Shown here piece by piece: positions 1 through 64,000 of a DNA stretch of 64,000 bases; the first letter of the stretch is position 1, and every line of letters starts with the position of its first letter. The notes below the pieces were generated by a model. That model had not been told where the DNA came from. It ran no database searches and saw only the letters and a list, made by a program, of their open reading frames with translations. A program made the translations under genes and the position numbers. Origin of the DNA: Verrucomicrobiales bacterium (GTDB lineage Bacteria > Verrucomicrobiota > Verrucomicrobiia > Verrucomicrobiales > DEV007). Where the stretch lies: assembly GCA_028033615.1 (NCBI GenBank), contig JAOFDG010000001.1, forward strand, positions 22,436 through 86,435, given 5' to 3'.

Positions 1-1
1 T

Positions 2-676
2 ATTGAGCTCTGTAGGGGAGTTACTGATTTAGGAAATCGTGTTCTCGTGACTACTCTAACAAAAAAAACTGCGGAGGATCTTACAGACTATTTAAGAGAT
101 TTAGATTTTAAGGTTAGATATCTTCATAGTGACATAGGAGCCATCGAAAGAGTAGAAATTTTAAGATCATTGAGGGCGGGTGAATTTGATATTCTTGTTG
201 GAATTAACCTTTTGAGAGAAGGCTTGGATCTACCAGAAGTATCTTTAGTATGTATACTGGATGCAGATAAGGAGGGCTACCTAAGGAGTGAAACATCACT
301 TATTCAGACTGCTGGAAGAGCTGCAAGGCACGTCGATGGCAAAGTTATTCTTTTTTGTGATGACTTCACAAAGAGTATAGAAGGTTTAGTCAATATTACT
401 GAGTACAGGAGAAGAAGGCAGATAGAATATAACGAAAAGCATGGTGTTATTCCTGAGAGTGTGAAACGCGCAGATCAAGAGTCGCTTCATATGCATCGCG
501 AAGATAACCAGGTCTCAAAAAATATTGTCTCAGATAATGATGGAGACCTTGATGTGCTTCAGGTTATCGGTGAACTAAAGGAAGAAATGCAGGAGGCTTC
601 ATCTAAATTAGAATTCGAAAAAGCGGCTCTAATAAGGGACCAAATTGAAGAATTAAAGAAATTATCAAATAAATAG
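2..676 (+). CDS. uvrB: UvrABC system protein B, C-terminal part (5' truncated by window edge)
   Basis: Frame is open from base 2 (IELCRGVTDLGNRVLVTTLTKKTAEDLTDYL...); GINLLREGLDLPEVSLV and QTAGRAARH helicase motifs; C-terminal UVR motif (LKEEMQEASSKLEFEKAALIRDQIEELK). Confidence 0.97.
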   Translation: MELCRGVTDLGNRVLVTTLTKKTAEDLTDYLRDLDFKVRYLHSDIGAIERVEILRSLRAGEFDILVGINLLREGLDLPEVSLVCILDADKEGYLRSETSLIQTAGRAARHVDGKVILFCDDFTKSIEGLVNITEYRRRRQIEYNEKHGVIPESVKRADQESLHMHREDNQVSKNIVSDNDGDLDVLQVIGELKEEMQEASSKLEFEKAALIRDQIEELKKLSNK

Positions 677-736
677 ATTTACTATTAGTCTATTATCTTT
701 GTTGGAAGAGTTGACACTTAGTAGTAAATTGTTTTT

Positions 737-1798
737 ATGGTCAGAAAATATTTAAGTTTCTTTATTGCGTGGTCCTTTCTGACGTTAGTCGCCTTATCAG
801 AAGTTAAATTTTTCAGAGGGGCTTGTGATGCTTCAGCGGCGTTAGCGTTGGATTCTGATGCAATATTAGTGGCAGATGATGAGGATAATATTCTAAGAAT
901 ATATTCATACGATGATCCAGGTCTTCCAATTTCAAGTTTTTCTCTTGATGATTTTCTTGGAGTTGTTGATTCATCTCATCCAGAATCAGACATTGAGGCA
1001 TGCACTCGGGTTGGAGATATTATTTATTGGATCACTTCCCACGGTCGAAGTAAAAAAGGCAAATGGAGAAACAGTAGATATAGATTATTTGCTACAGAAA
1101 TTTTTAAAATAGATGGAATCTACAAATTAAAGCCTAAGGGAAAACCCTGTCTAAACCTTATTGATTCATTACTGCAATTAGATGAATTAAAATTACAAAA
1201 AAATATTGGAGCAGTAGGAAAAAATTCAGGAACAAAATTAGCACCCAAAGAATACGGATTAAATATTGAGGGTATGACGATAAGCGCTGATGGAAAGGAT
1301 CTATATATAGGTATGAGAAACCCAGTCCCAGGAAACCGCGCCATTCTCATTCCTTTGAAAAATATAGATGATGTTATACTAAGAGAATCTGATCCCAAAC
1401 TGGGTACTCCTATTTATTTAAACTTGGCTAATAGAGGGATTCGATCCATAGAGTATTCAAGTGCCCATCAAATGTATTTTATAATAGCTGGATCAATCTC
1501 TGGAGAAGGTAATTCGTCGATTTACTCTTGGAGTGGAAGTATAAAAACGAATCCTAAGACTATAATGACATTTTCAAAGCTAAACCCAGAGGCGATTGCT
1601 CCAATTAAAGATTCAAAGCAGTTATACGTTTTGAGCGATGATGGAAATGTTAAGCACCAGGTAAAGTCTAATGAGACTAACGATAAATTAATTGATGGAG
1701 CCAGTTCCTGTAAGTCTTTAAAAGATTATAATAAGAAAAGATTTAGAGTTATTAGCTTAAATCCAAAAAAAATTCCTAATAAAAGTGGTGATTTTTAA
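737..1798 (+). CDS. Secreted DUF3616-like protein
   Basis: N-terminal signal sequence; 'GACDASAALALDSDAILVADDEDNILRIY' and 'IEGMTISADGKDLYIGMRNP' are typical of DUF3616 beta-propeller-like proteins. Confidence 0.7.
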   Translation: MVRKYLSFFIAWSFLTLVALSEVKFFRGACDASAALALDSDAILVADDEDNILRIYSYDDPGLPISSFSLDDFLGVVDSSHPESDIEACTRVGDIIYWITSHGRSKKGKWRNSRYRLFATEIFKIDGIYKLKPKGKPCLNLIDSLLQLDELKLQKNIGAVGKNSGTKLAPKEYGLNIEGMTISADGKDLYIGMRNPVPGNRAILIPLKNIDDVILRESDPKLGTPIYLNLANRGIRSIEYSSAHQMYFIIAGSISGEGNSSIYSWSGSIKTNPKTIMTFSKLNPEAIAPIKDSKQLYVLSDDGNVKHQVKSNETNDKLIDGASSCKSLKDYNKKRFRVISLNPKKIPNKSGDF

Positions 1799-1851
1799 GT
1801 TATTATTTAAAAGGGATTAGTATTTATAATCCTTGAGAGTAAATTAAAATA

Positions 1852-2991
1852 ATGGATCGAGCTCCAACAAAAAAACTATCTCCACTCAACAAAGTTGATG
1901 CTGGACTGATAGTTGAAAATCATGATTATGACCCAAGTCTAAATGAAGTCATAAACGAAGGAGGGCAAAAGAACTCGAAATTTTTATCTCTTGGAGTTGC
2001 TGTATTACTTCATGTAATCTTGTTTATCATTCTTGCGTTGATAGTCCTTGTTCATTTTGAGGATCAACAAATTGAAATGGTTGTTGAAGCTGGGGCTCAG
2101 AACTCTACACAACAAATTGAAAAAAAATCTTTTGCTAAAAAGGTCACGAATGAAAAGCCGTCTCCACCTTCTAGGCCGATTTCTCCATTAATAACAGCGA
2201 CTAATGCTTCTTCTGTAATATTACCAGACGTGACAGTTCCTACTGAATCACTAGCTTTTGGAAGTGGCTTTGGAGATGGCTTTGGTATTGGTGGTTTTGG
2301 TGATGGAAGGGGCGGAGCCAAATTTTTTGGTACGAGTGGTGGAGGGAATCGAATCATTCTCGTAATTGATACTTCCACTAGTATGAATAATAATTGTGGA
2401 GTCGAAGGTATTGCAGCTTTGAGAAGAGAGATCGTTAAAACGTTGTCTTCTTTATCTCCCAATGTTCGTTTCAGTATTATTTGTTTTGGTAAAGATTGTG
2501 ATGGGTTCGATTCTCAACCCGTTGTTGCTAATGCAAGTAACATTGCTCGTGCAAAAAATTGGATGAAGGCCTATTTTATTAACAAGAAAGGGGGCAGCTC
2601 ATTTGACAGAACCAGAACTTCAGAATGGGGTGCCAAGAGTAAAGATAACAATGGCATTTCATATTTTCCGATTATGCCTGACTCTATTAAGGCACTTGCA
2701 GGCACTAGCGGTGGTTCAAGAATGGATCTCGCCTTGGTAGCGGCATTTCTTCAAAAACCAAGTTCTGTTTTTCTAATCGCTGACGGGGCGCCTGGAACTT
2801 CTAAGGGTGGTCAAAAGTTAGGGAACAGTGCTATCGTAGACCTTATTTTTCAAGAGGCTAAACAGATTTATAGAGGTCAGTTACCTAAGGTCAATTGTAT
2901 CAGTGTAAAAGGCATTGGAGAAGCTATTCTTAAGGATATATCCAAGAGATTTGGAGGTAATTACAAAGCTATTGACCCCTCAAAGATATAA
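1852..2991 (+). CDS. Membrane-anchored protein with von Willebrand factor A-like domain
   Basis: Single TM near the N-terminus, Gly-rich linker, 'IILVIDTSTSM' MIDAS-like motif. Confidence 0.7.
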   Translation: MDRAPTKKLSPLNKVDAGLIVENHDYDPSLNEVINEGGQKNSKFLSLGVAVLLHVILFIILALIVLVHFEDQQIEMVVEAGAQNSTQQIEKKSFAKKVTNEKPSPPSRPISPLITATNASSVILPDVTVPTESLAFGSGFGDGFGIGGFGDGRGGAKFFGTSGGGNRIILVIDTSTSMNNNCGVEGIAALRREIVKTLSSLSPNVRFSIICFGKDCDGFDSQPVVANASNIARAKNWMKAYFINKKGGSSFDRTRTSEWGAKSKDNNGISYFPIMPDSIKALAGTSGGSRMDLALVAAFLQKPSSVFLIADGAPGTSKGGQKLGNSAIVDLIFQEAKQIYRGQLPKVNCISVKGIGEAILKDISKRFGGNYKAIDPSKI

Positions 2992-3000
2992 ATTAAAGAA

Positions 3001-4329
3001 CTATTTTGCCGCTAAAGACACCCTGATTAATTCGGTATCATTTCTAATGAAGCATGACTTCATGGCATACGCAGGGTGAGACCAAACGATTTTCCGTTGC
3101 CTCATATCAATACCATTAGGCTCTATCAAATGAGCTCGACTAATCTCGTGATAGCCTTTCGAATCTATTTTTGCTAACGCTAAGTCTCCAGTTTCACTGA
3201 ATAGAAAAAATCTATCCTTATGTGGAGTGACAAAAACTGTTCCCCATCGAGAGGGTCTTTCTAGTCCGACAGGATCGAGTGAATCCCATATTCGTTTACC
3301 ACTTTCGAGATTCAGGCAACGAAACTCACCATAACTACACGCACCATAAATGTGACCTTCAGTTATAACGGCAGTGTTCATGATACCATTGAGGTGCTGA
3401 GTTCTTTTTTCACTTACTTTTTCTGTTTTCCAAATAATTTCTGGTTCCTTATTTGGAATCATTTTCAAAGCCATTGAACCATTGTAGAATGAAGAAAGGA
3501 AAAGAATATTATCTGCTAACTGTGGAGTCGACACGCTTAGTCCATAACGAAGTTGCCACGGAATAGTCCAAATTACTTTACCTGTTCTTGGGTTTAGTGC
3601 ATTCACTGAATCAGGTGTCCATATGATTAGAAATTTTTTGTTGTTATGATTTATAATTACTGGTGGAGCGTACCCAGGCTCCTTCGCAGTCAGGGACCGC
3701 CAGACTTCTTTACCGTTGGATTTATTAAATGCTACTGCGACTGTTCCCTCTCCTCCGGCTAGACATATCAGAAGGTCTTCATATATTAAAGGATTTGATG
3801 AGAAGCCCCAAGTCGGAGTCTTTATATTGAAAGCAGTATTGAAGTCTTTTGACCAAATTTCTTCTCCGTTATCAGTATCTCTACAAAACAGATTTCCCTC
3901 GGATCCAATCGTATAAATGAGATTTTCATTAATGAGAGGTGTTGATCTAGGTCCGGCTGAGTAACTAATTGAGTATGGGCAATCGTATGATTTTTCCCAA
4001 AGGACTTTACCGTTTTTAGCGTCCAAACAAATTAATCTTTCATTGCCTGGAATCGTTACCCTTGAGAAAGGATTCTCAGGAGATTTTGAATCCTTATCCA
4101 TTTGTCTATCCATCACATAGACTTTGCCATTGGCTACGGCAGGTCCTGCGTAACCCCTGCCAATTTTAGTTTTCCAAACAGTATCTAGCCCATCGTCAGG
4201 GAATTTCTCTAGAATACCGTCTTCTCTCCAAACGCCATCTTTGTCTGGTCCGAACCAACCTGGCCAATCATCAGCTTTTATTATTGTTGTTGTAATTAAT
4301 AAGAGAAGAAAAACTTTTTTGTACATCAA
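3001..4329 (-). CDS. PQQ-binding-like beta-propeller repeat protein (outer membrane protein assembly/dehydrogenase-like)
   Basis: Signal peptide and repeated 'LDAKNGKVLWEKSYD', 'FNKSNGKEVWRS', 'NPRTGKVIWTIPW' propeller motifs. Confidence 0.85.
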   Translation of the reverse strand: MMYKKVFLLLLITTTIIKADDWPGWFGPDKDGVWREDGILEKFPDDGLDTVWKTKIGRGYAGPAVANGKVYVMDRQMDKDSKSPENPFSRVTIPGNERLICLDAKNGKVLWEKSYDCPYSISYSAGPRSTPLINENLIYTIGSEGNLFCRDTDNGEEIWSKDFNTAFNIKTPTWGFSSNPLIYEDLLICLAGGEGTVAVAFNKSNGKEVWRSLTAKEPGYAPPVIINHNNKKFLIIWTPDSVNALNPRTGKVIWTIPWQLRYGLSVSTPQLADNILFLSSFYNGSMALKMIPNKEPEIIWKTEKVSEKRTQHLNGIMNTAVITEGHIYGACSYGEFRCLNLESGKRIWDSLDPVGLERPSRWGTVFVTPHKDRFFLFSETGDLALAKIDSKGYHEISRAHLIEPNGIDMRQRKIVWSHPAYAMKSCFIRNDTELIRVSLAAK

Positions 4330-4405
4330 TTTTAGCTAGTTGTTTGAAGGTATTATCAATTAATAAGCTTCTTCCATATTAATAATAATGCTAACATAAA
4401 TGTAG

Positions 4406-4753
4406 ATGAAAAAGTGGCATTTGTTTGCGTGTGTTCCTTACGCTTTTGCTATTATTCTTTTTTATTCAGTTGCAGTTCACATGTACTATACACTCGAGGG
4501 TTGGCCAACTTCTATTGGTACTAGAGGTTTTCCTGAGCCATTACTTATTCATGTGAATATTCAAGGATGGTATCTCTCCATACTTGGTTTTTTTACTGTT
4601 TTTGTTTCTCCAGTGATTATTCTAATTTGCTTTATTGTGCCAAAATTACGGCACTTAAGTATCTATTTTTTATTTCAGATTATTGGTCTAGTGATTTTCC
4701 TTGCGCAGATGTTTTTTGCTCCTGATGCCTATGTTAATTGGTTTTGGGATTGA
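4406..4753 (+). CDS. Small hypothetical multi-TM membrane protein
   Basis: 115 aa ORF with three to four hydrophobic segments. Confidence 0.6.
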   Translation: MKKWHLFACVPYAFAIILFYSVAVHMYYTLEGWPTSIGTRGFPEPLLIHVNIQGWYLSILGFFTVFVSPVIILICFIVPKLRHLSIYFLFQIIGLVIFLAQMFFAPDAYVNWFWD

Positions 4754-4897
4754 GTAAAATGAAGGTTTTAAATTGATAACTATATTAGGAAAACATAATT
4801 TTCTAACACTGTTTGGCATAGCAATAGCTCCTATGTAGTTGCGTAAAAATTATTTTACAAAGCTACCATTTTTTTAATTTCAGTATTCTGAACCATC

Positions 4898-6340
4898 ATG
4901 TTTGATAAATATCACACAGACAATTTCTTTGATGAGATGTTTATCAACAACGAAGAAAATCTTCGAACAAGGAATCACTATGGTTTAGTTCAGGATATAT
5001 TTAGCTCTTTTTCGGGTAAAGACTTTAAGGCAAAACAGCATTCAATTAATAGAGCTTTTGTAGAGCATGGAGTAACTTTTACCGTTTACAGTGATCACCA
5101 AGGAACAGAAAAAATTTTTCCTTTTGATCCTTTTCCCCGTGTTGTTCCTTTTAATGAATGGGAAAAAGTAGAGCACGGATTAATTCAGAGAGTTACTGCA
5201 CTTAACTTATTTCTTCATGATATTTACCATGATGCTCAAATTGTTAGTGATGGAGTTATTCCCGAGCACGTAGTCAAGTCTGCAGAGCACTATAGGCCTG
5301 CATTAAAAGGTTTAGACGTGCCAGAAAATATTTATATCCATATATGCGGATCTGATCTTATTAGAGATCATAATGGTGACTATATTGTGCTAGAAGATAA
5401 TTTACGATGTCCTTCTGGTGTTTCTTATGTTCTTGAGAATAGGGAAGTCATGAAACGTTCTTTTCCTAATCTCTACAGGGATATGAATGTTAGACCTGTT
5501 AACCATTATCCTCAAATGTTACACGATGCCCTAAAATTTGTGGCTCCAGTTCGTAAATCTGACCCTATTTGTGTTTTGCTTAGTCCCGGTGTTTATAATA
5601 GTGCTTATTTTGAGCATACTTTTTTGGCTCAAGAGATGGGAATTGAAATTGTAGAGGGTCGTGACCTCATCGTTATAGATAATATCGTATACTTGAGAAC
5701 AACAACTGGCTTAGTTCAAGTTGATGTCATCTATAGACGTATTGATGACGATTTTATAGATCCAACGGTTTTTAAAGAAGATTCAATGCTCGGTGTGCCG
5801 GGTCTTGTCGGAGCCTGCGAGAGAGGAAACGTTACACTAGCCAATGCTCTAGGAGCGGGGGTAGCTGATGACAAAGTAGTCTATGCCTTTGTCCCTAAAA
5901 TGATCGAATATTATCTTTCGCAAAAACCCATATTAAAAAATGTCCCGACTTTTTTAACCTACGATGATGATGAACGAAATCATGTCCTTAATAATCTTGA
6001 GTCATTAGTTGTTAAAGCAGCGAATGAGTCAGGAGGTTATGGAATGCTAATGGGCCCAACTTCAACAAAAAAAGAAAGAGAAAACTTTAGTAAAAAAATT
6101 AATGAGAATCCTCGTAATTATGTTGCTCAGCCCGTAATTTCTTTATCAAGGCATCCTACGATTTGTGATGGCATTTGTGAGGGGCGGCACATTGATCTGA
6201 GGCCCTTCGTCATTTATGGCGAAACAGTTGAAGTTCTTCCTGGTGGATTAACGAGAGTCGCTCTTAATAAGGGATCTTTAGTGGTTAATTCATCTCAGGG
6301 TGGCGGGAGTAAGGATACTTGGGTACTCCGCTCAAATTAA
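4898..6340 (+). CDS. Circularly permuted ATP-grasp family protein (DUF404/DUF407 type)
   Basis: 'DLIRDHNGDYIVLEDNLRCPSGVSYVLENREVMKR', 'VVKAANESGGYGMLMGP', 'HIDLRPFVIYGE' are signature segments; followed by alpha-E and transglutaminase genes. Confidence 0.92.
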   Translation: MFDKYHTDNFFDEMFINNEENLRTRNHYGLVQDIFSSFSGKDFKAKQHSINRAFVEHGVTFTVYSDHQGTEKIFPFDPFPRVVPFNEWEKVEHGLIQRVTALNLFLHDIYHDAQIVSDGVIPEHVVKSAEHYRPALKGLDVPENIYIHICGSDLIRDHNGDYIVLEDNLRCPSGVSYVLENREVMKRSFPNLYRDMNVRPVNHYPQMLHDALKFVAPVRKSDPICVLLSPGVYNSAYFEHTFLAQEMGIEIVEGRDLIVIDNIVYLRTTTGLVQVDVIYRRIDDDFIDPTVFKEDSMLGVPGLVGACERGNVTLANALGAGVADDKVVYAFVPKMIEYYLSQKPILKNVPTFLTYDDDERNHVLNNLESLVVKAANESGGYGMLMGPTSTKKERENFSKKINENPRNYVAQPVISLSRHPTICDGICEGRHIDLRPFVIYGETVEVLPGGLTRVALNKGSLVVNSSQGGGSKDTWVLRSN

Positions 6341-6359
6341 ATCTTTTAAGATCAAATTA

Positions 6360-7373
6360 ATGCTATCCAGATCTGCAGATAACCTTTATTGGATGTCCAG
6401 ATACATTGAAAGGGCTGAAAATATTGCTAGAATATTGGAAACTAGTTCTCAATTTCTTTTGGATCTTGGACAAGGATCTAGGCAAATGGATAATTCAGGT
6501 TGGAGGCCAATCCTTGAAGTTTTATGTGTTGATGAAGACTTTGATAGAATAAAGAAGCAGGATCCGGAGCTAGGAATTCTCCAATTTCTTTCTATTTCTA
6601 AGTTTAATTCGGACAGTATTATTCAGTGCATCGCTTTGGCAAGAGAGAATGCTAGAATGGTTAGAGATAAAATTTCTGAGGAGATGTGGCGCGAACTAAA
6701 TCGCATACACTTATTTCTAAAAAGTGAATCAGCAAAGACAGAATGGGAGTTTTCCCAACATGAGTTTTTTAATCGGATTATCAGATTTTCATTACTATTC
6801 CAAGGTTTAGTACAATCTACTATTGCGCATAATGAAGGATATTTATTTATTCAATTAGGAAAGTATTTAGAGAGAGCTGACAAGACAACCCGCATAGTAG
6901 ACATTCCTTCTCTATATGAAAAAAAATCTCTATCTGTCTCACCTTGGCCTACCGTATTAAAATCATGTAGCGCCAGAGCTACATACCTTACTTCTATAGG
7001 AACAACTATTACAGAGAAAGAGAGTATATCTTTACTTCTCTTTGACGGAAACTTTCCAAGGTCGTTACGATTTTGTTTGAATGAGGTTGATTCTATAATG
7101 CATAAGATTTCACAAACCCCACGGGGAAATTTTAGTAATGAAGCTGAGAGAATAACGGGAGCTGTGTTAGCGAGCATAGATTTTAACGGCAAAACTGATA
7201 TCGAGCTTCTCGGACTTCATGATTATCTGGACCATATTCAGGATAAGATTAATAGCATTGGGGAACAAATTTTTGATCATTATATTTTGTTACCCACTTC
7301 AACCATTGAAGCCCCTGAATTACCTAATCCTGTCATTCAAGATTATCAGCAGCAACAACAGCAACAACAATAG
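6360..7373 (+). CDS. Alpha-E domain protein (DUF403)
   Basis: Starts 'MLSRSADNLYWMSRYIERAENIARIL' (the listed ORF start at 6300 overlaps the upstream gene; ATG at 6360 is preferred). Confidence 0.9.
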   Translation: MLSRSADNLYWMSRYIERAENIARILETSSQFLLDLGQGSRQMDNSGWRPILEVLCVDEDFDRIKKQDPELGILQFLSISKFNSDSIIQCIALARENARMVRDKISEEMWRELNRIHLFLKSESAKTEWEFSQHEFFNRIIRFSLLFQGLVQSTIAHNEGYLFIQLGKYLERADKTTRIVDIPSLYEKKSLSVSPWPTVLKSCSARATYLTSIGTTITEKESISLLLFDGNFPRSLRFCLNEVDSIMHKISQTPRGNFSNEAERITGAVLASIDFNGKTDIELLGLHDYLDHIQDKINSIGEQIFDHYILLPTSTIEAPELPNPVIQDYQQQQQQQQ

Positions 7374-7391
7374 ACAGTTCATTTAATACTA

Positions 7392-8339
7392 GTGAAAAAA
7401 CAAATAAACACACCAGTGACTGAAGAGATAAATATTAACTTGGATAGCAGTTCTGAAACTATTCAGAATATCTCGAAGTATTCAATTATACACAAGACTA
7501 CTTTTTCTTATAGTGAAGAGGCTAGGGAAAATGTTAATCAGGTCAGATTAAAACCATTAAATGGTTATTATCAAAATTTAGATTTCTATCTTCTGACTGT
7601 TTTGCCAGCAACTAAGCTTACGGAGTACCCAGATTTATTTGGTAATTCGGTACATTATTTTGAGGTAAATAGTCCCCATAAAAAACTTCAAATAGAGTCC
7701 CGTTCGACTGTATCTATTGAGGCCGTGGTAGATTATAAAAATTTACCCTATGGTTCAAAGCACGATGATTTACTTGGACTAATAGAAAGAGATGATTGCT
7801 ACGAATTTTTAAATGGTAGCACTTATGTAAACTGGCCCATATCTCTTTGGAAGGAAGCACTAGATGTCAAAGACAACTCTGAGGATGTTTTTCAAACTTG
7901 CTACTCCTTAATGACCTTTGTTTATAATGTTTGTTTTTATTGTACAGAATCAACCACAGCAGAAACGACAGCCTATGAAGTATTTAACGACAAAAGAGGA
8001 GTCTGCCAAGACTTTGCTCACTTATTGATAGCCTATTGTAGAAGTATAAAGATTCCGGCGAGATATGTTTCTGGCTATATTTGGGATCCTTCTGGTGGTA
8101 GCGGAGAAAATGCGATGATAGGCTCACAGGCTTCTCATGCATGGGTAGAAGTTTATGTTCCAAATGCTGGATGGATTGGACTGGATCCAACTAATAATAA
8201 AATTGTTAATGAGCAGTACATCAAAATTGCGATAGGTAAAGACTATGATGATGTGGCTCCTATACGTGGAACTTTTTACGGTGGAGGTCAGCGTAGTAAA
8301 ATGGAGGTCAAAGTAAATGTAAGTAAATTTACGAAATAA
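7392..8339 (+). CDS. Transglutaminase-like family protein
   Basis: 'GVCQDFAHLLIAYCRSIKIPARYVSGY', 'SHAWVEVYVPNAGWIGLDPTNN': Cys-His-Asp triad motifs. Confidence 0.92.
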   Translation: MKKQINTPVTEEININLDSSSETIQNISKYSIIHKTTFSYSEEARENVNQVRLKPLNGYYQNLDFYLLTVLPATKLTEYPDLFGNSVHYFEVNSPHKKLQIESRSTVSIEAVVDYKNLPYGSKHDDLLGLIERDDCYEFLNGSTYVNWPISLWKEALDVKDNSEDVFQTCYSLMTFVYNVCFYCTESTTAETTAYEVFNDKRGVCQDFAHLLIAYCRSIKIPARYVSGYIWDPSGGSGENAMIGSQASHAWVEVYVPNAGWIGLDPTNNKIVNEQYIKIAIGKDYDDVAPIRGTFYGGGQRSKMEVKVNVSKFTK

Positions 8340-8350
8340 TACTTTTGCTT

Positions 8351-9805
8351 TTATGCAACAATATCATTAATGACGTTGCCCGAAACATCAGTCAGTCTGA
8401 AGCGTCGACCACTATGAAGGTAAGTGAGTTTTTTGTGCTCCATACCTAAAAGGTGAAGAATAGTCGCATGAATGTCATGGATCTCAACCTTATCCACTGC
8501 TGCTTTGTGACCTATTTCATCTGTTTCACCATATGAAGTGCCTCCCTTAGATCCTCCACCTGCAAACCAATAGCAACCGGCATGAGGGTTATGATCTCTT
8601 CCAGTAGGTTTGCCACCTGAAAGTTGTGAGACTGGAAGTCTGCCAAATTCACCACCCCAAATAACTAAAGTATCTTTCAGTAGACCACGTTGTTCGAGGT
8701 CAGAAAGAAGACCTGCAATTGGCTGATCAGTTTCACCTGCAAATTGTGAATGGTTCTTCTTAATATCTCCATGGCCGTCCCAACTTCTTTGATTCTCCAT
8801 GCCGCCAGAATAAATCTGCACGAATCGAACTCCACGTTCAACCATTCGCCTAGCCATTAGGCATTGCCTTGCAAAGTGAGAGCATCTCTTTTCATTTAGA
8901 CCGTATAAATTTTTGATATGCTCGGGTTCACTATCAACTTCAAAGCATTCTGGTGCCTCTTGTTGCATCCTATAAGCAAGTTCAAAACTTCTTATTCTAG
9001 CTGTGAGTTCTTTATCCTCTGGATATTTTTTTTGATGTTCGTTATTTAATTTCCCAATCAGATCAAGTTGAGCTCTTTGCTGCTGATCACTTAACTCACC
9101 TATTCTCCTCAAATTTGGTATAGGTTCACCTTTTGATCTTACCCAAGTGCCCTGATAAGCTCCTGGAAGAAAGCCGCTACTCCAATTAGCAGCATGACCT
9201 TTTGGTAGGCCTCTGTTTAGAGGATCTGACATCACTACGAATGCTGGAAGATTTTCATTTTCGGATCCGAGGCCATAAGTTACCCAACTGCCAACGCATG
9301 GGTGACTCATTCTTGTAACGCCCGTATTGGCCATAAAAAGAGCAGGGCTATGGTTGTTAGATTGCGTATGAAATGACTTTATGAATGCCATTTTATCAAC
9401 GTGTTTTGAAAGGTTAGGAAACAAAGAAGATGCCCACATGCCACTTTGTCCGTGCTGTTTAAATTCAAATGGAGACTTCAGTAGTGGTCCTACAGCATTA
9501 TCAAAGAATCCAGTTGTCTTATCGAATCCATCGAGTTTCTGTCCGTCTGCTTTTACTAGCCCGGGCTTATAATCCCAAGTGTCTACATGGCTTGGTCCTC
9601 CGTTGATGAAAAGCCATATTACGTTTTTAGCTTTAGCCTTGTGGTGAGGTTTTTTCGAGGCTAATGGGTTAATAGAATTATTTTGTGAGCCGATTGAATT
9701 CTGATTGAGCAGAGAATTTAATGCCAGCATACCTATGCCTCCTCCTGCACGTTGCAAGAGTGCTCGACGGGTTGAAACGTTTTGTATTCTTCCGCAGTGA
9801 TTCAT
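8351..9805 (-). CDS. DUF1501 domain protein (sulfatase-fold, Tat-type N-terminus)
   Basis: 'TRRALLQRAGGGIGMLAL' signal, 'WLFINGGPSHVDTWDYKPG', 'LVIWGGEFGRLP'. Confidence 0.93.
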   Translation of the reverse strand: MNHCGRIQNVSTRRALLQRAGGGIGMLALNSLLNQNSIGSQNNSINPLASKKPHHKAKAKNVIWLFINGGPSHVDTWDYKPGLVKADGQKLDGFDKTTGFFDNAVGPLLKSPFEFKQHGQSGMWASSLFPNLSKHVDKMAFIKSFHTQSNNHSPALFMANTGVTRMSHPCVGSWVTYGLGSENENLPAFVVMSDPLNRGLPKGHAANWSSGFLPGAYQGTWVRSKGEPIPNLRRIGELSDQQQRAQLDLIGKLNNEHQKKYPEDKELTARIRSFELAYRMQQEAPECFEVDSEPEHIKNLYGLNEKRCSHFARQCLMARRMVERGVRFVQIYSGGMENQRSWDGHGDIKKNHSQFAGETDQPIAGLLSDLEQRGLLKDTLVIWGGEFGRLPVSQLSGGKPTGRDHNPHAGCYWFAGGGSKGGTSYGETDEIGHKAAVDKVEIHDIHATILHLLGMEHKKLTYLHSGRRFRLTDVSGNVINDIVA

Positions 9806-9810
9806 AATTT

Positions 9811-12732
9811 TTATTCGATGTAAATAAATTCGTTTGAACTCATCAATGCTCCACAGTAATTCGTGAGAGCTTTTTCTTTATTGCCAGAGTAGCTATCTGT
9901 TTGAGCTTTAAGAAAATTAATACCGGTCTGAAGTTCAATCCTCGTTGGTTTCCTTCCAAAGGCAATTCTGTATCCAAGAGTTACAGGATCATCCGAATTT
10001 TTTAACCTAGCGGCAAATGCGACAGCCATTCTCCTAATGTTTGGATCATTTATAAAGCTTAATGCTTGAGATGGTGTTGTTGTCACTGACCTTTTACCCA
10101 TACTTGACAAAGAGTCAGGCCAATCAAATAATTGCATGATTGGTACAAGTTTACTTCTTTTAATGAAAAAATAAATACTCCGCCTGTTCATGCTTTCTTT
10201 TAGAGTGCCTGGACCGTACATAGTTTCATCTAGAAGGCCAGATACTACTAGAGCATTATCTCGAATGGCTTCGGCCTCGAGCCTTCTTGGCTCTCTGGGT
10301 GACTGATATGCTTTACTTTCAAGAATCAGACGATGAATGTGTTTCAGACTCCAACCATTTTCAATGAGCTCTAAAGCTAACCAATCTAGCAGTTCAGGGT
10401 GGTTAGGTTTTTCTCCCTGGAAACCGAAATCGTTCGGAGTTGAAACAATTCCTATGCCAAAGTAGTGCTGCCAAATACGGTTTACGATAACCCTAGCAAG
10501 TAAGTGCCCTGCGCCATTATTTACATCAGTAATCCACTCTGCAATTGCAGTCCTACCTTTAGACTTTATTTCTGTCCCCCTACTCAAAACTTGGAGAAAT
10601 CCTAATGAAGCGACTTCACCTTTTTGTCTAACATCACCACGATTTAAGAAATAAGTTTGTTTATAGAAATCTGGAATACTTCCACTACTAGTGTGGTGTC
10701 GCATCGGTTTGACTTTATTTCCACTCGAGCAAATCATAACTTTAGCAATCTCCTTCTTTTGCTTTGATTCGAGTTCTTTTAATTCGGAAGTTAGTTTATT
10801 CCAATGACCGTCAAGAGTCTTATAAAGAGTTAGTATTTTTTCTATATTTGATTTATCGAATTTTCCACTATTTGAAGTAATGGCATCTTGAATTTCCTTA
10901 ACTATTTTTTCTGGACCAGAATTTAGATTCTTAATTGAAAGAGTTGAGGCTTCTTTATCGGTAACCGAAATCCTAAACCTCCCAATGTTATGTTTGTGAT
11001 TGTTATTGAAATGGAGTTTGATTTCTAACTGATCTCCTTTTTTGGAATTTGAATCATTGCTAATATCAAACATTGCAGAGTGGTCTTTTCCAAATTTAGG
11101 GTCTAGCGCCCAGGCAGATTTCGGATTGTCATCAATGGCTGCCGAAATCGGTAGATTTGTTTGCTCAAAAGTCGCTCTTGGATTGATGAGTTTAAGTGTT
11201 TTGCCATCTGCTGTTATTTTAAAGTCACTCAGAGCTATGTTACCGTTACTGGCTCTTCCGGGGCCTCCTTTTACCATTGAATCGTCTTTCAATGCTTCAA
11301 TTAGAATAGCACTTATCTTCTCTAGTGAATTTTTGGCAGTAAATGTATAAGTATCAAAATTTGCATTATTACCTGTCACTAAATAAGAACCATCATCCTG
11401 TTTTAAAAACTTAGCCCCGCCTTTAGATTTAATTTGCTCAGGAACTAAAATTGACCATGGACTTTTAGCCTTTGTGATTAAGTTATCTTTTTTTAGATTT
11501 GAATGCCATTTTTCAAATGATTTTTTAAGATCATTTGTTTCATAGTTTTTTAATTTTGATCTGACATCGTTAACTTTTTTTCTAAGACTTTCATTATCTT
11601 TTGGATTCATTGACGCCAAATCAATATCCACATCGCTCCTTACAGTCGTAGTGAATGCCGAAAGCATGTTATAATAATCTGCTGTAGGAATTGGATCATA
11701 TTTATGATCATGACAGCGAGCACAAGCAATTGTGGTTGCTAACATTGCGGTGCCCATTGTTCCAAGCATGTCATCCATAGCATCGTATCGTATTCTCTCA
11801 GCTTCACTGATGGTAATTTGGGTTGGAAACACTCCCGCCCCCAAAAACCCTGTGGCCATCATTGCCATCGGGTCATCAGGAGCTAACTCATCTCCAGCTA
11901 TTTGCCATTTTGTGAATTCATTATATGGCATGTCGGAGTTAAAGGAACGAATAACAAAGTCCCTATAATGGAATGCAAATTTGCGGTCATAATCTTGCTC
12001 GAAACCGTGACTCTCACCGAATCTCGCTACGTCTAACCAGTGCCGTGCCCACTTTTCTCCAAACTTTGGATTTGATAACAAACCATCAATAAGTGCTTTA
12101 TAATTTTTACTGGAATAATTATTTACAAAATCATCAAGATTATCTGGGTCAGGAGGTAAGCCGATCAGATCAAAATGAAGGCGCCTTCCCAAGACTCTGG
12201 GTGTGGCCACTTCTTTAGATTTAATAAAATCATCAAGATTATTTTTATTTCCAAAACTCGTCTTGATAGGAGAGTATGCCCAGTAAGATCGATCTTCATC
12301 AGTCACTTTCATGGGAGCCTTTTCGCCGTTAGACCTTTCAACAAGTGGGCTGTCATATGCAGCTCCTAAATCTATCCATTTTTCAATTAATTTAATAGAT
12401 GACTCTTGCATCTTATCTTCTTTAGGTGGCATGAAGGGTTCTTCACTGTGCCTAAGATAGTTAATGAGTGGACTCTCTTTGGCGTTGCCAGGAATTACGG
12501 CAATACCCTGATCTCCACCTGCAATTAATCCTTGTCGACTACTAAGATCGAAAGAGGACTTTGTCTTATCGCCTCCATGGCATTTTAAGCATTGGCTATC
12601 GAAAAGAGTTTTTATTTCATTTCTGAATAGCTCTTTGCTCATTGTCATGTTTTTCGCATGGTCGTTTTGATTTCCATGTACGTTCAGACAAAGAGAAAGT
12701 AGAAAAAATATCTTTAAGTAAGATTCTTTCAT
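9811..12732 (-). CDS. PSCyt1/PSCyt2 (DUF1549)/PSD1 (DUF1553) planctomycete-type cytochrome c protein
   Basis: 'LFDSQCLKCHGGDKTKSSFDL' heme-binding CXXCH; 'FGEKWARHWLDVARFGESHGFEQD'; 'RVIVNRIWQHYFGIGIVSTPNDFG'. Confidence 0.93.
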   Translation of the reverse strand: MKESYLKIFFLLSLCLNVHGNQNDHAKNMTMSKELFRNEIKTLFDSQCLKCHGGDKTKSSFDLSSRQGLIAGGDQGIAVIPGNAKESPLINYLRHSEEPFMPPKEDKMQESSIKLIEKWIDLGAAYDSPLVERSNGEKAPMKVTDEDRSYWAYSPIKTSFGNKNNLDDFIKSKEVATPRVLGRRLHFDLIGLPPDPDNLDDFVNNYSSKNYKALIDGLLSNPKFGEKWARHWLDVARFGESHGFEQDYDRKFAFHYRDFVIRSFNSDMPYNEFTKWQIAGDELAPDDPMAMMATGFLGAGVFPTQITISEAERIRYDAMDDMLGTMGTAMLATTIACARCHDHKYDPIPTADYYNMLSAFTTTVRSDVDIDLASMNPKDNESLRKKVNDVRSKLKNYETNDLKKSFEKWHSNLKKDNLITKAKSPWSILVPEQIKSKGGAKFLKQDDGSYLVTGNNANFDTYTFTAKNSLEKISAILIEALKDDSMVKGGPGRASNGNIALSDFKITADGKTLKLINPRATFEQTNLPISAAIDDNPKSAWALDPKFGKDHSAMFDISNDSNSKKGDQLEIKLHFNNNHKHNIGRFRISVTDKEASTLSIKNLNSGPEKIVKEIQDAITSNSGKFDKSNIEKILTLYKTLDGHWNKLTSELKELESKQKKEIAKVMICSSGNKVKPMRHHTSSGSIPDFYKQTYFLNRGDVRQKGEVASLGFLQVLSRGTEIKSKGRTAIAEWITDVNNGAGHLLARVIVNRIWQHYFGIGIVSTPNDFGFQGEKPNHPELLDWLALELIENGWSLKHIHRLILESKAYQSPREPRRLEAEAIRDNALVVSGLLDETMYGPGTLKESMNRRSIYFFIKRSKLVPIMQLFDWPDSLSSMGKRSVTTTPSQALSFINDPNIRRMAVAFAARLKNSDDPVTLGYRIAFGRKPTRIELQTGINFLKAQTDSYSGNKEKALTNYCGALMSSNEFIYIE

Positions 12733-12800
12733 TTAGCGGTTAATTGAATATTGAATGTCTTAAGGCAGTTTGGTCAAGAAAAGTATCTACTAGAAGTTAG

Positions 12801-14006
12801 TTATTGCCTTATCAGGCTCATTTTGCTTTTCTCAACCTTAAGAGCGCGAGAATCTTTTGCTAATTCATCAAACTCTTGAGATTTTATTCTAACACTAATA
12901 ATATAGGGCTCTTCCCCTTTTTCCCAATGACCATAAGTTGTCGTAAGAATGGTTCCGTCTCTTAGCAATTCAACTCCCGGATATGTAGTATCCCAACCTT
13001 TTTTGTTATCCGCCACTTTAATGACGTACTGACCAGAGTTTCCTTCAATTATATCGTCATATGTTCCAACCCATGCAGCCCAGTCGCCCTCATGAGGGAT
13101 CGGACTCTTATCAACTCCTAATTTTGAGCCTATCGCGGTCTTGCAACGAAAAGAAATAAAAAGCCTTCCATCTGGAAGGTATTTTGCGGTGTGTCTATCT
13201 CCAGTTAACGTTATGGGTAATTCTTTCGGCTTCGACCAAGTCTTTCCTTCATCATTAGATAATATGAGATACGAATTTTTTTGTCTCGAATTCTCTCTTA
13301 GGAGAACACATAGTTGCCGTTTATCTGGAGATCTGATTGCACCTGGTTCGCAGAGGTGAATAAAACTTGAGGAAAAAATTTCTTTGGGGTTTTGCCATGT
13401 CATTCCTCCATCAGTTGATAATGAGCTGTACAAAGTAAACATTACAGGATTTTGTTTTTTTGAACCCTCCGCAATGAACCTTCCATCGTCATGGAAAAGG
13501 GCTCGGTAATGCCCAGGATTTTTTAAGTCTTTAATCATTGTTCCCATAGCCACTATGCCGCCAAAGTCCCCGATAGGATTAAGTTCTGACCATGTCTTAC
13601 CATTGTTTTCACTGGTAGCCATTCTAATTGGGTATAGCCCTGAAAACATGACAATCCTTTCTTTTCCCTTTTGATCTTTAACTTGGAATAGTGTGGGAAC
13701 CTCTTTTGAGCTGGTCCAATTATTTGGTGTTTCTAAGCGTTCGCTCCAGCTCTTGCCTCCATCATCACTTTTCTTGTAAACAATAGCCCCTTTACCATGT
13801 CCTTTTGGGTATACGCAAAGGACCGTTTTTCCATCATTTAATAGAGTCGTTGTTGGATGACCTAAATATTGACCCTTTTCTTTGTCGACAATGATCTGAC
13901 GATCCAAGTCTTTTGAAATATCAATGAATCGAATTTCTTTAGCCCATGCTTTTGGGGTAGAGATTAAAATAATTATTTGGATAAAAAAAGAGAGGGAGAG
14001 TTTCAT
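12801..14006 (-). CDS. Sialidase/BNR-repeat family secreted protein
   Basis: Asp-box motifs 'KSDDGGKSWSE', 'TSENNGKTWSE', 'STDGGMTWQ', 'SNDEGKTWSKP'. Confidence 0.88.
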   Translation of the reverse strand: MKLSLSFFIQIIILISTPKAWAKEIRFIDISKDLDRQIIVDKEKGQYLGHPTTTLLNDGKTVLCVYPKGHGKGAIVYKKSDDGGKSWSERLETPNNWTSSKEVPTLFQVKDQKGKERIVMFSGLYPIRMATSENNGKTWSELNPIGDFGGIVAMGTMIKDLKNPGHYRALFHDDGRFIAEGSKKQNPVMFTLYSSLSTDGGMTWQNPKEIFSSSFIHLCEPGAIRSPDKRQLCVLLRENSRQKNSYLILSNDEGKTWSKPKELPITLTGDRHTAKYLPDGRLFISFRCKTAIGSKLGVDKSPIPHEGDWAAWVGTYDDIIEGNSGQYVIKVADNKKGWDTTYPGVELLRDGTILTTTYGHWEKGEEPYIISVRIKSQEFDELAKDSRALKVEKSKMSLIRQ

Positions 14007-14240
14007 AACGAGGTTTAAAGAGAGACAAAATGACTCTTTATTGAGATTCTAAATATACTTAAATGGAACATTATGACCCTATAAGATGCTTTAATTGAAT
14101 CGAAATATATATCATAACTTCTTTATTATAAACGTTTAGCATGTTACTTATCACTAATTGGCATAGATATAGCTGTACTATAACAGTACATTTTAAAAAT
14201 AAACAATTAACTAATAAAAACAATAAAGGAGAAATATAAT

Positions 14241-14696
14241 ATGAGAAGTCTAATTAAATGGAGCCCAATAAGTGAATTTCATGACGTTACCAACCAATTA
14301 TCTAATTTAATGAACTTTGGTCAGAGACCATATTTAAATGATGATGGCCAGGTTAATGAGGAATTAGATTGGACCCCAGCAGTTAACGTTACAGAAAATG
14401 ATTTAAGATATAAAATTGATCTAGAAGTTCCAGGAGTAAAAAAAGAAGACATTCAAGTGGGTGTAGAAAATGGTAAAATTACTATTACTGGTGAGCGGAA
14501 ATCGGAGAAAGAAGTCAAAAATGAAAAAATTCACCGAACGGAGTTCTCAGTTGGTAAATTTTCACGATCCTTCAAAGTTCCTCAGGATGCTGAATCTAGC
14601 GCTATAGCCGCCAAGTTCGAGAATGGAATCCTTGGAGTTTCACTACCAAAAGTTGAATCTTCAAAGCCCAGAAAGGTGCAAATTGAGGTGAGTTAG
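14241..14696 (+). CDS. Hsp20/alpha-crystallin small heat shock protein
   Basis: 'DWTPAVNVTENDLRYKIDLEVPGVKKEDIQVGVENGKITITGERK', 'FENGILGVSLPK'. Confidence 0.95.
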   Translation: MRSLIKWSPISEFHDVTNQLSNLMNFGQRPYLNDDGQVNEELDWTPAVNVTENDLRYKIDLEVPGVKKEDIQVGVENGKITITGERKSEKEVKNEKIHRTEFSVGKFSRSFKVPQDAESSAIAAKFENGILGVSLPKVESSKPRKVQIEVS

Positions 14697-14737
14697 TGAT
14701 TAAAGTATCAATTCTTCTGAGTTGATAATAGCTGAGT

Positions 14738-14776
14738 GCCCGTGTTCGGATATTGATTTTCGAGCACGGGTTTTTT
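14738..14776 (+). terminator. Rho-independent terminator after hsp20
   Basis: CCCGTGTTCG-gatattgatttt-CGAGCACGGG followed by TTTTTT. Confidence 0.8.
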
Positions 14777-14855
14777 GTTTCAGGTAAACAGATTTTTTTT
14801 TTGATGCTTGTTCTTACCAAATACTGGCACTTAATTTCATTTAAAGAGAATCATA

Positions 14856-15737
14856 ATGTCGAAAGACCTGCCCACAGCCGTACAAATTAAAAACCTTACA
14901 AAAATCTTTCCTCTTCCTTTCAGGAAAGAAAAGGTAGTGGCAGTCGATAATTTGTCTCTGTCGGTAAAGCCTGGGGAAGTTTATGGATTAATTGGCCCTA
15001 ATGGATCCGGGAAAAGTACAACGATGAAAGTGCTTCTTGGGCTGATATCTGCTACTTCCGGAAGCTCCACTGTCTTTGGTATGAGTAGTACTGAAACAGC
15101 TAGTCGTGGTTCAGTTGGGTTTCTTCCTGAAAACCCTTACTTCTATAAGTATCTTACGGGAGCCGAGACGATAGCCTTTTATGGAAAGCTTTGTGGGCTT
15201 AAGCGAAAAGCCATCAAAGAGAGAACATCTGAATTATTAAACTTGGTTGAACTCGAAGGCGCGAGGGATCGAAGGCTCGCTGGATACTCTAAAGGAATGT
15301 TACAAAGAATCGGTTTGGCCCAAGCTCTGGTTGGCAGACCTAAGCTGGTTGTGCTAGATGAGCCGACTGCAGGAGTTGATCCAGCGGGATCAAGAAAGAT
15401 TCGAGACCTAATCATGCAACTGAAAGAACAAGGAATTACTGTAATACTTTCATCTCATCTTTTAGAGCAAGTTCAGGAAGTTTGTGACAGGGTGGGAATT
15501 ATTTTTGAAGGTAAGCTGGTTCGTGAAGGAAGCTTGAAAAAGTTAATTGAAATTGAGGATCAGACTGAGATCGTTTTGGAAAATGCCGGATCTGATTTAT
15601 TGAAAAAAATTTCCGATCTAGTTAATCAGGAAAGTGGTGTAAATTTAGTTAGATCGGGTCGACCTAGAACGACCTTAGAAACCCTCTTTTTGAAGGAGAC
15701 AGGAGGAGATTCAAAAGATGCTAGAAATGATTCATGA
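14856..15737 (+). CDS. ABC transporter ATP-binding protein
   Basis: Walker A 'GLIGPNGSGKST', signature 'YSKGMLQRIGLAQAL', Walker B 'LVVLDEPTAGVDP'. Confidence 0.95.
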   Translation: MSKDLPTAVQIKNLTKIFPLPFRKEKVVAVDNLSLSVKPGEVYGLIGPNGSGKSTTMKVLLGLISATSGSSTVFGMSSTETASRGSVGFLPENPYFYKYLTGAETIAFYGKLCGLKRKAIKERTSELLNLVELEGARDRRLAGYSKGMLQRIGLAQALVGRPKLVVLDEPTAGVDPAGSRKIRDLIMQLKEQGITVILSSHLLEQVQEVCDRVGIIFEGKLVREGSLKKLIEIEDQTEIVLENAGSDLLKKISDLVNQESGVNLVRSGRPRTTLETLFLKETGGDSKDARNDS

Positions 15738-16660
15738 CAGTTGAAAATAACAAATCAATTGATAACGAGCTGAATTCAAAGTTTAAACTTTTTTCACTCT
15801 CACGTGTCATGGCTATTGCTATGAATACTTTCACCCAACTGGTTCGGATGAAAGTATTTTACTTTCTGTTGATCTTTAGTGTTTTAATTATTGGGGCAAA
15901 TGTATTGTTCCTCAATTTCACTTTTGAGCAGGAGCTTAAGATCCTTCAGGATGTTTCATTTGGGGCAATGACTCTTTTCGCTAGTATTTTTTCTATCGTT
16001 GGAACGGCTTTACTAATTCCTAAGGATATAGAAGATAGAACTCTTTATAGTATTCTTACAAAGCCAGTACCTAGGTTTGAGTATTTAGTTGGCAAGCTTC
16101 TTGGTATTTTGTTTCTTGTCGCAGTCAGTCTGCTCTTGATGTCGATTCTTTTCTTTGCCGTTTTGTTTGTTAGGCAGCACGGAATCCTTGCAGAAGAGAT
16201 CAATCAAATGCGTGGCCAGCCCTCTCAAGAACAAATATCTTCATTAAGAGAGGATATTTTTGCTCAAGGTTTGAGACTCGAACTTATCAATGGTGTCGTT
16301 GCGGTTTTTCTAAAAGCCGCTGTGGCTGCTGCTATAGCTCTTGTTGTTTCCACCTTTGCAAGCTCTACCTTGTTTACCATCATCGTAAGTTTAGTCATCT
16401 ATTTTATAGGACACGCCCAGTCCATGGCCCTTGATTATTATTTTCCAGAAGGTGATATGCATGGGGCGTTACAAAGATTCATTGCTGGGATTGTTGCAAT
16501 TATTTTTCCAAACTTGCAGATCTTTAATGTTGTTGATGGTATTGTCAGTGGGCAATCTGTCCCAATGAGTCTGATGTTTCGTCTAACTGGTTTGACGGGT
16601 TTTTATCTTTTTATCTATAGTTTTGTAAGTTGGGTAATTTTCGCTAAAAAAGAGCTTTGA
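15734..16660 (+). CDS. ABC transporter permease
   Basis: Overlaps the upstream ATPase; multi-TM; 'DIEDRTLYSILTKPVPRFEYLVGKLLG' typical of ABC-2 type permeases. Confidence 0.88.
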   Translation: MTVENNKSIDNELNSKFKLFSLSRVMAIAMNTFTQLVRMKVFYFLLIFSVLIIGANVLFLNFTFEQELKILQDVSFGAMTLFASIFSIVGTALLIPKDIEDRTLYSILTKPVPRFEYLVGKLLGILFLVAVSLLLMSILFFAVLFVRQHGILAEEINQMRGQPSQEQISSLREDIFAQGLRLELINGVVAVFLKAAVAAAIALVVSTFASSTLFTIIVSLVIYFIGHAQSMALDYYFPEGDMHGALQRFIAGIVAIIFPNLQIFNVVDGIVSGQSVPMSLMFRLTGLTGFYLFIYSFVSWVIFAKKEL

Positions 16661-17799
16661 TTATTGTAATAAAATCAAAATTATTTTCCTGTGGCCGGAT
16701 TTTGATGATCCTTGCCATATTGGTAGTTTTTGGATTTTTGAGAATACCCTTCGAATCTCAAACTGAACAAAAATTAAAGGATCTAGGATTTCGGGATTGG
16801 GTTCCTAACATGTCGGCTAGGGAGCAACTCACACAAGCAAGTTTTATTGGTGCAATAGGTGGATTTCGTTCACTGGTTGCAAGTATTTATGATTTACGTG
16901 CTCATGAAGCATTTCGAGATAAGGATTGGGGTTCTGTGGAACGGTTCCGCAAAGTGACGACTTCGCTACAGCCTCGTTTTGCAAAGCATTGGGATTTAGC
17001 GGCTTGGGATATGGCATGGAATGCATATGCTTATTATCGTAGCAAATCTGAATTTTCTAAAGATGACTTAGAGCTATGGCGAATAGAAAAAATGATTATG
17101 CCAAGTTATCTTGAGAAGGGGTTAAGTTTTGCAAAGGAGGGAGCGAAGTGGACTCCAGAGAGCTATAGACTGCCGATGGTCATAGGTGATATCTATTCTC
17201 AAAAATATAACAATCCAAAACTTGCTTCTGAATGGTATTTTAAATCATCTCAAGCCAAAGATGCGCCAACTTACATTTATAGGGCTTATGCAACTCAGCT
17301 TGCTAAGTGCATTGGTATGGAAGAAGAAGCTTACGAGGTCGTTTCAAATCTTTATAATGATGGAAAGCTTCGAACTTTGACGCTGCATAGAGATATGGAG
17401 AGACTTGAGGGGTACCTTGTAAATGAATTAGTTCAAGCCAAGAGCATTGATGAGCTTAAGGCAATGGTGAGAAAAGAAAAATCTAAATACATAATTCATG
17501 ATGCTATAGCTACTTATTATCTTGAAGAGGAGAATAATATTTCTTTAGCAATTAATGCATATAGAGAGCTTGTAAAAAATCCAAAAGCTCCTGATTTTTA
17601 TCGTAGAAAATTTGCTCTGCTAATTGCCAAAGATCCTGCTAATCAAGAACGAGCCTATAAGATTTTAAAAAAAATGTATTTGTCATCACCTCAAATTTTT
17701 AGAAGAGTTGATTTAATAGATCTAAAGAAACTTGAGTCTGAGCTTAATATCCCTACGAAGGAAAAACTGATAAAAAGTGAAGATTCGAACAAGCAGTAA
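16657..17799 (+). CDS. Membrane-anchored TPR-like protein (TTG start)
   Basis: TTG start overlapping the upstream stop; N-terminal TM; helical repeat content. Confidence 0.6.
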   Translation: MIIVIKSKLFSCGRILMILAILVVFGFLRIPFESQTEQKLKDLGFRDWVPNMSAREQLTQASFIGAIGGFRSLVASIYDLRAHEAFRDKDWGSVERFRKVTTSLQPRFAKHWDLAAWDMAWNAYAYYRSKSEFSKDDLELWRIEKMIMPSYLEKGLSFAKEGAKWTPESYRLPMVIGDIYSQKYNNPKLASEWYFKSSQAKDAPTYIYRAYATQLAKCIGMEEEAYEVVSNLYNDGKLRTLTLHRDMERLEGYLVNELVQAKSIDELKAMVRKEKSKYIIHDAIATYYLEEENNISLAINAYRELVKNPKAPDFYRRKFALLIAKDPANQERAYKILKKMYLSSPQIFRRVDLIDLKKLESELNIPTKEKLIKSEDSNKQ

Positions 17800-17827
17800 T
17801 GTTCACTAATCTAACATCCGCCAACAA

Positions 17828-18550
17828 ATGAAGTTTGCAATTTTTGGTGATATTCATGCAAATCTTGAGGCTCTCAATGCTGTGTTGGAAGATGCAAAAA
17901 ATCACGATTGCACCCACTACGTTTGTATTGGAGACATAGTTGGATACAATGCAAATCCACGTGAGTGCTTGAATATTATTAGAAGCCTAGATTGTCCAGT
18001 CGTTAAAGGAAATCATGATGAAGTTGCATCTTCGGATTCAGAATTAGTGGGGCTAAATCCACTTGCTCAGCACTCCATGCAATGGACTAGAGATAATCTA
18101 GATTCTGAAGATAAGTTATACCTAAGAGAATTAAAATTATTACGGCAGGTCAGAGACTTTACTATCGTGCATGCTACCTTAGACTCGCCTGCCTCTTGGG
18201 GATATGTAACGACGAAGTTTGATGCATTAGAAAGCTTAGGTTACCAATACACTCCTGTTTGTTTTTTTGGACATACTCATGTTCCAGCTTTTTACGTCAA
18301 GTCCTTACGTATTGAAGAGTATACCGGAAAGTCACTAGAAATAGAGCCAGGAAAAAAATATCAAATAAATGTTGGTAGCGTCGGACAGCCTCGAGATGGA
18401 GACCCAAGATCGTCATATTGTATTTATGACTTAGGAGCTCAGCGAGTCATTAATAGGCGTATTGAATATGATATCAAAAGAACCCAAGAAAAAATCTTCG
18501 ATGAAGGCCTGCCTAAACAGCTTGCAGAACGTTTGAGTGAGGGCAAATAA
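17828..18550 (+). CDS. Calcineurin-like metallophosphoesterase (YfcE/MJ0936-like)
   Basis: 'FGDIHANLEAL', 'GDIVGYNANP', 'VKGNHDEVA', 'FGHTHVP'. Confidence 0.92.
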   Translation: MKFAIFGDIHANLEALNAVLEDAKNHDCTHYVCIGDIVGYNANPRECLNIIRSLDCPVVKGNHDEVASSDSELVGLNPLAQHSMQWTRDNLDSEDKLYLRELKLLRQVRDFTIVHATLDSPASWGYVTTKFDALESLGYQYTPVCFFGHTHVPAFYVKSLRIEEYTGKSLEIEPGKKYQINVGSVGQPRDGDPRSSYCIYDLGAQRVINRRIEYDIKRTQEKIFDEGLPKQLAERLSEGK

Positions 18551-19705
18551 TTACTTAGACTTTAAACCAAATGCCTTAGCTGACAGGTTTCCAAGCTCGT
18601 GTTGTATCGACTTGATAGAACGTCGTTCTATTGGGTGATTGCGATTACTAAAAAGAATAACAAAGCTCTTCGTGTTTGGGTGAATCCAAACAGATCCTCC
18701 TGTCCAACCAGTATGACCAAAAGATTTCATTTTTGGGAAAATATCACCTCTGGCACCAGAATATTTTGAATCAATGTCCCAGCCAAGACCTCTACTCACT
18801 TTGTGTTTAGTAATTGACGTGTGGTTTCTTGTCATCAGCTCAATGCTTTGCTTATTCAATATCCTAACATTTCCAATTTTTCCGTCATTTACGATCATCC
18901 TGCAGAACTTTGCTAGATCATTAGTTGTAGTAAAAAGCCCAGCATGTCCTGCGATTCCTCCCATTGCTCTCGCTGAAGGATCATGAACAACGCCATGAAT
19001 CAATAGTCCCTTTTCTTTAGTGGTGGGTGAAATTCTATCGATTAATTTTCGATTTGGTAAGAAGCATGTATCTTTCATTTTTAGAGGGTAAAAAATTTCT
19101 TTTTCAGAGAATTTTTTCAAGGACAGGCCTGAAACCCGGTTTACGATCTCCCCAAGTAAAATAAAATTAACATCACTGTATCTGAATTTTTGACCTGGAT
19201 TATCAATAACGTTTACCGAGTAGCAAAGGTCGATGGCTTTGTCGTAACCTTCCCACTCTGGTTTTCTAGGTAGGACTGGAGGCAGTCCTGATGTATGCGT
19301 TAGTAATTGCTTTATTGTTATTCTTTTCTTTTGGGTTCCTTCAAATTGAGGCAGATGCTTTATGACTTTATCATTAATTGATATCTTGCCTTGGTCAATT
19401 AACACCATAATTGATGGAGCTGTCGCCATCACTTTAGTTAGGGATGCGGCATCAAAAATAGTATCATTTGTCATCTTTTTAATGGCAGGAGTAATACACT
19501 TATTTCCATAAGACTTATGATATGATTTCCCTTCCTTTTCTATCCATAGGACTGCACCAGGAATTTTTGACTGTGATATTGAATTATTAAGTAGTGAATC
19601 AATGGCTACAGTAATTTCTTTTGAAGCTGGTAGTGCTTGCTTAGAAAAACTAGTTATTACTAAAGTAGAAAGTAGAAAATTGATGGTGGTGATCTTCTTA
19701 ATCAT
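18551..19705 (-). CDS. Beta-lactamase family serine hydrolase (class C-like)
   Basis: 'FDAASLTKVMATAPS' (SxxK), 'YSDVNFILLGEIV' (YSN-type), 'GHTGWTGGS' (HTG). Confidence 0.93.
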   Translation of the reverse strand: MIKKITTINFLLSTLVITSFSKQALPASKEITVAIDSLLNNSISQSKIPGAVLWIEKEGKSYHKSYGNKCITPAIKKMTNDTIFDAASLTKVMATAPSIMVLIDQGKISINDKVIKHLPQFEGTQKKRITIKQLLTHTSGLPPVLPRKPEWEGYDKAIDLCYSVNVIDNPGQKFRYSDVNFILLGEIVNRVSGLSLKKFSEKEIFYPLKMKDTCFLPNRKLIDRISPTTKEKGLLIHGVVHDPSARAMGGIAGHAGLFTTTNDLAKFCRMIVNDGKIGNVRILNKQSIELMTRNHTSITKHKVSRGLGWDIDSKYSGARGDIFPKMKSFGHTGWTGGSVWIHPNTKSFVILFSNRNHPIERRSIKSIQHELGNLSAKAFGLKSK

Positions 19706-19724
19706 TTGTCTATGTTACAAAAAT

Positions 19725-19755
19725 AAAGGTCCTCATTTTGTCAATGAGGACCTTT
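19725..19755 (-). terminator. Strong hairpin, probable terminator of the upstream minus-strand gene 19803..20480
   Basis: AAAGGTCCTCATT-ttgtc-AATGAGGACCTTT, near-perfect inverted repeat. Confidence 0.75.
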
Positions 19756-19802
19756 GTTTAAAATGAAATGATGAAATTAATTTATAGTTTAATTTTTTAA
19801 TA

Positions 19803-20480
19803 TTATTCGTTCTCGTTATCAGCCGCACCCTCCAAAGGCTCTTCCAATCCTCCACCGATTGGAGGCGTTTCGTTTGCTTGACTTGACTTGCCTGACCACT
19901 TTTCCATTAAAGGATCCAAGTCACTCATCCGTTCACCAAATTTTTGTAAAGCAGGGGTAATAATTTTACCAACCTCTTCATCGCCTAAGAGGAATCCCAT
20001 AATTCCAGACAATTTTTCTTGGAGCTCTTCTTCAGTCTGCTCGAACAGCGTTATTACTGCCTGAGCCTCTTGGCCAGTTGGTTTACCTAGAGCTTCCATC
20101 TCTGCGGCTATCTTTTCAAAGCTTTCTGCCATATCGTCAAACTTAGCCACTGCAGCTTCGGCGCTTTCTTTGTCTCTAACTAGCGATAAATTATCAATGA
20201 AACCGTTCATTAACTTCATGAGGCTCTTAGCTGTGGAGGAATGTTTACCTAATTTTACATTCTCTTCCTCAGTAACAACATCTATCTCTAAATCATTGTC
20301 TACGGCAGAAGTGGGCTCTTTAGAGGTGTCAGTAGTAGCAGGCTCGATGGAGCTTTCTTCATTAAGGACCGGAACAGCTTTAACTGTTGATTCTTCTGAT
20401 ACTTTCTCCTCTGGCTCTTGTTTACTACAGCCGATTGCTGTTAGGATTAAAATGGCAAATATGTGAGAGTATTTTTTCAT
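19803..20480 (-). CDS. Hypothetical lipoprotein
   Basis: 'MKKYSHIFAILILTAIGCSKQ' lipobox; acidic, low-complexity N-terminal region. Confidence 0.7.
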   Translation of the reverse strand: MKKYSHIFAILILTAIGCSKQEPEEKVSEESTVKAVPVLNEESSIEPATTDTSKEPTSAVDNDLEIDVVTEEENVKLGKHSSTAKSLMKLMNGFIDNLSLVRDKESAEAAVAKFDDMAESFEKIAAEMEALGKPTGQEAQAVITLFEQTEEELQEKLSGIMGFLLGDEEVGKIITPALQKFGERMSDLDPLMEKWSGKSSQANETPPIGGGLEEPLEGAADNENE

Positions 20481-20650
20481 GATGATTCTTTATTAGTACT
20501 AATCACTTTAGGAAAGATCACAATATTTAGATCTTTTCGGAATGATTTCATTAATAAGGCATTAAGCATCAAGCTGGGCAAGCACTAAGCGATTTAAGTT
20601 GTAACTCTTTTTTTACTTTTATTGTATGCTATTACAGATCAAATTCAGTT

Positions 20651-21781
20651 GTGGTCACAAAAAAGAAAAGCGTGTCATCTAAGTTTTCAAAAAACATTCA
20701 TGCTTTTGTTGGCACAGATGAAGCGAGTTTGAAGGAAGCGGCTTTGAATTGTTTTAATGCTCTTGCTCCTAAGGAAGATGCTGAGTTTGGAGCTGAGGTT
20801 ATTGATGGGGTATCAGAGAACGCTGACTCTGCTGTTAAGGTTATCACTCAGACGCTCAGTGCTTTGCAGACCTTACCGTTTTTTGGAGGTCAAAAAGTAG
20901 TTTGGTTAAAAGGGGCAAACGTATTCGCTGATTCACAAACGGGTAAAGCTGCTTCAGTCTTGGATACTGCGGAAGCGTTAGCTCAATTCATTTCAAAGGA
21001 CTTGCCCGATAATATTATTTTTATTCTCAGTGCGCCATCCATTGATAAGAGGCGCTCATTTTATAAGAAGCTTGTTAAGGTAGGCAATGTTAAGGTTTTT
21101 GATAAGCCAGACATGACTCGAGACGGATGGCAAGATCAGGTTAAGAATCATGTTAGTAACCTAGCAAGTAATAAGAGTTTACAATTTAAACCAGAAGCTT
21201 TGGAGCATTTCGTCATGCTTGCTGGTACTGACCTCACTCAAATTAATAATGAGATTGAAAAAATTGATCTATTTCTTTCTAAAGACCAAAGGACGGTAAC
21301 TGTAGAGCATGTTCTCAACCAAGTTGCTTTAACAAGGGCTGGAGTTGTTTTTGAATTAGGTAATAGCATTGCAAAAAAGGATCTTTCTTCTGCTCTTAGG
21401 AACATTGATCATCTTTTATACCAAGGCGAAAGTGCCATAGGTATTCTTTTAGCTGCTGTTGTCCCTACTATTCGACGGCTTTTAATTGCGAAAGACTTAG
21501 CTGATAGGCATGGAATTAGAGCCACTCGAAATTACCGTTCATATGAATCCTCACTATCCCGTTTAAGCGAATCAGAAACGGCTCACTTGCCGCGAAAAAA
21601 AGATGGAGGTTTAAGTGTTTACCCGATTTTCCTTGCGTCTTCAGAGTGTAGAAAATTTTCTCTTTCACAACTACAGAAATCTCTTTTCGAATGTTTGCGA
21701 GCAAATAGATCTCTAGTTACTAGCGCCCTTGACCATAGAGTTACTTTAGAAAGACTGGTTATAAGAGTGCTTGCGACTTAA
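20651..21781 (+). CDS. holA: DNA polymerase III delta subunit
   Basis: 'VISENADSAVKVITQTLSALQTLPFFGGQKVVWLKGAN', 'LAGTDLTQINNEIEKIDLFL', 'GESAIGILLAAVVPTIRRLL'. Confidence 0.85.
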   Translation: MVTKKKSVSSKFSKNIHAFVGTDEASLKEAALNCFNALAPKEDAEFGAEVIDGVSENADSAVKVITQTLSALQTLPFFGGQKVVWLKGANVFADSQTGKAASVLDTAEALAQFISKDLPDNIIFILSAPSIDKRRSFYKKLVKVGNVKVFDKPDMTRDGWQDQVKNHVSNLASNKSLQFKPEALEHFVMLAGTDLTQINNEIEKIDLFLSKDQRTVTVEHVLNQVALTRAGVVFELGNSIAKKDLSSALRNIDHLLYQGESAIGILLAAVVPTIRRLLIAKDLADRHGIRATRNYRSYESSLSRLSESETAHLPRKKDGGLSVYPIFLASSECRKFSLSQLQKSLFECLRANRSLVTSALDHRVTLERLVIRVLAT

Positions 21782-21806
21782 ACCATTAAAAATAAATTTT
21801 TTATCT

Positions 21807-22181
21807 ATGCAGATATTATTCATTGCACTATTAGTCGGGGCCTTGGCTGCTCTTTTAGGTTCTCTCCTTGGTGTCGGTGGTGGAATTTTGATGGTACCTG
21901 CCTTTAAAGGATTTCTTGGTCTTTCAATGAAAAAAGCCATTGCAACTTCCTTGGCGGTGATGGTGGTGACTGCATCTGTCTCATCCTTTAAGTATGCACA
22001 AGCCGGATTAATTGATTGGAAGATCGCTGGTATCGCTGCTTTAGCAGCATTAGTTTCGGCTTACTTTGGTTCAGATTTAATGAAAAGTTTATCTGCTCCT
22101 CAATTAAGAGTCCTTTTTGGTGTTTTTCTTATTATTGTAGGCATATATATGCTCTTTATTCAGAAAGAGGTTACTAACTAG
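21807..22181 (+). CDS. TSUP family (TauE/SafE-like) transporter, short form
   Basis: 'GALAALLGSLLGVGGGILMVPAF' motif; start at internal ATG 21807 preferred over 21771, which overlaps holA. Confidence 0.85.
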   Translation: MQILFIALLVGALAALLGSLLGVGGGILMVPAFKGFLGLSMKKAIATSLAVMVVTASVSSFKYAQAGLIDWKIAGIAALAALVSAYFGSDLMKSLSAPQLRVLFGVFLIIVGIYMLFIQKEVTN

Positions 22182-22202
22182 AAACAACCAAATTTTAAAG
22201 GG

Positions 22203-22703
22203 CTAGCTGCCTTCATTTTCGAATTCTGGTAAAAGATCCTTACGTTCGAGTAGTTGTGCTATCGGTTGATTAGGGTTCTTATTTAGTTCTGACAAAAATG
22301 GGGTAACTCTATCCATTTCAACAATAGCAACCCTAACCAAGCTAGTAACGATATCAGGGTTGAAATTATAATCTGGGAAAACATTAGTAATCCTAAAGTA
22401 AACTTCCCCACTGACAGGATTAGCCTCAAAATTGCCTAAATTGAGAGTGATATTAGTTCTCATTAGGGCATCAAGTGCTGATCTCATTGATTTAGGCAAA
22501 ATAGAAAAAGAGAGCCTAGAAATCACTGAAATTGCCATTAGTTCCTCAAATGATTGAGCATGTAAGGGAACTTTGGCGTGATGAGCTTCAAATTCAGCTT
22601 CAATAACCTTCTTATCTTCTATCTCTCTAAATTCCCAATTTGCAGAGTTAAAAGCTTCCTTGATTTTAATATAAAGGTCCTGCTCAGTTGTTGCCTTGGT
22701 CAT
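22203..22703 (-). CDS. YbjN-like (sensory transduction regulator fold) protein
   Basis: 'LGNFEANPVSGEVYFRITNVFPDYNFNPDIVTSLVRVAIVEMDRVTPFL'. Confidence 0.55.
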   Translation of the reverse strand: MTKATTEQDLYIKIKEAFNSANWEFREIEDKKVIEAEFEAHHAKVPLHAQSFEELMAISVISRLSFSILPKSMRSALDALMRTNITLNLGNFEANPVSGEVYFRITNVFPDYNFNPDIVTSLVRVAIVEMDRVTPFLSELNKNPNQPIAQLLERKDLLPEFENEGS

Positions 22704-22758
22704 GAATATCCCTTAAAATTAGCTAAAAAATAGCAAAAAATGGTTTTTTAGGAAATGG

Positions 22759-22833
22759 TCGGGGTGATAGGATTCGAACCTACGGCTTCCTGCTCCCAAA
22801 GCAGGCGCTCTGACCAAGCTGAGCTACACCCCG
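22759..22833 (-). tRNA. tRNA-Pro (anticodon TGG)
   Basis: Reverse strand CGGGGTGTAGCTCAGCTTGGTCAGAGCGCCTGCTTTGGGAGCAGG...GGTTCGAATCCTATCACCCCGA: full cloverleaf, 7-nt anticodon loop TTTGGGA. Confidence 0.95.
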
Positions 22834-22917
22834 ATTAAGCACACTATATTCCTACTTCTCCCGCGGGTTTCAAGTTGTAAATTTCACTTATCCGGTTAAG
22901 TGGTTAACTTCCGTATT

Positions 22918-24798
22918 ATGGAGGCTGAAAATCAAAGAAAGACTTTAGAGGAGCGCTCACAGATGACTGACGTTGAGCGATTGAGACATTCTACTGCTCA
23001 TATTTTGGCGACTGCTATTGCTAAAATCTGGCCGGAAGCTCAATTTGCGGCAGGGCCACCTGTAGAAAATGGCTTCTACTATGATGTTGAACTTAATCAT
23101 CGTATCTCCACAGATGATTTTGAGGCTATCGAGAAGGAGATGACTGTTGTTGTTAAGGAAAATCAAAAATTTGAGAGGATAGGTGTTAGCCGCGACGAAG
23201 CCCTTAAGTTAGCCAAGGCTGGGCGCCTCGCGGCTCTTGGAGAACGGGATACAGAATCAACCTTCAAAATTGATTTGCTCAATGACATTCCAGAAGAAGA
23301 AGAAATATCCATATTTCAGAATGGTGATTTTTGGGATCTTTGTGCTGGCCCCCACGTTCCTCGAACAGGAAATTGTAAAGCATTTAAGTTAATGTCGGTT
23401 GCCAGCGCATTTTATAAGGGGGACTCAAATAACGTGCAGCTTCAAAGAATTTATGGAACTGCATTTAAAAATAAAACTCAACTTAATGAATACCTTGAGC
23501 AGTTAGAAGAAGCCAAAAAGCGAGATCACAGAAAGATTGGTAAGGAACTCGGATTGTTCCATTTTGATGAATCTGTAGGACAAGGTCTAGTTCTATGGAA
23601 GCCCAAGGGAGCCATTATTAGAAATGAATTACAGAAGTTCATATCCAATGAATTGGATAAAAAGGGTTACAGCCAAGTTTTTACTCCTCATATTGGTAAG
23701 CTTGATCTTTACCGAACAAGTGGACATTTTCCGTATTATGAAGAAAGTCAGTTTTCTCCGATAGTAGACAAAGACTCAATGCAAAAGCTTTCAGATGAGG
23801 GTTGTACATGTGGGGAGCTATCAAATAAACTCAAGGAAGGTGAGACAGATGGTTTTTTACTTAAACCGATGAATTGCCCTCACCATATTAAAATCTTTTC
23901 GAGTGAACACCGAAGCTATCGTGATTTACCTGTTAGGCTCGCTGAGTTTGGAACTGTCTACAGATGGGAAAAATCAGGAGAGTTAGGTGGTTTAACAAGA
24001 GTCAGATCGTTTACCCAAGATGATGCCCATTTATTTTGTACCGATGACCAAGTTCAAGATGAGATCATGGGGTGCCTTGATCTGGTGAAGGTTGTTTTAA
24101 ATACTCTTGGAATTAAGGACTATAGGGTTCGAGTTGGACTCAGAGATGCGAATTCTGATAAATATGTAGGGGATCCAGAAAATTGGGATCGTGCAGAGAA
24201 TGCACTAAGGGAAGCTGCGAGTAGTTTAGAAGTACCCTTCACCGAAGAATCAGGTGAAGCTGCATTTTATGGTCCGAAGATAGATTTTGTTGTAAAGGAT
24301 GTTATTGGTAGGGAATGGCAGCTAGGAACGGTCCAAGTTGATTATAATTTGCCAGAGAGATTTGACCTTAGTTACATAGGTCCCGATAATAAACCTCACA
24401 GACCTGTAATGATTCACAGGGCACCTTTTGGTTCCCTCGAAAGGTTTGTGGCTGTGCTCATTGAGCATTTTGAGGGATCCTTTCCTACTTGGTTGGCACC
24501 TGAGCAGGTTAGAATATTACCAATCTCTGAAAAGTTTACTAGTCCCGCTAAGGAGCGCCTCAATGAAATGCTCGGAGTTGGTGCCAGAGCATCTATGGAT
24601 AATTCAGCTGAAAAAATTGGTGCCAAAATTCGACTTGCTCAACTTGATAAGGTTCCATATATGTTAATTATCGGAGCTAATGAAGTTGAATCGAACACCA
24701 TTTCAGTGCGTCACAGGAGTCGAGGTGATATCGGATCACTGAGTCCTGAGGAATTTATCAATAATTTTCAGGATGAGGTAAGAAACCGTGTACTTTAA
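22918..24798 (+). CDS. thrS: Threonyl-tRNA synthetase (no N-terminal TGS domain)
   Basis: 'LRHSTAHILATAIAKIWPEAQFAAGPPVENGFYYD', 'KPMNCPHHIKIF', 'RVRSFTQDDAHLFC', 'HRAPFGSLERFVAVLIEHFEGSFPTWLAPEQVRILPI'. Confidence 0.97.
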   Translation: MEAENQRKTLEERSQMTDVERLRHSTAHILATAIAKIWPEAQFAAGPPVENGFYYDVELNHRISTDDFEAIEKEMTVVVKENQKFERIGVSRDEALKLAKAGRLAALGERDTESTFKIDLLNDIPEEEEISIFQNGDFWDLCAGPHVPRTGNCKAFKLMSVASAFYKGDSNNVQLQRIYGTAFKNKTQLNEYLEQLEEAKKRDHRKIGKELGLFHFDESVGQGLVLWKPKGAIIRNELQKFISNELDKKGYSQVFTPHIGKLDLYRTSGHFPYYEESQFSPIVDKDSMQKLSDEGCTCGELSNKLKEGETDGFLLKPMNCPHHIKIFSSEHRSYRDLPVRLAEFGTVYRWEKSGELGGLTRVRSFTQDDAHLFCTDDQVQDEIMGCLDLVKVVLNTLGIKDYRVRVGLRDANSDKYVGDPENWDRAENALREAASSLEVPFTEESGEAAFYGPKIDFVVKDVIGREWQLGTVQVDYNLPERFDLSYIGPDNKPHRPVMIHRAPFGSLERFVAVLIEHFEGSFPTWLAPEQVRILPISEKFTSPAKERLNEMLGVGARASMDNSAEKIGAKIRLAQLDKVPYMLIIGANEVESNTISVRHRSRGDIGSLSPEEFINNFQDEVRNRVL

Positions 24799-24859
24799 AC
24801 TGTTATTTAATTGTATTTAATGCTATATTTAGTTAAATTTAATTTAAAGGAGAAAAGTT

Positions 24860-25579
24860 ATCGCTAGACCAAAAAAGAAAAACTTTAGGAAATGGACCCC
24901 AAGAGATAGGATCAACGATCGTATCAGAGCGCCAAAGGTTCGGGTCATTTATGGAGCCAAACAGTTGGGTGTAATGGATACACAAGATGCTGTTCGAAAA
25001 GCGAAAAGCGTAGGCCTTGATTTGGTTGAAGTTTCAACTAACGCTAGACCGCCTGTTTGTAAAATTGTTGATTATGGTAAGTACAAGTACGACCAGAAGA
25101 AACTCAAAAAAGAACAACCAAAGAAAGTTCATAGACTTAAAGAAGTTAAGTTTAGGGTTGGAATTGAGGCGCATGATTACAACATGAAAGTAACTCGTGC
25201 TGAGTCATTTTTAATGCAAGAAGACAAGGTTCGAATTCAGTTGATGTTTAGAGGTCGACAAATGGCTCACAAAGAAATTGGCTTTGATCTAATGAAAGAA
25301 GTCAAAGAGGATTTGACTGGTGTTTCGCATGTAGATTTAGAGCCAAAGCTCACAGGCAGAAATATCACTATGATGCTTTCTCCATTAGCAAAGCATTTAC
25401 AAAAGCCTAAGTTCAAGAATCATGATGATTTGCCGGACGAAGACGAGGAAGATGAAATAGAGGAGTATGAAATAGAGGAGTATGAAAAGCCAAATGAGGA
25501 CCATCAGCATTTAGATGTGGTCGATGAAATAGCGATGCTCGAGGGTGATGATGGTAGACCTAAGCTAAAGCGAGGATAG
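24860..25579 (+). CDS. infC: Translation initiation factor IF-3, start codon ATC, acidic C-terminal extension
   Basis: Frame open only back to TAA at 24845; no ATG/GTG/TTG yields a full N-terminus; AAAGGAG upstream of ATC at 24860 gives (I/M)ARPKKKNFRKWTPRDRINDRIRAPKVRVIYGAKQLGVMDTQDAVRKAKSVGLDLVEVS, the canonical IF-3 N-domain. Confidence 0.93.
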   Translation: MARPKKKNFRKWTPRDRINDRIRAPKVRVIYGAKQLGVMDTQDAVRKAKSVGLDLVEVSTNARPPVCKIVDYGKYKYDQKKLKKEQPKKVHRLKEVKFRVGIEAHDYNMKVTRAESFLMQEDKVRIQLMFRGRQMAHKEIGFDLMKEVKEDLTGVSHVDLEPKLTGRNITMMLSPLAKHLQKPKFKNHDDLPDEDEEDEIEEYEIEEYEKPNEDHQHLDVVDEIAMLEGDDGRPKLKRG

Positions 25580-25598
25580 CTAAAATTTCTTTTTAAAT

Positions 25599-26318
25599 AT
25601 GGGTGCGAAGCAAAACCGCCTTCTGCTTTTTGATATTGATTGTACTTTATTGAATACTGGAGGTGCAGGCATGAATGCTTTTCATGGTGCCATCGAAGAC
25701 CTTTACTCTGATAATCTCATAGGAGGTAATTCGTTGAGTCTAGATATGGCTGGAAGCACAGATTCTGGATTAGTTATTGAAATTTTTAAATCACTTGGAA
25801 TTGAGGATTCAGTAAAAGAAAGAAAAGTGTTTTTTGATACTTATTTAAGTAAGCTTAATTCGAATTTATCTAGCTCTAAATTCGCCGGTCATTTGCTTCC
25901 AGGAGTAGATACGCTTCTTAAGGAATTATCAGTTAATTTTCAAATTCATGGAGTCTATACTGGACTGCTAACGGGAAACCTTGAAGAAGGAGCAAAGATG
26001 AAAGTGGAACATTTTCGTATTGGGGAGCACTTTTCATTTGGTGCTTATGGTTGTGATCACCAAGACCGAAATAAGTTAGGTCCTATAGCGTTGGAAAGAG
26101 CATATGAAAAATATGATTGTAACTTTGATCCTGAGAATGTGATAGTTATTGGAGACACTCCAAAAGATATTAAATGCGCGAAAGCTTTTGGTGCTAAAGT
26201 CCTTGCTGTGGGCACAGGATCTTTTACATGTGATGAATTATCTCAGTATGAACCGGATTTTGTGATTGAGGATTTAAGTGATCAACAAATAGTCAGAAGT
26301 ATTCTTATTTCAAACTAA
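25599..26318 (+). CDS. HAD-superfamily hydrolase (phosphoglycolate phosphatase-like)
   Basis: 'LLFDIDCTLLNTGGAG', 'GLLTGNLEEGA', 'VIGDTPKDIKCAKAFGAKVLAVGTG'. Confidence 0.93.
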   Translation: MGAKQNRLLLFDIDCTLLNTGGAGMNAFHGAIEDLYSDNLIGGNSLSLDMAGSTDSGLVIEIFKSLGIEDSVKERKVFFDTYLSKLNSNLSSSKFAGHLLPGVDTLLKELSVNFQIHGVYTGLLTGNLEEGAKMKVEHFRIGEHFSFGAYGCDHQDRNKLGPIALERAYEKYDCNFDPENVIVIGDTPKDIKCAKAFGAKVLAVGTGSFTCDELSQYEPDFVIEDLSDQQIVRSILISN

Positions 26319-27208
26319 TTACTTTGACTAATATTTTTGTATTTTCCCATTCCTATTTCCCAAGGTTTTAGAAAAGCCAAATAGCTTATAATCATAGTGA
26401 GACTAAATAGAAAAAGATTAATTCCTAAAGCTGCAATACAAACGTGAAAGCTGATACCAATTACTAGACCTATTTTTCTAGTTTTTGAAATCCATAAAAG
26501 GATTGGTATTGCAAGCTCGGTGAGCAATGTTAAATAATTTAGCTTATCTAAAAACCCATGAATATTGACGGGCCATTGACCTGAGAATCTACCATGATGT
26601 GATAGAAAAAAATATGTAATAGACTCTCCATTTGCCCAGTAATAATCACCCATTTTTTGCAAAACTGTTTGCCAATAAATCACAAATACTTGCATTTGGA
26701 TAAGCACAAGTCCGTACCGAGGAGTTTCAGATACAGAATTGATTTGAAGCCTATTTTTAATAAGGCTTTTAAGCCCCCAATTCTCTCCAAGTGGGCTAAA
26801 GATAAGGATTAAACAAATGTTTGTAATGATTGTATCCCAACCTGTTGTAGAAATGGGGGCTCTATGGATGAATGAAAGTTGGATAACAAAGCAATAGATC
26901 AGAGAGGTTCTCGAGTATTTCCCTGAGATCAATAACAAACAGGCAATGATGGCTAACAGTACTGCAAGCTTTACCAAAAGAGGAGACGTTATTAGATTAA
27001 ATATTGAAACTGAAATACCACCTGTAATTTCGTAGAATCCGATCGCTGACATGCTTGACGGTGAAATGCCTTCATGACTTAAGAGTGACACAGCATATGG
27101 CAGAATACATGCAAAGTGTAATAACATTAAGATAGCAAAACCTATCCTTAAAATAGCGTACCTTCTTTGGTCCACCCCCTTTAACCAAATAGAGCAAAAT
27201 GCTTTCAT
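26315..27208 (-). CDS. HTTM domain (vitamin K-dependent gamma-carboxylase-like) membrane protein
   Basis: 'RRYAILRIGFAILMLLHF', 'WANGESITYFFLSHHGRFSGQWP', 'ELAIPILLWISKTRKIGLVIGISFHVCIA'. Confidence 0.8.
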   Translation of the reverse strand: MKAFCSIWLKGVDQRRYAILRIGFAILMLLHFACILPYAVSLLSHEGISPSSMSAIGFYEITGGISVSIFNLITSPLLVKLAVLLAIIACLLLISGKYSRTSLIYCFVIQLSFIHRAPISTTGWDTIITNICLILIFSPLGENWGLKSLIKNRLQINSVSETPRYGLVLIQMQVFVIYWQTVLQKMGDYYWANGESITYFFLSHHGRFSGQWPVNIHGFLDKLNYLTLLTELAIPILLWISKTRKIGLVIGISFHVCIAALGINLFLFSLTMIISYLAFLKPWEIGMGKYKNISQSN

Positions 27209-27729
27209 TCTTTTTTACTCAAGGGGTAAGGACCAAAAGTCTGAACTATAGGTCTAGATATATCAGATCCTAGTTTAATATCACCTATCTTGTTAATTAC
27301 ATTTAGATGCAGAACTATTGAGAAGTTTATAAGGTTTGGGTCACTTTTATGAAGAGCTTTTTGTAAGGATAGAATATAAGCTTCCTTAAATGTATTGTTA
27401 GAAGGATTCTGAAAGAGTCTTAAAAAAGTATAGTGAAACCTAATTTTTTCCTTAGGTTCAATTTTTTTCAAGTCAGGTAGACCGGGTCCAAGGTTAAATT
27501 TTTCGCCTTTAATATTTTCGGCAATGAGTTCAATCTCTAATCCTGATAGCGTTGGGATGCTATGGAACATATCCCATTTTTGTGCTGCACCCACTGTCCA
27601 CCTTATCGGGTCAATTTTTTTTGAAATCACACCTTCATTTTTTTCATTTAGAGGAGCAATGCCAAATAATATGTTCAAACCAAATATGCTTGAAAATAGA
27701 ATAATTAGAACCTTTTGCGTTCTTGGCAT
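27205..27729 (-). CDS. Hypothetical membrane-anchored protein associated with the HTTM gene
   Basis: Overlaps the start of the HTTM gene by 4 nt; N-terminal TM; 'RWTVGAAQKWDMFHSIP'. Confidence 0.65.
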   Translation of the reverse strand: MPRTQKVLIILFSSIFGLNILFGIAPLNEKNEGVISKKIDPIRWTVGAAQKWDMFHSIPTLSGLEIELIAENIKGEKFNLGPGLPDLKKIEPKEKIRFHYTFLRLFQNPSNNTFKEAYILSLQKALHKSDPNLINFSIVLHLNVINKIGDIKLGSDISRPIVQTFGPYPLSKKE

Positions 27730-27781
27730 TACAGATAATGAGTTTTAAATTTTATGAGCTTTAAGTTTATTCTAGCATAAA

Positions 27782-27810
27782 AAAAGGCCAGGTTGAACCC
27801 CTGGCCTTTT
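27782..27810. terminator. Bidirectional terminator 3' of ilvC
   Basis: AAAAGGCCAGG-ttgaac-CCCTGGCCTTTT, perfect stem with A and T tracts. Confidence 0.85.
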
Positions 27811-27834
27811 AAATTAATTAATTCTTTAAAAATG

Positions 27835-28863
27835 TTAGGAATAAGAAGCTTGCGCACCTTTGGTGGATCTCTTCTTAATCCAAGGCATGAGCCCGCGGAG
27901 TCTCTTTCCAACTTTTTCAATCCCGTGCTCTGCACCTTCTTTACGAAGTTTATTGAATGTTTTCTGACCTTTTTTGTTTTCTTTGATCCACTCTTCAGCA
28001 AATTCTCCGTTTTGGATTCTTTTGAGAGCACGTTTCATTTTATTTTTTGTCGCGTTATCAATTATTGTTGGGCCTACTGAAACATCTCCCCACTCTGCAG
28101 TTTCGGAGATAGAAAATCTCATACCTGCAATGCCGGATTCGTTCATTAGATCAACAATCAGCTTGAGCTCATGAAGGCATTCAAAGTATGCCATCTCAGG
28201 TTGGTACCCCGCTTCAACCAGTACTTCATATCCAGTTTTAACAAGGGCACTAACTCCACCACATAAAACGGTTTGTTCACCAAATAAGTCAGTTTCAGTT
28301 TCCTCTATAAAGGTAGTTTGAATGACTCCTCCTCTTGTTCCACCAACACCGTGAGCCCACGCGAGTGCAATCTTCTTTGCATCCTTTCCGGGATTCTGAT
28401 GGACGGCTATAAGAGCAGGTACTCCTTTACCCTCAGTGAATTGACGTCGAACGATATGGCCAGGGCCTTTTGGAGCTACCATAATGACGTTAACATCCTC
28501 AGGTGGAACAACGGTACCATAATGAATTGCAAACCCATGACTAAAGCCAAGAGTCTTTCCTTTGGTAAGATGTTTTTCTATATCCTTTTTGTAGATTTCA
28601 CCAATCTTTGTGTCGGGTGCAGCAATAAAAATAACGTCAGCCTTTTGAACTGCTTCTGCTGTGTCGTAGACTTTAAAACCTAATTTTTTTGCAACGGCTC
28701 TTGATTTAGATCCTTTGTATAGACCAATGATGACATTGACTTTACTCTCTTTAAGATTAAGTGCATGAGCATGTCCTTGCGATCCGAAACCGATCACGGC
28801 AAAAGTTTTTCCTTTTAGGACTTTCATGTCTGCGTCTTTTTCTCGATAGATGCGTGCGTTCAT
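27835..28863 (-). CDS. ilvC: Ketol-acid reductoisomerase
   Basis: 'FAVIGFGSQGHAHALNLKES', 'VIMVAPKGPGHIVRRQFTEGKGVPALIAV', 'ETETDLFGEQTVLCGG'. Confidence 0.97.
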   Translation of the reverse strand: MNARIYREKDADMKVLKGKTFAVIGFGSQGHAHALNLKESKVNVIIGLYKGSKSRAVAKKLGFKVYDTAEAVQKADVIFIAAPDTKIGEIYKKDIEKHLTKGKTLGFSHGFAIHYGTVVPPEDVNVIMVAPKGPGHIVRRQFTEGKGVPALIAVHQNPGKDAKKIALAWAHGVGGTRGGVIQTTFIEETETDLFGEQTVLCGGVSALVKTGYEVLVEAGYQPEMAYFECLHELKLIVDLMNESGIAGMRFSISETAEWGDVSVGPTIIDNATKNKMKRALKRIQNGEFAEEWIKENKKGQKTFNKLRKEGAEHGIEKVGKRLRGLMPWIKKRSTKGAQASYS

Positions 28864-28957
28864 TTGAATTTATTGTTTTTTTACTTAATAATATTGCCTC
28901 TGAGGGGGCGTGAATGTTGCCTTGGATTCTTGCTTGGGTCAAATTCAAAAAACCTTA

Positions 28958-30703
28958 TTAGCAACTATGTTTTGGTATAAACCTAGTGCCTAGAAAGATA
29001 AAAATAGAAAAAATACCACTAGTTATTGATGCAATTTTGTGTTTAAAACCAGTATTTTCAGCCATTATTTGATTAATTTCGGTACCTTTGTCTGAATTTT
29101 CCGACAATTCCCAATACAGATCGAAAATATCTCCATCGTAAACTTGCTCCAATGTTTGAAGTTCTTTCATTTTTTCGAAGGGAACAAGTTTAATTATAGC
29201 CTCTCTTTCAAGAGCATATTCAGCACTTGGCTTAATTTTTCTATTTTTGAAGGCCCAATTAATAACTGCGATTTTGCCATTATCATCTTGGATGTCCCCT
29301 GAAATTTTTTCAATAATCTCATAATCTGAACCATAAAGGAGGTCTTTATAAGTAGTCAGTTGGGGATTAGGGATGTTGGTTTTTTTTGTCAGTCTGGCTC
29401 GAACAATAATTGGGGAGTTAGGTAGTTCTTTTTTAGGTTCCAGTTCATTAAATCTCACAGTATCCCATTTGATTCCAGCTTCGTGTCTTTGACTTTCGGA
29501 TTGGAAGAGATCTCTAGAAGTTATGGCCCAGATAATAATTTTCTTATTTTCCATCTTAATGGCACTACCACGCCTTTGAGCTAATTTTTTCCTGACTTCA
29601 GTGGCACCGCCACCGTTAATTGATATAACATCTAGAGGCATTCCCAAATTAATGGCAAGGTGCTCAGGAAGACCTGCTCCACTCCCCCAACCAAGACCAG
29701 TATTACTAGAGTAAATATTAGTAAAGCTATCGCCTAGTAAAATAACTTCAGAATTAATATCTTTAGTCATTCCTTTAATAGGATGAACATTGACTAATTC
29801 TTTATTAAAACCTTGGTTAAATATTTGAAGATTATCAACCAAATCTCCGTATCCGGAACGCTCTTCTTTTTCTTGATAATCAATCTTAGTTTTATCAAAA
29901 TTTAAACCCATTGAATGGATATGATTTGCAATAATCTTTGCTGACTCTTCCATCCCCTGAGGAGTCCAGTGCGTATCCTGTTTTAGAAAGACCTGAACAC
30001 TATTCCTAAGTTGAAAAAGTGGATCTGTAAGATCTAATACATCAAGGTTTGGGATGGATTCAAGATCTGCAAAAAACTTCTCAGCGTCTGGGTGTCTGAT
30101 TGGTCCATCAACATTTTTCGTTATCTTATCCGGATAGACCATGGCCTTAGTAGGAATGTTGACGAGTATAAGGTGGCTGCCGAAACCATCTAACTGGTTA
30201 GCAAATTCCTTAATTACCGATGAAGGGTCTCTTCTGTTTTTGATATTTGGGTCCTTATTTACAAAGTTTGGCTCCTCTTTTAAAGGGCCGTATCCAGTCA
30301 ATATATTTAGTGTATCTCGAAAGAACAACCAACCTTCTTCGCCAATACTTGTTTTACGATTTCCTTCTTTAAGTGGTCCCAAACTTAGAGAACTTTGTAT
30401 TATTTTTCTAGGCGGCTCTGCAAAGACTGCGGATTTGAGATTTTCTTCAAAATCATTAAAATGAGCATTTAATGGCAGACCTTTTTGCTTTTTAAATATT
30501 TTCAATATTGGAGCCGAACTAGAAATCTCATTAGAGGATTCGTCATTAAAATACGATGAGACATCAAAAGCATTTCTATAAATTGGAGGAATGGTGATTA
30601 AGATAATAAAAATTGCTATAAATATTCGACAAGCTAAATGGCCCATGACCAATTCAAATTGAGAGTTCAGTGCATTGGTGTTTTCTGTCTTTTTTGATTC
30701 CAT
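28958..30703 (-). CDS. AlgJ/AlgX-like (DHHW/SGNH) alginate O-acetyltransferase-type protein
   Basis: 'EEGWLFFRDTLNILTG', 'FLKQDTHWTPQGMEESA', 'VILLGDSFTNIYS'. Confidence 0.85.
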   Translation of the reverse strand: MESKKTENTNALNSQFELVMGHLACRIFIAIFIILITIPPIYRNAFDVSSYFNDESSNEISSSAPILKIFKKQKGLPLNAHFNDFEENLKSAVFAEPPRKIIQSSLSLGPLKEGNRKTSIGEEGWLFFRDTLNILTGYGPLKEEPNFVNKDPNIKNRRDPSSVIKEFANQLDGFGSHLILVNIPTKAMVYPDKITKNVDGPIRHPDAEKFFADLESIPNLDVLDLTDPLFQLRNSVQVFLKQDTHWTPQGMEESAKIIANHIHSMGLNFDKTKIDYQEKEERSGYGDLVDNLQIFNQGFNKELVNVHPIKGMTKDINSEVILLGDSFTNIYSSNTGLGWGSGAGLPEHLAINLGMPLDVISINGGGATEVRKKLAQRRGSAIKMENKKIIIWAITSRDLFQSESQRHEAGIKWDTVRFNELEPKKELPNSPIIVRARLTKKTNIPNPQLTTYKDLLYGSDYEIIEKISGDIQDDNGKIAVINWAFKNRKIKPSAEYALEREAIIKLVPFEKMKELQTLEQVYDGDIFDLYWELSENSDKGTEINQIMAENTGFKHKIASITSGIFSIFIFLGTRFIPKHSC

Positions 30704-32124
30704 TAGAATTGAAAATAAAGGAATGGATTAAAATCTTGGGCAAACATAAAAGATACAGATAGAACTAATAACAAAAGGCCTATTGATACTTTCGTTTTTG
30801 TTAACTTTTTCAAAAACTGTCCTGAGTTTGGTGTGGCGAAAATGAAAATAATGGAAATTACTGCCATTAACCACACCATTGGTCTGGTGACTTGACTGAG
30901 TAATATCGCTGAGGGTTGACTCGAATCACCAGCGCCAAACATTGAAGATAAATAGATAAATGCTCGATCAAAATTTTCCGCTCTGAAGAAAACCCAAGCG
31001 ATGGCTACTATTGTGAAAGTGAATGATACTTTGATTAAATTTGGAATATTGCGAAATAATCTGGAATTCCTCAACAATTTTTCAATGACAAGAAAGCTTC
31101 CATGAATAATACCCCATGCAATGAATGTCCATTGCGCTCCATGCCATAGACCTCCCAGAAACATCACTAGAATAAGGTTAAAGTAGGTCCTTGATGAGCC
31201 TTTTCTATTACCTCCCAATGGTATGTACAGATAGTCTCTTAAAAAACTAGAAAGAGAGATATGCCATCTTCTCCAGAATTCGGTAATAGATTTTGATTTA
31301 TAAGGCGAATTAAAATTTTCATTAAATCTAAAACCAAACATTCTTCCAAGTCCTATCGCCATGTCTGAATAGGCTGAAAAATCAAAATAAATTTGAAAAG
31401 AATAGAAGCAAATTCCTATCCAAGCAGCCGGTGTGCTTAATGATAATTCTCCGGCGCTGAAGCACAAATCGGCAACTTCACCGACAGGGTTAGCGAGTAG
31501 GATTTTTTTTGCAAAACCATAATTGAACCTTGAGAATCCGTAAACAAATGTTCCGGTTGAATGGATACGCTCCTTCAGTTGATTTGCTATATCACTGTAT
31601 CTAACAATGGGTCCGGCAACAAGTTGAGGGAACATTGAAACGTAACAAGCAAAGGAAAGGAAATCTGTCGCCGGCTTCGCGTGCTTTCTGTAAATGTCTA
31701 TGGTGTATGACATTGACTGAAAAGTATAAAAAGAGATACCAATTGGTAATATGATTTCCCTAAAGAAATTTGGTAGGGGAATTTCACCTAACCCAACTGA
31801 AAGTGCTAAAACGGATATATTATCTACAAAGAAATTTCCATATTTAAAAAATCCAAGGATCGATAAATTAGCAATTATTGAAATTAATAGACCTAACTTT
31901 CTATAGTGCGTTTTTGAACCAGAACCATGTATGACTTTCCCGCATGTAAAATCGATGATCGTTGAAGTAATCATCAGCAATACGAACCATGGGTTCCACC
32001 ATGCATAGAAAAAGTAACTTCCCAATGTAAGCATCAAATGCCTTAGCCTGTGCGGAGAAAAGTAATAGGCTCCAAGGATTAGAGCCAAGAAATAAAAAAT
32101 GAAGATGTGCGAACTAAAGACCAA
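30703..32124 (-). CDS. MBOAT family O-acyltransferase (AlgI-like)
   Basis: 'LPIGISFYTFQSMSYTIDIYR', 'WRRWHISLSSFLRDYLYIPLGGNRKG', 'LGGLWHGAQWTFIAWG'. Confidence 0.95.
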   Translation of the reverse strand: MVFSSHIFIFYFLALILGAYYFSPHRLRHLMLTLGSYFFYAWWNPWFVLLMITSTIIDFTCGKVIHGSGSKTHYRKLGLLISIIANLSILGFFKYGNFFVDNISVLALSVGLGEIPLPNFFREIILPIGISFYTFQSMSYTIDIYRKHAKPATDFLSFACYVSMFPQLVAGPIVRYSDIANQLKERIHSTGTFVYGFSRFNYGFAKKILLANPVGEVADLCFSAGELSLSTPAAWIGICFYSFQIYFDFSAYSDMAIGLGRMFGFRFNENFNSPYKSKSITEFWRRWHISLSSFLRDYLYIPLGGNRKGSSRTYFNLILVMFLGGLWHGAQWTFIAWGIIHGSFLVIEKLLRNSRLFRNIPNLIKVSFTFTIVAIAWVFFRAENFDRAFIYLSSMFGAGDSSQPSAILLSQVTRPMVWLMAVISIIFIFATPNSGQFLKKLTKTKVSIGLLLLVLSVSFMFAQDFNPFLYFQF

Positions 32125-32188
32125 GTCTTATTACTCAATTGTTATTTGGAAAAGATATAACTTTGATTGGTTTTTAAGAATAGTAAAA

Positions 32189-32845
32189 TTATTCGGATAT
32201 CATTTTTGGCCCAGTCTTCCCAATCTTTTTAGGTTTTGTAATAAATGGACCTCTTATGTATAGTGGAATTGGCTGAATTAGACTAAGCCTTTGAATTTCA
32301 CTTTCTTTTATATTGTACGCTAAATTGGCAAGTATAGCTGCGCTGGGTTTTGTCTTAATGGCTTTTGAATGAATACCATTATCAAAAGTATATATAGAAT
32401 TTAGACTGATATTAATTTTATCATCCAGACTTTCATCTGATTTAACGATTTCTGTCGAAGACACAAGTTCATGATCTTTAATATTAACCATAAAGGTTTC
32501 TCCTCTTCGGGCATCACCAAGAAAAGAATATGATCTAATGTCGTTTTGAGTTTCTGCTGCGCATATTGAAGGTATTCCAATAACCTTCACCTCTTTAGCC
32601 ATTGATATCCCAAGACCAGCGGTTATACCAATTCGTACACCGGTATAGGATCCTGGACCAGTGCCGACCACTATGAGAGAAGGTTTTCTTTCACAGAGAT
32701 TAAGAGCGGCTTCTAATGGATTAAATATTTGTGAGTTATGTGATCTTTCTGAGGTGAAAGAGTTTTCGTATACTAATGAATTGTCTACCAATAGGGCGAC
32801 CTTTCCTTCATTGGTTGAGGTGTCTATCGATAGTATACTTTTCAT
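32189..32845 (-). CDS. tsaB: tRNA t6A biosynthesis protein TsaB
   Basis: 'SILSIDTSTNEGKVALLVD', 'GTGPGSYTGVRIGITAGLGIS'. Confidence 0.92.
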   Translation of the reverse strand: MKSILSIDTSTNEGKVALLVDNSLVYENSFTSERSHNSQIFNPLEAALNLCERKPSLIVVGTGPGSYTGVRIGITAGLGISMAKEVKVIGIPSICAAETQNDIRSYSFLGDARRGETFMVNIKDHELVSSTEIVKSDESLDDKINISLNSIYTFDNGIHSKAIKTKPSAAILANLAYNIKESEIQRLSLIQPIPLYIRGPFITKPKKIGKTGPKMISE

Positions 32846-33264
32846 GGAGTGCTGACCTCTCTTATTGATCTAACGTCATCATCCAAAACTTGGAATTCGA
32901 GCCATTTCATATTCTCAGGCATCATTTCAGGAAATTTGTCCGCCCATTCAACGATACAAATACCATCAATTTCTAGATAATCCTCCCAACCAATTTCTAT
33001 CAGCTCCATTTCACTTTCTAACCGATATAAATCAAAATGGTATAGGCATGAAGAGCCCCCCTTATATTCATGAAGTAATGAAAAAGTAGGGCTTGTTACT
33101 TGACTCTTGCATTGAATTCCGAGGGCAAAACCTTTAGTGAAATGTGTTTTCCCTGCTCCGAGGTCACCGATTAATCCTAAAGAATCTCCAAGTTTTGATT
33201 GAGCACCTAATTGCTTTCCGTACTCAATCATTTCGGACTCGGTCTTTATAAGAACTTCACTCAT
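32842..33264 (-). CDS. tsaE: tRNA t6A biosynthesis ATPase TsaE
   Basis: 'GLIGDLGAGKTHFTKGFALG', 'VTSPTFSLLHEYKG', 'HFDLYRL'. Confidence 0.95.
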   Translation of the reverse strand: MSEVLIKTESEMIEYGKQLGAQSKLGDSLGLIGDLGAGKTHFTKGFALGIQCKSQVTSPTFSLLHEYKGGSSCLYHFDLYRLESEMELIEIGWEDYLEIDGICIVEWADKFPEMMPENMKWLEFQVLDDDVRSIREVSTP

Positions 33265-33270
33265 TAATGT

Positions 33271-34179
33271 CTAAAAATGTTGCCAGCCTCCTTCGAGTTT
33301 GGGGCTATGTATATCTGAAGAACGAAGGGCCCCTATTTGAGTTAGTTTGAGATTACCAAAAGATTTCCTCCAATCTTTTTCAAGTGCATGGCGTTTTAAT
33401 TTGGAAATTGCGAAAAGTAATTCGTAATCCTCTCCGTCCGAAAGAGCAGATTTGATATCTGAACCTCTTGATCTTGGAAGGGCACCAAGGTCAATTTCAT
33501 ATCCACAATTACTTGCCTTTGCTAGCTTAGGTAGATCGCTTGCAAGGCCATCACTGAGATCCATCATTGCATTAGGTTTAAATTTTCTTACTAACCAATT
33601 AGCTTCCTTAAGCCTTGGAGTAAATTTAAGATGCTTTCCTTTTAATGAGCCACCGAGTCTGCCTGTTACATATAATAGCTGACCAGGCTTGCCTTTATGC
33701 CTAAAACAGCATTGATCCTTTGGAACGGTTCCAGTCATCGATATTGTGATAGAGTTTTTTGAGGTTTCCCCTGCTCTTGTAGTTTCTCCGCCTACGATAC
33801 TAATTTTGAATTTTAATGCAGCTTTAGAAAGTCCTTGGTATATAGATTGAAGATAAGGGACTTTGGATTTTGGGTCTAAAATCAGCGTCACCAAAGCATG
33901 TTGAGGTGTGCCTCCCATCGCAGCAATATCGCTAATTGCTCTTGCCATGGCTTTGTATCCAACGGCTTGAGGGGAGTCAGTAGCCAAATAATGGATACTT
34001 TCTACAATAGAGTCGGTTTTTAATAATGTATATGAGTCCTTTGAATGGTTTTTAATGACGGCACAATCGTCACCCGCCGCTGCAATAACATCCTTTCCTG
34101 AAATAAGTTTTTTGGTGACTAGATCGATAAAAGAATCTTCACCTATATCAGATATTTTTAAGCCTCTTCTATATTGCAT
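33271..34179 (-). CDS. thiL: Thiamine-monophosphate kinase
   Basis: 'AAGDDCAVIK', 'GYKAMARAISDIAAMGGTPQHALVTL', 'MMDLSDGLASDLPKLA'. Confidence 0.94.
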   Translation of the reverse strand: MQYRRGLKISDIGEDSFIDLVTKKLISGKDVIAAAGDDCAVIKNHSKDSYTLLKTDSIVESIHYLATDSPQAVGYKAMARAISDIAAMGGTPQHALVTLILDPKSKVPYLQSIYQGLSKAALKFKISIVGGETTRAGETSKNSITISMTGTVPKDQCCFRHKGKPGQLLYVTGRLGGSLKGKHLKFTPRLKEANWLVRKFKPNAMMDLSDGLASDLPKLAKASNCGYEIDLGALPRSRGSDIKSALSDGEDYELLFAISKLKRHALEKDWRKSFGNLKLTQIGALRSSDIHSPKLEGGWQHF

Positions 34180-35059
34180 CGGAAAACTTTAATATGAAAA
34201 AAGTGTTAACTCCGTTAAAGATGGAATGCATTAATATGGGAACCCATATGGACTTAGTCTTTTCATAAAACATTGTTAAGACTATTGCTAAAAAAAATAA
34301 AGAAATAAGACTTTCGACGTTTGTATGAATGACCGCAAAGAGGAGTGAAGTCATTACGCATGAGAAGGCTGGATGAGTGAATCGTTTTAATACAGGATAA
34401 ATGTATCCCCTAAAAATTATTTCCTCGACTAGTGGTGCAACCACTACAGCTGAAATTATGATTGCTATTTTTAGTGAGAGTTCATCATTGGTTAATAGGG
34501 TTTGAACAATTTCTTGTAAGTCCTCTTTTTTTGGTTCTCCGGTTGATAATAAGATATTTGAAATAACTGAACCAATAAATACTGATCCGTAAACTGCAAT
34601 CATTCCTAAAGCTCCCATTTTGATCACATAAGACGGGGATCGTTTTCGAAGACCGAAGACTTGACGGGGTTGACGCCCTCTAGATACAGAAGCTAGTGAA
34701 AAAATGACCGCACCAACAATAAGAAAAATACCTACACTTAATAGGGTTTCATTAAGGCTTAATTCTGCTTTTGCTTTTGAACTTTCGCTTGGGCCTATAT
34801 CATTAGTCTCAAAATAAAGTAGAGCTACATTTGCGTAAAAAAATAGGATGATTGTAATGACAATCATCAGGTCAAATAAATCAATTTTGATAACAGGGTC
34901 GATTATTCCCTGTTTATTTTCTGGAAAATATCTATTTCTGTCTAAGCCATTTTTCTTTGGTTTTATTCTGTATAACCAAAAGACAAATAAACCAATAATG
35001 ATACCTATTAAACATAGTGTAGATATCTCAAAAATAATCTTTGCCTTTATCGGGTCCAT
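34169..35059 (-). CDS. CPBP family intramembrane glutamic endopeptidase
   Basis: 'VVAPLVEEIIFRGYIYPVLKR', 'LFAVIHT', 'ILMHSIFNGVN'. Confidence 0.93.
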   Translation of the reverse strand: MDPIKAKIIFEISTLCLIGIIIGLFVFWLYRIKPKKNGLDRNRYFPENKQGIIDPVIKIDLFDLMIVITIILFFYANVALLYFETNDIGPSESSKAKAELSLNETLLSVGIFLIVGAVIFSLASVSRGRQPRQVFGLRKRSPSYVIKMGALGMIAVYGSVFIGSVISNILLSTGEPKKEDLQEIVQTLLTNDELSLKIAIIISAVVVAPLVEEIIFRGYIYPVLKRFTHPAFSCVMTSLLFAVIHTNVESLISLFFLAIVLTMFYEKTKSIWVPILMHSIFNGVNTFFILKFSDAI

Positions 35060-35095
35060 GATTTTTCCTAAATCAATTTACAGTTTCAAGCCTGT

Positions 35096-36598
35096 TTAAA
35101 AAGCACTCTTTTCAAGATCATTGAAACATTTTCCATACTGTTTAGGAAGATCACTAGCTGTTAACGATTGAATTGATTCGTTTCCATCAAAAATTGCAAT
35201 TTCTGCTGCTCTTCCATTAATCCATGAACCCAAGCATGCTGCATCGAAGACTTTCAGTCCTCTTGCCACTAATGCAGCGCATAATCCTGTCAGTGTATCA
35301 CCAACACCGGCAGATGACATCCCAGGATTTCCTGTGGAGTTATACGCGCTAGGTTGCGTAGCACTATCAGAAGCGATAATAGTTCTTGCTCCTTTCAGAA
35401 GAACGGTAGACGAAGTTTTTTTTGCGAATGACTCTGCTCTTTCGCGTCGCGTTCCATCACCTTCAGGGTCTAGCCTTTTCATTTCTCCGGGATGAGGAGT
35501 TAAGAGCCTAGGCCCAGGAGCATTCTGTAGCTCTGATGGATTATTTCTAGCAAGAAGGTTCAGAGCATCCGCGTCGATGATCAAAGGTCTAATTTCAGAG
35601 GTTAACAGCTCAAGGACTTCGCTGTCCCATTCTCCTTTTCCTAAGCCTGGACCTATGGCAATAGTATCGAGGGGCATTTCATTAACTTCTGTATATGATT
35701 TTACAGGAACGATCATTATTTCAGGCGGAGAGATTGATGCAATTAATGAATACATATCTTCCCTAGCTATTATGGTTACTAGACCCGCTCCACCTTTAAG
35801 TGCCGCAATTCCCGATAAAACTGATGCCCCGATCATTCCCTGATTACCTCCAATGATGCCAACATGGCCATTTATCCCTTTATGAGCGTCATGAAGAGAT
35901 TTATTCAGGAATCCCCCAAGACTAAAAGAGTTGATTAAAAAAGCGTCGTGGTCTCCTTGTCCAGGTAGAGGATAAATATTGGGCAAATTTATCAGTACTA
36001 ATCTACCAACATAGTTAATTGAATGATCCCTTAAAAGTCCAGTCTTAGGGTATGCAATTGTGAGGGTGAAATCAGCTACGACGGCTCCTTCATACGCGTT
36101 TCCAGATTTCCCATCTAATCCTGATGGAATATCCAGAGAGAACGTTACGGCATGATAATTATCACGCAGACTATTTATTTCCATTGCCAACTCAAGGTAT
36201 CCCGGCCTGAGATCTCCACTTGCACCGATACCTAGAAGTCCATCGATACTAATTAGAGGAAGTTTTTGTCCAGAGTCATATAATCTATTTGGTCTGGCCG
36301 GCTCTTGTTCAAATTCATGGAGTTTCTTAGATGTTAACGGTTTTAGATTATTGATTGAAGTAGCGAACTTTAATTCAGTAATCCAACCTCTTGCCTTTAG
36401 GTGTCTAGCTGCAACTAAAGCGTCACCTCCATTATGACCATGACCTACAAAAACAAACAATGTACCGGGTTGGGGGAAGAACTGAGACACAGCATTGGCA
36501 ATACCCAAGCCGGCTTCATCCATCAGAGATTCCGGATTGACACCTCCTTCAATTAGCTGCCTTTCGGCCTCTACCATTTCTTGTGGGTCCAGAATCAT
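35096..36598 (-). CDS. nnr: Bifunctional NAD(P)HX epimerase/dehydratase
   Basis: N-terminal 'FVGHGHNGGDALVAARHLKARGW' epimerase; C-terminal 'HKGINGHVGIIGGNQGMIGASVLSGIAALKGGAGLVTI', 'NPGMSSAGVGDTLTGLCAALVARG' dehydratase. Confidence 0.95.
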   Translation of the reverse strand: MILDPQEMVEAERQLIEGGVNPESLMDEAGLGIANAVSQFFPQPGTLFVFVGHGHNGGDALVAARHLKARGWITELKFATSINNLKPLTSKKLHEFEQEPARPNRLYDSGQKLPLISIDGLLGIGASGDLRPGYLELAMEINSLRDNYHAVTFSLDIPSGLDGKSGNAYEGAVVADFTLTIAYPKTGLLRDHSINYVGRLVLINLPNIYPLPGQGDHDAFLINSFSLGGFLNKSLHDAHKGINGHVGIIGGNQGMIGASVLSGIAALKGGAGLVTIIAREDMYSLIASISPPEIMIVPVKSYTEVNEMPLDTIAIGPGLGKGEWDSEVLELLTSEIRPLIIDADALNLLARNNPSELQNAPGPRLLTPHPGEMKRLDPEGDGTRRERAESFAKKTSSTVLLKGARTIIASDSATQPSAYNSTGNPGMSSAGVGDTLTGLCAALVARGLKVFDAACLGSWINGRAAEIAIFDGNESIQSLTASDLPKQYGKCFNDLEKSAF

Positions 36599-36643
36599 TA
36601 TTTAATACTTTATAGATGACCCAAAAGGTGGTCATTTAAAGTT

Positions 36644-37279
36644 CTAATTTGATTGCCGGAACTTTATTATTCCCATGGCTACAGCTTCAGCGATCCTTTG
36701 TCTGTATTCAGGGTCAAGGGCACGGAAACGGTCTGAGGAATTTGTCAAAAAAGCACATTCCAAGAGAACTGCGGGGCGATTATTTTTAGAGAGAACAAGA
36801 AAGTTTCCTTTTTTAACGCCACGATTGTTTGCTCTTGTTTTATAAAGCGCTGCAGATTGAATCATATGAGCAAGCTTGAGGCTGTTTTTATTTTTTGTAT
36901 GGTAGAAAGTTTCGATACCTGCGGCTTTCCTGCTTCTCGCATGATTAAAGTGAATGCTAACAAAAATTGCTCCTGATTCTGCATTTGCGATTCTTGCTCT
37001 TCTTGGTAGAGAAATGAAATTATCTCTGGATCTCGTCAATTTGGTGCTTATTCCTTGTGATTTTAGATAAATTTCAACGCGCCTGACAACATCTAGAGCG
37101 AGGTGTTTTTCATAGGTCAGACCAAAAGTACCCCCAAAATCGTGTCCTCCATGTCCAGCATCTAAAATGACTTTCGTAAATGGAACTGCTTTCGCGGTGT
37201 TATTACTATTTAAGGTTAGAAAACTTAAACAAATAAATACAAGTACTTTGAATGTCGAAAAATGAGTAGAATGAAGCAC
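36644..37279 (-). CDS. N-acetylmuramoyl-L-alanine amidase (Amidase_3)
   Basis: 'VILDAGHGGHDFGGTFGLTYEKHLALDVVRR', 'FVSIHFNHA', 'VLLECAFLTNSSD'. Confidence 0.95.
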   Translation of the reverse strand: MLHSTHFSTFKVLVFICLSFLTLNSNNTAKAVPFTKVILDAGHGGHDFGGTFGLTYEKHLALDVVRRVEIYLKSQGISTKLTRSRDNFISLPRRARIANAESGAIFVSIHFNHARSRKAAGIETFYHTKNKNSLKLAHMIQSAALYKTRANNRGVKKGNFLVLSKNNRPAVLLECAFLTNSSDRFRALDPEYRQRIAEAVAMGIIKFRQSN

Positions 37280-37312
37280 TTCGGGAAAGTTAACGGGTTA
37301 TCTTAATTTTTA

Positions 37313-38221
37313 CTAATTTGGAATAATTCCAGGAGGTAGATCAGTTGCAGATCGAGGCTTATTTTCAGGTTCTGGAGGTTTATTGGGATTATAGGCAATT
37401 CCTCCAATAACTTTTACGGATCCTCCCGAGTCGATGACCAATGATGGCCTAGTATCTGCAGTCTCACGGAAGTATTCATTTCCTAGGAAAGCACCTTTAG
37501 GGCTAACCTTTGCATGAGAGTAGAGTCGTGGACTAATCATATGCATCACATGGAGTCTATTTTGTGAATCAATTGTTGCCTGAGGCTTTCGTACATTGAT
37601 GTATCTACCGAGGGAGAATGTGCAAAAAACCTTAGTTCCTTTGGTTTCTCTTAAACGGACGTAGAGCGCAGAATTTGCAGAGTCTCTGTGTTCGTGAAGT
37701 GAAAATTGCCTGAAGTTCGCTAGCTTATTCCTCCCTTGTGAAAACCCGAATGATTGCTTCCAGAATGCTCTTGCATCGGTCACATTTACTCGACTCTTTT
37801 TTGAGCTGAAGTAGGACCGCTGAGGAGGGAAATAAACGGATGCATTTATCGTGTAGCTTCCATAATCTGAGATTGGGTACAATCTGTTAATATCTATTTT
37901 CTTTGTAATGCTACGGCCAGATTTTAGTAGCATCGATTCAAATCCTCCACCAATAGAACGCGGCGATAGGAGTTGCCCATCACGGTACACGTCAAAGGTC
38001 ATCCATCCTCGACCTTTAGGCCCTCCAAGGACAATATCATTACCTGCTCTATTATAAACTGTAACAGAAGCCTCCATGGGTTCATAAGCCAGATAGTTAG
38101 TTTTCTTTAACTTCATATCTACTATGAGCTGAGACTTGGATTCTTCTAAGCTAAAAAGTAATCCTGATAATGATACCAATATTAAAAAGGACTGGCATTT
38201 GAAACGATGAGTTAAATTCAT
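37313..38221 (-). CDS. Hypothetical secreted protein
   Basis: Signal peptide; 'MKLKKTNYLAYEPMEASVTVYNRAGNDIVL' Ig-like segment. Confidence 0.65.
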   Translation of the reverse strand: MNLTHRFKCQSFLILVSLSGLLFSLEESKSQLIVDMKLKKTNYLAYEPMEASVTVYNRAGNDIVLGGPKGRGWMTFDVYRDGQLLSPRSIGGGFESMLLKSGRSITKKIDINRLYPISDYGSYTINASVYFPPQRSYFSSKKSRVNVTDARAFWKQSFGFSQGRNKLANFRQFSLHEHRDSANSALYVRLRETKGTKVFCTFSLGRYINVRKPQATIDSQNRLHVMHMISPRLYSHAKVSPKGAFLGNEYFRETADTRPSLVIDSGGSVKVIGGIAYNPNKPPEPENKPRSATDLPPGIIPN

Positions 38222-38350
38222 TTAATTAATGATACGATTAATACTTATAGCTCCTAAATATTTTTATGCCAAGTCGTCCTTCAATTAAAATATCGTTATA
38301 ATTGATCACTTCGTTAATGTTGAGATTTTTCTCGATATTTCATAGGTAAC

Positions 38351-38464
38351 ATGTCTAAAAAAGACTCATTACTCATACACCGTAGAGGATTTCTTAGATC
38401 ATCAGCTATTGGAATTGCAGTTAACAGTATTCCCAATTCGAACGCTGATAATTATTCTGAATAG
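38351..38464 (+). other. Orphan Tat-type signal peptide ORF (37 aa), in frame with the downstream hydrolase across one TAG
   Basis: MSKKDSLLIHRRGFLRSSAIGIAVNSIPNSNADNYSE*; RRxFL twin-Arg motif; TAG 38462-38464 then ATA AAT ATG (38471) in the same frame. Confidence 0.75.
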
Positions 38465-38470
38465 ATAAAT

Positions 38471-39412
38471 ATGGATTCAAAAAAGAAAGAATTATTAATT
38501 TCATTAGTTGATTGTTTGGGTGGTCCTTGGCCTGAGCCTTGTTCTCTTGAGCCCACAATTAATAAAAAGATTAATAAGGAGGGTTATCATCTTGAATTTT
38601 TGAACTACCAAGTTGAAGAAAATGACAGAGTTCCTGCAATATTAATTGTGCCTGACCGGGTTAATAAAAAAAATCCAGCTCCAGGAGTTGTTGTATGGCA
38701 TCAACACAACGGGGAGTATCACATAGGAAAAAGCGAACCTGCAGGAATGGCAGGTTCACCAATGCATCATACTGGAGTGGCTTTGGCAAAGGAGGGTTAT
38801 GTTGTACTATGTCCCGATGCACTATGCTTTGAGGAGCGTCAAGATCCTGATAAGAAAATAAAGGATAGCAACTATGAGTACTTTGAATTTTTGAGATACA
38901 TTGTAGAGGGAAAATCGATGGCATGGAAAAATATATTAGATATGCGACGCGCCGTTGATTTTCTAGTCAGCAGACCGGAAGTTGATCAAGAAAAGATTGG
39001 ATGTTACGGGCACTCTATGGGGTCAACACATACCTGGTTATTAGGACCTCATGAGCCGCGGCTTAAGGCTTTATTAGGTAATTGCTGCATGGCCACATAT
39101 TCAGCAATTGATCACAAAAAAATTATACATTGCTCCTCAAACTATGTACCTAATTGGACTGATTATGGTGACATACCAGAGATAGTGTCACTCATAGCTC
39201 CTAGACCTCTCCACTTAAATTTTGGTGAAAATGACGAAGGTAGCCCTATCGAGTATGTGAATGAGGGTATTCAGAGAATTGCTCAAGTATATGAAGAAAT
39301 GGAGGCTAAAGAAAATTTTACCTCCTTTGTTCAAGAAGGTGTTGGTCATGTTTTATCAGATGAAATGTGGGAGAAGACAAAGCGTTTTTTTAATAAGCAT
39401 CTAAAGTTTTAG
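38471..39412 (+). CDS. Alpha/beta hydrolase, dienelactone hydrolase/acetyl-esterase-like
   Basis: 'VVVWHQHNGEYHIGKSEP', 'IGCYGHSMGSTHTWLLG', 'LIAPRPLHLNFGENDEGSP', 'GVGHVL'. Confidence 0.9.
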   Translation: MDSKKKELLISLVDCLGGPWPEPCSLEPTINKKINKEGYHLEFLNYQVEENDRVPAILIVPDRVNKKNPAPGVVVWHQHNGEYHIGKSEPAGMAGSPMHHTGVALAKEGYVVLCPDALCFEERQDPDKKIKDSNYEYFEFLRYIVEGKSMAWKNILDMRRAVDFLVSRPEVDQEKIGCYGHSMGSTHTWLLGPHEPRLKALLGNCCMATYSAIDHKKIIHCSSNYVPNWTDYGDIPEIVSLIAPRPLHLNFGENDEGSPIEYVNEGIQRIAQVYEEMEAKENFTSFVQEGVGHVLSDEMWEKTKRFFNKHLKF

Positions 39413-39485
39413 TTAATTATTTTTTCATGCGATGTGATCATTTAAAGTCGTTGCTATTATAAAAACTATTGTAGAGAATAATACT

Positions 39486-40688
39486 GTGAAATGTATTCTA
39501 AAAATCCGTTCCCTTGTGGTCCTAGTATTTTTATTCATTTCAATTTTTATTTCTCATTCAGTCAATGCTTGTCAAGTTCCTGTCTTTAGATATGCCCTAG
39601 AGCGATGGGCAAGTGACAAGTATGAACTTGCTATTTTTTTCAATGATAGCCTCAGCGAGGATCAAGGAGCTTTGGTAAACTCTCTCGATATTAATGCAAA
39701 TATCGAAACCTTCAGAGTTGATGCTAAGAACATGAGTGGTTCTGAAGTTGCCAAGTATGGAAATATTTTGGTGCCAGAAGGTAAAGTCATTGGCCAGCTT
39801 CATTACCCTTGGAGCGTTGGTAGAGGGAATAGATCCATTGACACAGACGTACCTTTATGGAAGGGGGAGTTAACTACAGAAAGCCTTGGCCTTATTGTTG
39901 ACTCTCCAGTTAGAAAAGCGATACGAGAGAAAATAATATCAGGTGAATCAGCGGTCTGGGTCATTCTTGGATCTGGTGATAAAGAAAAAGATATTGCTGT
40001 TGAAAAAGAGTTAAAAAAATACCTCCAAAATGTTTCACAGAAAATAGAAATTCCTGAAGGGGTTGTCGGCCCTGGTGAACTAGACAGGGTCGCTAGTGGA
40101 GAGGTTGATGTAGAGGATGTATTGAGGTCGACGATCCCACTTAAAATTTCTTTTGATGTGATTAGAATTGAAAAAGGTGACCCTAGAGAAAAGATATTTT
40201 CTCTCATGCTCAAATCATATGTTCCACATTTGAAGAGAGCCTATCCCAATCAGAATTTGATTTTTCCTGTGTTTGGAAGAGGTCGTACTTTAGAGGCTAT
40301 TCCTGCCTCTGTAATGACCGAGGAAATAATGATGAAAGCGTGTACTTACATTTGTGGAGCTTGTTCTTGCGAGGTAAAGCGTGAAAACCCTGGCATTGAT
40401 CTTATCATGACTGCGAGCTGGCAAGATGCCCTTGTAGGTAGCGAGGTCGTTGTGGATAAAGTTTTACCTCCATTAACTGGAGTAGGTGACTTGGTGAAAT
40501 CGGATGAGGAAAATCCTTATTCTGAGGGCTTGCCTGGATCTAAAAACTCCAAAGATGATGATTTAAATTTGAATCTTGAAGATGAACTGATTGGTCAATT
40601 TCCAATAAATTGGATCATTGGGTCCTTACTATTGGCTGTATTATCAGTTATTTTATTTATGAGCATCAAGATCAGCCGAGGCTCCTAA
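39486..40688 (+). CDS. Hypothetical secreted protein with Cys cluster and C-terminal TM
   Basis: Signal peptide, 'ACQVPVFRYALERW', 'CTYICGACSCEVKRENPGIDLIM', C-terminal TM. Confidence 0.65.
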   Translation: MKCILKIRSLVVLVFLFISIFISHSVNACQVPVFRYALERWASDKYELAIFFNDSLSEDQGALVNSLDINANIETFRVDAKNMSGSEVAKYGNILVPEGKVIGQLHYPWSVGRGNRSIDTDVPLWKGELTTESLGLIVDSPVRKAIREKIISGESAVWVILGSGDKEKDIAVEKELKKYLQNVSQKIEIPEGVVGPGELDRVASGEVDVEDVLRSTIPLKISFDVIRIEKGDPREKIFSLMLKSYVPHLKRAYPNQNLIFPVFGRGRTLEAIPASVMTEEIMMKACTYICGACSCEVKRENPGIDLIMTASWQDALVGSEVVVDKVLPPLTGVGDLVKSDEENPYSEGLPGSKNSKDDDLNLNLEDELIGQFPINWIIGSLLLAVLSVILFMSIKISRGS

Positions 40689-40741
40689 AATAATGACTCT
40701 TTGTTTGATATTAAATAAAAGATCAGTGAAACTAATTCATC

Positions 40742-42145
40742 ATGTTGACTCTTTACTCTGATAAGAAGACTCATAATTGTCAGGGGTACAGTCGACGAGA
40801 GTTATTAAAGATTGGAGCTTTAGGATTAGGAGGTTTGGGTCTGCCCGAGCTGCTTGCTCAGGAATCTCACGGCTATGTTAAAGACAGGACGGTAGTCATG
40901 CTTAATATGCAGGGAGGACCATCACAGTATGAAACCTTTGATCCTAAAATGGATGCTCCTTCAGAAATTCGTTCTGTCTTTGGCGAGGTGAAAACCAACC
41001 TTCCTGGTGTAAGATTTGGTGGGCATTTTAAAAGGTTAGCAAAGATGGCAGATAAGATGGCTGTTGTTCGTAGTTATCGGCACGGAATTAGTGATCACGC
41101 TAAAGCGGCAATGCATGTTGCTGCAGGAGGCAATCCTACGGGTGCATGCATGGGTTCCCTTTTTAGCCGCGTTGCTGGGATTACGAACACTCTTAATGGA
41201 ATGCCTGCAAATACATTGATCGTGCCAGCAGCTGTAGAGCCTGAGGGTGCGAGAAAATTTAACTCCGTGCCGACCCGCATAGCAAACACTGGAAAACTCT
41301 CCTCAGTTTATGGTGCCTTTGACCCAAGTTCTGGAGGTGATGTTCTTGATGATATGAAATTACAGGTTCCCCATGAAAGAATCATGGATCAGTTGAGCCT
41401 TACTTCTAGTCTTGATGCGCTTAAAAGAAAGCTTGATTCATCAAGCGCCATTCATCAAGCCTCTGCTCTACAACAACAAGCTGTCGATGTCTTAATGAAT
41501 GGTGTAGGTGAGGCTTTCAATTTATCTAAAGAGAATCCTAAGCTCATTGAGCGCTATGATACGAGTCAGTTTGATGTTCCTAAAGCAGCGGTGGACCGTC
41601 GAAAAAATAAGGATGCGATTCGTGGCCATTCACCTATTTCCTTAGGTAAACAAATGCTACTTGCTCGGAGGCTCTGTGAAGCGGGGTGTGGTTTTATTAC
41701 TGTGAGCAGTCCAGGTTGGGACATGCATGGCGCCCATGAGTTTGCAATAACTGATGGCATGCCAGTCCTTGGTCCGGCAGTTGATAAGGCAGTCAGTGCA
41801 TTCATTGAAGATATAGAATCTAGAGGATTAACTGAAAAAGTTCTTTTAGTGATTACTGGTGAATTTGGTCGCACGCCAAAGATCAATTCTAAAGGAGGGA
41901 GAGATCACTGGGGTAATCTTTGCCCTTTAGTCTTTGTTGGAGGGGGTTTAAAGATGGGTCAAGTCATTGGTGAGTCTGATAAGAAGGGGGCTGAGCCTAT
42001 TACTAATCCGATTACAAGTAATGATTTATTAGGCACGATCATGCATAGCCTTTTTGATTTGGGTAAGGTGAGGACGCTTGCTAATATTCCGCGTGATGTT
42101 CAGGATGTGGTTGGATCCGGCAACGCTATTAGTGAGCTTATTTGA
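40742..42145 (+). CDS. DUF1501 domain protein (Tat signal)
   Basis: 'YSRRELLKIGALGLGGLGLPELLA', 'VVMLNMQGGPSQYETFDPK', 'LLVITGEFGRTPKINSKGGRDHWG'. Confidence 0.93.
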   Translation: MLTLYSDKKTHNCQGYSRRELLKIGALGLGGLGLPELLAQESHGYVKDRTVVMLNMQGGPSQYETFDPKMDAPSEIRSVFGEVKTNLPGVRFGGHFKRLAKMADKMAVVRSYRHGISDHAKAAMHVAAGGNPTGACMGSLFSRVAGITNTLNGMPANTLIVPAAVEPEGARKFNSVPTRIANTGKLSSVYGAFDPSSGGDVLDDMKLQVPHERIMDQLSLTSSLDALKRKLDSSSAIHQASALQQQAVDVLMNGVGEAFNLSKENPKLIERYDTSQFDVPKAAVDRRKNKDAIRGHSPISLGKQMLLARRLCEAGCGFITVSSPGWDMHGAHEFAITDGMPVLGPAVDKAVSAFIEDIESRGLTEKVLLVITGEFGRTPKINSKGGRDHWGNLCPLVFVGGGLKMGQVIGESDKKGAEPITNPITSNDLLGTIMHSLFDLGKVRTLANIPRDVQDVVGSGNAISELI

Positions 42146-42151
42146 TAAGCA

Positions 42152-43645
42152 TCAAGGTGCGAGCATTTTTGCTACATCACTCAAATTTCTTTCTCTTGCC
42201 CAGTCAGCTGCTGTTTTTCCGTTAACTTTATTTGATTTCTTGGCGCCGTTTTGCAGGAGAATTTCAATGCATTTAATTGATTTTTTATTTCTTTCAATGT
42301 CATTTTCTTTCATTGGATAGACGACCCAGTGTAACGGGGTGATGTTATAAAACCCTTTAGCGTTACTATCAATTCCTTGATCTATAAAAAACTGAAGAGT
42401 TTCTGGTTGTCGCCAATAAGCCGACTCATGCAAGCAAGTTCTCTGTCCATTAATTATATTTAGATCTGCACCGTTTTTAATAAGCATTTTCGCGGCATTA
42501 ATGTATTTTGTTCCAGCTACAACAAGAATTGGTGACTTATTATTCCTTGATTTATTATTGATGTCGGCGCCATTCTTTAAAAGAAACTGCATTAATTCGA
42601 GGTTTCCTTTTGCTGAAGCATAGCCAAGAGCCGTATATGATTCTTCAGTACTGAAATCAATTTGAACACCTTTATTTAAAAGTTTTTCTATTTTTTCTTC
42701 TTCTCCATTCCTTGCAGCATGGAGTAATGATTCCTCAGGACTATCTAAACTAAAAAAAGTTTTTTGAGTAGAAGGTTTGCCTTGTTCCTCTGAGGTTATG
42801 AACTCTTGTAGTTTATTATCCCTAATCAGGTATCCGCCTCGAGACTGCGTATTATTTTCAGGGTCATTTTTTGAGTAATTAGTATAGCCACCACCGATTA
42901 CTAGGTATGAGTCTAGTGTAAAATCACTACTGTTAAGATCTTTATTGTATCCCTCTAAGCCAATAACATTTTTTCCTATATTTAAAGCATCGCTATATGA
43001 TTTAAGCGGGAAAAATTCAAATCCAGTTGCCTCATGATCAGTAACTTTCACCTGACCATTTTCTCCAACAATATTAATAGAAAAGATGTATCTTCCGTTT
43101 AGATGAAGGGCAAAGCTATCATCAAAATTAATAGCCAACATCAGCCTAGATAGATCCATTTCTTTTTGGATTGTAAATTCTTTTCGAATAAAGACAGATT
43201 GGTATTCATTTACCATATCGTTAAGGAGCGTTTTGTCATCGTTATCTGCGTAACCGAATCCGGCTTCCCCATTTTTCCAATTGCCCTTGGTGGCATCAAA
43301 ATTAATAGAGGCCCATTTAAGATTATCTGGTTTCTTTTTTCCCGTAAGATAATGCCAATTACTGTTTGGCTTAATCAGGTATTCGCCCTCTGCATTTCCT
43401 TCGTTTGGGAAACTGAGGTTTAACGTTTTATTAGAGGTCAGCTTACCAAATTCATTATAATTTTCTAAAGTCTCGGTGCCTTCAGAAATACGCTTAATTT
43501 GGAAGCCCCAACTTGTATACTCTATCCAGTTACCTGAAAATTTATTTTCTGTTGAGCTTTCCTCAGAAAAAATATGATCAGTAAAAACGAAAAATTGGCA
43601 CAAATAGGTAAACCAAATTAATTTAATTTTTATCGTTTTAGACAT
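42152..43645 (-). CDS. Secreted protein with N-terminal galactose-binding-like region and C-terminal ankyrin repeats
   Basis: 'GEAGFGYADNDDKTLL', 'RLMLAINFDDSFALHLNGR' plus ANK repeats 'ESYTALGYASAKGNLELMQFLLKNGADIN'. Confidence 0.85.
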   Translation of the reverse strand: MSKTIKIKLIWFTYLCQFFVFTDHIFSEESSTENKFSGNWIEYTSWGFQIKRISEGTETLENYNEFGKLTSNKTLNLSFPNEGNAEGEYLIKPNSNWHYLTGKKKPDNLKWASINFDATKGNWKNGEAGFGYADNDDKTLLNDMVNEYQSVFIRKEFTIQKEMDLSRLMLAINFDDSFALHLNGRYIFSINIVGENGQVKVTDHEATGFEFFPLKSYSDALNIGKNVIGLEGYNKDLNSSDFTLDSYLVIGGGYTNYSKNDPENNTQSRGGYLIRDNKLQEFITSEEQGKPSTQKTFFSLDSPEESLLHAARNGEEEKIEKLLNKGVQIDFSTEESYTALGYASAKGNLELMQFLLKNGADINNKSRNNKSPILVVAGTKYINAAKMLIKNGADLNIINGQRTCLHESAYWRQPETLQFFIDQGIDSNAKGFYNITPLHWVVYPMKENDIERNKKSIKCIEILLQNGAKKSNKVNGKTAADWARERNLSDVAKMLAP

Positions 43646-43679
43646 CTTTTATTCTGGCATTAGACTGAAAATATAAAAA

Positions 43680-43720
43680 CCTCAGCAATTACACAACTCA
43701 CAATTGTGTAATTACTGAGG
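43680..43720 (-). terminator. Terminator between the two ankyrin-protein genes
   Basis: CCTCAGcAATTACACAA-ctcacaa-TTGTGTAATTaCTGAGG; followed by a T-rich tract on the minus strand. Confidence 0.75.
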
Positions 43721-43750
43721 AAATAAAAATTAATATCTAATCTATTTCTT

Positions 43751-45316
43751 TTAAGGCTTTAACATAGCTGCAATTTCATCAAGTTCCTTGTTCATTGCAA
43801 AGTCATAGGCAGTTTCACCATTTTTTGTTTTTAATGATTTTTTAACCCCTGCATCTAAAAGAATTTTTATCATAACTTTTGTTGTTTCTAGAGAGTCTTC
43901 ATCATCCTTGTTTGCTCTCCAAATAGTCCAATGAAGCGGAGATGATCCGTTACCTGAGACAATGTTGGGATCGACTCCTTTATCTACGAAATATTTTAGG
44001 TTTTTAGGCTGATGCCATAGAGCCGCTTCGTGCAAACAGGTAGCTTTATGCCATTGAATTGCATTGATGTCAGCACCCCTACTAACAAGAAATTTTGCTG
44101 AATTATGATGTTTGGAACCCGCGACTAATAAAATGGGGCTTTTATCGAATCTAGCTTGTTTATTAATATCCGCTCCGTTTTTCAACAATATAGAAGCGGC
44201 CCTGAGGTGTCCTCTAGCTACTGCATATGCTAGCGGCGTGTATGATCCAGGTGTTGTATAATCAACAGGTGTACCTGATTTTAAAAGTGAATTAATTTTT
44301 CTTATATTGCCATCTCTTGCTGCAATTAATAAGGCTTGGCCCGGCTCGTTAATTCTTGTGAATCCTCTACTAGGTTGGGTGACTTTCCCATCTACAGGTG
44401 ATTGAGATTCTCTTAAAACACCGTCAGTAATCATATACCCACCTTCACGATTTCCCTCTAATTCCTCTTCTTTGCTGAATTTGCCCTTTATATCATAAGA
44501 TTTTGTAAAGATATTACTTTTTACGAAATTGGTGTAGCCACCACCTACAATGAGTTGAGGGTCCAATGTAAAATCGCTACTGTCTAATTTTGCATTATGA
44601 CCTTCGATGCCAATGACATTTTTTCCTTCTTGAAGGGCATCGGCGAATGATGCCAATGGAAAATACTCTACTCCAGAGGCTTCATGGTTTGCTACCGTGA
44701 TTTTTCCTTCTTCATCAGTAACGTTAATAGAAAAAACATAACGACCGTTTAGATAGAGAACAAACCCATCATCATAATTAATGGCGAGAGCCAACCGCGA
44801 GATATCTGTGCTTTTAGAAATCTCAAATTCTTTTCTTATATAAACCGTTGTGTACTTATCAAGCATATCACTAAGCACGGTCTCGTCATCGTCATCAGCA
44901 TAACCAAATCCAGCTTTACCTTTTGCCCAGTTAGCTTGCTTTGGGTCAAAGCCAGTTGTTGTCCATTTCAATGCTTCAGGTTTTTTTCCGCCTGCTAGGT
45001 AATCCCACTCTGCCTTAGGTCCAATGATGACCCCTTTTTTTGAAGAGATCGAATCATCATCTGATTCGATAGCTACATTAGCTGTCCTATTCTGGCGGAG
45101 TGTTCCCCACTCGTTATATTGTTTATTGGTTTCTATACCTTTACTAATCGTTTTAATTTGGAATCCACCACTACCATTGAAATTAATCCATTCACCATAA
45201 ATTCCGTTTTCATCATTTCCATTTTCTGCAACATCCTGAGTAATAGTTTTACAAGAGTTAAAAGAAGCCAAAAGAAAAGTGATGGCTAATGCGCGAGTTA
45301 TTAATTTTTTATTCAT
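43751..45316 (-). CDS. Secreted/lipoprotein ankyrin-repeat protein, paralog of 42152..43645
   Basis: Same architecture: 'GKAGFGYADDDDETVLSDMLDKYTTVYIRKEFEI', 'NVIGIEGHNAKLDSSDFTLDPQLIVGGGYTNF', ANK repeats. Confidence 0.87.
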   Translation of the reverse strand: MNKKLITRALAITFLLASFNSCKTITQDVAENGNDENGIYGEWINFNGSGGFQIKTISKGIETNKQYNEWGTLRQNRTANVAIESDDDSISSKKGVIIGPKAEWDYLAGGKKPEALKWTTTGFDPKQANWAKGKAGFGYADDDDETVLSDMLDKYTTVYIRKEFEISKSTDISRLALAINYDDGFVLYLNGRYVFSINVTDEEGKITVANHEASGVEYFPLASFADALQEGKNVIGIEGHNAKLDSSDFTLDPQLIVGGGYTNFVKSNIFTKSYDIKGKFSKEEELEGNREGGYMITDGVLRESQSPVDGKVTQPSRGFTRINEPGQALLIAARDGNIRKINSLLKSGTPVDYTTPGSYTPLAYAVARGHLRAASILLKNGADINKQARFDKSPILLVAGSKHHNSAKFLVSRGADINAIQWHKATCLHEAALWHQPKNLKYFVDKGVDPNIVSGNGSSPLHWTIWRANKDDEDSLETTKVMIKILLDAGVKKSLKTKNGETAYDFAMNKELDEIAAMLKP

Positions 45317-45618
45317 TAGTTTTTTAGATGTTTAATATAACGTAGTTAACAACAGAGAATTTAATTATTACGATATTGAAACAAATACTAACAAACCGTA
45401 AACACAACAAGCTTGTTAGTGCATTTTTGTCATTTGTTAGCTTTATATTAAGCTATTTAAAACATTTGATTTGTTAAATTTAAATGCCTAACAAAGCATT
45501 AATGCTCTCACAATGAACCGCTTAGAGAAACACCAAGAATTCTATTTGGGATGCCTTATTAGCTGGACCTTGGCAAGCGGTTGAAGAAAAAAGCACTAAT
45601 TGATATTTTATTGGCAAA

Positions 45619-46521
45619 TTATTCTTCAATCACTTGAATAGGATTTTCCCTGGTCCAAAAAAAGTAATAAATCGAACAGGTTATCATCATTATAACAAGT
45701 GAAAATGATAATGACCCTAAACCAGTGTGCCATGATTCGAATGCCTCATCATTACTGACAAATTTAAAATATCCCAGAATAGATATGCGAAAGGCATTCA
45801 TCAAAAAAGCTATAATGATTGATGATATAATTATAGCTATGATTTTAAAGAGTGATTTGATGTGACAGGAAATGTAGAACACGTAGATAGTAAAAAAAGA
45901 GATCATTATTTGATGCGCTGAGGAGCAGCTCTGGTGCACTCTCAAAGAAAAATTTTCATGGTATAAAAATATTCCTGAACTTACAATTTTTTGGTCAACA
46001 AACATGGACAATAATTTTGCAGAAATAAAACTGGTACCTTCATTCAAAATTCGACCGGAAGAGAATTTAAACAAAAAACTTGGTACCACAAGAGTAGCTG
46101 CAATCATCACTGTCAGAGAAGTGATGTAAAAAAGAAATCGAAGCTTGTTTTTTTGATCAACAAAGGGATACCAAATCATGCAAATTAATGGGTGTGCAAG
46201 ATACAGTGACCACCGTATAATTTTGAATGATGCCTCAGACTCTTTGTCATAAATATTGTCTTTATAAAAAAAGACTAATATCGAAATTAGAAAAATAAAA
46301 ACAATTATCATTACTGGAAAAAAAGATAGATAATTATCAGACTTCTCCGTAAAACTTGGCGCCTCAACAAAATCCGAAAATATTACCAACATTCCAACCC
46401 AAAAAAGTAATATGCATATGGTCCCTGTTTCCAAAGCATAGCTACTAAAAAATCTTGGTGATATACTGAATGCGATTAACCAGAGGGTAATCATTTGAGG
46501 TGATTGCCTGAAGTGACTCAT
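45619..46521 (-). CDS. Exosortase/archaeosortase family protein (cyanoexosortase-like)
   Basis: Multi-TM; catalytic-type motifs in order: 'SLRVHQSCSSAHQIMISF' (Cys), 'AFLMNAFRISILGYF' (Arg), 'ESWHTGLGSLSFSL' (His). Confidence 0.85.
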   Translation of the reverse strand: MSHFRQSPQMITLWLIAFSISPRFFSSYALETGTICILLFWVGMLVIFSDFVEAPSFTEKSDNYLSFFPVMIIVFIFLISILVFFYKDNIYDKESEASFKIIRWSLYLAHPLICMIWYPFVDQKNKLRFLFYITSLTVMIAATLVVPSFLFKFSSGRILNEGTSFISAKLLSMFVDQKIVSSGIFLYHENFSLRVHQSCSSAHQIMISFFTIYVFYISCHIKSLFKIIAIIISSIIIAFLMNAFRISILGYFKFVSNDEAFESWHTGLGSLSFSLVIMMITCSIYYFFWTRENPIQVIEE

Positions 46522-46547
46522 ATTTATTCACTTTTACAGATAAAACC

Positions 46548-47255
46548 TCAGCTAGACATTTTTAAACGGTTAAAGAAGAGAGCTAATTTTAAGTAGAAAA
46601 CAATAAATATAACTGAGTAGATGACGAATCTTATTGCCTTTAATTTATTTCTTCGGTTTACAGCAATGAACTCCTTTTCTTGCTGTTGAAAGCCATTAAT
46701 TAAAAGCGTTTCTTTGAGTTCTTTGATCTTCAACTTTATTGATTCAAGGTTATCATTCTTATCTATATTCGTCTGGTTACCTGATTGCGCACTAACAGTA
46801 TCAAAAATAAATTTTGCTTCCTCGATTGATTTAATATGATCTACTGATTTTTGTATCTTATCGAGGTATCCATCAAGATTCATTTTGGGTAAGTTTCTCT
46901 TTGTTATTGAATAGGCTCTTTCGGAGTTATCCAAAAGGCATCCTGTATATAAAAGAACTCCAAGACTGCTTATAATAGTAAGCTGTTTCCAGTAAACAGA
47001 AGGTTGATACTTTCTCTCTTCACTTGACATTAAGCTTAGAGAATAAAAAGCTACACCAATGAGTGGAAGGTGAGACCTATCCATTAGTTGGTTTGAGAAA
47101 TTAATTCTCCAAGTTCCTAGGTTATCAGTGCTGTAACCTAAAATTGAAAGGGTGGAGCCAACTAAAAAGAAGATGAATATTAAATTAGCAGATAATCGGC
47201 AAATATGTGTAATGTGGGCTAGTACCTTTTTAGAGGCTTTGCCAGAATCAGACAT
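46548..47255 (-). CDS. HpsJ-like, exosortase-associated membrane protein
   Basis: 'NLGTWRINFSNQLMDRSHLPLIGVAFYSLSLM', central coiled region, C-terminal TM; adjacent to exosortase and substrate. Confidence 0.6.
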   Translation of the reverse strand: MSDSGKASKKVLAHITHICRLSANLIFIFFLVGSTLSILGYSTDNLGTWRINFSNQLMDRSHLPLIGVAFYSLSLMSSEERKYQPSVYWKQLTIISSLGVLLYTGCLLDNSERAYSITKRNLPKMNLDGYLDKIQKSVDHIKSIEEAKFIFDTVSAQSGNQTNIDKNDNLESIKLKIKELKETLLINGFQQQEKEFIAVNRRNKLKAIRFVIYSVIFIVFYLKLALFFNRLKMSS

Positions 47256-47293
47256 TTTGTGATAGCTAGCTCAACTAAAAGCTAACTAAAAAA

Positions 47294-47740
47294 TTAGGCG
47301 CGTTGCCTCTTACGCATTCTTTTTAAGAATCCAATAATTGGTAGAATTCCGAGTATTGGCAATGGGGCAGGGACGTTTGTTGCAGTTATTGCGTAGCCAG
47401 CACTTGTAGTAGTATCCAAACTTCCTCCGTTACCCACAGTAGTGGTGTTATCTGAATACAAAGCATAATCCGTTGCTAGTGGCTCAAATTCACCATAAGC
47501 AAATTTTAAATTGTCTACATTAAAAGCAGTAGCAAACGCTTGAGCTGCACCTTCATTGGTCCACCAAACTGTATCGTCGATTTGAGTAAGAAAAGAATCA
47601 AATGTTCCCGTATTATAAGTGACTTGCCAAACTCCGTCATTATCAGTGCCTGGAGCATCAACGTATTCGGTTACAGTTGTTTGGGCATATACTGAACTCG
47701 CTAGAAATATAGCACTCATAAATATGATAAAAATTCTCAT
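47294..47740 (-). CDS. Secreted exosortase substrate with C-terminal sorting signal VPAPLPILGILPIIGFLKRMRKRQRA
   Basis: N-terminal signal peptide; C-terminal proline-rich motif + hydrophobic helix + Arg/Lys cluster; next to exosortase. Confidence 0.85.
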   Translation of the reverse strand: MRIFIIFMSAIFLASSVYAQTTVTEYVDAPGTDNDGVWQVTYNTGTFDSFLTQIDDTVWWTNEGAAQAFATAFNVDNLKFAYGEFEPLATDYALYSDNTTTVGNGGSLDTTTSAGYAITATNVPAPLPILGILPIIGFLKRMRKRQRA

Positions 47741-47881
47741 TAATTAAATTATCTTCTAATTAAACGATATTTCAAGATAATATTTTTTAAATTTTTTTAT
47801 CAAATATGATAATATATTTAGTTTTTATTAAACAATATTTAATAATTTTCCATATATTACTCAAAATGAATTGTTTGCGCA

Positions 47882-48871
47882 TTAGATGATTAGGCAACAA
47901 TCACCGTAGCTGAAGAACCTGAATTTTTGTTCAACTGCCCTATCGTAAGCTTCTTTCATTAAATCAGTCCCAGCCAGGGCGCAGACTAGCATAAAAAGAG
48001 TGCTTTTTGGGAGGTGAAAATTTGTCAAAAGGGCATCTACACATTTGAATTGATATCCCGGATAAATGAAAATGTGGGTGTCACCTGAACCTGCTACGAT
48101 TTTACCGGTATCGTTTTGAGTCATGTGCTCAAGTACTCTAGTTACTGTGGTGCCAATCGATATTCTTTTCTCTGCTCCATTGATTTTTTCTTCTGCTTCT
48201 TTAGAAACATTGAAGTGCTCACTGTGCATTTCATGATTGGTGATTAAGTCAGCTTTGACGGGTTTAAAAGTACCCACCCCTACGTGTAAAGTGATAAAAG
48301 TATGAGGGATTTTTGAGAGATGCTCTTTAGTAAAATGGAGCCCTGCCGTTGGTGCTGCGATGGCTCCTGGACTTTCAGCGTAAACAGTTTGGTACCTTTC
48401 TGAATCCATTTCCTCAGCTTCTCTTCTCATATAATGAGGCAGAGCCAATTGACCATTACTTTCAATATCGATTTCTTCATCAAACCTAATGAGTCTCTCA
48501 CCGTCAGGGAGGATAGACTCAACGACCCCTTTAATTCCATCGATTTCTATGAAATGACCGATGCGCATTTTCTTGCCTGGTTTAACTAAGCACTTCCATA
48601 CCTTAGGCTCGATTTCATTGAGCCTTGTAATTTCAATTTTGCTATCATCACTAAAGAATCTAGATTTAACGACTTTAGTATTATTAAAAATACAAAGGTC
48701 CCCATCATTGATCATATCTTTAAACTCCTCAAAAAGATGGCAACTTATAGATCCCGTTTTTCGATCAATTAGCATCATTCTTGAGCCATCTCTCTTCTCG
48801 GAAGGCTTAGAAGCAATGAGTTCTTCGGGTAAATGATAATTAAAGTCTTCTGTTCGCAATTCTTCTGCCAT
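47882..48871 (-). CDS. queA: S-adenosylmethionine:tRNA ribosyltransferase-isomerase
   Basis: 'FNYHLPEELIASKPSEKRDGSRMMLIDR', 'APTAGLHFT', 'HVGVGTFKPV', 'LLTNFHLPKSTLFMLVCALAG'. Confidence 0.97.
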   Translation of the reverse strand: MAEELRTEDFNYHLPEELIASKPSEKRDGSRMMLIDRKTGSISCHLFEEFKDMINDGDLCIFNNTKVVKSRFFSDDSKIEITRLNEIEPKVWKCLVKPGKKMRIGHFIEIDGIKGVVESILPDGERLIRFDEEIDIESNGQLALPHYMRREAEEMDSERYQTVYAESPGAIAAPTAGLHFTKEHLSKIPHTFITLHVGVGTFKPVKADLITNHEMHSEHFNVSKEAEEKINGAEKRISIGTTVTRVLEHMTQNDTGKIVAGSGDTHIFIYPGYQFKCVDALLTNFHLPKSTLFMLVCALAGTDLMKEAYDRAVEQKFRFFSYGDCCLII

Positions 48872-48922
48872 GAGTTAGATTCAATATAAAGTAAACTTAA
48901 ACGTAAGGTTTCAACTACTAAA

Positions 48923-49540
48923 ATGTCTTACAAGTTATTTGGTTCAACATTAATGATTGCACTTTGTGTGGGGCTTCTGTCCTGCAAGTCAGTCAGGGAG
49001 GTGACGAGTATTGAATCTAAGGGCATTAGTGACCCACTTTCTGACAGGTTCATTGGTAGCTCAGTCTCCAAGTATGAAAGCGGGGCTCGGCATTCGATGG
49101 ATAATAGGAGAACGACGACAAAGAAAATTTTTGGAGGAACGCAAGAAAATCTTCTCTTCGGTGGAAAGTATAAGAAAAAAATGTTTCAGGGATCAAAGAA
49201 AAGCAGTTATGCGAACAATCAGTTCGACCCAGATAACTATTATTTTGCTCGGCCACGAGAAAGAAAAAATGAGAAGGCTCTAATTGCCAATAATCAATTT
49301 GATCAGAGTAATAAAAAGGCTAGTGAAGGTTCAAGAACTTGGTTCGGCAGACGGAAAAAAGTGAAAACACAGAGCTATCAAGATTCTGAAAAATTAGTGC
49401 CTTCTAAGACTTTTCAGCAAGCAGTCGACGATAATGGCAAAAACATAAACAACGAATTAGAAATCATTAACAGACCAGGCACTCAAAACGCACCACAAGG
49501 AATGAGCATTGATGATGTCAAAAGGCTTCTGGGTAACTAA
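48923..49540 (+). CDS. Hypothetical lipoprotein
   Basis: 'LMIALCVGLLSCKSV' lipobox. Confidence 0.65.
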   Translation: MSYKLFGSTLMIALCVGLLSCKSVREVTSIESKGISDPLSDRFIGSSVSKYESGARHSMDNRRTTTKKIFGGTQENLLFGGKYKKKMFQGSKKSSYANNQFDPDNYYFARPRERKNEKALIANNQFDQSNKKASEGSRTWFGRRKKVKTQSYQDSEKLVPSKTFQQAVDDNGKNINNELEIINRPGTQNAPQGMSIDDVKRLLGN

Positions 49541-49627
49541 TTATAAAATTGAGTCAGTCCTTTCTAATGTGTAGTTGATCCTAAGCCATTTCGAGGGCAA
49601 CTTCAGATCTTTAAAATTTCATTAACA

Positions 49628-50797
49628 ATGTCGCCAAAAGAACAATTTGAACTCCTTGTCCGAGGTACTGCTACAGTTTTAAATGAAAAGGAACTTTTAA
49701 CCAAGCTTGAGACAGGTAGGCCCCTTAGGGCTAAATTGGGTGTAGACCCTACTGCTCCTGACATTCATCTAGGTCATACCGTCGTTCTGGAAAAGTTGAG
49801 ACAGTTCCAATCTCTGGGTCATCAGGCCGTTCTTATCATTGGTGATTTTACGGCAACGGTCGGAGACCCGACTGGTCGATCCTCGACGAGGCCACCATTA
49901 ACACGTGAAGAGGTTTTGGCTAATGCTGAGACCTACACGGACCAGGCGTTTAAGATATTAGATCGAGATCAAACTGAGGTCGTTTATAATGGGGAGTGGT
50001 TCCGGAAAATGACTTACGAAGAGGTTCTTAAGCTTAATGCACGAGTCACCATGCAACAAATGTTGCAGCGTGAGGACTTTAAGTCACGAATAGACGGTGC
50101 CGTTGAAGTTAGACTACATGAAATTCAATACCCAATCATGCAGGGTTGGGATTCAGTTGTAGTTAAGGCTGACGTTGAGCTAGGCGGGACAGACCAACTC
50201 TTTAATATCTTGGTTGGGAGAGATATGCAAAAATCTGAAGGTATGGATTCCCAGGTCGCCATGTGTTTACCTATATTAGAGGGGACAGACGGAGTGAAAA
50301 AGATGTCCAAGAGCTATGGCAATTATGTTGGTGTTGATGAAGACCCTGCCGAGATGTTCGGTAAGACGATGAGCGTCTCCGATGAATTGATGGACCGTTG
50401 GTATACTCTTTTGTTAGGTGCAGAAAGAGACACCCAATTGCACCCAATGGAAGCCAAAAAGCACTTGGCCGAATCTATTGTTGGGAGATATCACAGTGAA
50501 GAAAAGGCCAAAGAGGCACGCAGCGATTTTGAATCTAAGTTTGTCAAAAATGATACAGAGGCGACTTGGCCCGATGTTGAACTGGGTTCTGAAAGAAGGC
50601 TAATTGCTTCAGTTGGTTTAGCTTATTCTGAGGGCTATGGTGTTAAGCGCAGCGGCGGAGAAATCAGGCAACTCATTGCACAAGGAGCAATTCAAATAGA
50701 TGGTGAAAAGGTTACAGATCTCAAAGCCGACCTGCCCGATGACCTATCAGGAAAAGTATTGCGCCTTGATAAGAAACGTAGTGTGCGTTTGACCTAG
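49628..50797 (+). CDS. tyrS: Tyrosyl-tRNA synthetase
   Basis: 'LGVDPTAPDIHLGHTVVLEKLRQFQ', 'DQLFNILVGRDMQ', 'KKMSKSYGNYVG' (KMSKS), S4 domain at C-terminus. Confidence 0.96.
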   Translation: MSPKEQFELLVRGTATVLNEKELLTKLETGRPLRAKLGVDPTAPDIHLGHTVVLEKLRQFQSLGHQAVLIIGDFTATVGDPTGRSSTRPPLTREEVLANAETYTDQAFKILDRDQTEVVYNGEWFRKMTYEEVLKLNARVTMQQMLQREDFKSRIDGAVEVRLHEIQYPIMQGWDSVVVKADVELGGTDQLFNILVGRDMQKSEGMDSQVAMCLPILEGTDGVKKMSKSYGNYVGVDEDPAEMFGKTMSVSDELMDRWYTLLLGAERDTQLHPMEAKKHLAESIVGRYHSEEKAKEARSDFESKFVKNDTEATWPDVELGSERRLIASVGLAYSEGYGVKRSGGEIRQLIAQGAIQIDGEKVTDLKADLPDDLSGKVLRLDKKRSVRLT

Positions 50798-50840
50798 TTT
50801 ACCTCATGCCATAAAGATTAATAAAAAAATTGATTCAAGA

Positions 50841-51626
50841 GTGAGAATACTTGGCCGAACTGTTTTAAACTCCCTGTCTTATTTTGGACAGTTGGCTAAG
50901 CTGCTTACTGAAATAATGATCTTCCTCTTCAAAGGGAGGATTAGGCCGAGACTCATGTGTCGGCAGATAGTAAATATTGGATTTAGCTCTCAAATGGTCG
51001 TGATCGTAACAGGCGCCTTCACAGGTGCTGTTTTTACTGCCCAGACTTATTACCAAGCCACGAAGCTCGATTTGGAATCTGGTATAGGTGGATTAGTTTC
51101 TATAGCAATTTGTAGAGAGCTTGGACCAGTTCTCGTTGGACTCATGCTCGCTGGGAGAGTGGGAGCTTCGATGGCTGCTGAAATTGGCACCATGAAAGTT
51201 ACCGAGCAAATTGATGCTCTAAAAACAATGGGGGTGAGTCCCACAGGATACGTGGTCGTTCCAAGATTTGTGGCGATTATGATTTCAATGCCACTTTTAA
51301 TAGCAGAGGCAATCATATTTGGAATCATGGCCTCTTATCTTATCGCCGTAAAATTTTATAACATTAATTCGGTTTGGTTTTTGAACCATCTCAATAGCTA
51401 TACCGAGCTTGAGGACATTGCATTCGGAATGATAAAAGGCTTCGTATTTGGTATTTTAATATGCCTCATCTCATGCCATCAGGGTCTTGTCGTTAAGGAC
51501 GGTGCTGTTGGAGTTGGGCGGGGTACAACAAAGGCCGTTGTTATATCTTCTTTGGCACTACTAGTGTTCAATTTTTTCCTAACTATCCTTCTGACAAATT
51601 TCTTCCCTTTTGGTGAAGGAGTATAG
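50841..51626 (+). CDS. MlaE family ABC transporter permease
   Basis: GTG start; 'ITGAFTGAVFTAQTYYQ', 'ELGPVLVGLMLAGRVGASMAAEIGTMKVTEQIDALKTMGVSPTGYVVVPRF'. Confidence 0.93.
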   Translation: MRILGRTVLNSLSYFGQLAKLLTEIMIFLFKGRIRPRLMCRQIVNIGFSSQMVVIVTGAFTGAVFTAQTYYQATKLDLESGIGGLVSIAICRELGPVLVGLMLAGRVGASMAAEIGTMKVTEQIDALKTMGVSPTGYVVVPRFVAIMISMPLLIAEAIIFGIMASYLIAVKFYNINSVWFLNHLNSYTELEDIAFGMIKGFVFGILICLISCHQGLVVKDGAVGVGRGTTKAVVISSLALLVFNFFLTILLTNFFPFGEGV

Positions 51627-51640
51627 GTTTCTAAAAAATA

Positions 51641-52141
51641 TTAAAAACCTTGGGTTGCTAGAACTTTTCGAAGTTCGACCTGAAAGACTGCCACGTCTTC
51701 TTGTGATGGAGTATAACCCTCTTCATCAGGCTTTAATCCTAGCTGGCTCATTTGATCAAAATGCCAAGATGCTGCTTTGCCATCTGAAAATGTGACTTTG
51801 CCACTGATGATACATTGGGGTTGAGCAATTGAATCAACACTTACGCTTACGCTACTAGACCCACCTTCTTGCTCCTCGCTAGGGTTTTCTGAGTTATCAT
51901 TAACTGCATCTTGTTCTTGATCTGTGACAGGCGCAGGTTCTTCATTATTCTCTTCCTCTTCCTCTTCCTCTTCCTCTTCCTCAGCGAATTCGAGTTTGAG
52001 ATCGGAAAGTAGAAAGCGAGTTTCTAGAAACGTGAGATTCAAATCGAAGTTCTCATGGATCTTCTTTTGAATAGTACCAAGGTCTTCGCCTGATTCTATC
52101 CATGATTTAACGGTAGCTATTTGATCTTCAGTCAGTTTCAT
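51641..52141 (-). CDS. Hypothetical protein with poly-Glu tract
   Basis: 166 aa ORF; EEEEEEEEEEE tract encoded by GAAGAG repeats; conserved-looking N and C termini. Confidence 0.6.
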   Translation of the reverse strand: MKLTEDQIATVKSWIESGEDLGTIQKKIHENFDLNLTFLETRFLLSDLKLEFAEEEEEEEEEEENNEEPAPVTDQEQDAVNDNSENPSEEQEGGSSSVSVSVDSIAQPQCIISGKVTFSDGKAASWHFDQMSQLGLKPDEEGYTPSQEDVAVFQVELRKVLATQGF

Positions 52142-52188
52142 CGTGAATTACGAGTAATCAGTTCTCCGAATGCTTTGATTTTTTAGAG

Positions 52189-52233
52189 TGGTGCGCGGGG
52201 ACGGGATCGAACCGCCGACCGACTGGGTGTAAA
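52189..52233 (-). other. tRNA-Val(TAC)-like 3' fragment (anticodon loop to CCA), candidate attachment-site remnant
   Basis: Reverse strand TTTACAC-CCAGT-CGGTC-GGCGG-TTCGATC-CCGTC-CCCGCGC-A-CCA: intact T-arm and acceptor 3' strand, no 5' half (no GCGCGGG partner) in the adjacent sequence. Confidence 0.75.
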
Positions 52234-52410
52234 CTATGCGCCATACGCTATTATACAAGTATAAAAGTAAAAGCGTGTACGTCATTGATGGGATTCAATC
52301 CCTCTAGGGGTATCTACTCTGTATCTAGTAGCCGATACAGAAAAAGGGTAGGCAAAAATAAACTCAACTGCTTACCCCAAATAAACCTAAACACATGCGA
52401 TTACGCTCCT

Positions 52411-52758
52411 ATGGCTACAACATACATTAAAAGAAAGAACGGAAAACCTCTCAGCCCAAACTACTACGCTGTGTGGTATGACCTAGAAGGGGAAAGACAA
52501 TCTAAAAGCACTGGCACCCCGAAAAAGAGAGATGCTGTAAAGATAGCTAACAAGTGGGAGTTTGAGTCTCATGAGGCAGAGAAGGCTGTTTTAAAGGAGA
52601 AGCAGGAGACAGCCGAATTGATGTTGGAGGAGTGTCGGAAGCTCTTAACTAAAAAGCAAAAGGATAGAACTCATCATGCGTTTATTAAGCTGATCACACA
52701 ACTATATGAGATTGAGAATGGAGTAGAATTAAAACTCCCTCTAATTGAGTATTCTTAG
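52411..52758 (+). pseudogene. Truncated tyrosine recombinase/integrase N-terminal fragment
   Basis: 'MATTYIKRKNGKPLSPNYYAVWYDLEGERQSKSTGTPKKRDAVKIANKWE' resembles an integrase arm-binding N-terminus; no catalytic domain follows; beside a tRNA fragment. Confidence 0.6.
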
Positions 52759-52844
52759 GATTTAGAGATACATAAAAGGGTAGGCAACTTTTTTTATAAG
52801 AGCATCTCTTGAGGTTATTGATTGATAGAATATAATCTCATTTA

Positions 52845-54092
52845 ATGCGGTGGAACAAAAAGTATTGGAGATCTAGGAATTTATTATTAACTCTACCAAT
52901 ATTGTTTGATGACTTGTCAGCAGAGGATCTGAACAAGGAGAATGTTCAGAAAGTTATTGGAAAAGAAAAGGCTCTTGGACGTAATTTCATATCCCCTTGG
53001 CGCAAAGAAAGACTATCTTTAAATAAGAAACATCGGGGTGGGCTTAATATTGATCTTAATAAACCGACACCTAAACCACTAAGTTTAATCATTAAGAATT
53101 CTAGTGGATGTAAAGATGTTCCTGACCCTAATCCATTTTTAGAACTGGTTGGAACCAAAGAACTTACCCTTTCAGACATTGATTTAAGTGAATGTAAGCT
53201 AGTTCCAACCACTCCGATTGATCATATAAAGCTTGAAGCCCCTTCTGAATTGTCAGCCTCTATGACGCTTTCTGAAATCGATGGTGCATTCTCTAAAATT
53301 AAACTGCCCCTCATTAAATTTAAGGGTGATAATGAATATCTGAATGGGAAAAAAGCCCATGATGCTTTTCAAAGAGAATTCGATAAAAGGGGTAATCCAC
53401 CCTTATGGAGTCAGGAAGATATAATGGATAATTGGTTTAATAAGCCGAATAACAAAATCGAATACCATGTAGAGAGATATCTGACTGAGCTTTGGAACAG
53501 CTTACCAGAAGAAGATCCTATATATCAATTAGGTTCAGAGAAGTTCTATGAATTATTTAGTGTCTTCCATCCCCAAGCTTTACACATTGTAGATCCACAC
53601 TGTAAAGATCCCAGATCTATACTCTTAGCGGATATCATCTTCAGAGATATTTATGGTGATAGCTATATGGAGATTAATCCTGAGAAGATAGAGGTTATAA
53701 AAGAACATGATCAATATCTGAAGTCGATTTCCTGTAATCCTGAATATCTAGAGGATTGCTCTAAGTCAGAGGTAAGGTGTAGAAAGAGGGTGAAGAAGTA
53801 TATCGATAAGGAAGAGACGAGGACTATACCGCAAGATATAATCGAGGCTTACTATCTATTTACACATTATGCGGATGCGTATGCAGGTATTGTCACTAAG
53901 CTACACATTAAGCAATATCTGATAGAGCATGGTGGTGATAAATACAAAGATCCTAAGTATTTAGATAAAGGGAAAAAAGGAGCTTGGAGCGTTCATTGGA
54001 GAGCAGCCGAAAAGTTTGTTCCTATTACATCAGCTTTCGTTAGAGGAAAGGCGATACCTGAACCTGTTGATACATGGCAAGAAGCTCTTTGA
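52845..54092 (+). CDS. Hypothetical protein, no recognised domain
   Basis: 415 aa uninterrupted ORF. Confidence 0.6.
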   Translation: MRWNKKYWRSRNLLLTLPILFDDLSAEDLNKENVQKVIGKEKALGRNFISPWRKERLSLNKKHRGGLNIDLNKPTPKPLSLIIKNSSGCKDVPDPNPFLELVGTKELTLSDIDLSECKLVPTTPIDHIKLEAPSELSASMTLSEIDGAFSKIKLPLIKFKGDNEYLNGKKAHDAFQREFDKRGNPPLWSQEDIMDNWFNKPNNKIEYHVERYLTELWNSLPEEDPIYQLGSEKFYELFSVFHPQALHIVDPHCKDPRSILLADIIFRDIYGDSYMEINPEKIEVIKEHDQYLKSISCNPEYLEDCSKSEVRCRKRVKKYIDKEETRTIPQDIIEAYYLFTHYADAYAGIVTKLHIKQYLIEHGGDKYKDPKYLDKGKKGAWSVHWRAAEKFVPITSAFVRGKAIPEPVDTWQEAL

Positions 54093-54160
54093 ATGAAACC
54101 TTAGGATTGGCAATGCTTCAGGTATCAGAAAATTGATCCTTACACCCATAACCAATGACT

Positions 54161-54192
54161 CATGGTCCCTTGTTCGTGGATTGTGTGGGGTG
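54161..54192 (+). repeat. Module A copy 1
   Basis: CATGGTCCCTTGTTCGTGGATTGTGTGGGGTG. Confidence 0.85.
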
Positions 54193-54220
54193 CCCACCGA
54201 CTATTAGCGGTGTTTGGTGA

Positions 54221-55756
54221 TCACTTATCCAAAGCAAAGCGGTAGAACTTCTTGCCGTCAGGAATTGGGATAGTGCGAGTCATTTCTCCATCGAGCTTAG
54301 TCCACTCAATGAGATTATCACTCTGCTCGATTGTTAATCCTAACGTGATATTATCACCATCTGGATCAACTGTTAAGACTACTGAACCTGCTCTAGCATC
54401 ACGCACTTGCTCAAGAACCTGTTCTAAGGATTGTCCTTCACCACCCTGTTCGAGTTCTGCAATTCTTTGATCCTTTTCAGCGACTTGTGCAACTAGGGTT
54501 TGAAGCTGTGCTTTCATTGCGTTTATCTCAGCCATAATGGATTGATCATTCTCGCTGAGCGTAGCCATTTGTTCGGTTATAGATTCGTCGTTAGCGTTAA
54601 GGATTTGATCGTTTTCATTAAGAGTATCGATATTTTCACTAAAAGCTTCAAGGGTTTCGTCTGCTGTTGTCAAAATGCCATCAAGCTCATCAATCTTTGT
54701 TGTGTTGGCAGTAATGGCAGCAGCTTGCTCAGGAGAAATTCCACCGCCATTTTCGCCCTCAACTATATTAGCTTGGAGCGCTTTAATGCTTTTATAATTC
54801 TCAAGTATATTTGCTGACACGAATGCGCTTATGTTGCGTCCATTAATTATAAATGACGTACCTCCAAAATCTACACCACGTAGATTAGCACCAGAGAAAA
54901 TAGCTTCTTCATTAGGTTCTTGGGTTCCAAGAGTCGCTGTTCTGATGGACCAAAATTCACTTCCTTTATGAAGACTGCTCTCTCTTAGACTAGCTCCTTC
55001 TAGGTTAGCTCCAGAAAAATCAGCCTCCAAAAGGTTAGCATTTTTAAGAGACGTGTTTATGAGAGAAGCATTTTTCAGGTTGGCTTCTTCGAGATCTGCT
55101 CCATCTAAATTCAAGCCATCCAGATTGGCGCCCTCGAGATCTGCCCTTTTAAGATTGGTATTAGGACCAACAAGATTACCTTTAATGATAGAGTAACCTT
55201 CAGGGAGCGTGTTAGGGGTGACTTTAACATCGCTCCAATAAACTTTATCAAGTTTAGTTCCTGATAGATTAGCACCCTCGAGATTTGTAGTATTGAAATA
55301 TACGTAACTTAAGTCCATTCCTTGAAGATCTGCTCCCTGAAGATCGGCACCATTGAGACTGACTCCTCTACCAACAAGATATCCATTTATAATCTTGTAA
55401 CCGAAAGGAAGAGCTGAGGGAGTCCCCTTTAATTTTCCAGATCTTATTCCTCCTACTCTGGCCGCTCCAAGGTCTGCGCCTTCAAGGTTTGCTCCCTGAA
55501 TATCAGCTTCATCCAACCCAGCAAAAGATAGATTAGCACCTTCGAGATTAGCATTTCTTAGATCAAATCTGTATAAATTTCCCCTACTGAGATCCGCATT
55601 AGGTTTTATTTCGAAAGTTCCAAAGTCAGTTTCAATTTTTCCAGTTCGTAAACCAGTTTCTGGGTCGACGTTCTCTTCGATCCAAACACCCTGCCCAAAG
55701 GATGATATCGAACTAATAATAAAAAATAATACGCTAATAATAATCGGCTTTTTCAT
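54221..55756 (-). CDS. Secreted pentapeptide-repeat protein with coiled-coil region
   Basis: Signal peptide; 'NLEGANLSFAGLDEADIQGANLEGADLG' A(D/N)LXX repeats; 'LVAQVAEKDQRIAELEQG' heptads. Confidence 0.88.
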   Translation of the reverse strand: MKKPIIISVLFFIISSISSFGQGVWIEENVDPETGLRTGKIETDFGTFEIKPNADLSRGNLYRFDLRNANLEGANLSFAGLDEADIQGANLEGADLGAARVGGIRSGKLKGTPSALPFGYKIINGYLVGRGVSLNGADLQGADLQGMDLSYVYFNTTNLEGANLSGTKLDKVYWSDVKVTPNTLPEGYSIIKGNLVGPNTNLKRADLEGANLDGLNLDGADLEEANLKNASLINTSLKNANLLEADFSGANLEGASLRESSLHKGSEFWSIRTATLGTQEPNEEAIFSGANLRGVDFGGTSFIINGRNISAFVSANILENYKSIKALQANIVEGENGGGISPEQAAAITANTTKIDELDGILTTADETLEAFSENIDTLNENDQILNANDESITEQMATLSENDQSIMAEINAMKAQLQTLVAQVAEKDQRIAELEQGGEGQSLEQVLEQVRDARAGSVVLTVDPDGDNITLGLTIEQSDNLIEWTKLDGEMTRTIPIPDGKKFYRFALDK

Positions 55757-55826
55757 ATCTCTTATTTAAGGCATATTTGAGGTTTTTCAAAACTTCAGTT
55801 CAATGCCTAAGCCCTAACAAATAATT

Positions 55827-55852
55827 CATGGTCCCTTGTTCGGGGATTGTGA
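55827..55852 (+). repeat. Module A copy 2
   Basis: CATGGTCCCTTGTTCGGGGATTGTGA. Confidence 0.85.
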
Positions 55853-55923
55853 GCTCTAAGATCCCTATAAATGTTTCTTATTTCTGTTGTCTTTGTTAGT
55901 GTGGTTTATCATTCTTTTGAACC

Positions 55924-56151
55924 ATGGATATAAATCCTTTTGCTTTATTTCTGCAGTATATAACTGTCCCATCAGCCATTTTAGGCGCATTGCTGATTAC
56001 GATTCATAAGGTAACGGGCAATAGAAATAAAAAAGAAAAGAACCTCGATAAAACTGTGCCATCGACTTTGGGATGTATTGTTTTCCCAATAGTATTCATA
56101 AATGTTGTTGGCTTCGCTTGGATGCTAATCGCCTATTTTAGGTCTGTGTAA
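55924..56151 (+). CDS. Small two-TM hypothetical protein
   Basis: 75 aa, two hydrophobic segments, located between repeat copies. Confidence 0.5.
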   Translation: MDINPFALFLQYITVPSAILGALLITIHKVTGNRNKKEKNLDKTVPSTLGCIVFPIVFINVVGFAWMLIAYFRSV

Positions 56152-56168
56152 TTCAATTAACTGACCCC

Positions 56169-56206
56169 CTGATCCATGGTCCCTTGTTCGTGGATTGTGT
56201 GGGGTG
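56169..56206 (+). repeat. Module A copy 3
   Basis: CTGATCCATGGTCCCTTGTTCGTGGATTGTGTGGGGTG. Confidence 0.88.
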
Positions 56207-56218
56207 ATCAAATGGCGT

Positions 56219-56256
56219 GGACCGTTATAATATTAGGAGGATTTTGTAATTGGTTT
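56219..56256 (+). repeat. Module B, partial copy
   Basis: GGACCGTTATAATATTAGGAGGATTTTGTAATTGGTTT; diverges afterwards. Confidence 0.75.
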
Positions 56257-56338
56257 TGTTTTAAAGCAACTCAGTAACTAAATTTCTTATTTGCTGATAG
56301 ATTGATGCCTTTTGAATCGTTTAGTAAGTTAAGAATAA

Positions 56339-57067
56339 ATGAACAGGCCTCTCATTTTTATAATTACCATCTTTTGCTTAGTTAGCATGATTACTCTTAT
56401 TACATCCAGAGAGTCTATGCGTAAGGATTTAGATGAAATTAGAAAGAGATTAATTCCTAAGATCAAAGAGGAACTCGAAGAGAAAGGCCTAGATCTTGGA
56501 TCCAAGGTATTTATCCGAATCTTCAAGGAAGAAAAAATATTGGAGTTATGGTTACAAGAGAACGAAAAAAAAACTTTCAGATTTTTTAAGAGTTTTCCAA
56601 TTTGTAATTATTCAGGTTATTTAGGTCCCAAATTGCAAGAAGGGGATCTACAAGCACCTGAGGGTTTTTATTCTGTGGATAAATCTAGAATGAATCCGAA
56701 TAGCAAGTTTCATCTATCATTTAATTTGGGTTTTCCCAACTCCCTTGAGAGTGACCTTGGTCGGACAGGTTCTTTTTTAATGGTTCATGGAGATTGTGTC
56801 TCAACAGGTTGTTTTGCTATGACAAATAAATGGATAGAAGAGATATATTTGATCGCTGAGGCTTCTCTAGAATCAGGGCATCATTCTTTTGATGTTCACT
56901 CCTTTCCATTTAGAATGTCAGCGGAAAAAATGGAAAGGAAATCTAATCAAAGATGGCAACTTTTCTGGGAAAATTTAAAACAAGGCTATGATTGGTTTGA
57001 GTCAAAAAAAACTCCTCCGCGTGTGGATCACAAAAATAAAATGTACACATTTAAAGATGCATTTTAA
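56339..57067 (+). CDS. YafK-like L,D-transpeptidase (YkuD family)
   Basis: 'FLMVHGDCVSTGCFAMTNKWIEEIYLIAEASL' catalytic HGxCVSxGC motif. Confidence 0.85.
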   Translation: MNRPLIFIITIFCLVSMITLITSRESMRKDLDEIRKRLIPKIKEELEEKGLDLGSKVFIRIFKEEKILELWLQENEKKTFRFFKSFPICNYSGYLGPKLQEGDLQAPEGFYSVDKSRMNPNSKFHLSFNLGFPNSLESDLGRTGSFLMVHGDCVSTGCFAMTNKWIEEIYLIAEASLESGHHSFDVHSFPFRMSAEKMERKSNQRWQLFWENLKQGYDWFESKKTPPRVDHKNKMYTFKDAF

Positions 57068-57084
57068 GTTTCCTTATAGTGTTC

Positions 57085-57321
57085 ATGAACTCCGTACCCT
57101 TTATCCTGCTCGCCATATCACTGCCCCTGCTTCTTGGGGGGTGTGGAATTGAAGAACCTACAATAGAGATTGAGAAGAATGGGGTATTTACTGTCAGACA
57201 TGAAAACGGCAAGAAGTTATGGGAAATAAGCTATAAGGACGACAAGAAGGTAGAAGGTTCAGAAAAGTTCTGGAACAGCAAAGGCGAGCCTGTTGATTCA
57301 ATAGAAGAAGCTAGGAAATAA
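57085..57321 (+). CDS. Small lipoprotein with MORN/YwqK-like repeat
   Basis: 'MNSVPFILLAISLPLLLGGCG' lipobox; 'RHENGKKLWEISYKDDKKVEGSEKFWNSKGEPV'. The listed GTG start at 57079 is also possible. Confidence 0.7.
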   Translation: MNSVPFILLAISLPLLLGGCGIEEPTIEIEKNGVFTVRHENGKKLWEISYKDDKKVEGSEKFWNSKGEPVDSIEEARK

Positions 57322-57324
57322 CCC

Positions 57325-58317
57325 ATGAACCCCGTACCCTTATTCCTGCTCGCAATATCACTGCCCCTGCTTCTTGGGGGGTGTGGGGAGAAGGAGTCTG
57401 TAGCTGATGTTAAGTCTGAAAAACCTGTTGCTGAATCTAAGCAAATAGAAGAAAAACAGCAGGAAGTTAAAGAGGAAGCTAAGACTGAAGAAGAAATCCC
57501 ATTAAATCCTAATTTAAAGTATGAAATAAAACGTGATAAGGTAATCATCACTGAATGTGATGCAAAGGCATCAGGGGATATAACTATTCCTGCAACTATT
57601 CAAGGTAAGAAAGTCACCAGTATTGGGAACTCTGCTTTTTCTGAATGTAAAGATCTATCAAGCATCACTATTGGGAAAAATATTAACAGAATTGAGAGTT
57701 ATGCATTTTCAGAATGTTCAAAGTTATCCGATATTATAATTCCTAATAATGTCACTCTCATAGGGAAGTCTGTGTTTTCTGATTGCACTTCACTCTCAAG
57801 TATAACTATTGGCAATAAAGTTCAGAGCATCGGTGAAATGGCGTTTGCATCATGCACAAGTCTATCCAGTATCACCATCCCTGAGAGCATCACCATGATT
57901 CGGAATTGGACATTTGTTTCATGTTCTGGACTAGTCAGTATCACTATTCCTGATAGCGTTACACTTATCGGAGATTGGGCGTTCGGTAACTGCACTAGTC
58001 TAAGAACGATCAGAATTTCGAGCGGAGTTACTAATATCGGTGCAGGTGCTTTTAATGCGTGTGCCGAACTCACTAAAGTCGTAGTTGGTCCGAATGTCAC
58101 AAAAATAGGTCGAGCGGCATTTGGAAATTGTTCTTCTTTAAAAGATATAACATTTCTTGGAAATGCACCTAAGATCAACCCATCAGATTTTGAACTTAAT
58201 TTATTACCAGTGCGAGGAATAGATGTTACACCCACCATCTACCGCAACCCCGAAGCAAAAGGTTGGGGGGATACTTGGGCTGGCAGGCCAGTAAAGCTAA
58301 TTAGCGAGAAACCATAA
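57325..58317 (+). CDS. BspA-type leucine-rich repeat (LRR_5) lipoprotein
   Basis: 'MNPVPLFLLAISLPLLLGGCG' lipobox; repeats 'SITIPDSVTLIGDWAFGNCTSL'. Confidence 0.9.
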   Translation: MNPVPLFLLAISLPLLLGGCGEKESVADVKSEKPVAESKQIEEKQQEVKEEAKTEEEIPLNPNLKYEIKRDKVIITECDAKASGDITIPATIQGKKVTSIGNSAFSECKDLSSITIGKNINRIESYAFSECSKLSDIIIPNNVTLIGKSVFSDCTSLSSITIGNKVQSIGEMAFASCTSLSSITIPESITMIRNWTFVSCSGLVSITIPDSVTLIGDWAFGNCTSLRTIRISSGVTNIGAGAFNACAELTKVVVGPNVTKIGRAAFGNCSSLKDITFLGNAPKINPSDFELNLLPVRGIDVTPTIYRNPEAKGWGDTWAGRPVKLISEKP

Positions 58318-58326
58318 CCAACAACC

Positions 58327-58365
58327 CCTGATCCATGGTCCCTTGTTCGGGGATTGTGTGGGCTG
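58327..58365 (+). repeat. Module A copy 4
   Basis: CCTGATCCATGGTCCCTTGTTCGGGGATTGTGTGGGCTG. Confidence 0.88.
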
Positions 58366-58383
58366 CACCTGTCCACCTACCAT

Positions 58384-58446
58384 CGACCGTTATAATCTTC
58401 GGTGAATTTTGTAATTGGTTAGATTTGAGTGTGGTGTTAGGGTTTA
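58384..58446 (+). repeat. Module B copy, immediately upstream of ATG 58450
   Basis: CGACCGTTATAATCTTCGGTGAATTTTGTAATTGGTTAGATTTGAGTGTGGTGTTAGGGTTT. Confidence 0.88.
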
Positions 58447-58449
58447 AAC

Positions 58450-58710
58450 ATGAAAATCATTCTTATCTTAGCAGGTTGCTGGTTTGTTTTGCTGTTCTTG
58501 ACTATCACGGGAATGCCTTATGGTGAATCTTTTCTTCTATTCATAGGTTCTCCGTTATTTGCTTTAGTTCATACTTTTTACTATCGTCACGATCATTCTG
58601 GTTGGGGGTCTTTCGCTCTAAAATGGTTTTTCAAGTCAATTGGGATTTTCATACTTTCATTATTCATTATGGGGTTCATAGCGGATAACATATTGAATAA
58701 AGGTATCTAG
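58450..58710 (+). CDS. Small hypothetical multi-TM protein
   Basis: 86 aa; ATG directly follows a module B leader. Confidence 0.55.
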   Translation: MKIILILAGCWFVLLFLTITGMPYGESFLLFIGSPLFALVHTFYYRHDHSGWGSFALKWFFKSIGIFILSLFIMGFIADNILNKGI

Positions 58711-58713
58711 AAT

Positions 58714-58782
58714 TATGAACCCCGTACCCTTATTCCTGATCATTGTGACACTGCCCCTGCTTCTTGGGGGGTATCAATAATG
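58714..58782 (+). pseudogene. Decayed copy of the MNPVP..LPLLLGG lipoprotein-signal segment
   Basis: ATGAACCCCGTACCCTTATTCCTGATCATTGTGACACTGCCCCTGCTTCTTGGGGGGTATCAATAA. Confidence 0.75.
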
Positions 58783-59130
58783 TTATTCACCTCCGTGATA
58801 TATGTAAGTGCCCAAGATCAGGGCAATCACTAGCCAAGGCACGACTCTCCATAGAACCCTTTGTTGCTCTCTGAAATAAGCTTTTATTAACTGCTCCTGC
58901 TCAACCTCGCTAAATTGCTTCCTCTCAATCTGACTTGGATCACCTGTCTGCTCAAAGCCACTTAATTTTCGTCCTACTAAACTCTGACGATATTTTGAGA
59001 CTGACTTATTTCGTTTAGCTTTTTTTACCCATGATGCGTCTTTACTTTTACGGTACTTAAATTCAGCACCAACCCAGATAAGTGCAGGTGCACCAAGAAG
59101 AATTAATAGAAGAATGTCGCTAGGTTCCAT
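58783..59130 (-). CDS. Small two-TM hypothetical protein, paralog of 61743..62036
   Basis: 'MEPSDILLLILLGAPALIWVGAEFKYRKSKDASWVKKAKRNKSVSKYRQSLVG'. Confidence 0.7.
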   Translation of the reverse strand: MEPSDILLLILLGAPALIWVGAEFKYRKSKDASWVKKAKRNKSVSKYRQSLVGRKLSGFEQTGDPSQIERKQFSEVEQEQLIKAYFREQQRVLWRVVPWLVIALILGTYIYHGGE

Positions 59131-59596
59131 TCAAAGACAATTAGCCTAACCATTAAAGACAACAATAAAAAAAGGAATTGTACGATCAATCAAATTTGAG
59201 CGGTTGAAAACCTCTATACCAAGAAAAGTACGCCCCAATATGATGCCTTTTATTAAATGTGGCTATCCATCAAAGTGAGACAGTATCTGAACCACTAGCC
59301 GTAAAAGGTGCACGATGGGGCGTGTTTCTTTCGATATGAATATTGGTTTTGGGACAAATGGAAAGAAAGCCACAAAAATGAAACAATGGTCGCTCATTTA
59401 AATGGTCGCTCATTTTCATCATGCAACCTGCGCAATGTACTGTGTATAAAGTTTCAGGCTCGATTATACAGGAGAAATGATACACGGCTCAGTGGACACC
59501 CTGCCCCATAAAGGACACAAAAGAATGTTTATTATCAACGCACGTCGCTCAATGCTCGCTCAAGGGGGTTAGAGGTTATATTTATTATTCATTGTT

Positions 59597-59797
59597 ATGT
59601 ATGTTAATTACCATCAATGTCTTGGTATGTCCGAGCCCGTATTCGATAAAGAAACTATAGAGACTTTTAAAAATCTTAAGTGGTGGCAATGGGCTTTAAC
59701 TATAATGGCATTATCTGTGATCGGCTTATTTTTATGGTGGACTCGGGATAGTTTCTTATGGAAAATATTGGATTTCTTTATGGATGAACCGTATTGA
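59597..59797 (+). CDS. Small membrane protein
   Basis: 66 aa with one TM segment. Confidence 0.4.
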   Translation: MYVNYHQCLGMSEPVFDKETIETFKNLKWWQWALTIMALSVIGLFLWWTRDSFLWKILDFFMDEPY

Positions 59798-59933
59798 GCG
59801 GTCGTATTTTTAAGATTTTTTTTTACAGAGGGATATATTGTATATAGCAGTCCGAGAGAAAAACACCCAGTACGGGGGGCGTCACTCGAAGGCTAGAGAA
59901 TCACGATCAAACGCCCCCCGCCCACCTGCCATG

Positions 59934-59996
59934 GACCGTTATAATTTTAGCGTGATTTTGTAATTGGTTAGATTTGTGCAGGGTGTTAGGGTTTTA
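59934..59996 (+). repeat. Module B copy, immediately upstream of ATG 59999
   Basis: GACCGTTATAATTTTAGCGTGATTTTGTAATTGGTTAGATTTGTGCAGGGTGTTAGGGTTTT. Confidence 0.88.
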
Positions 59997-59998
59997 AA

Positions 59999-61054
59999 AT
60001 GGTTAAGCACGTATTAATAGCTCTCTTAACGATATCGGCCATACCTCTCAATGCAGCTGACATCAGTGATCTTAGTTATGATATCATCGAGGACACCGTG
60101 ACCATCTTTGACTGTGTTGAAAAGGCATCGGGTGCTTTAAACATTCCTCCGACTATAGAAGGTAAGTCTGTCACCAGCATCGGGTATCAGGCCTTCTTCA
60201 AATGCACCGACCTTACAAACATCACGATTCCTGATAGCGTCACTAGCATCGGGGCTCAGGTCTTCGCAAAATGCACCAGCCTGACGAGCATCACGATTCC
60301 TGATGGTGTTACTAGGATTGGGGACTCTGCCTTCATTAGTTGCACCAGCCTGACGAGCATCACGATCCCTGATAGCGTAACCTACATCGGTCTAGTTGCC
60401 TTCGCTAACTGCACCAGCCTGACGAGCATCACGATCCCTGATAGCGTAACCTACATCGGGAGTCTGTCTTTCTGTAGCTGCACCGGCCTAAAGAGCATCA
60501 CGATTCCTGATAGCGTCACCAGAATCGGCGATGAAGCCTTCTCTGGCTGCACCGGCCTAAACAGCATCACTATACATGATGGCGTCACCAGAATCGGAGA
60601 TGAAGCTTTCTCTGGCTGCACCAGCCTGACAAGTGTCACCATCCCCGACAGCGTCACCAGCATCGGAGATAAAGCTTTCTCTGGCTGCACCAGCCTGACG
60701 AGCATCACGATTCCTGATAACGTCACCAGCATCAAAGCTGCAGCCTTCTTCAAATGCACCGGCCTGACAAACATCACGATTCCTGATAGTGTCACCAGCA
60801 TCGAAGCTGCAGCCTTCTTCAAATGCACCACCCTGAAGAGCATCACGATCCCTGATAGCGTCATCAGCATCGGGGATTTTACCTTCCGTGACTGCACTAA
60901 CATGACCGCTATAACATTTCTTGGGGATGCCCCAAAGGTGGCAGGAAACGCTTTCGAAGAGGCTTCCCCCATCATCTACCGCAAACCTGAAGCGAAGGGC
61001 TGGGGTGACACTTTTGGTGGTAGGCCTGTAAAGTTGATTAGTGAGAAGCCATAA
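59999..61054 (+). CDS. Secreted BspA-type leucine-rich repeat protein, paralog of 57325..58317
   Basis: Signal peptide; near-identical 23-aa repeats 'TSITIPDSVTSIGDKAFSGCTSL'; C-terminus 'IYRKPEAKGWGDTFGGRPVKLISEKP'. Confidence 0.92.
   Translation: MVKHVLIALLTISAIPLNAADISDLSYDIIEDTVTIFDCVEKASGALNIPPTIEGKSVTSIGYQAFFKCTDLTNITIPDSVTSIGAQVFAKCTSLTSITIPDGVTRIGDSAFISCTSLTSITIPDSVTYIGLVAFANCTSLTSITIPDSVTYIGSLSFCSCTGLKSITIPDSVTRIGDEAFSGCTGLNSITIHDGVTRIGDEAFSGCTSLTSVTIPDSVTSIGDKAFSGCTSLTSITIPDNVTSIKAAAFFKCTGLTNITIPDSVTSIEAAAFFKCTTLKSITIPDSVISIGDFTFRDCTNMTAITFLGDAPKVAGNAFEEASPIIYRKPEAKGWGDTFGGRPVKLISEKP
60165..60900 (+). repeat. 69-bp coding tandem repeats within BspA-like gene
   Basis: Recurring AGCATCACGATYCCTGATAGCGTCACCAGCATCGG...GCCTTC...TGCACCAGCCTGACG units. 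Confidence 0.9.
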
Positions 61055-61063
61055 CCACCGACC

Positions 61064-61102
61064 CCTGATCCATGGTCCCTTGTTCGTGGATTGTGTGGGG
61101 TG
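61064..61102 (+). repeat. Module A copy 5
   Basis: CCTGATCCATGGTCCCTTGTTCGTGGATTGTGTGGGGTG. Confidence 0.88.
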
Positions 61103-61220
61103 CCCCCCTGCCCCCGTGCCCGCCGACCGTTAGCGGTGGTTGGTGATCATTATCGGGTGTTCATGTTATGTGTTGGATGAAAATGTTTGCTTTAAGTTTG
61201 AATACTTCTAACTTTGGAAT

Positions 61221-61637
61221 GTGAAATTATTGTTCCAAATATTTTGTCTATGCCTCACAATTATATTTGCTGATGCAGCCACAACTTCAGTTACTGTTGG
61301 AGGACAGGATTATACTGTGACATATGAAAGCACATCATACGATGGCAATGCGTCTCAGTTTCAATCTACGCCATGGTGGAATGATTCATCTCTAGCCCAA
61401 TCTTTTGCACAAGCAACAAGTGTTAGAAATGTTCATTACGCCTATCAAACATGGAGCAGTTTTGTAGATTATCAAAAGTCAAATTCAAGTGGTGGTAGCG
61501 TTGCGGGGACATGGTCAACTTCATCGACTTTTAAGTATGCTGTAAGCGCAGTCGCTGTCCCTGCACCACTACCGATTCTAGGAATTCTACCCGTCGTTGG
61601 TTTTCTTAAGAGAATGCGTAAACGTCAGCGCGCATAG
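61221..61637 (+). CDS. Secreted exosortase substrate, paralog of 47294..47740, same C-terminal sorting signal
   Basis: GTG start, signal peptide; C-terminus VPAPLPILGILPVVGFLKRMRKRQRA; shared 'WW...AQ(A/S)FA...AY' core. Confidence 0.85.
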   Translation: MKLLFQIFCLCLTIIFADAATTSVTVGGQDYTVTYESTSYDGNASQFQSTPWWNDSSLAQSFAQATSVRNVHYAYQTWSSFVDYQKSNSSGGSVAGTWSTSSTFKYAVSAVAVPAPLPILGILPVVGFLKRMRKRQRA

Positions 61638-61649
61638 TTAGTAATCACT

Positions 61650-61687
61650 CTGATCCATGGTCCCTTGTTCGGGGATTGTGTGGGTTG
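61650..61687 (+). repeat. Module A copy 6
   Basis: CTGATCCATGGTCCCTTGTTCGGGGATTGTGTGGGTTG. Confidence 0.88.
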
Positions 61688-61742
61688 AGCCCTATAGCTG
61701 TTTCTTATTGCTATCGTTTGTTTGTTTGGTCATTGTCTTTGA

Positions 61743-62036
61743 ATGAAACCTACTGACATTTATCTAATTATTCTTATTGGGTTCTTTTTATGTATCTGGG
61801 GTGTTGGAGAATTTCTTTGGCGTAAAAGTAAAGATGCAGGTTGGATAAATAAAGCTAAGGGAAATAAGTCAGTCAGAAAATATCGTGAGAGTATAGCGGG
61901 ACAGAAATTTGGGGAATTAAGTAAGATTGAGAAGCAGCAATTAATAGCAGCTATCACAAATGAACAAATGAGAATTGTCAGCAGAGCGGTGCCTTGGTTT
62001 TTTATTATCATGTTTCTGATCACGGGGCTTGAATAA
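61743..62036 (+). CDS. Small two-TM hypothetical protein, paralog of 58783..59130
   Basis: 'MKPTDIYLIILIGFFLCIWGVGEFLWRKSKDAGWINKAKGNKSVRKYRESIAG'. Confidence 0.7.
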   Translation: MKPTDIYLIILIGFFLCIWGVGEFLWRKSKDAGWINKAKGNKSVRKYRESIAGQKFGELSKIEKQQLIAAITNEQMRIVSRAVPWFFIIMFLITGLE

Positions 62037-62148
62037 GATCAGCGATACTCGTTCTCATTGAAATACTAAACCTGATTAGCAAGGTGATTATATATCTTCG
62101 AGGCTCTACACACTCGTGCTGTTTCCATTAAAGCCCCCAGCCCCTGTT

Positions 62149-62211
62149 CCCGTTATAATCTTCGGTGGATTTTGTAATTGGTCGGTTAGTTGTGGGGTGT
62201 TAGGGTTTTGG
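62149..62211 (+). repeat. Module B copy, immediately upstream of ATG 62213
   Basis: CCCGTTATAATCTTCGGTGGATTTTGTAATTGGTCGGTTAGTTGTGGGGTGTTAGGGTTTT. Confidence 0.85.
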
Positions 62212-62212
62212 G

Positions 62213-62905
62213 ATGAGGATTCTAATACTCTTTTTCATTATTCTGGGGTCAATGTGTCATGCAGAGCTAAGAACTTGGACTGCTGTTAACGGCAAAGAGG
62301 TAGAAGCAGAGTTTGTATCGAACGAAAAAGGACTTGTTAAACTTAAGCTAAAGTCAGGCAAAGTCTTTGAGGTGCCACTGAATAAACTCTCTATAGGTGA
62401 TCAGGAATTCCTTAAGAATAAGTCACCTTCAAAGGAAACAATAGATGAAGAGGCTCAATTCAAATTCTTACCTTTAATTAGCGATGCTGATGTTGAACGA
62501 TTTGCCAAAGGTGCAATAGACTATAATAGTGCTGAACCAACCGACTATACTGGGTGGACAAAAGATGTTTATGAAGATCGCCTCGTGGAACTTGTTCAGT
62601 GGAAAAACGGTCAACCAGATGGCTTTGCCATGCTCTGGTATACCAATGGCAAGATAGAGAATATGTCTCTCAATAGGGAAGGAGAACAAATTCAATCTCA
62701 AAATTATTATAAAACAGGTGAGAAAAAATCATTAATGATAACAGCCATTGGATTAAACGCTTGGCATAAGAATGGTAAAAAAGCGGCCACAATGCGTGTG
62801 GAAAACCCTCAATCATTAGAATGGAAGTTTTGGAACGACAAGGGCGAAGAAATTGATCAAGAAGAAGGCGAGAAAATGTTGGAAAAAATTGGAAAACGAA
62901 ATTAA
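62213..62905 (+). CDS. Secreted SHD1-domain protein with YwqK/MORN-like repeats
   Basis: 'RTWTAVNGKEVEAEFVSNEKGLVKLKLKSGKVFEVPLNKLSIGDQEFL' (SHD1); 'WHKNGKKAATMRVENPQSLEWKFWNDKGEEI'. Confidence 0.8.
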   Translation: MRILILFFIILGSMCHAELRTWTAVNGKEVEAEFVSNEKGLVKLKLKSGKVFEVPLNKLSIGDQEFLKNKSPSKETIDEEAQFKFLPLISDADVERFAKGAIDYNSAEPTDYTGWTKDVYEDRLVELVQWKNGQPDGFAMLWYTNGKIENMSLNREGEQIQSQNYYKTGEKKSLMITAIGLNAWHKNGKKAATMRVENPQSLEWKFWNDKGEEIDQEEGEKMLEKIGKRN

Positions 62906-62963
62906 TGAGGACCGTAACGAATTCGAAGATGAGACCGGAGCCGAAGCCGAAGCCGAATAACCC

Positions 62964-63026
62964 ATGAACCCCGTACCCTTTATCCTGCTAGCCATATCAC
63001 TACCCCTGCTACTTGGGGATTATTGT
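62964..63026 (+). pseudogene. Decayed copy of the MNPVPFILLAISLPLLLG signal segment
   Basis: ATGAACCCCGTACCCTTTATCCTGCTAGCCATATCACTACCCCTGCTACTTGGGGATTATTG; lipobox Cys context lost. Confidence 0.75.
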
Positions 63027-63039
63027 TTAAAATATTGTT

Positions 63040-63270
63040 ATGAAATCTAGTAATTGGAGAAAAGGAGGTCGGAATTGGGGATGTTTATTGGTGGCTTCAT
63101 TTATAATTGCCTTTTTATTTCTGATGGTTATGGGGCCTGTTTTAGAAGATTCAAACAATGAAGATACATTCTACATCTGGCTTGTTGTATTGATTGTCCC
63201 TGTAATTATCTCATTTAGAATGTTGTTCGCTGAAGCGGATGATGAGGATGATGAGGATGATGAGGAATAA
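63040..63270 (+). CDS. Small two-TM protein with acidic tail
   Basis: 76 aa; tail EADDEDDEDDEE encoded by GATGATGAG repeats. Confidence 0.5.
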   Translation: MKSSNWRKGGRNWGCLLVASFIIAFLFLMVMGPVLEDSNNEDTFYIWLVVLIVPVIISFRMLFAEADDEDDEDDEE

Positions 63271-63278
63271 CCAATAAC

Positions 63279-63312
63279 CCCTGCTTCATGGTCAGTTGTT
63301 CGGGGATTGTGA
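63279..63312 (+). repeat. Module A copy 7 (diverged)
   Basis: CCCTGCTTCATGGTCAGTTGTTCGGGGATTGTGA. Confidence 0.75.
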
Positions 63313-63345
63313 GTTCTAAGATTCCTATAGCCCCCAGCCACTGTT

Positions 63346-63408
63346 CCCGTTATAAATTCAGGGTGATTTTGTAATTGGTTAGATTACGAGAGGTGTTAGG
63401 ATTTAAAA
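63346..63408 (+). repeat. Module B copy, immediately upstream of ATG 63410
   Basis: CCCGTTATAAATTCAGGGTGATTTTGTAATTGGTTAGATTACGAGAGGTGTTAGGATTTAAAA. Confidence 0.85.
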
Positions 63409-63409
63409 C

Positions 63410-64000
63410 ATGAAAAATTTACTATTGATTGCTATCACCATTCTCGCTGTGGGGTGTGGAAAGAATCAAACTACTGATAATGCTAAACCTCCAGAGATCG
63501 AGAAAGAGGATTTGCCTCCTATTCCAGATAAAGTAACTAAAGAATTTGTTATGACATTATGGAATCAGCCTAATGACGAAGCAAATCTAATTAAGGAGAT
63601 CAAAAATCTGGGCAAAGCGGGAATATGGATAGCAAAAAGAAAAAAAGGTCCTAGTAAAAACGAGTTAGTTATTAATGAGGAAGCCAAAATAACCATAAAA
63701 TTTGCCAATCAAAGATATACGGTTAGGAAAGTTACTATGGACAACGCCACTTCTTATTCAGCGATAACTTATGATTTTGAAAAAGAAAAATATTACTGGT
63801 GGGAATTCGGAGAAGATTCTGGGAGAGATTTCTTTGCACAATATTCTGGTCAATCATTAGATGGCAACTTAATCGAGTGGGAGTCTATGGAATTTCCATC
63901 CTTAGAGGATGGTAAATTGAAATTTCGAGAGATTAGTAGAACCGATAACAAAATTGAAGCGGTAAGTGAGCTCAGGAAAGGAGGAGAAATTATTGGGGCA
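63410..64000 (+). CDS. Lipoprotein (3' truncated by window edge; absent from ORF track)
   Basis: ATG after module B leader; MKNLLLIAITILAVGCGKNQTTDNAKPPEIEKEDLPPIPDKVTKEFVMTLWNQ... open to window end (197 codons). Confidence 0.8.
   Translation, partial: MKNLLLIAITILAVGCGKNQTTDNAKPPEIEKEDLPPIPDKVTKEFVMTLWNQPNDEANLIKEIKNLGKAGIWIAKRKKGPSKNELVINEEAKITIKFANQRYTVRKVTMDNATSYSAITYDFEKEKYYWWEFGEDSGRDFFAQYSGQSLDGNLIEWESMEFPSLEDGKLKFREISRTDNKIEAVSELRKGGEIIGA

What the first reader, a model, noticed from the sequence alone, without database searches (positions are those of the whole stretch)
45619..47740. Compact cyanoexosortase-like sorting module with a non-PEP sorting signal
Three consecutive minus-strand genes: substrate (47294..47740) with C-terminus VPAPLPILGILPIIGFLKRMRKRQRA, a HpsJ-like membrane protein (46548..47255), and an exosortase (45619..46521) with ordered Cys/Arg/His motifs (HQSCSSA, NAFRISILGYF, WHTGLGS). 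Exosortase/PEP-CTERM and cyanoexosortase A/HpsJ-like associations are established families. The signal here lacks a PEP motif and has the PAPLPxLG form I recall from cyanobacterial proteins, so a cyanobacterial-type system in a PVC-like genome is inferred. No EPS cluster is adjacent.
Basis: partly seen in the sequence, partly recalled or inferred. Interest (0 to 1): 0.74.

Follow-up and report, generated by a model that had tools for sequence, protein, structure and literature searches.

The report
Exosortase module with its own tail
A bacterium of the Verrucomicrobia carries a three-gene set that most likely cuts a private C-terminal tag off a small family of secreted proteins to place them on the cell surface; the set resembles a cyanobacterial protein-sorting system but has its own, previously unnamed tag and a very divergent enzyme.

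Summary
The three genes are real, at the stated coordinates, in one tight minus-strand series. 45619-46521 is an exosortase (Pfam and NCBIfam cut-offs passed; Cys199, Arg245, His265 present). It reaches no named subfamily; the best named one is cyanoexosortase A, and a tree groups it with CrtA-like enzymes (94/95; alternative not rejected, p = 0.10). 46548-47255 is a divergent HpsJ homologue, below curated cut-offs. The VPAPLPILG tail occurs three times in this half-complete genome (second copy at 61221-61637) and three times in two genus mates. It is under purifying selection: up to 14 synonymous and 0 amino-acid changes in the tail, while this genome's protein bodies are 26-58% identical. 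But it sits on one paralogous family and was found nowhere outside the genus. The exosortase was found in no other genome searched and is missing from the syntenic locus of the closest relative. In another verrucomicrobial family, six of six HpsJ genes follow a PFE-CTERM-type substrate and three of three precede a CrtA-like exosortase: the window joins both half-modules. Verdict: a dedicated cyanoexosortase-A-like sorting module with an undescribed signal; a new variant of a known kind. Cyanobacterial origin of the tail is not shown.

The parts
47294..47740 (-). Substrate 1, 148 aa secreted protein with the C-terminal tail
   Evidence: signal peptide, tripartite C-terminus; homologous to five other tailed proteins
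47297..47374 (-). Sorting tail VPAPLPILGILPIIGFLKRMRKRQRA of substrate 1
   Evidence: three near-identical tails in the genome; purifying selection on the tail
46548..47255 (-). HpsJ-like membrane protein, 235 aa, with a long charged helical middle part
   Evidence: NF038305 E 1.2e-7 but 31.9 bits, under cut-off 60; hhalign E 1.7e-5 to true HpsJ-like A proteins; 58% identical orthologue in G001
45619..46521 (-). Divergent exosortase, 300 aa
   Evidence: PF09721 63.5 bits (cut-off 25.7); TIGR04178 39.9 (cut-off 23), best named subfamily CrtA 38.3 (cut-off 150)
45925..45927 (-). Codon of proposed nucleophile Cys199 (motif HQSCSSA; CSS where the others aligned have CSG or CTG)
   Evidence: aligned with the invariant Cys
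45787..45789 (-). Codon of proposed active-site Arg245 (NAFRI)
45727..45729 (-). Codon of proposed active-site His265 (WHTGLGS)
61221..61637 (+). Substrate 2, 138 aa paralogue of substrate 1 (GTG start), about 13.5 kb away
61557..61634 (+). Sorting tail VPAPLPILGILPVVGFLKRMRKRQRA of substrate 2
   Evidence: 92% identical to tail 1; 13 synonymous against 2 non-synonymous codon differences

Best explanation
A dedicated exosortase module related to the cyanoexosortase A/HpsJ-A systems. The substrates enter the Sec pathway by their signal peptide (inferred from sequence). The tail holds them in the inner membrane: VPAPLP lies at the outer face, the hydrophobic stretch spans the membrane and the basic cluster stays inside (inferred). 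The exosortase attacks in or near VPAPLP with Cys199, helped by Arg245 and His265, removes the tail, and frees the protein or passes it to an acceptor, probably a lipid or polysaccharide, for the cell surface (inferred from the exosortase family). The HpsJ-like protein is a membrane partner that presents the substrate to the enzyme or links it to polysaccharide export (inferred from gene order only). Shown here: the homologies, the recurrence and selection of the tail, and the gene order. Not shown: cleavage, acceptor, localisation.
For: Exosortase cut-offs passed. The tail recurs on three genes here and three in genus mates. Tail and body evolve differently: within this genome 92-100% tail identity against 26-58% body identity, with Fisher p from 1e-8 to 6e-6 for the synonymous excess in the tail. 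The genus already has a canonical exosortase and PEP-CTERM proteins, so a second tail with a second enzyme makes sense. In family f16 genomes 6 of 6 HpsJ genes sit directly after a PFE-CTERM-type substrate and 3 of 3 directly before a CrtA-like exosortase; a Halotia cyanobacterial plasmid has HpsJ then cyanoexosortase A. Tree: window with CrtA-like enzymes 94/95. The flanks are 86-88% identical to a genus mate, so the module lies in the host chromosome.
Against: The enzyme was found in no other genome: not in 387 other Verrucomicrobiota at 1e-7, and not in the three genus mates that carry the substrate family, tail seen in two of them. In G001 the locus keeps substrate and HpsJ but has no exosortase. 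The motif reads CSS where the others have CSG or CTG. The tail marks one protein family only. The tree placement is on a long branch, and grouping with the canonical clade is not rejected (p = 0.10).
Confidence: 0.72

Rival explanations
1. The tail is processed by the genus's ordinary canonical exosortase; the gene in the window is a drifting or differently specialised extra enzyme.
For: G001, G006 and G008 carry members of the substrate family and a canonical exosortase but no detected copy of the window's enzyme. The window enzyme has CSS and a long branch.
Against: G001 is 53% and G006 81% complete, and the G008 substrate ends at a contig edge, so absence is weakly tested. PEP-CTERM tails in the same genome look quite different. 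The exosortase is joined to substrate and HpsJ by gaps of 26 and 38 bp.
Confidence: 0.15
2. The C-terminus is only a permanent membrane anchor of one protein family, and its neighbourhood to an exosortase is coincidental.
For: All six tails are on one homologous family.
Against: Conservation of exact residues (PAPLP, RMRKRQ) while the bodies diverge is more than an anchor needs; the same substrate-HpsJ and HpsJ-exosortase orders occur in CrtA-like systems.
Confidence: 0.07
3. Horizontal gift from a cyanobacterium: the whole module, tail included, was recently acquired.
For: CrtA is the best named model; HpsJ partner; exosortase absent from relatives.
Against: Substrate and HpsJ are also in G001 at the same place, HpsJ with 58% identity, so they are not recent; the G+C of the module is like its neighbours; HpsJ-A/CrtA-like systems already exist in other Verrucomicrobiota; the tails seen with CrtA-like enzymes are PFE-CTERM-type.
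Confidence: 0.06

Closest known systems
Cyanoexosortase A (CrtA, TIGR03763) with HpsJ-like A (NF050013) and PFE-CTERM (NF050011)
   Same: Exosortase core with Cys, Arg, His; HpsJ-like gene directly upstream of the exosortase; non-PEP tripartite tail; best named HMM and tree neighbour
   Different: All scores far under the curated cut-offs; tail VPAPLPILG instead of the VPF type; substrate, HpsJ and exosortase in one three-gene series; no EPS genes adjacent; no cyanoexosortase-associated protein or domain
HpsJ-A/CrtA-like systems of another verrucomicrobial family (G177, G213, G274)
   Same: Phylum; substrate then HpsJ, and HpsJ then exosortase
   Different: There the two half-modules are apart in the genome, most HpsJ copies pass or nearly pass the curated cut-offs, and the tails are PFE-CTERM-type on different proteins
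Canonical EpsH/XrtA-type exosortase with PEP-CTERM, present in the same genus
   Same: Superfamily motifs, tripartite signal
   Different: Different clade, PEP motif, about 20% identity; a separate system in the genus
Orphan CrtA-like exosortases of Verrucomicrobiales (L048-L050)
   Same: Closest by sequence (phmmer E 5e-9 for L048 in a set of 27; GLGS motif; L048 scores CrtA 117.8 bits)
   Different: About 20% identity; no HpsJ or tailed gene found beside them

Membership tests
Exosortase superfamily (PF09721, TIGR04178) | Curated HMM score | tested here: met
   63.5 against 25.7 and 39.9 against 23 bits
Exosortase superfamily (PF09721, TIGR04178) | Conserved Cys, Arg, His | tested here: met
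   Cys199, Arg245, His265 align with invariant columns; Cys+2 is Ser, not Gly
Exosortase superfamily (PF09721, TIGR04178) | About eight transmembrane helices | tested here: inconclusive
   Several hydrophobic segments by hydropathy; AlphaFold model of low confidence, mean pLDDT 44.5
Cyanoexosortase A (TIGR03763) | Curated cut-off 150 bits | tested here: not met
   38.3 bits
Cyanoexosortase A (TIGR03763) | Same clade as CrtA | tested here: inconclusive
   Groups with CrtA-like enzymes 94/95; canonical grouping not rejected, p-AU 0.10; long branch
HpsJ family (NF038305; HpsJ-like A NF050013) | Curated cut-offs 60 and 140 bits | tested here: not met
   31.9 and 19.5 bits; G001 orthologue 38.7 and 25.9
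HpsJ family (NF038305; HpsJ-like A NF050013) | Homology and exosortase neighbourhood | tested here: met
   hhalign E 1.7e-5, probability 78%; adjacent to exosortase and substrate
PEP-CTERM (TIGR02595, PF07589) | PEP motif or HMM match | tested here: not met
   No NCBIfam or Pfam match for the tail
PEP-CTERM (TIGR02595, PF07589) | Signal peptide plus motif, helix and basic cluster at the C-terminus | tested here: met
PEP-CTERM (TIGR02595, PF07589) | Signal shared by unrelated proteins | tested here: not met
   All six tailed proteins are homologous; genome only about half complete
PFE-CTERM (NF050011) | HMM match | tested here: not met
   No match at E 10, while two f16 substrates score 33-35 bits
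Exosortase systems in general | Exopolysaccharide genes near the system | tested here: inconclusive
   None adjacent in the window; polysaccharide pyruvyl transferase and glycosyltransferase genes lie near substrates in G001 and G008
Exosortase systems in general | Removal of the tail by the enzyme | not testable with these tools
   Needs experiment

The most novel reading that the evidence does not exclude
An unnamed exosortase subfamily paired with a new sorting signal (VPAPLP-CTERM), in which HpsJ is a substrate-specific escort: each tailed substrate, or the enzyme itself, travels with its own HpsJ copy. The window would be the minimal complete version and would give HpsJ a testable role.
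Probability: 0.35. Interest if true: 0.68.

Novelty: new variant of a known kind. Interest (0 to 1): 0.5.

Why it matters
Exosortase signals are recognised through a limited set of named tails; this adds one that no current NCBIfam or Pfam model detects, so such proteins are missed in annotation. The repeated substrate-HpsJ and HpsJ-exosortase adjacencies in Verrucomicrobiota suggest that HpsJ, whose role is unclear, works directly in exosortase processing, and the window gives a compact three-gene set with which to test this.

Tried and rejected
Search of 387 other Verrucomicrobiota for the exosortase: only itself. One genome-contig scan with motif patterns gave only distant Verrucomicrobiales enzymes; the pattern alignment held artificial variant rows, used only to shape the query. 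Plasmid and phage collections held neither tail nor substrate. IMG/VR scans gave no relative. No cyanobacterial chromosome could be made a search centre. Gene conversion as the cause of identical tails: rejected, the tails differ at 13-14 synonymous codons. Contamination or chimeric contig: rejected by synteny at 86-88% DNA identity on both sides. Structure models of the HpsJ-like protein and the exosortase were too poor to use; no convincing PDB relative. A weak second HpsJ hit in the genome (C65, 27 bits) covers only part of the model and was not pursued. Promoter and terminator scans near chance.

Full report
Observation. The genome is a 54% complete draft of 1.65 Mb in 108 contigs; a genome of the same family, G028, is recorded as Verrucomicrobiales (same 22,236-base contig).

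Exosortase. It passes PF09721 (63.5 bits, cut-off 25.7) and TIGR04178 (39.9, cut-off 23) but no named subfamily; the best named one is cyanoexosortase A with 38.3 of 150 bits. Cys199, Arg245 and His265 align with the invariant residues of other exosortases, but the residue two after Cys is Ser where the others have Gly. It is not the genus's usual exosortase: eight of nine genus mates have a canonical one (that of G001 scores XrtA 152 and CrtA 21.6 bits). The window enzyme was not found in 56 relatives beyond one weak 24% hit, nor in 387 other Verrucomicrobiota. In a maximum-likelihood tree it joins CrtA-like enzymes (a Halotia cyanoexosortase A, the HpsJ-linked enzymes of family f16, and orphans L048-L050) with 94/95 support, but on a long branch, and joining it to the canonical clade is not rejected (p-AU 0.10).

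HpsJ-like protein. NF038305 matches at E 1.2e-7 (31.9 bits, under the cut-off of 60), and a profile comparison with true HpsJ-like A proteins gives E 1.7e-5, probability 78%. It is a divergent homologue, not a curated member. A 58% identical orthologue lies at the same place in G001.

Tail. The tail VPAPLPILGILPxxGFLKRMRKRQR is found on three genes of this genome (47294-47740, 61221-61637, and contig C98), on two of G001 and one of G006. A seventh family member in G008 is cut off by a contig end before the tail. There was no further match in 387 genomes of the order. All belong to one family of about 150 aa secreted proteins. Within the genome the tails are 92-100% identical in protein while the bodies are 26-58% identical; the tail differences are almost all synonymous (13 to 2, 13 to 2, 14 to 0), Fisher p between 1e-8 and 6e-6 against the bodies. 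This excludes gene conversion and indicates that the tail itself is recognised. The G001/G006 orthologous pair does not show the excess (2 to 4), which could mean relaxation where the enzyme is missing, but the numbers are small.

Gene order elsewhere. In three genomes of verrucomicrobial family f16 there are nine HpsJ genes found by the family model. Six stand directly downstream of a secreted protein with a PFE-CTERM-type tail (two of five scored pass the NF050011 cut-off of 24 bits, two score about 20, the rest were judged by eye), and three stand directly upstream of an exosortase whose best named model is CrtA. A Halotia (cyanobacterial) plasmid has HpsJ directly upstream of a cyanoexosortase A-type gene beside glycosyltransferase genes, with two tailed proteins nearby. 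The window's series substrate-HpsJ-exosortase is thus both half-modules joined. In G001 only substrate-HpsJ is at the locus, with 199 bp between HpsJ and the next gene where the exosortase stands in the window.

How it most likely works. By analogy with exosortase/PEP-CTERM systems (Haft et al. 2006, PMC1569441; CrtB in Nostoc, PMC12188702): Sec export, retention by the tail, removal by the Cys enzyme, transfer to the surface or to polysaccharide. Adjacency of enzyme and target is typical of dedicated systems (shown for rhombosortase, PMC3237569). Everything after the homologies and the selection on the tail is inference; [quoted passage not shown] HpsJ as escort or presenter is my inference from gene order.

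Membership and novelty. It is an exosortase; it is not a curated member of cyanoexosortase A, HpsJ, PEP-CTERM or PFE-CTERM. I call it a new variant of a known kind.

Polysaccharide link. None adjacent in the window; an AlgX-like protein and an MBOAT acyltransferase lie 13-17 kb off (28958-32124). In G001 and G008 polysaccharide pyruvyl transferase and glycosyltransferase genes lie within a few kb of genes of the substrate family; suggestive only.

Noticed in passing
window 52730-53965: 98.5% identical over 1236 nt to genus mate G001 (L041:10765-12000), while neighbouring DNA is about 88-91% identical: perhaps a recently transferred or converted segment.
   Followed up: partly
window 42152-43645 and 43751-45316: Two tandem paralogous secreted ankyrin-repeat proteins directly downstream of the module, the second with a lipoprotein-like start; the nearer one is conserved at this place in G001.
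   Followed up: no
L096-L104 (family f16 genomes): Nine HpsJ-like genes: six follow a PFE-CTERM-type substrate, three precede a CrtA-like exosortase. A cyanobacterial-type HpsJ-A/PFE-CTERM system in Verrucomicrobiota.
   Followed up: yes
L042:7086-7586 and L043:8296-8796: Two tailed orthologues carry 11-13 extra residues after the basic cluster, unusual for a C-terminal sorting signal.
   Followed up: no
window 57325-58317 and 59999-61054: Two proteins of leucine-rich, BspA-like repeats (by eye), the second just upstream of substrate 2.
   Followed up: no
L048-L050: Orphan CrtA-like exosortases in Verrucomicrobiales in a conserved neighbourhood, with no HpsJ or tailed gene seen beside them.
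   Followed up: partly
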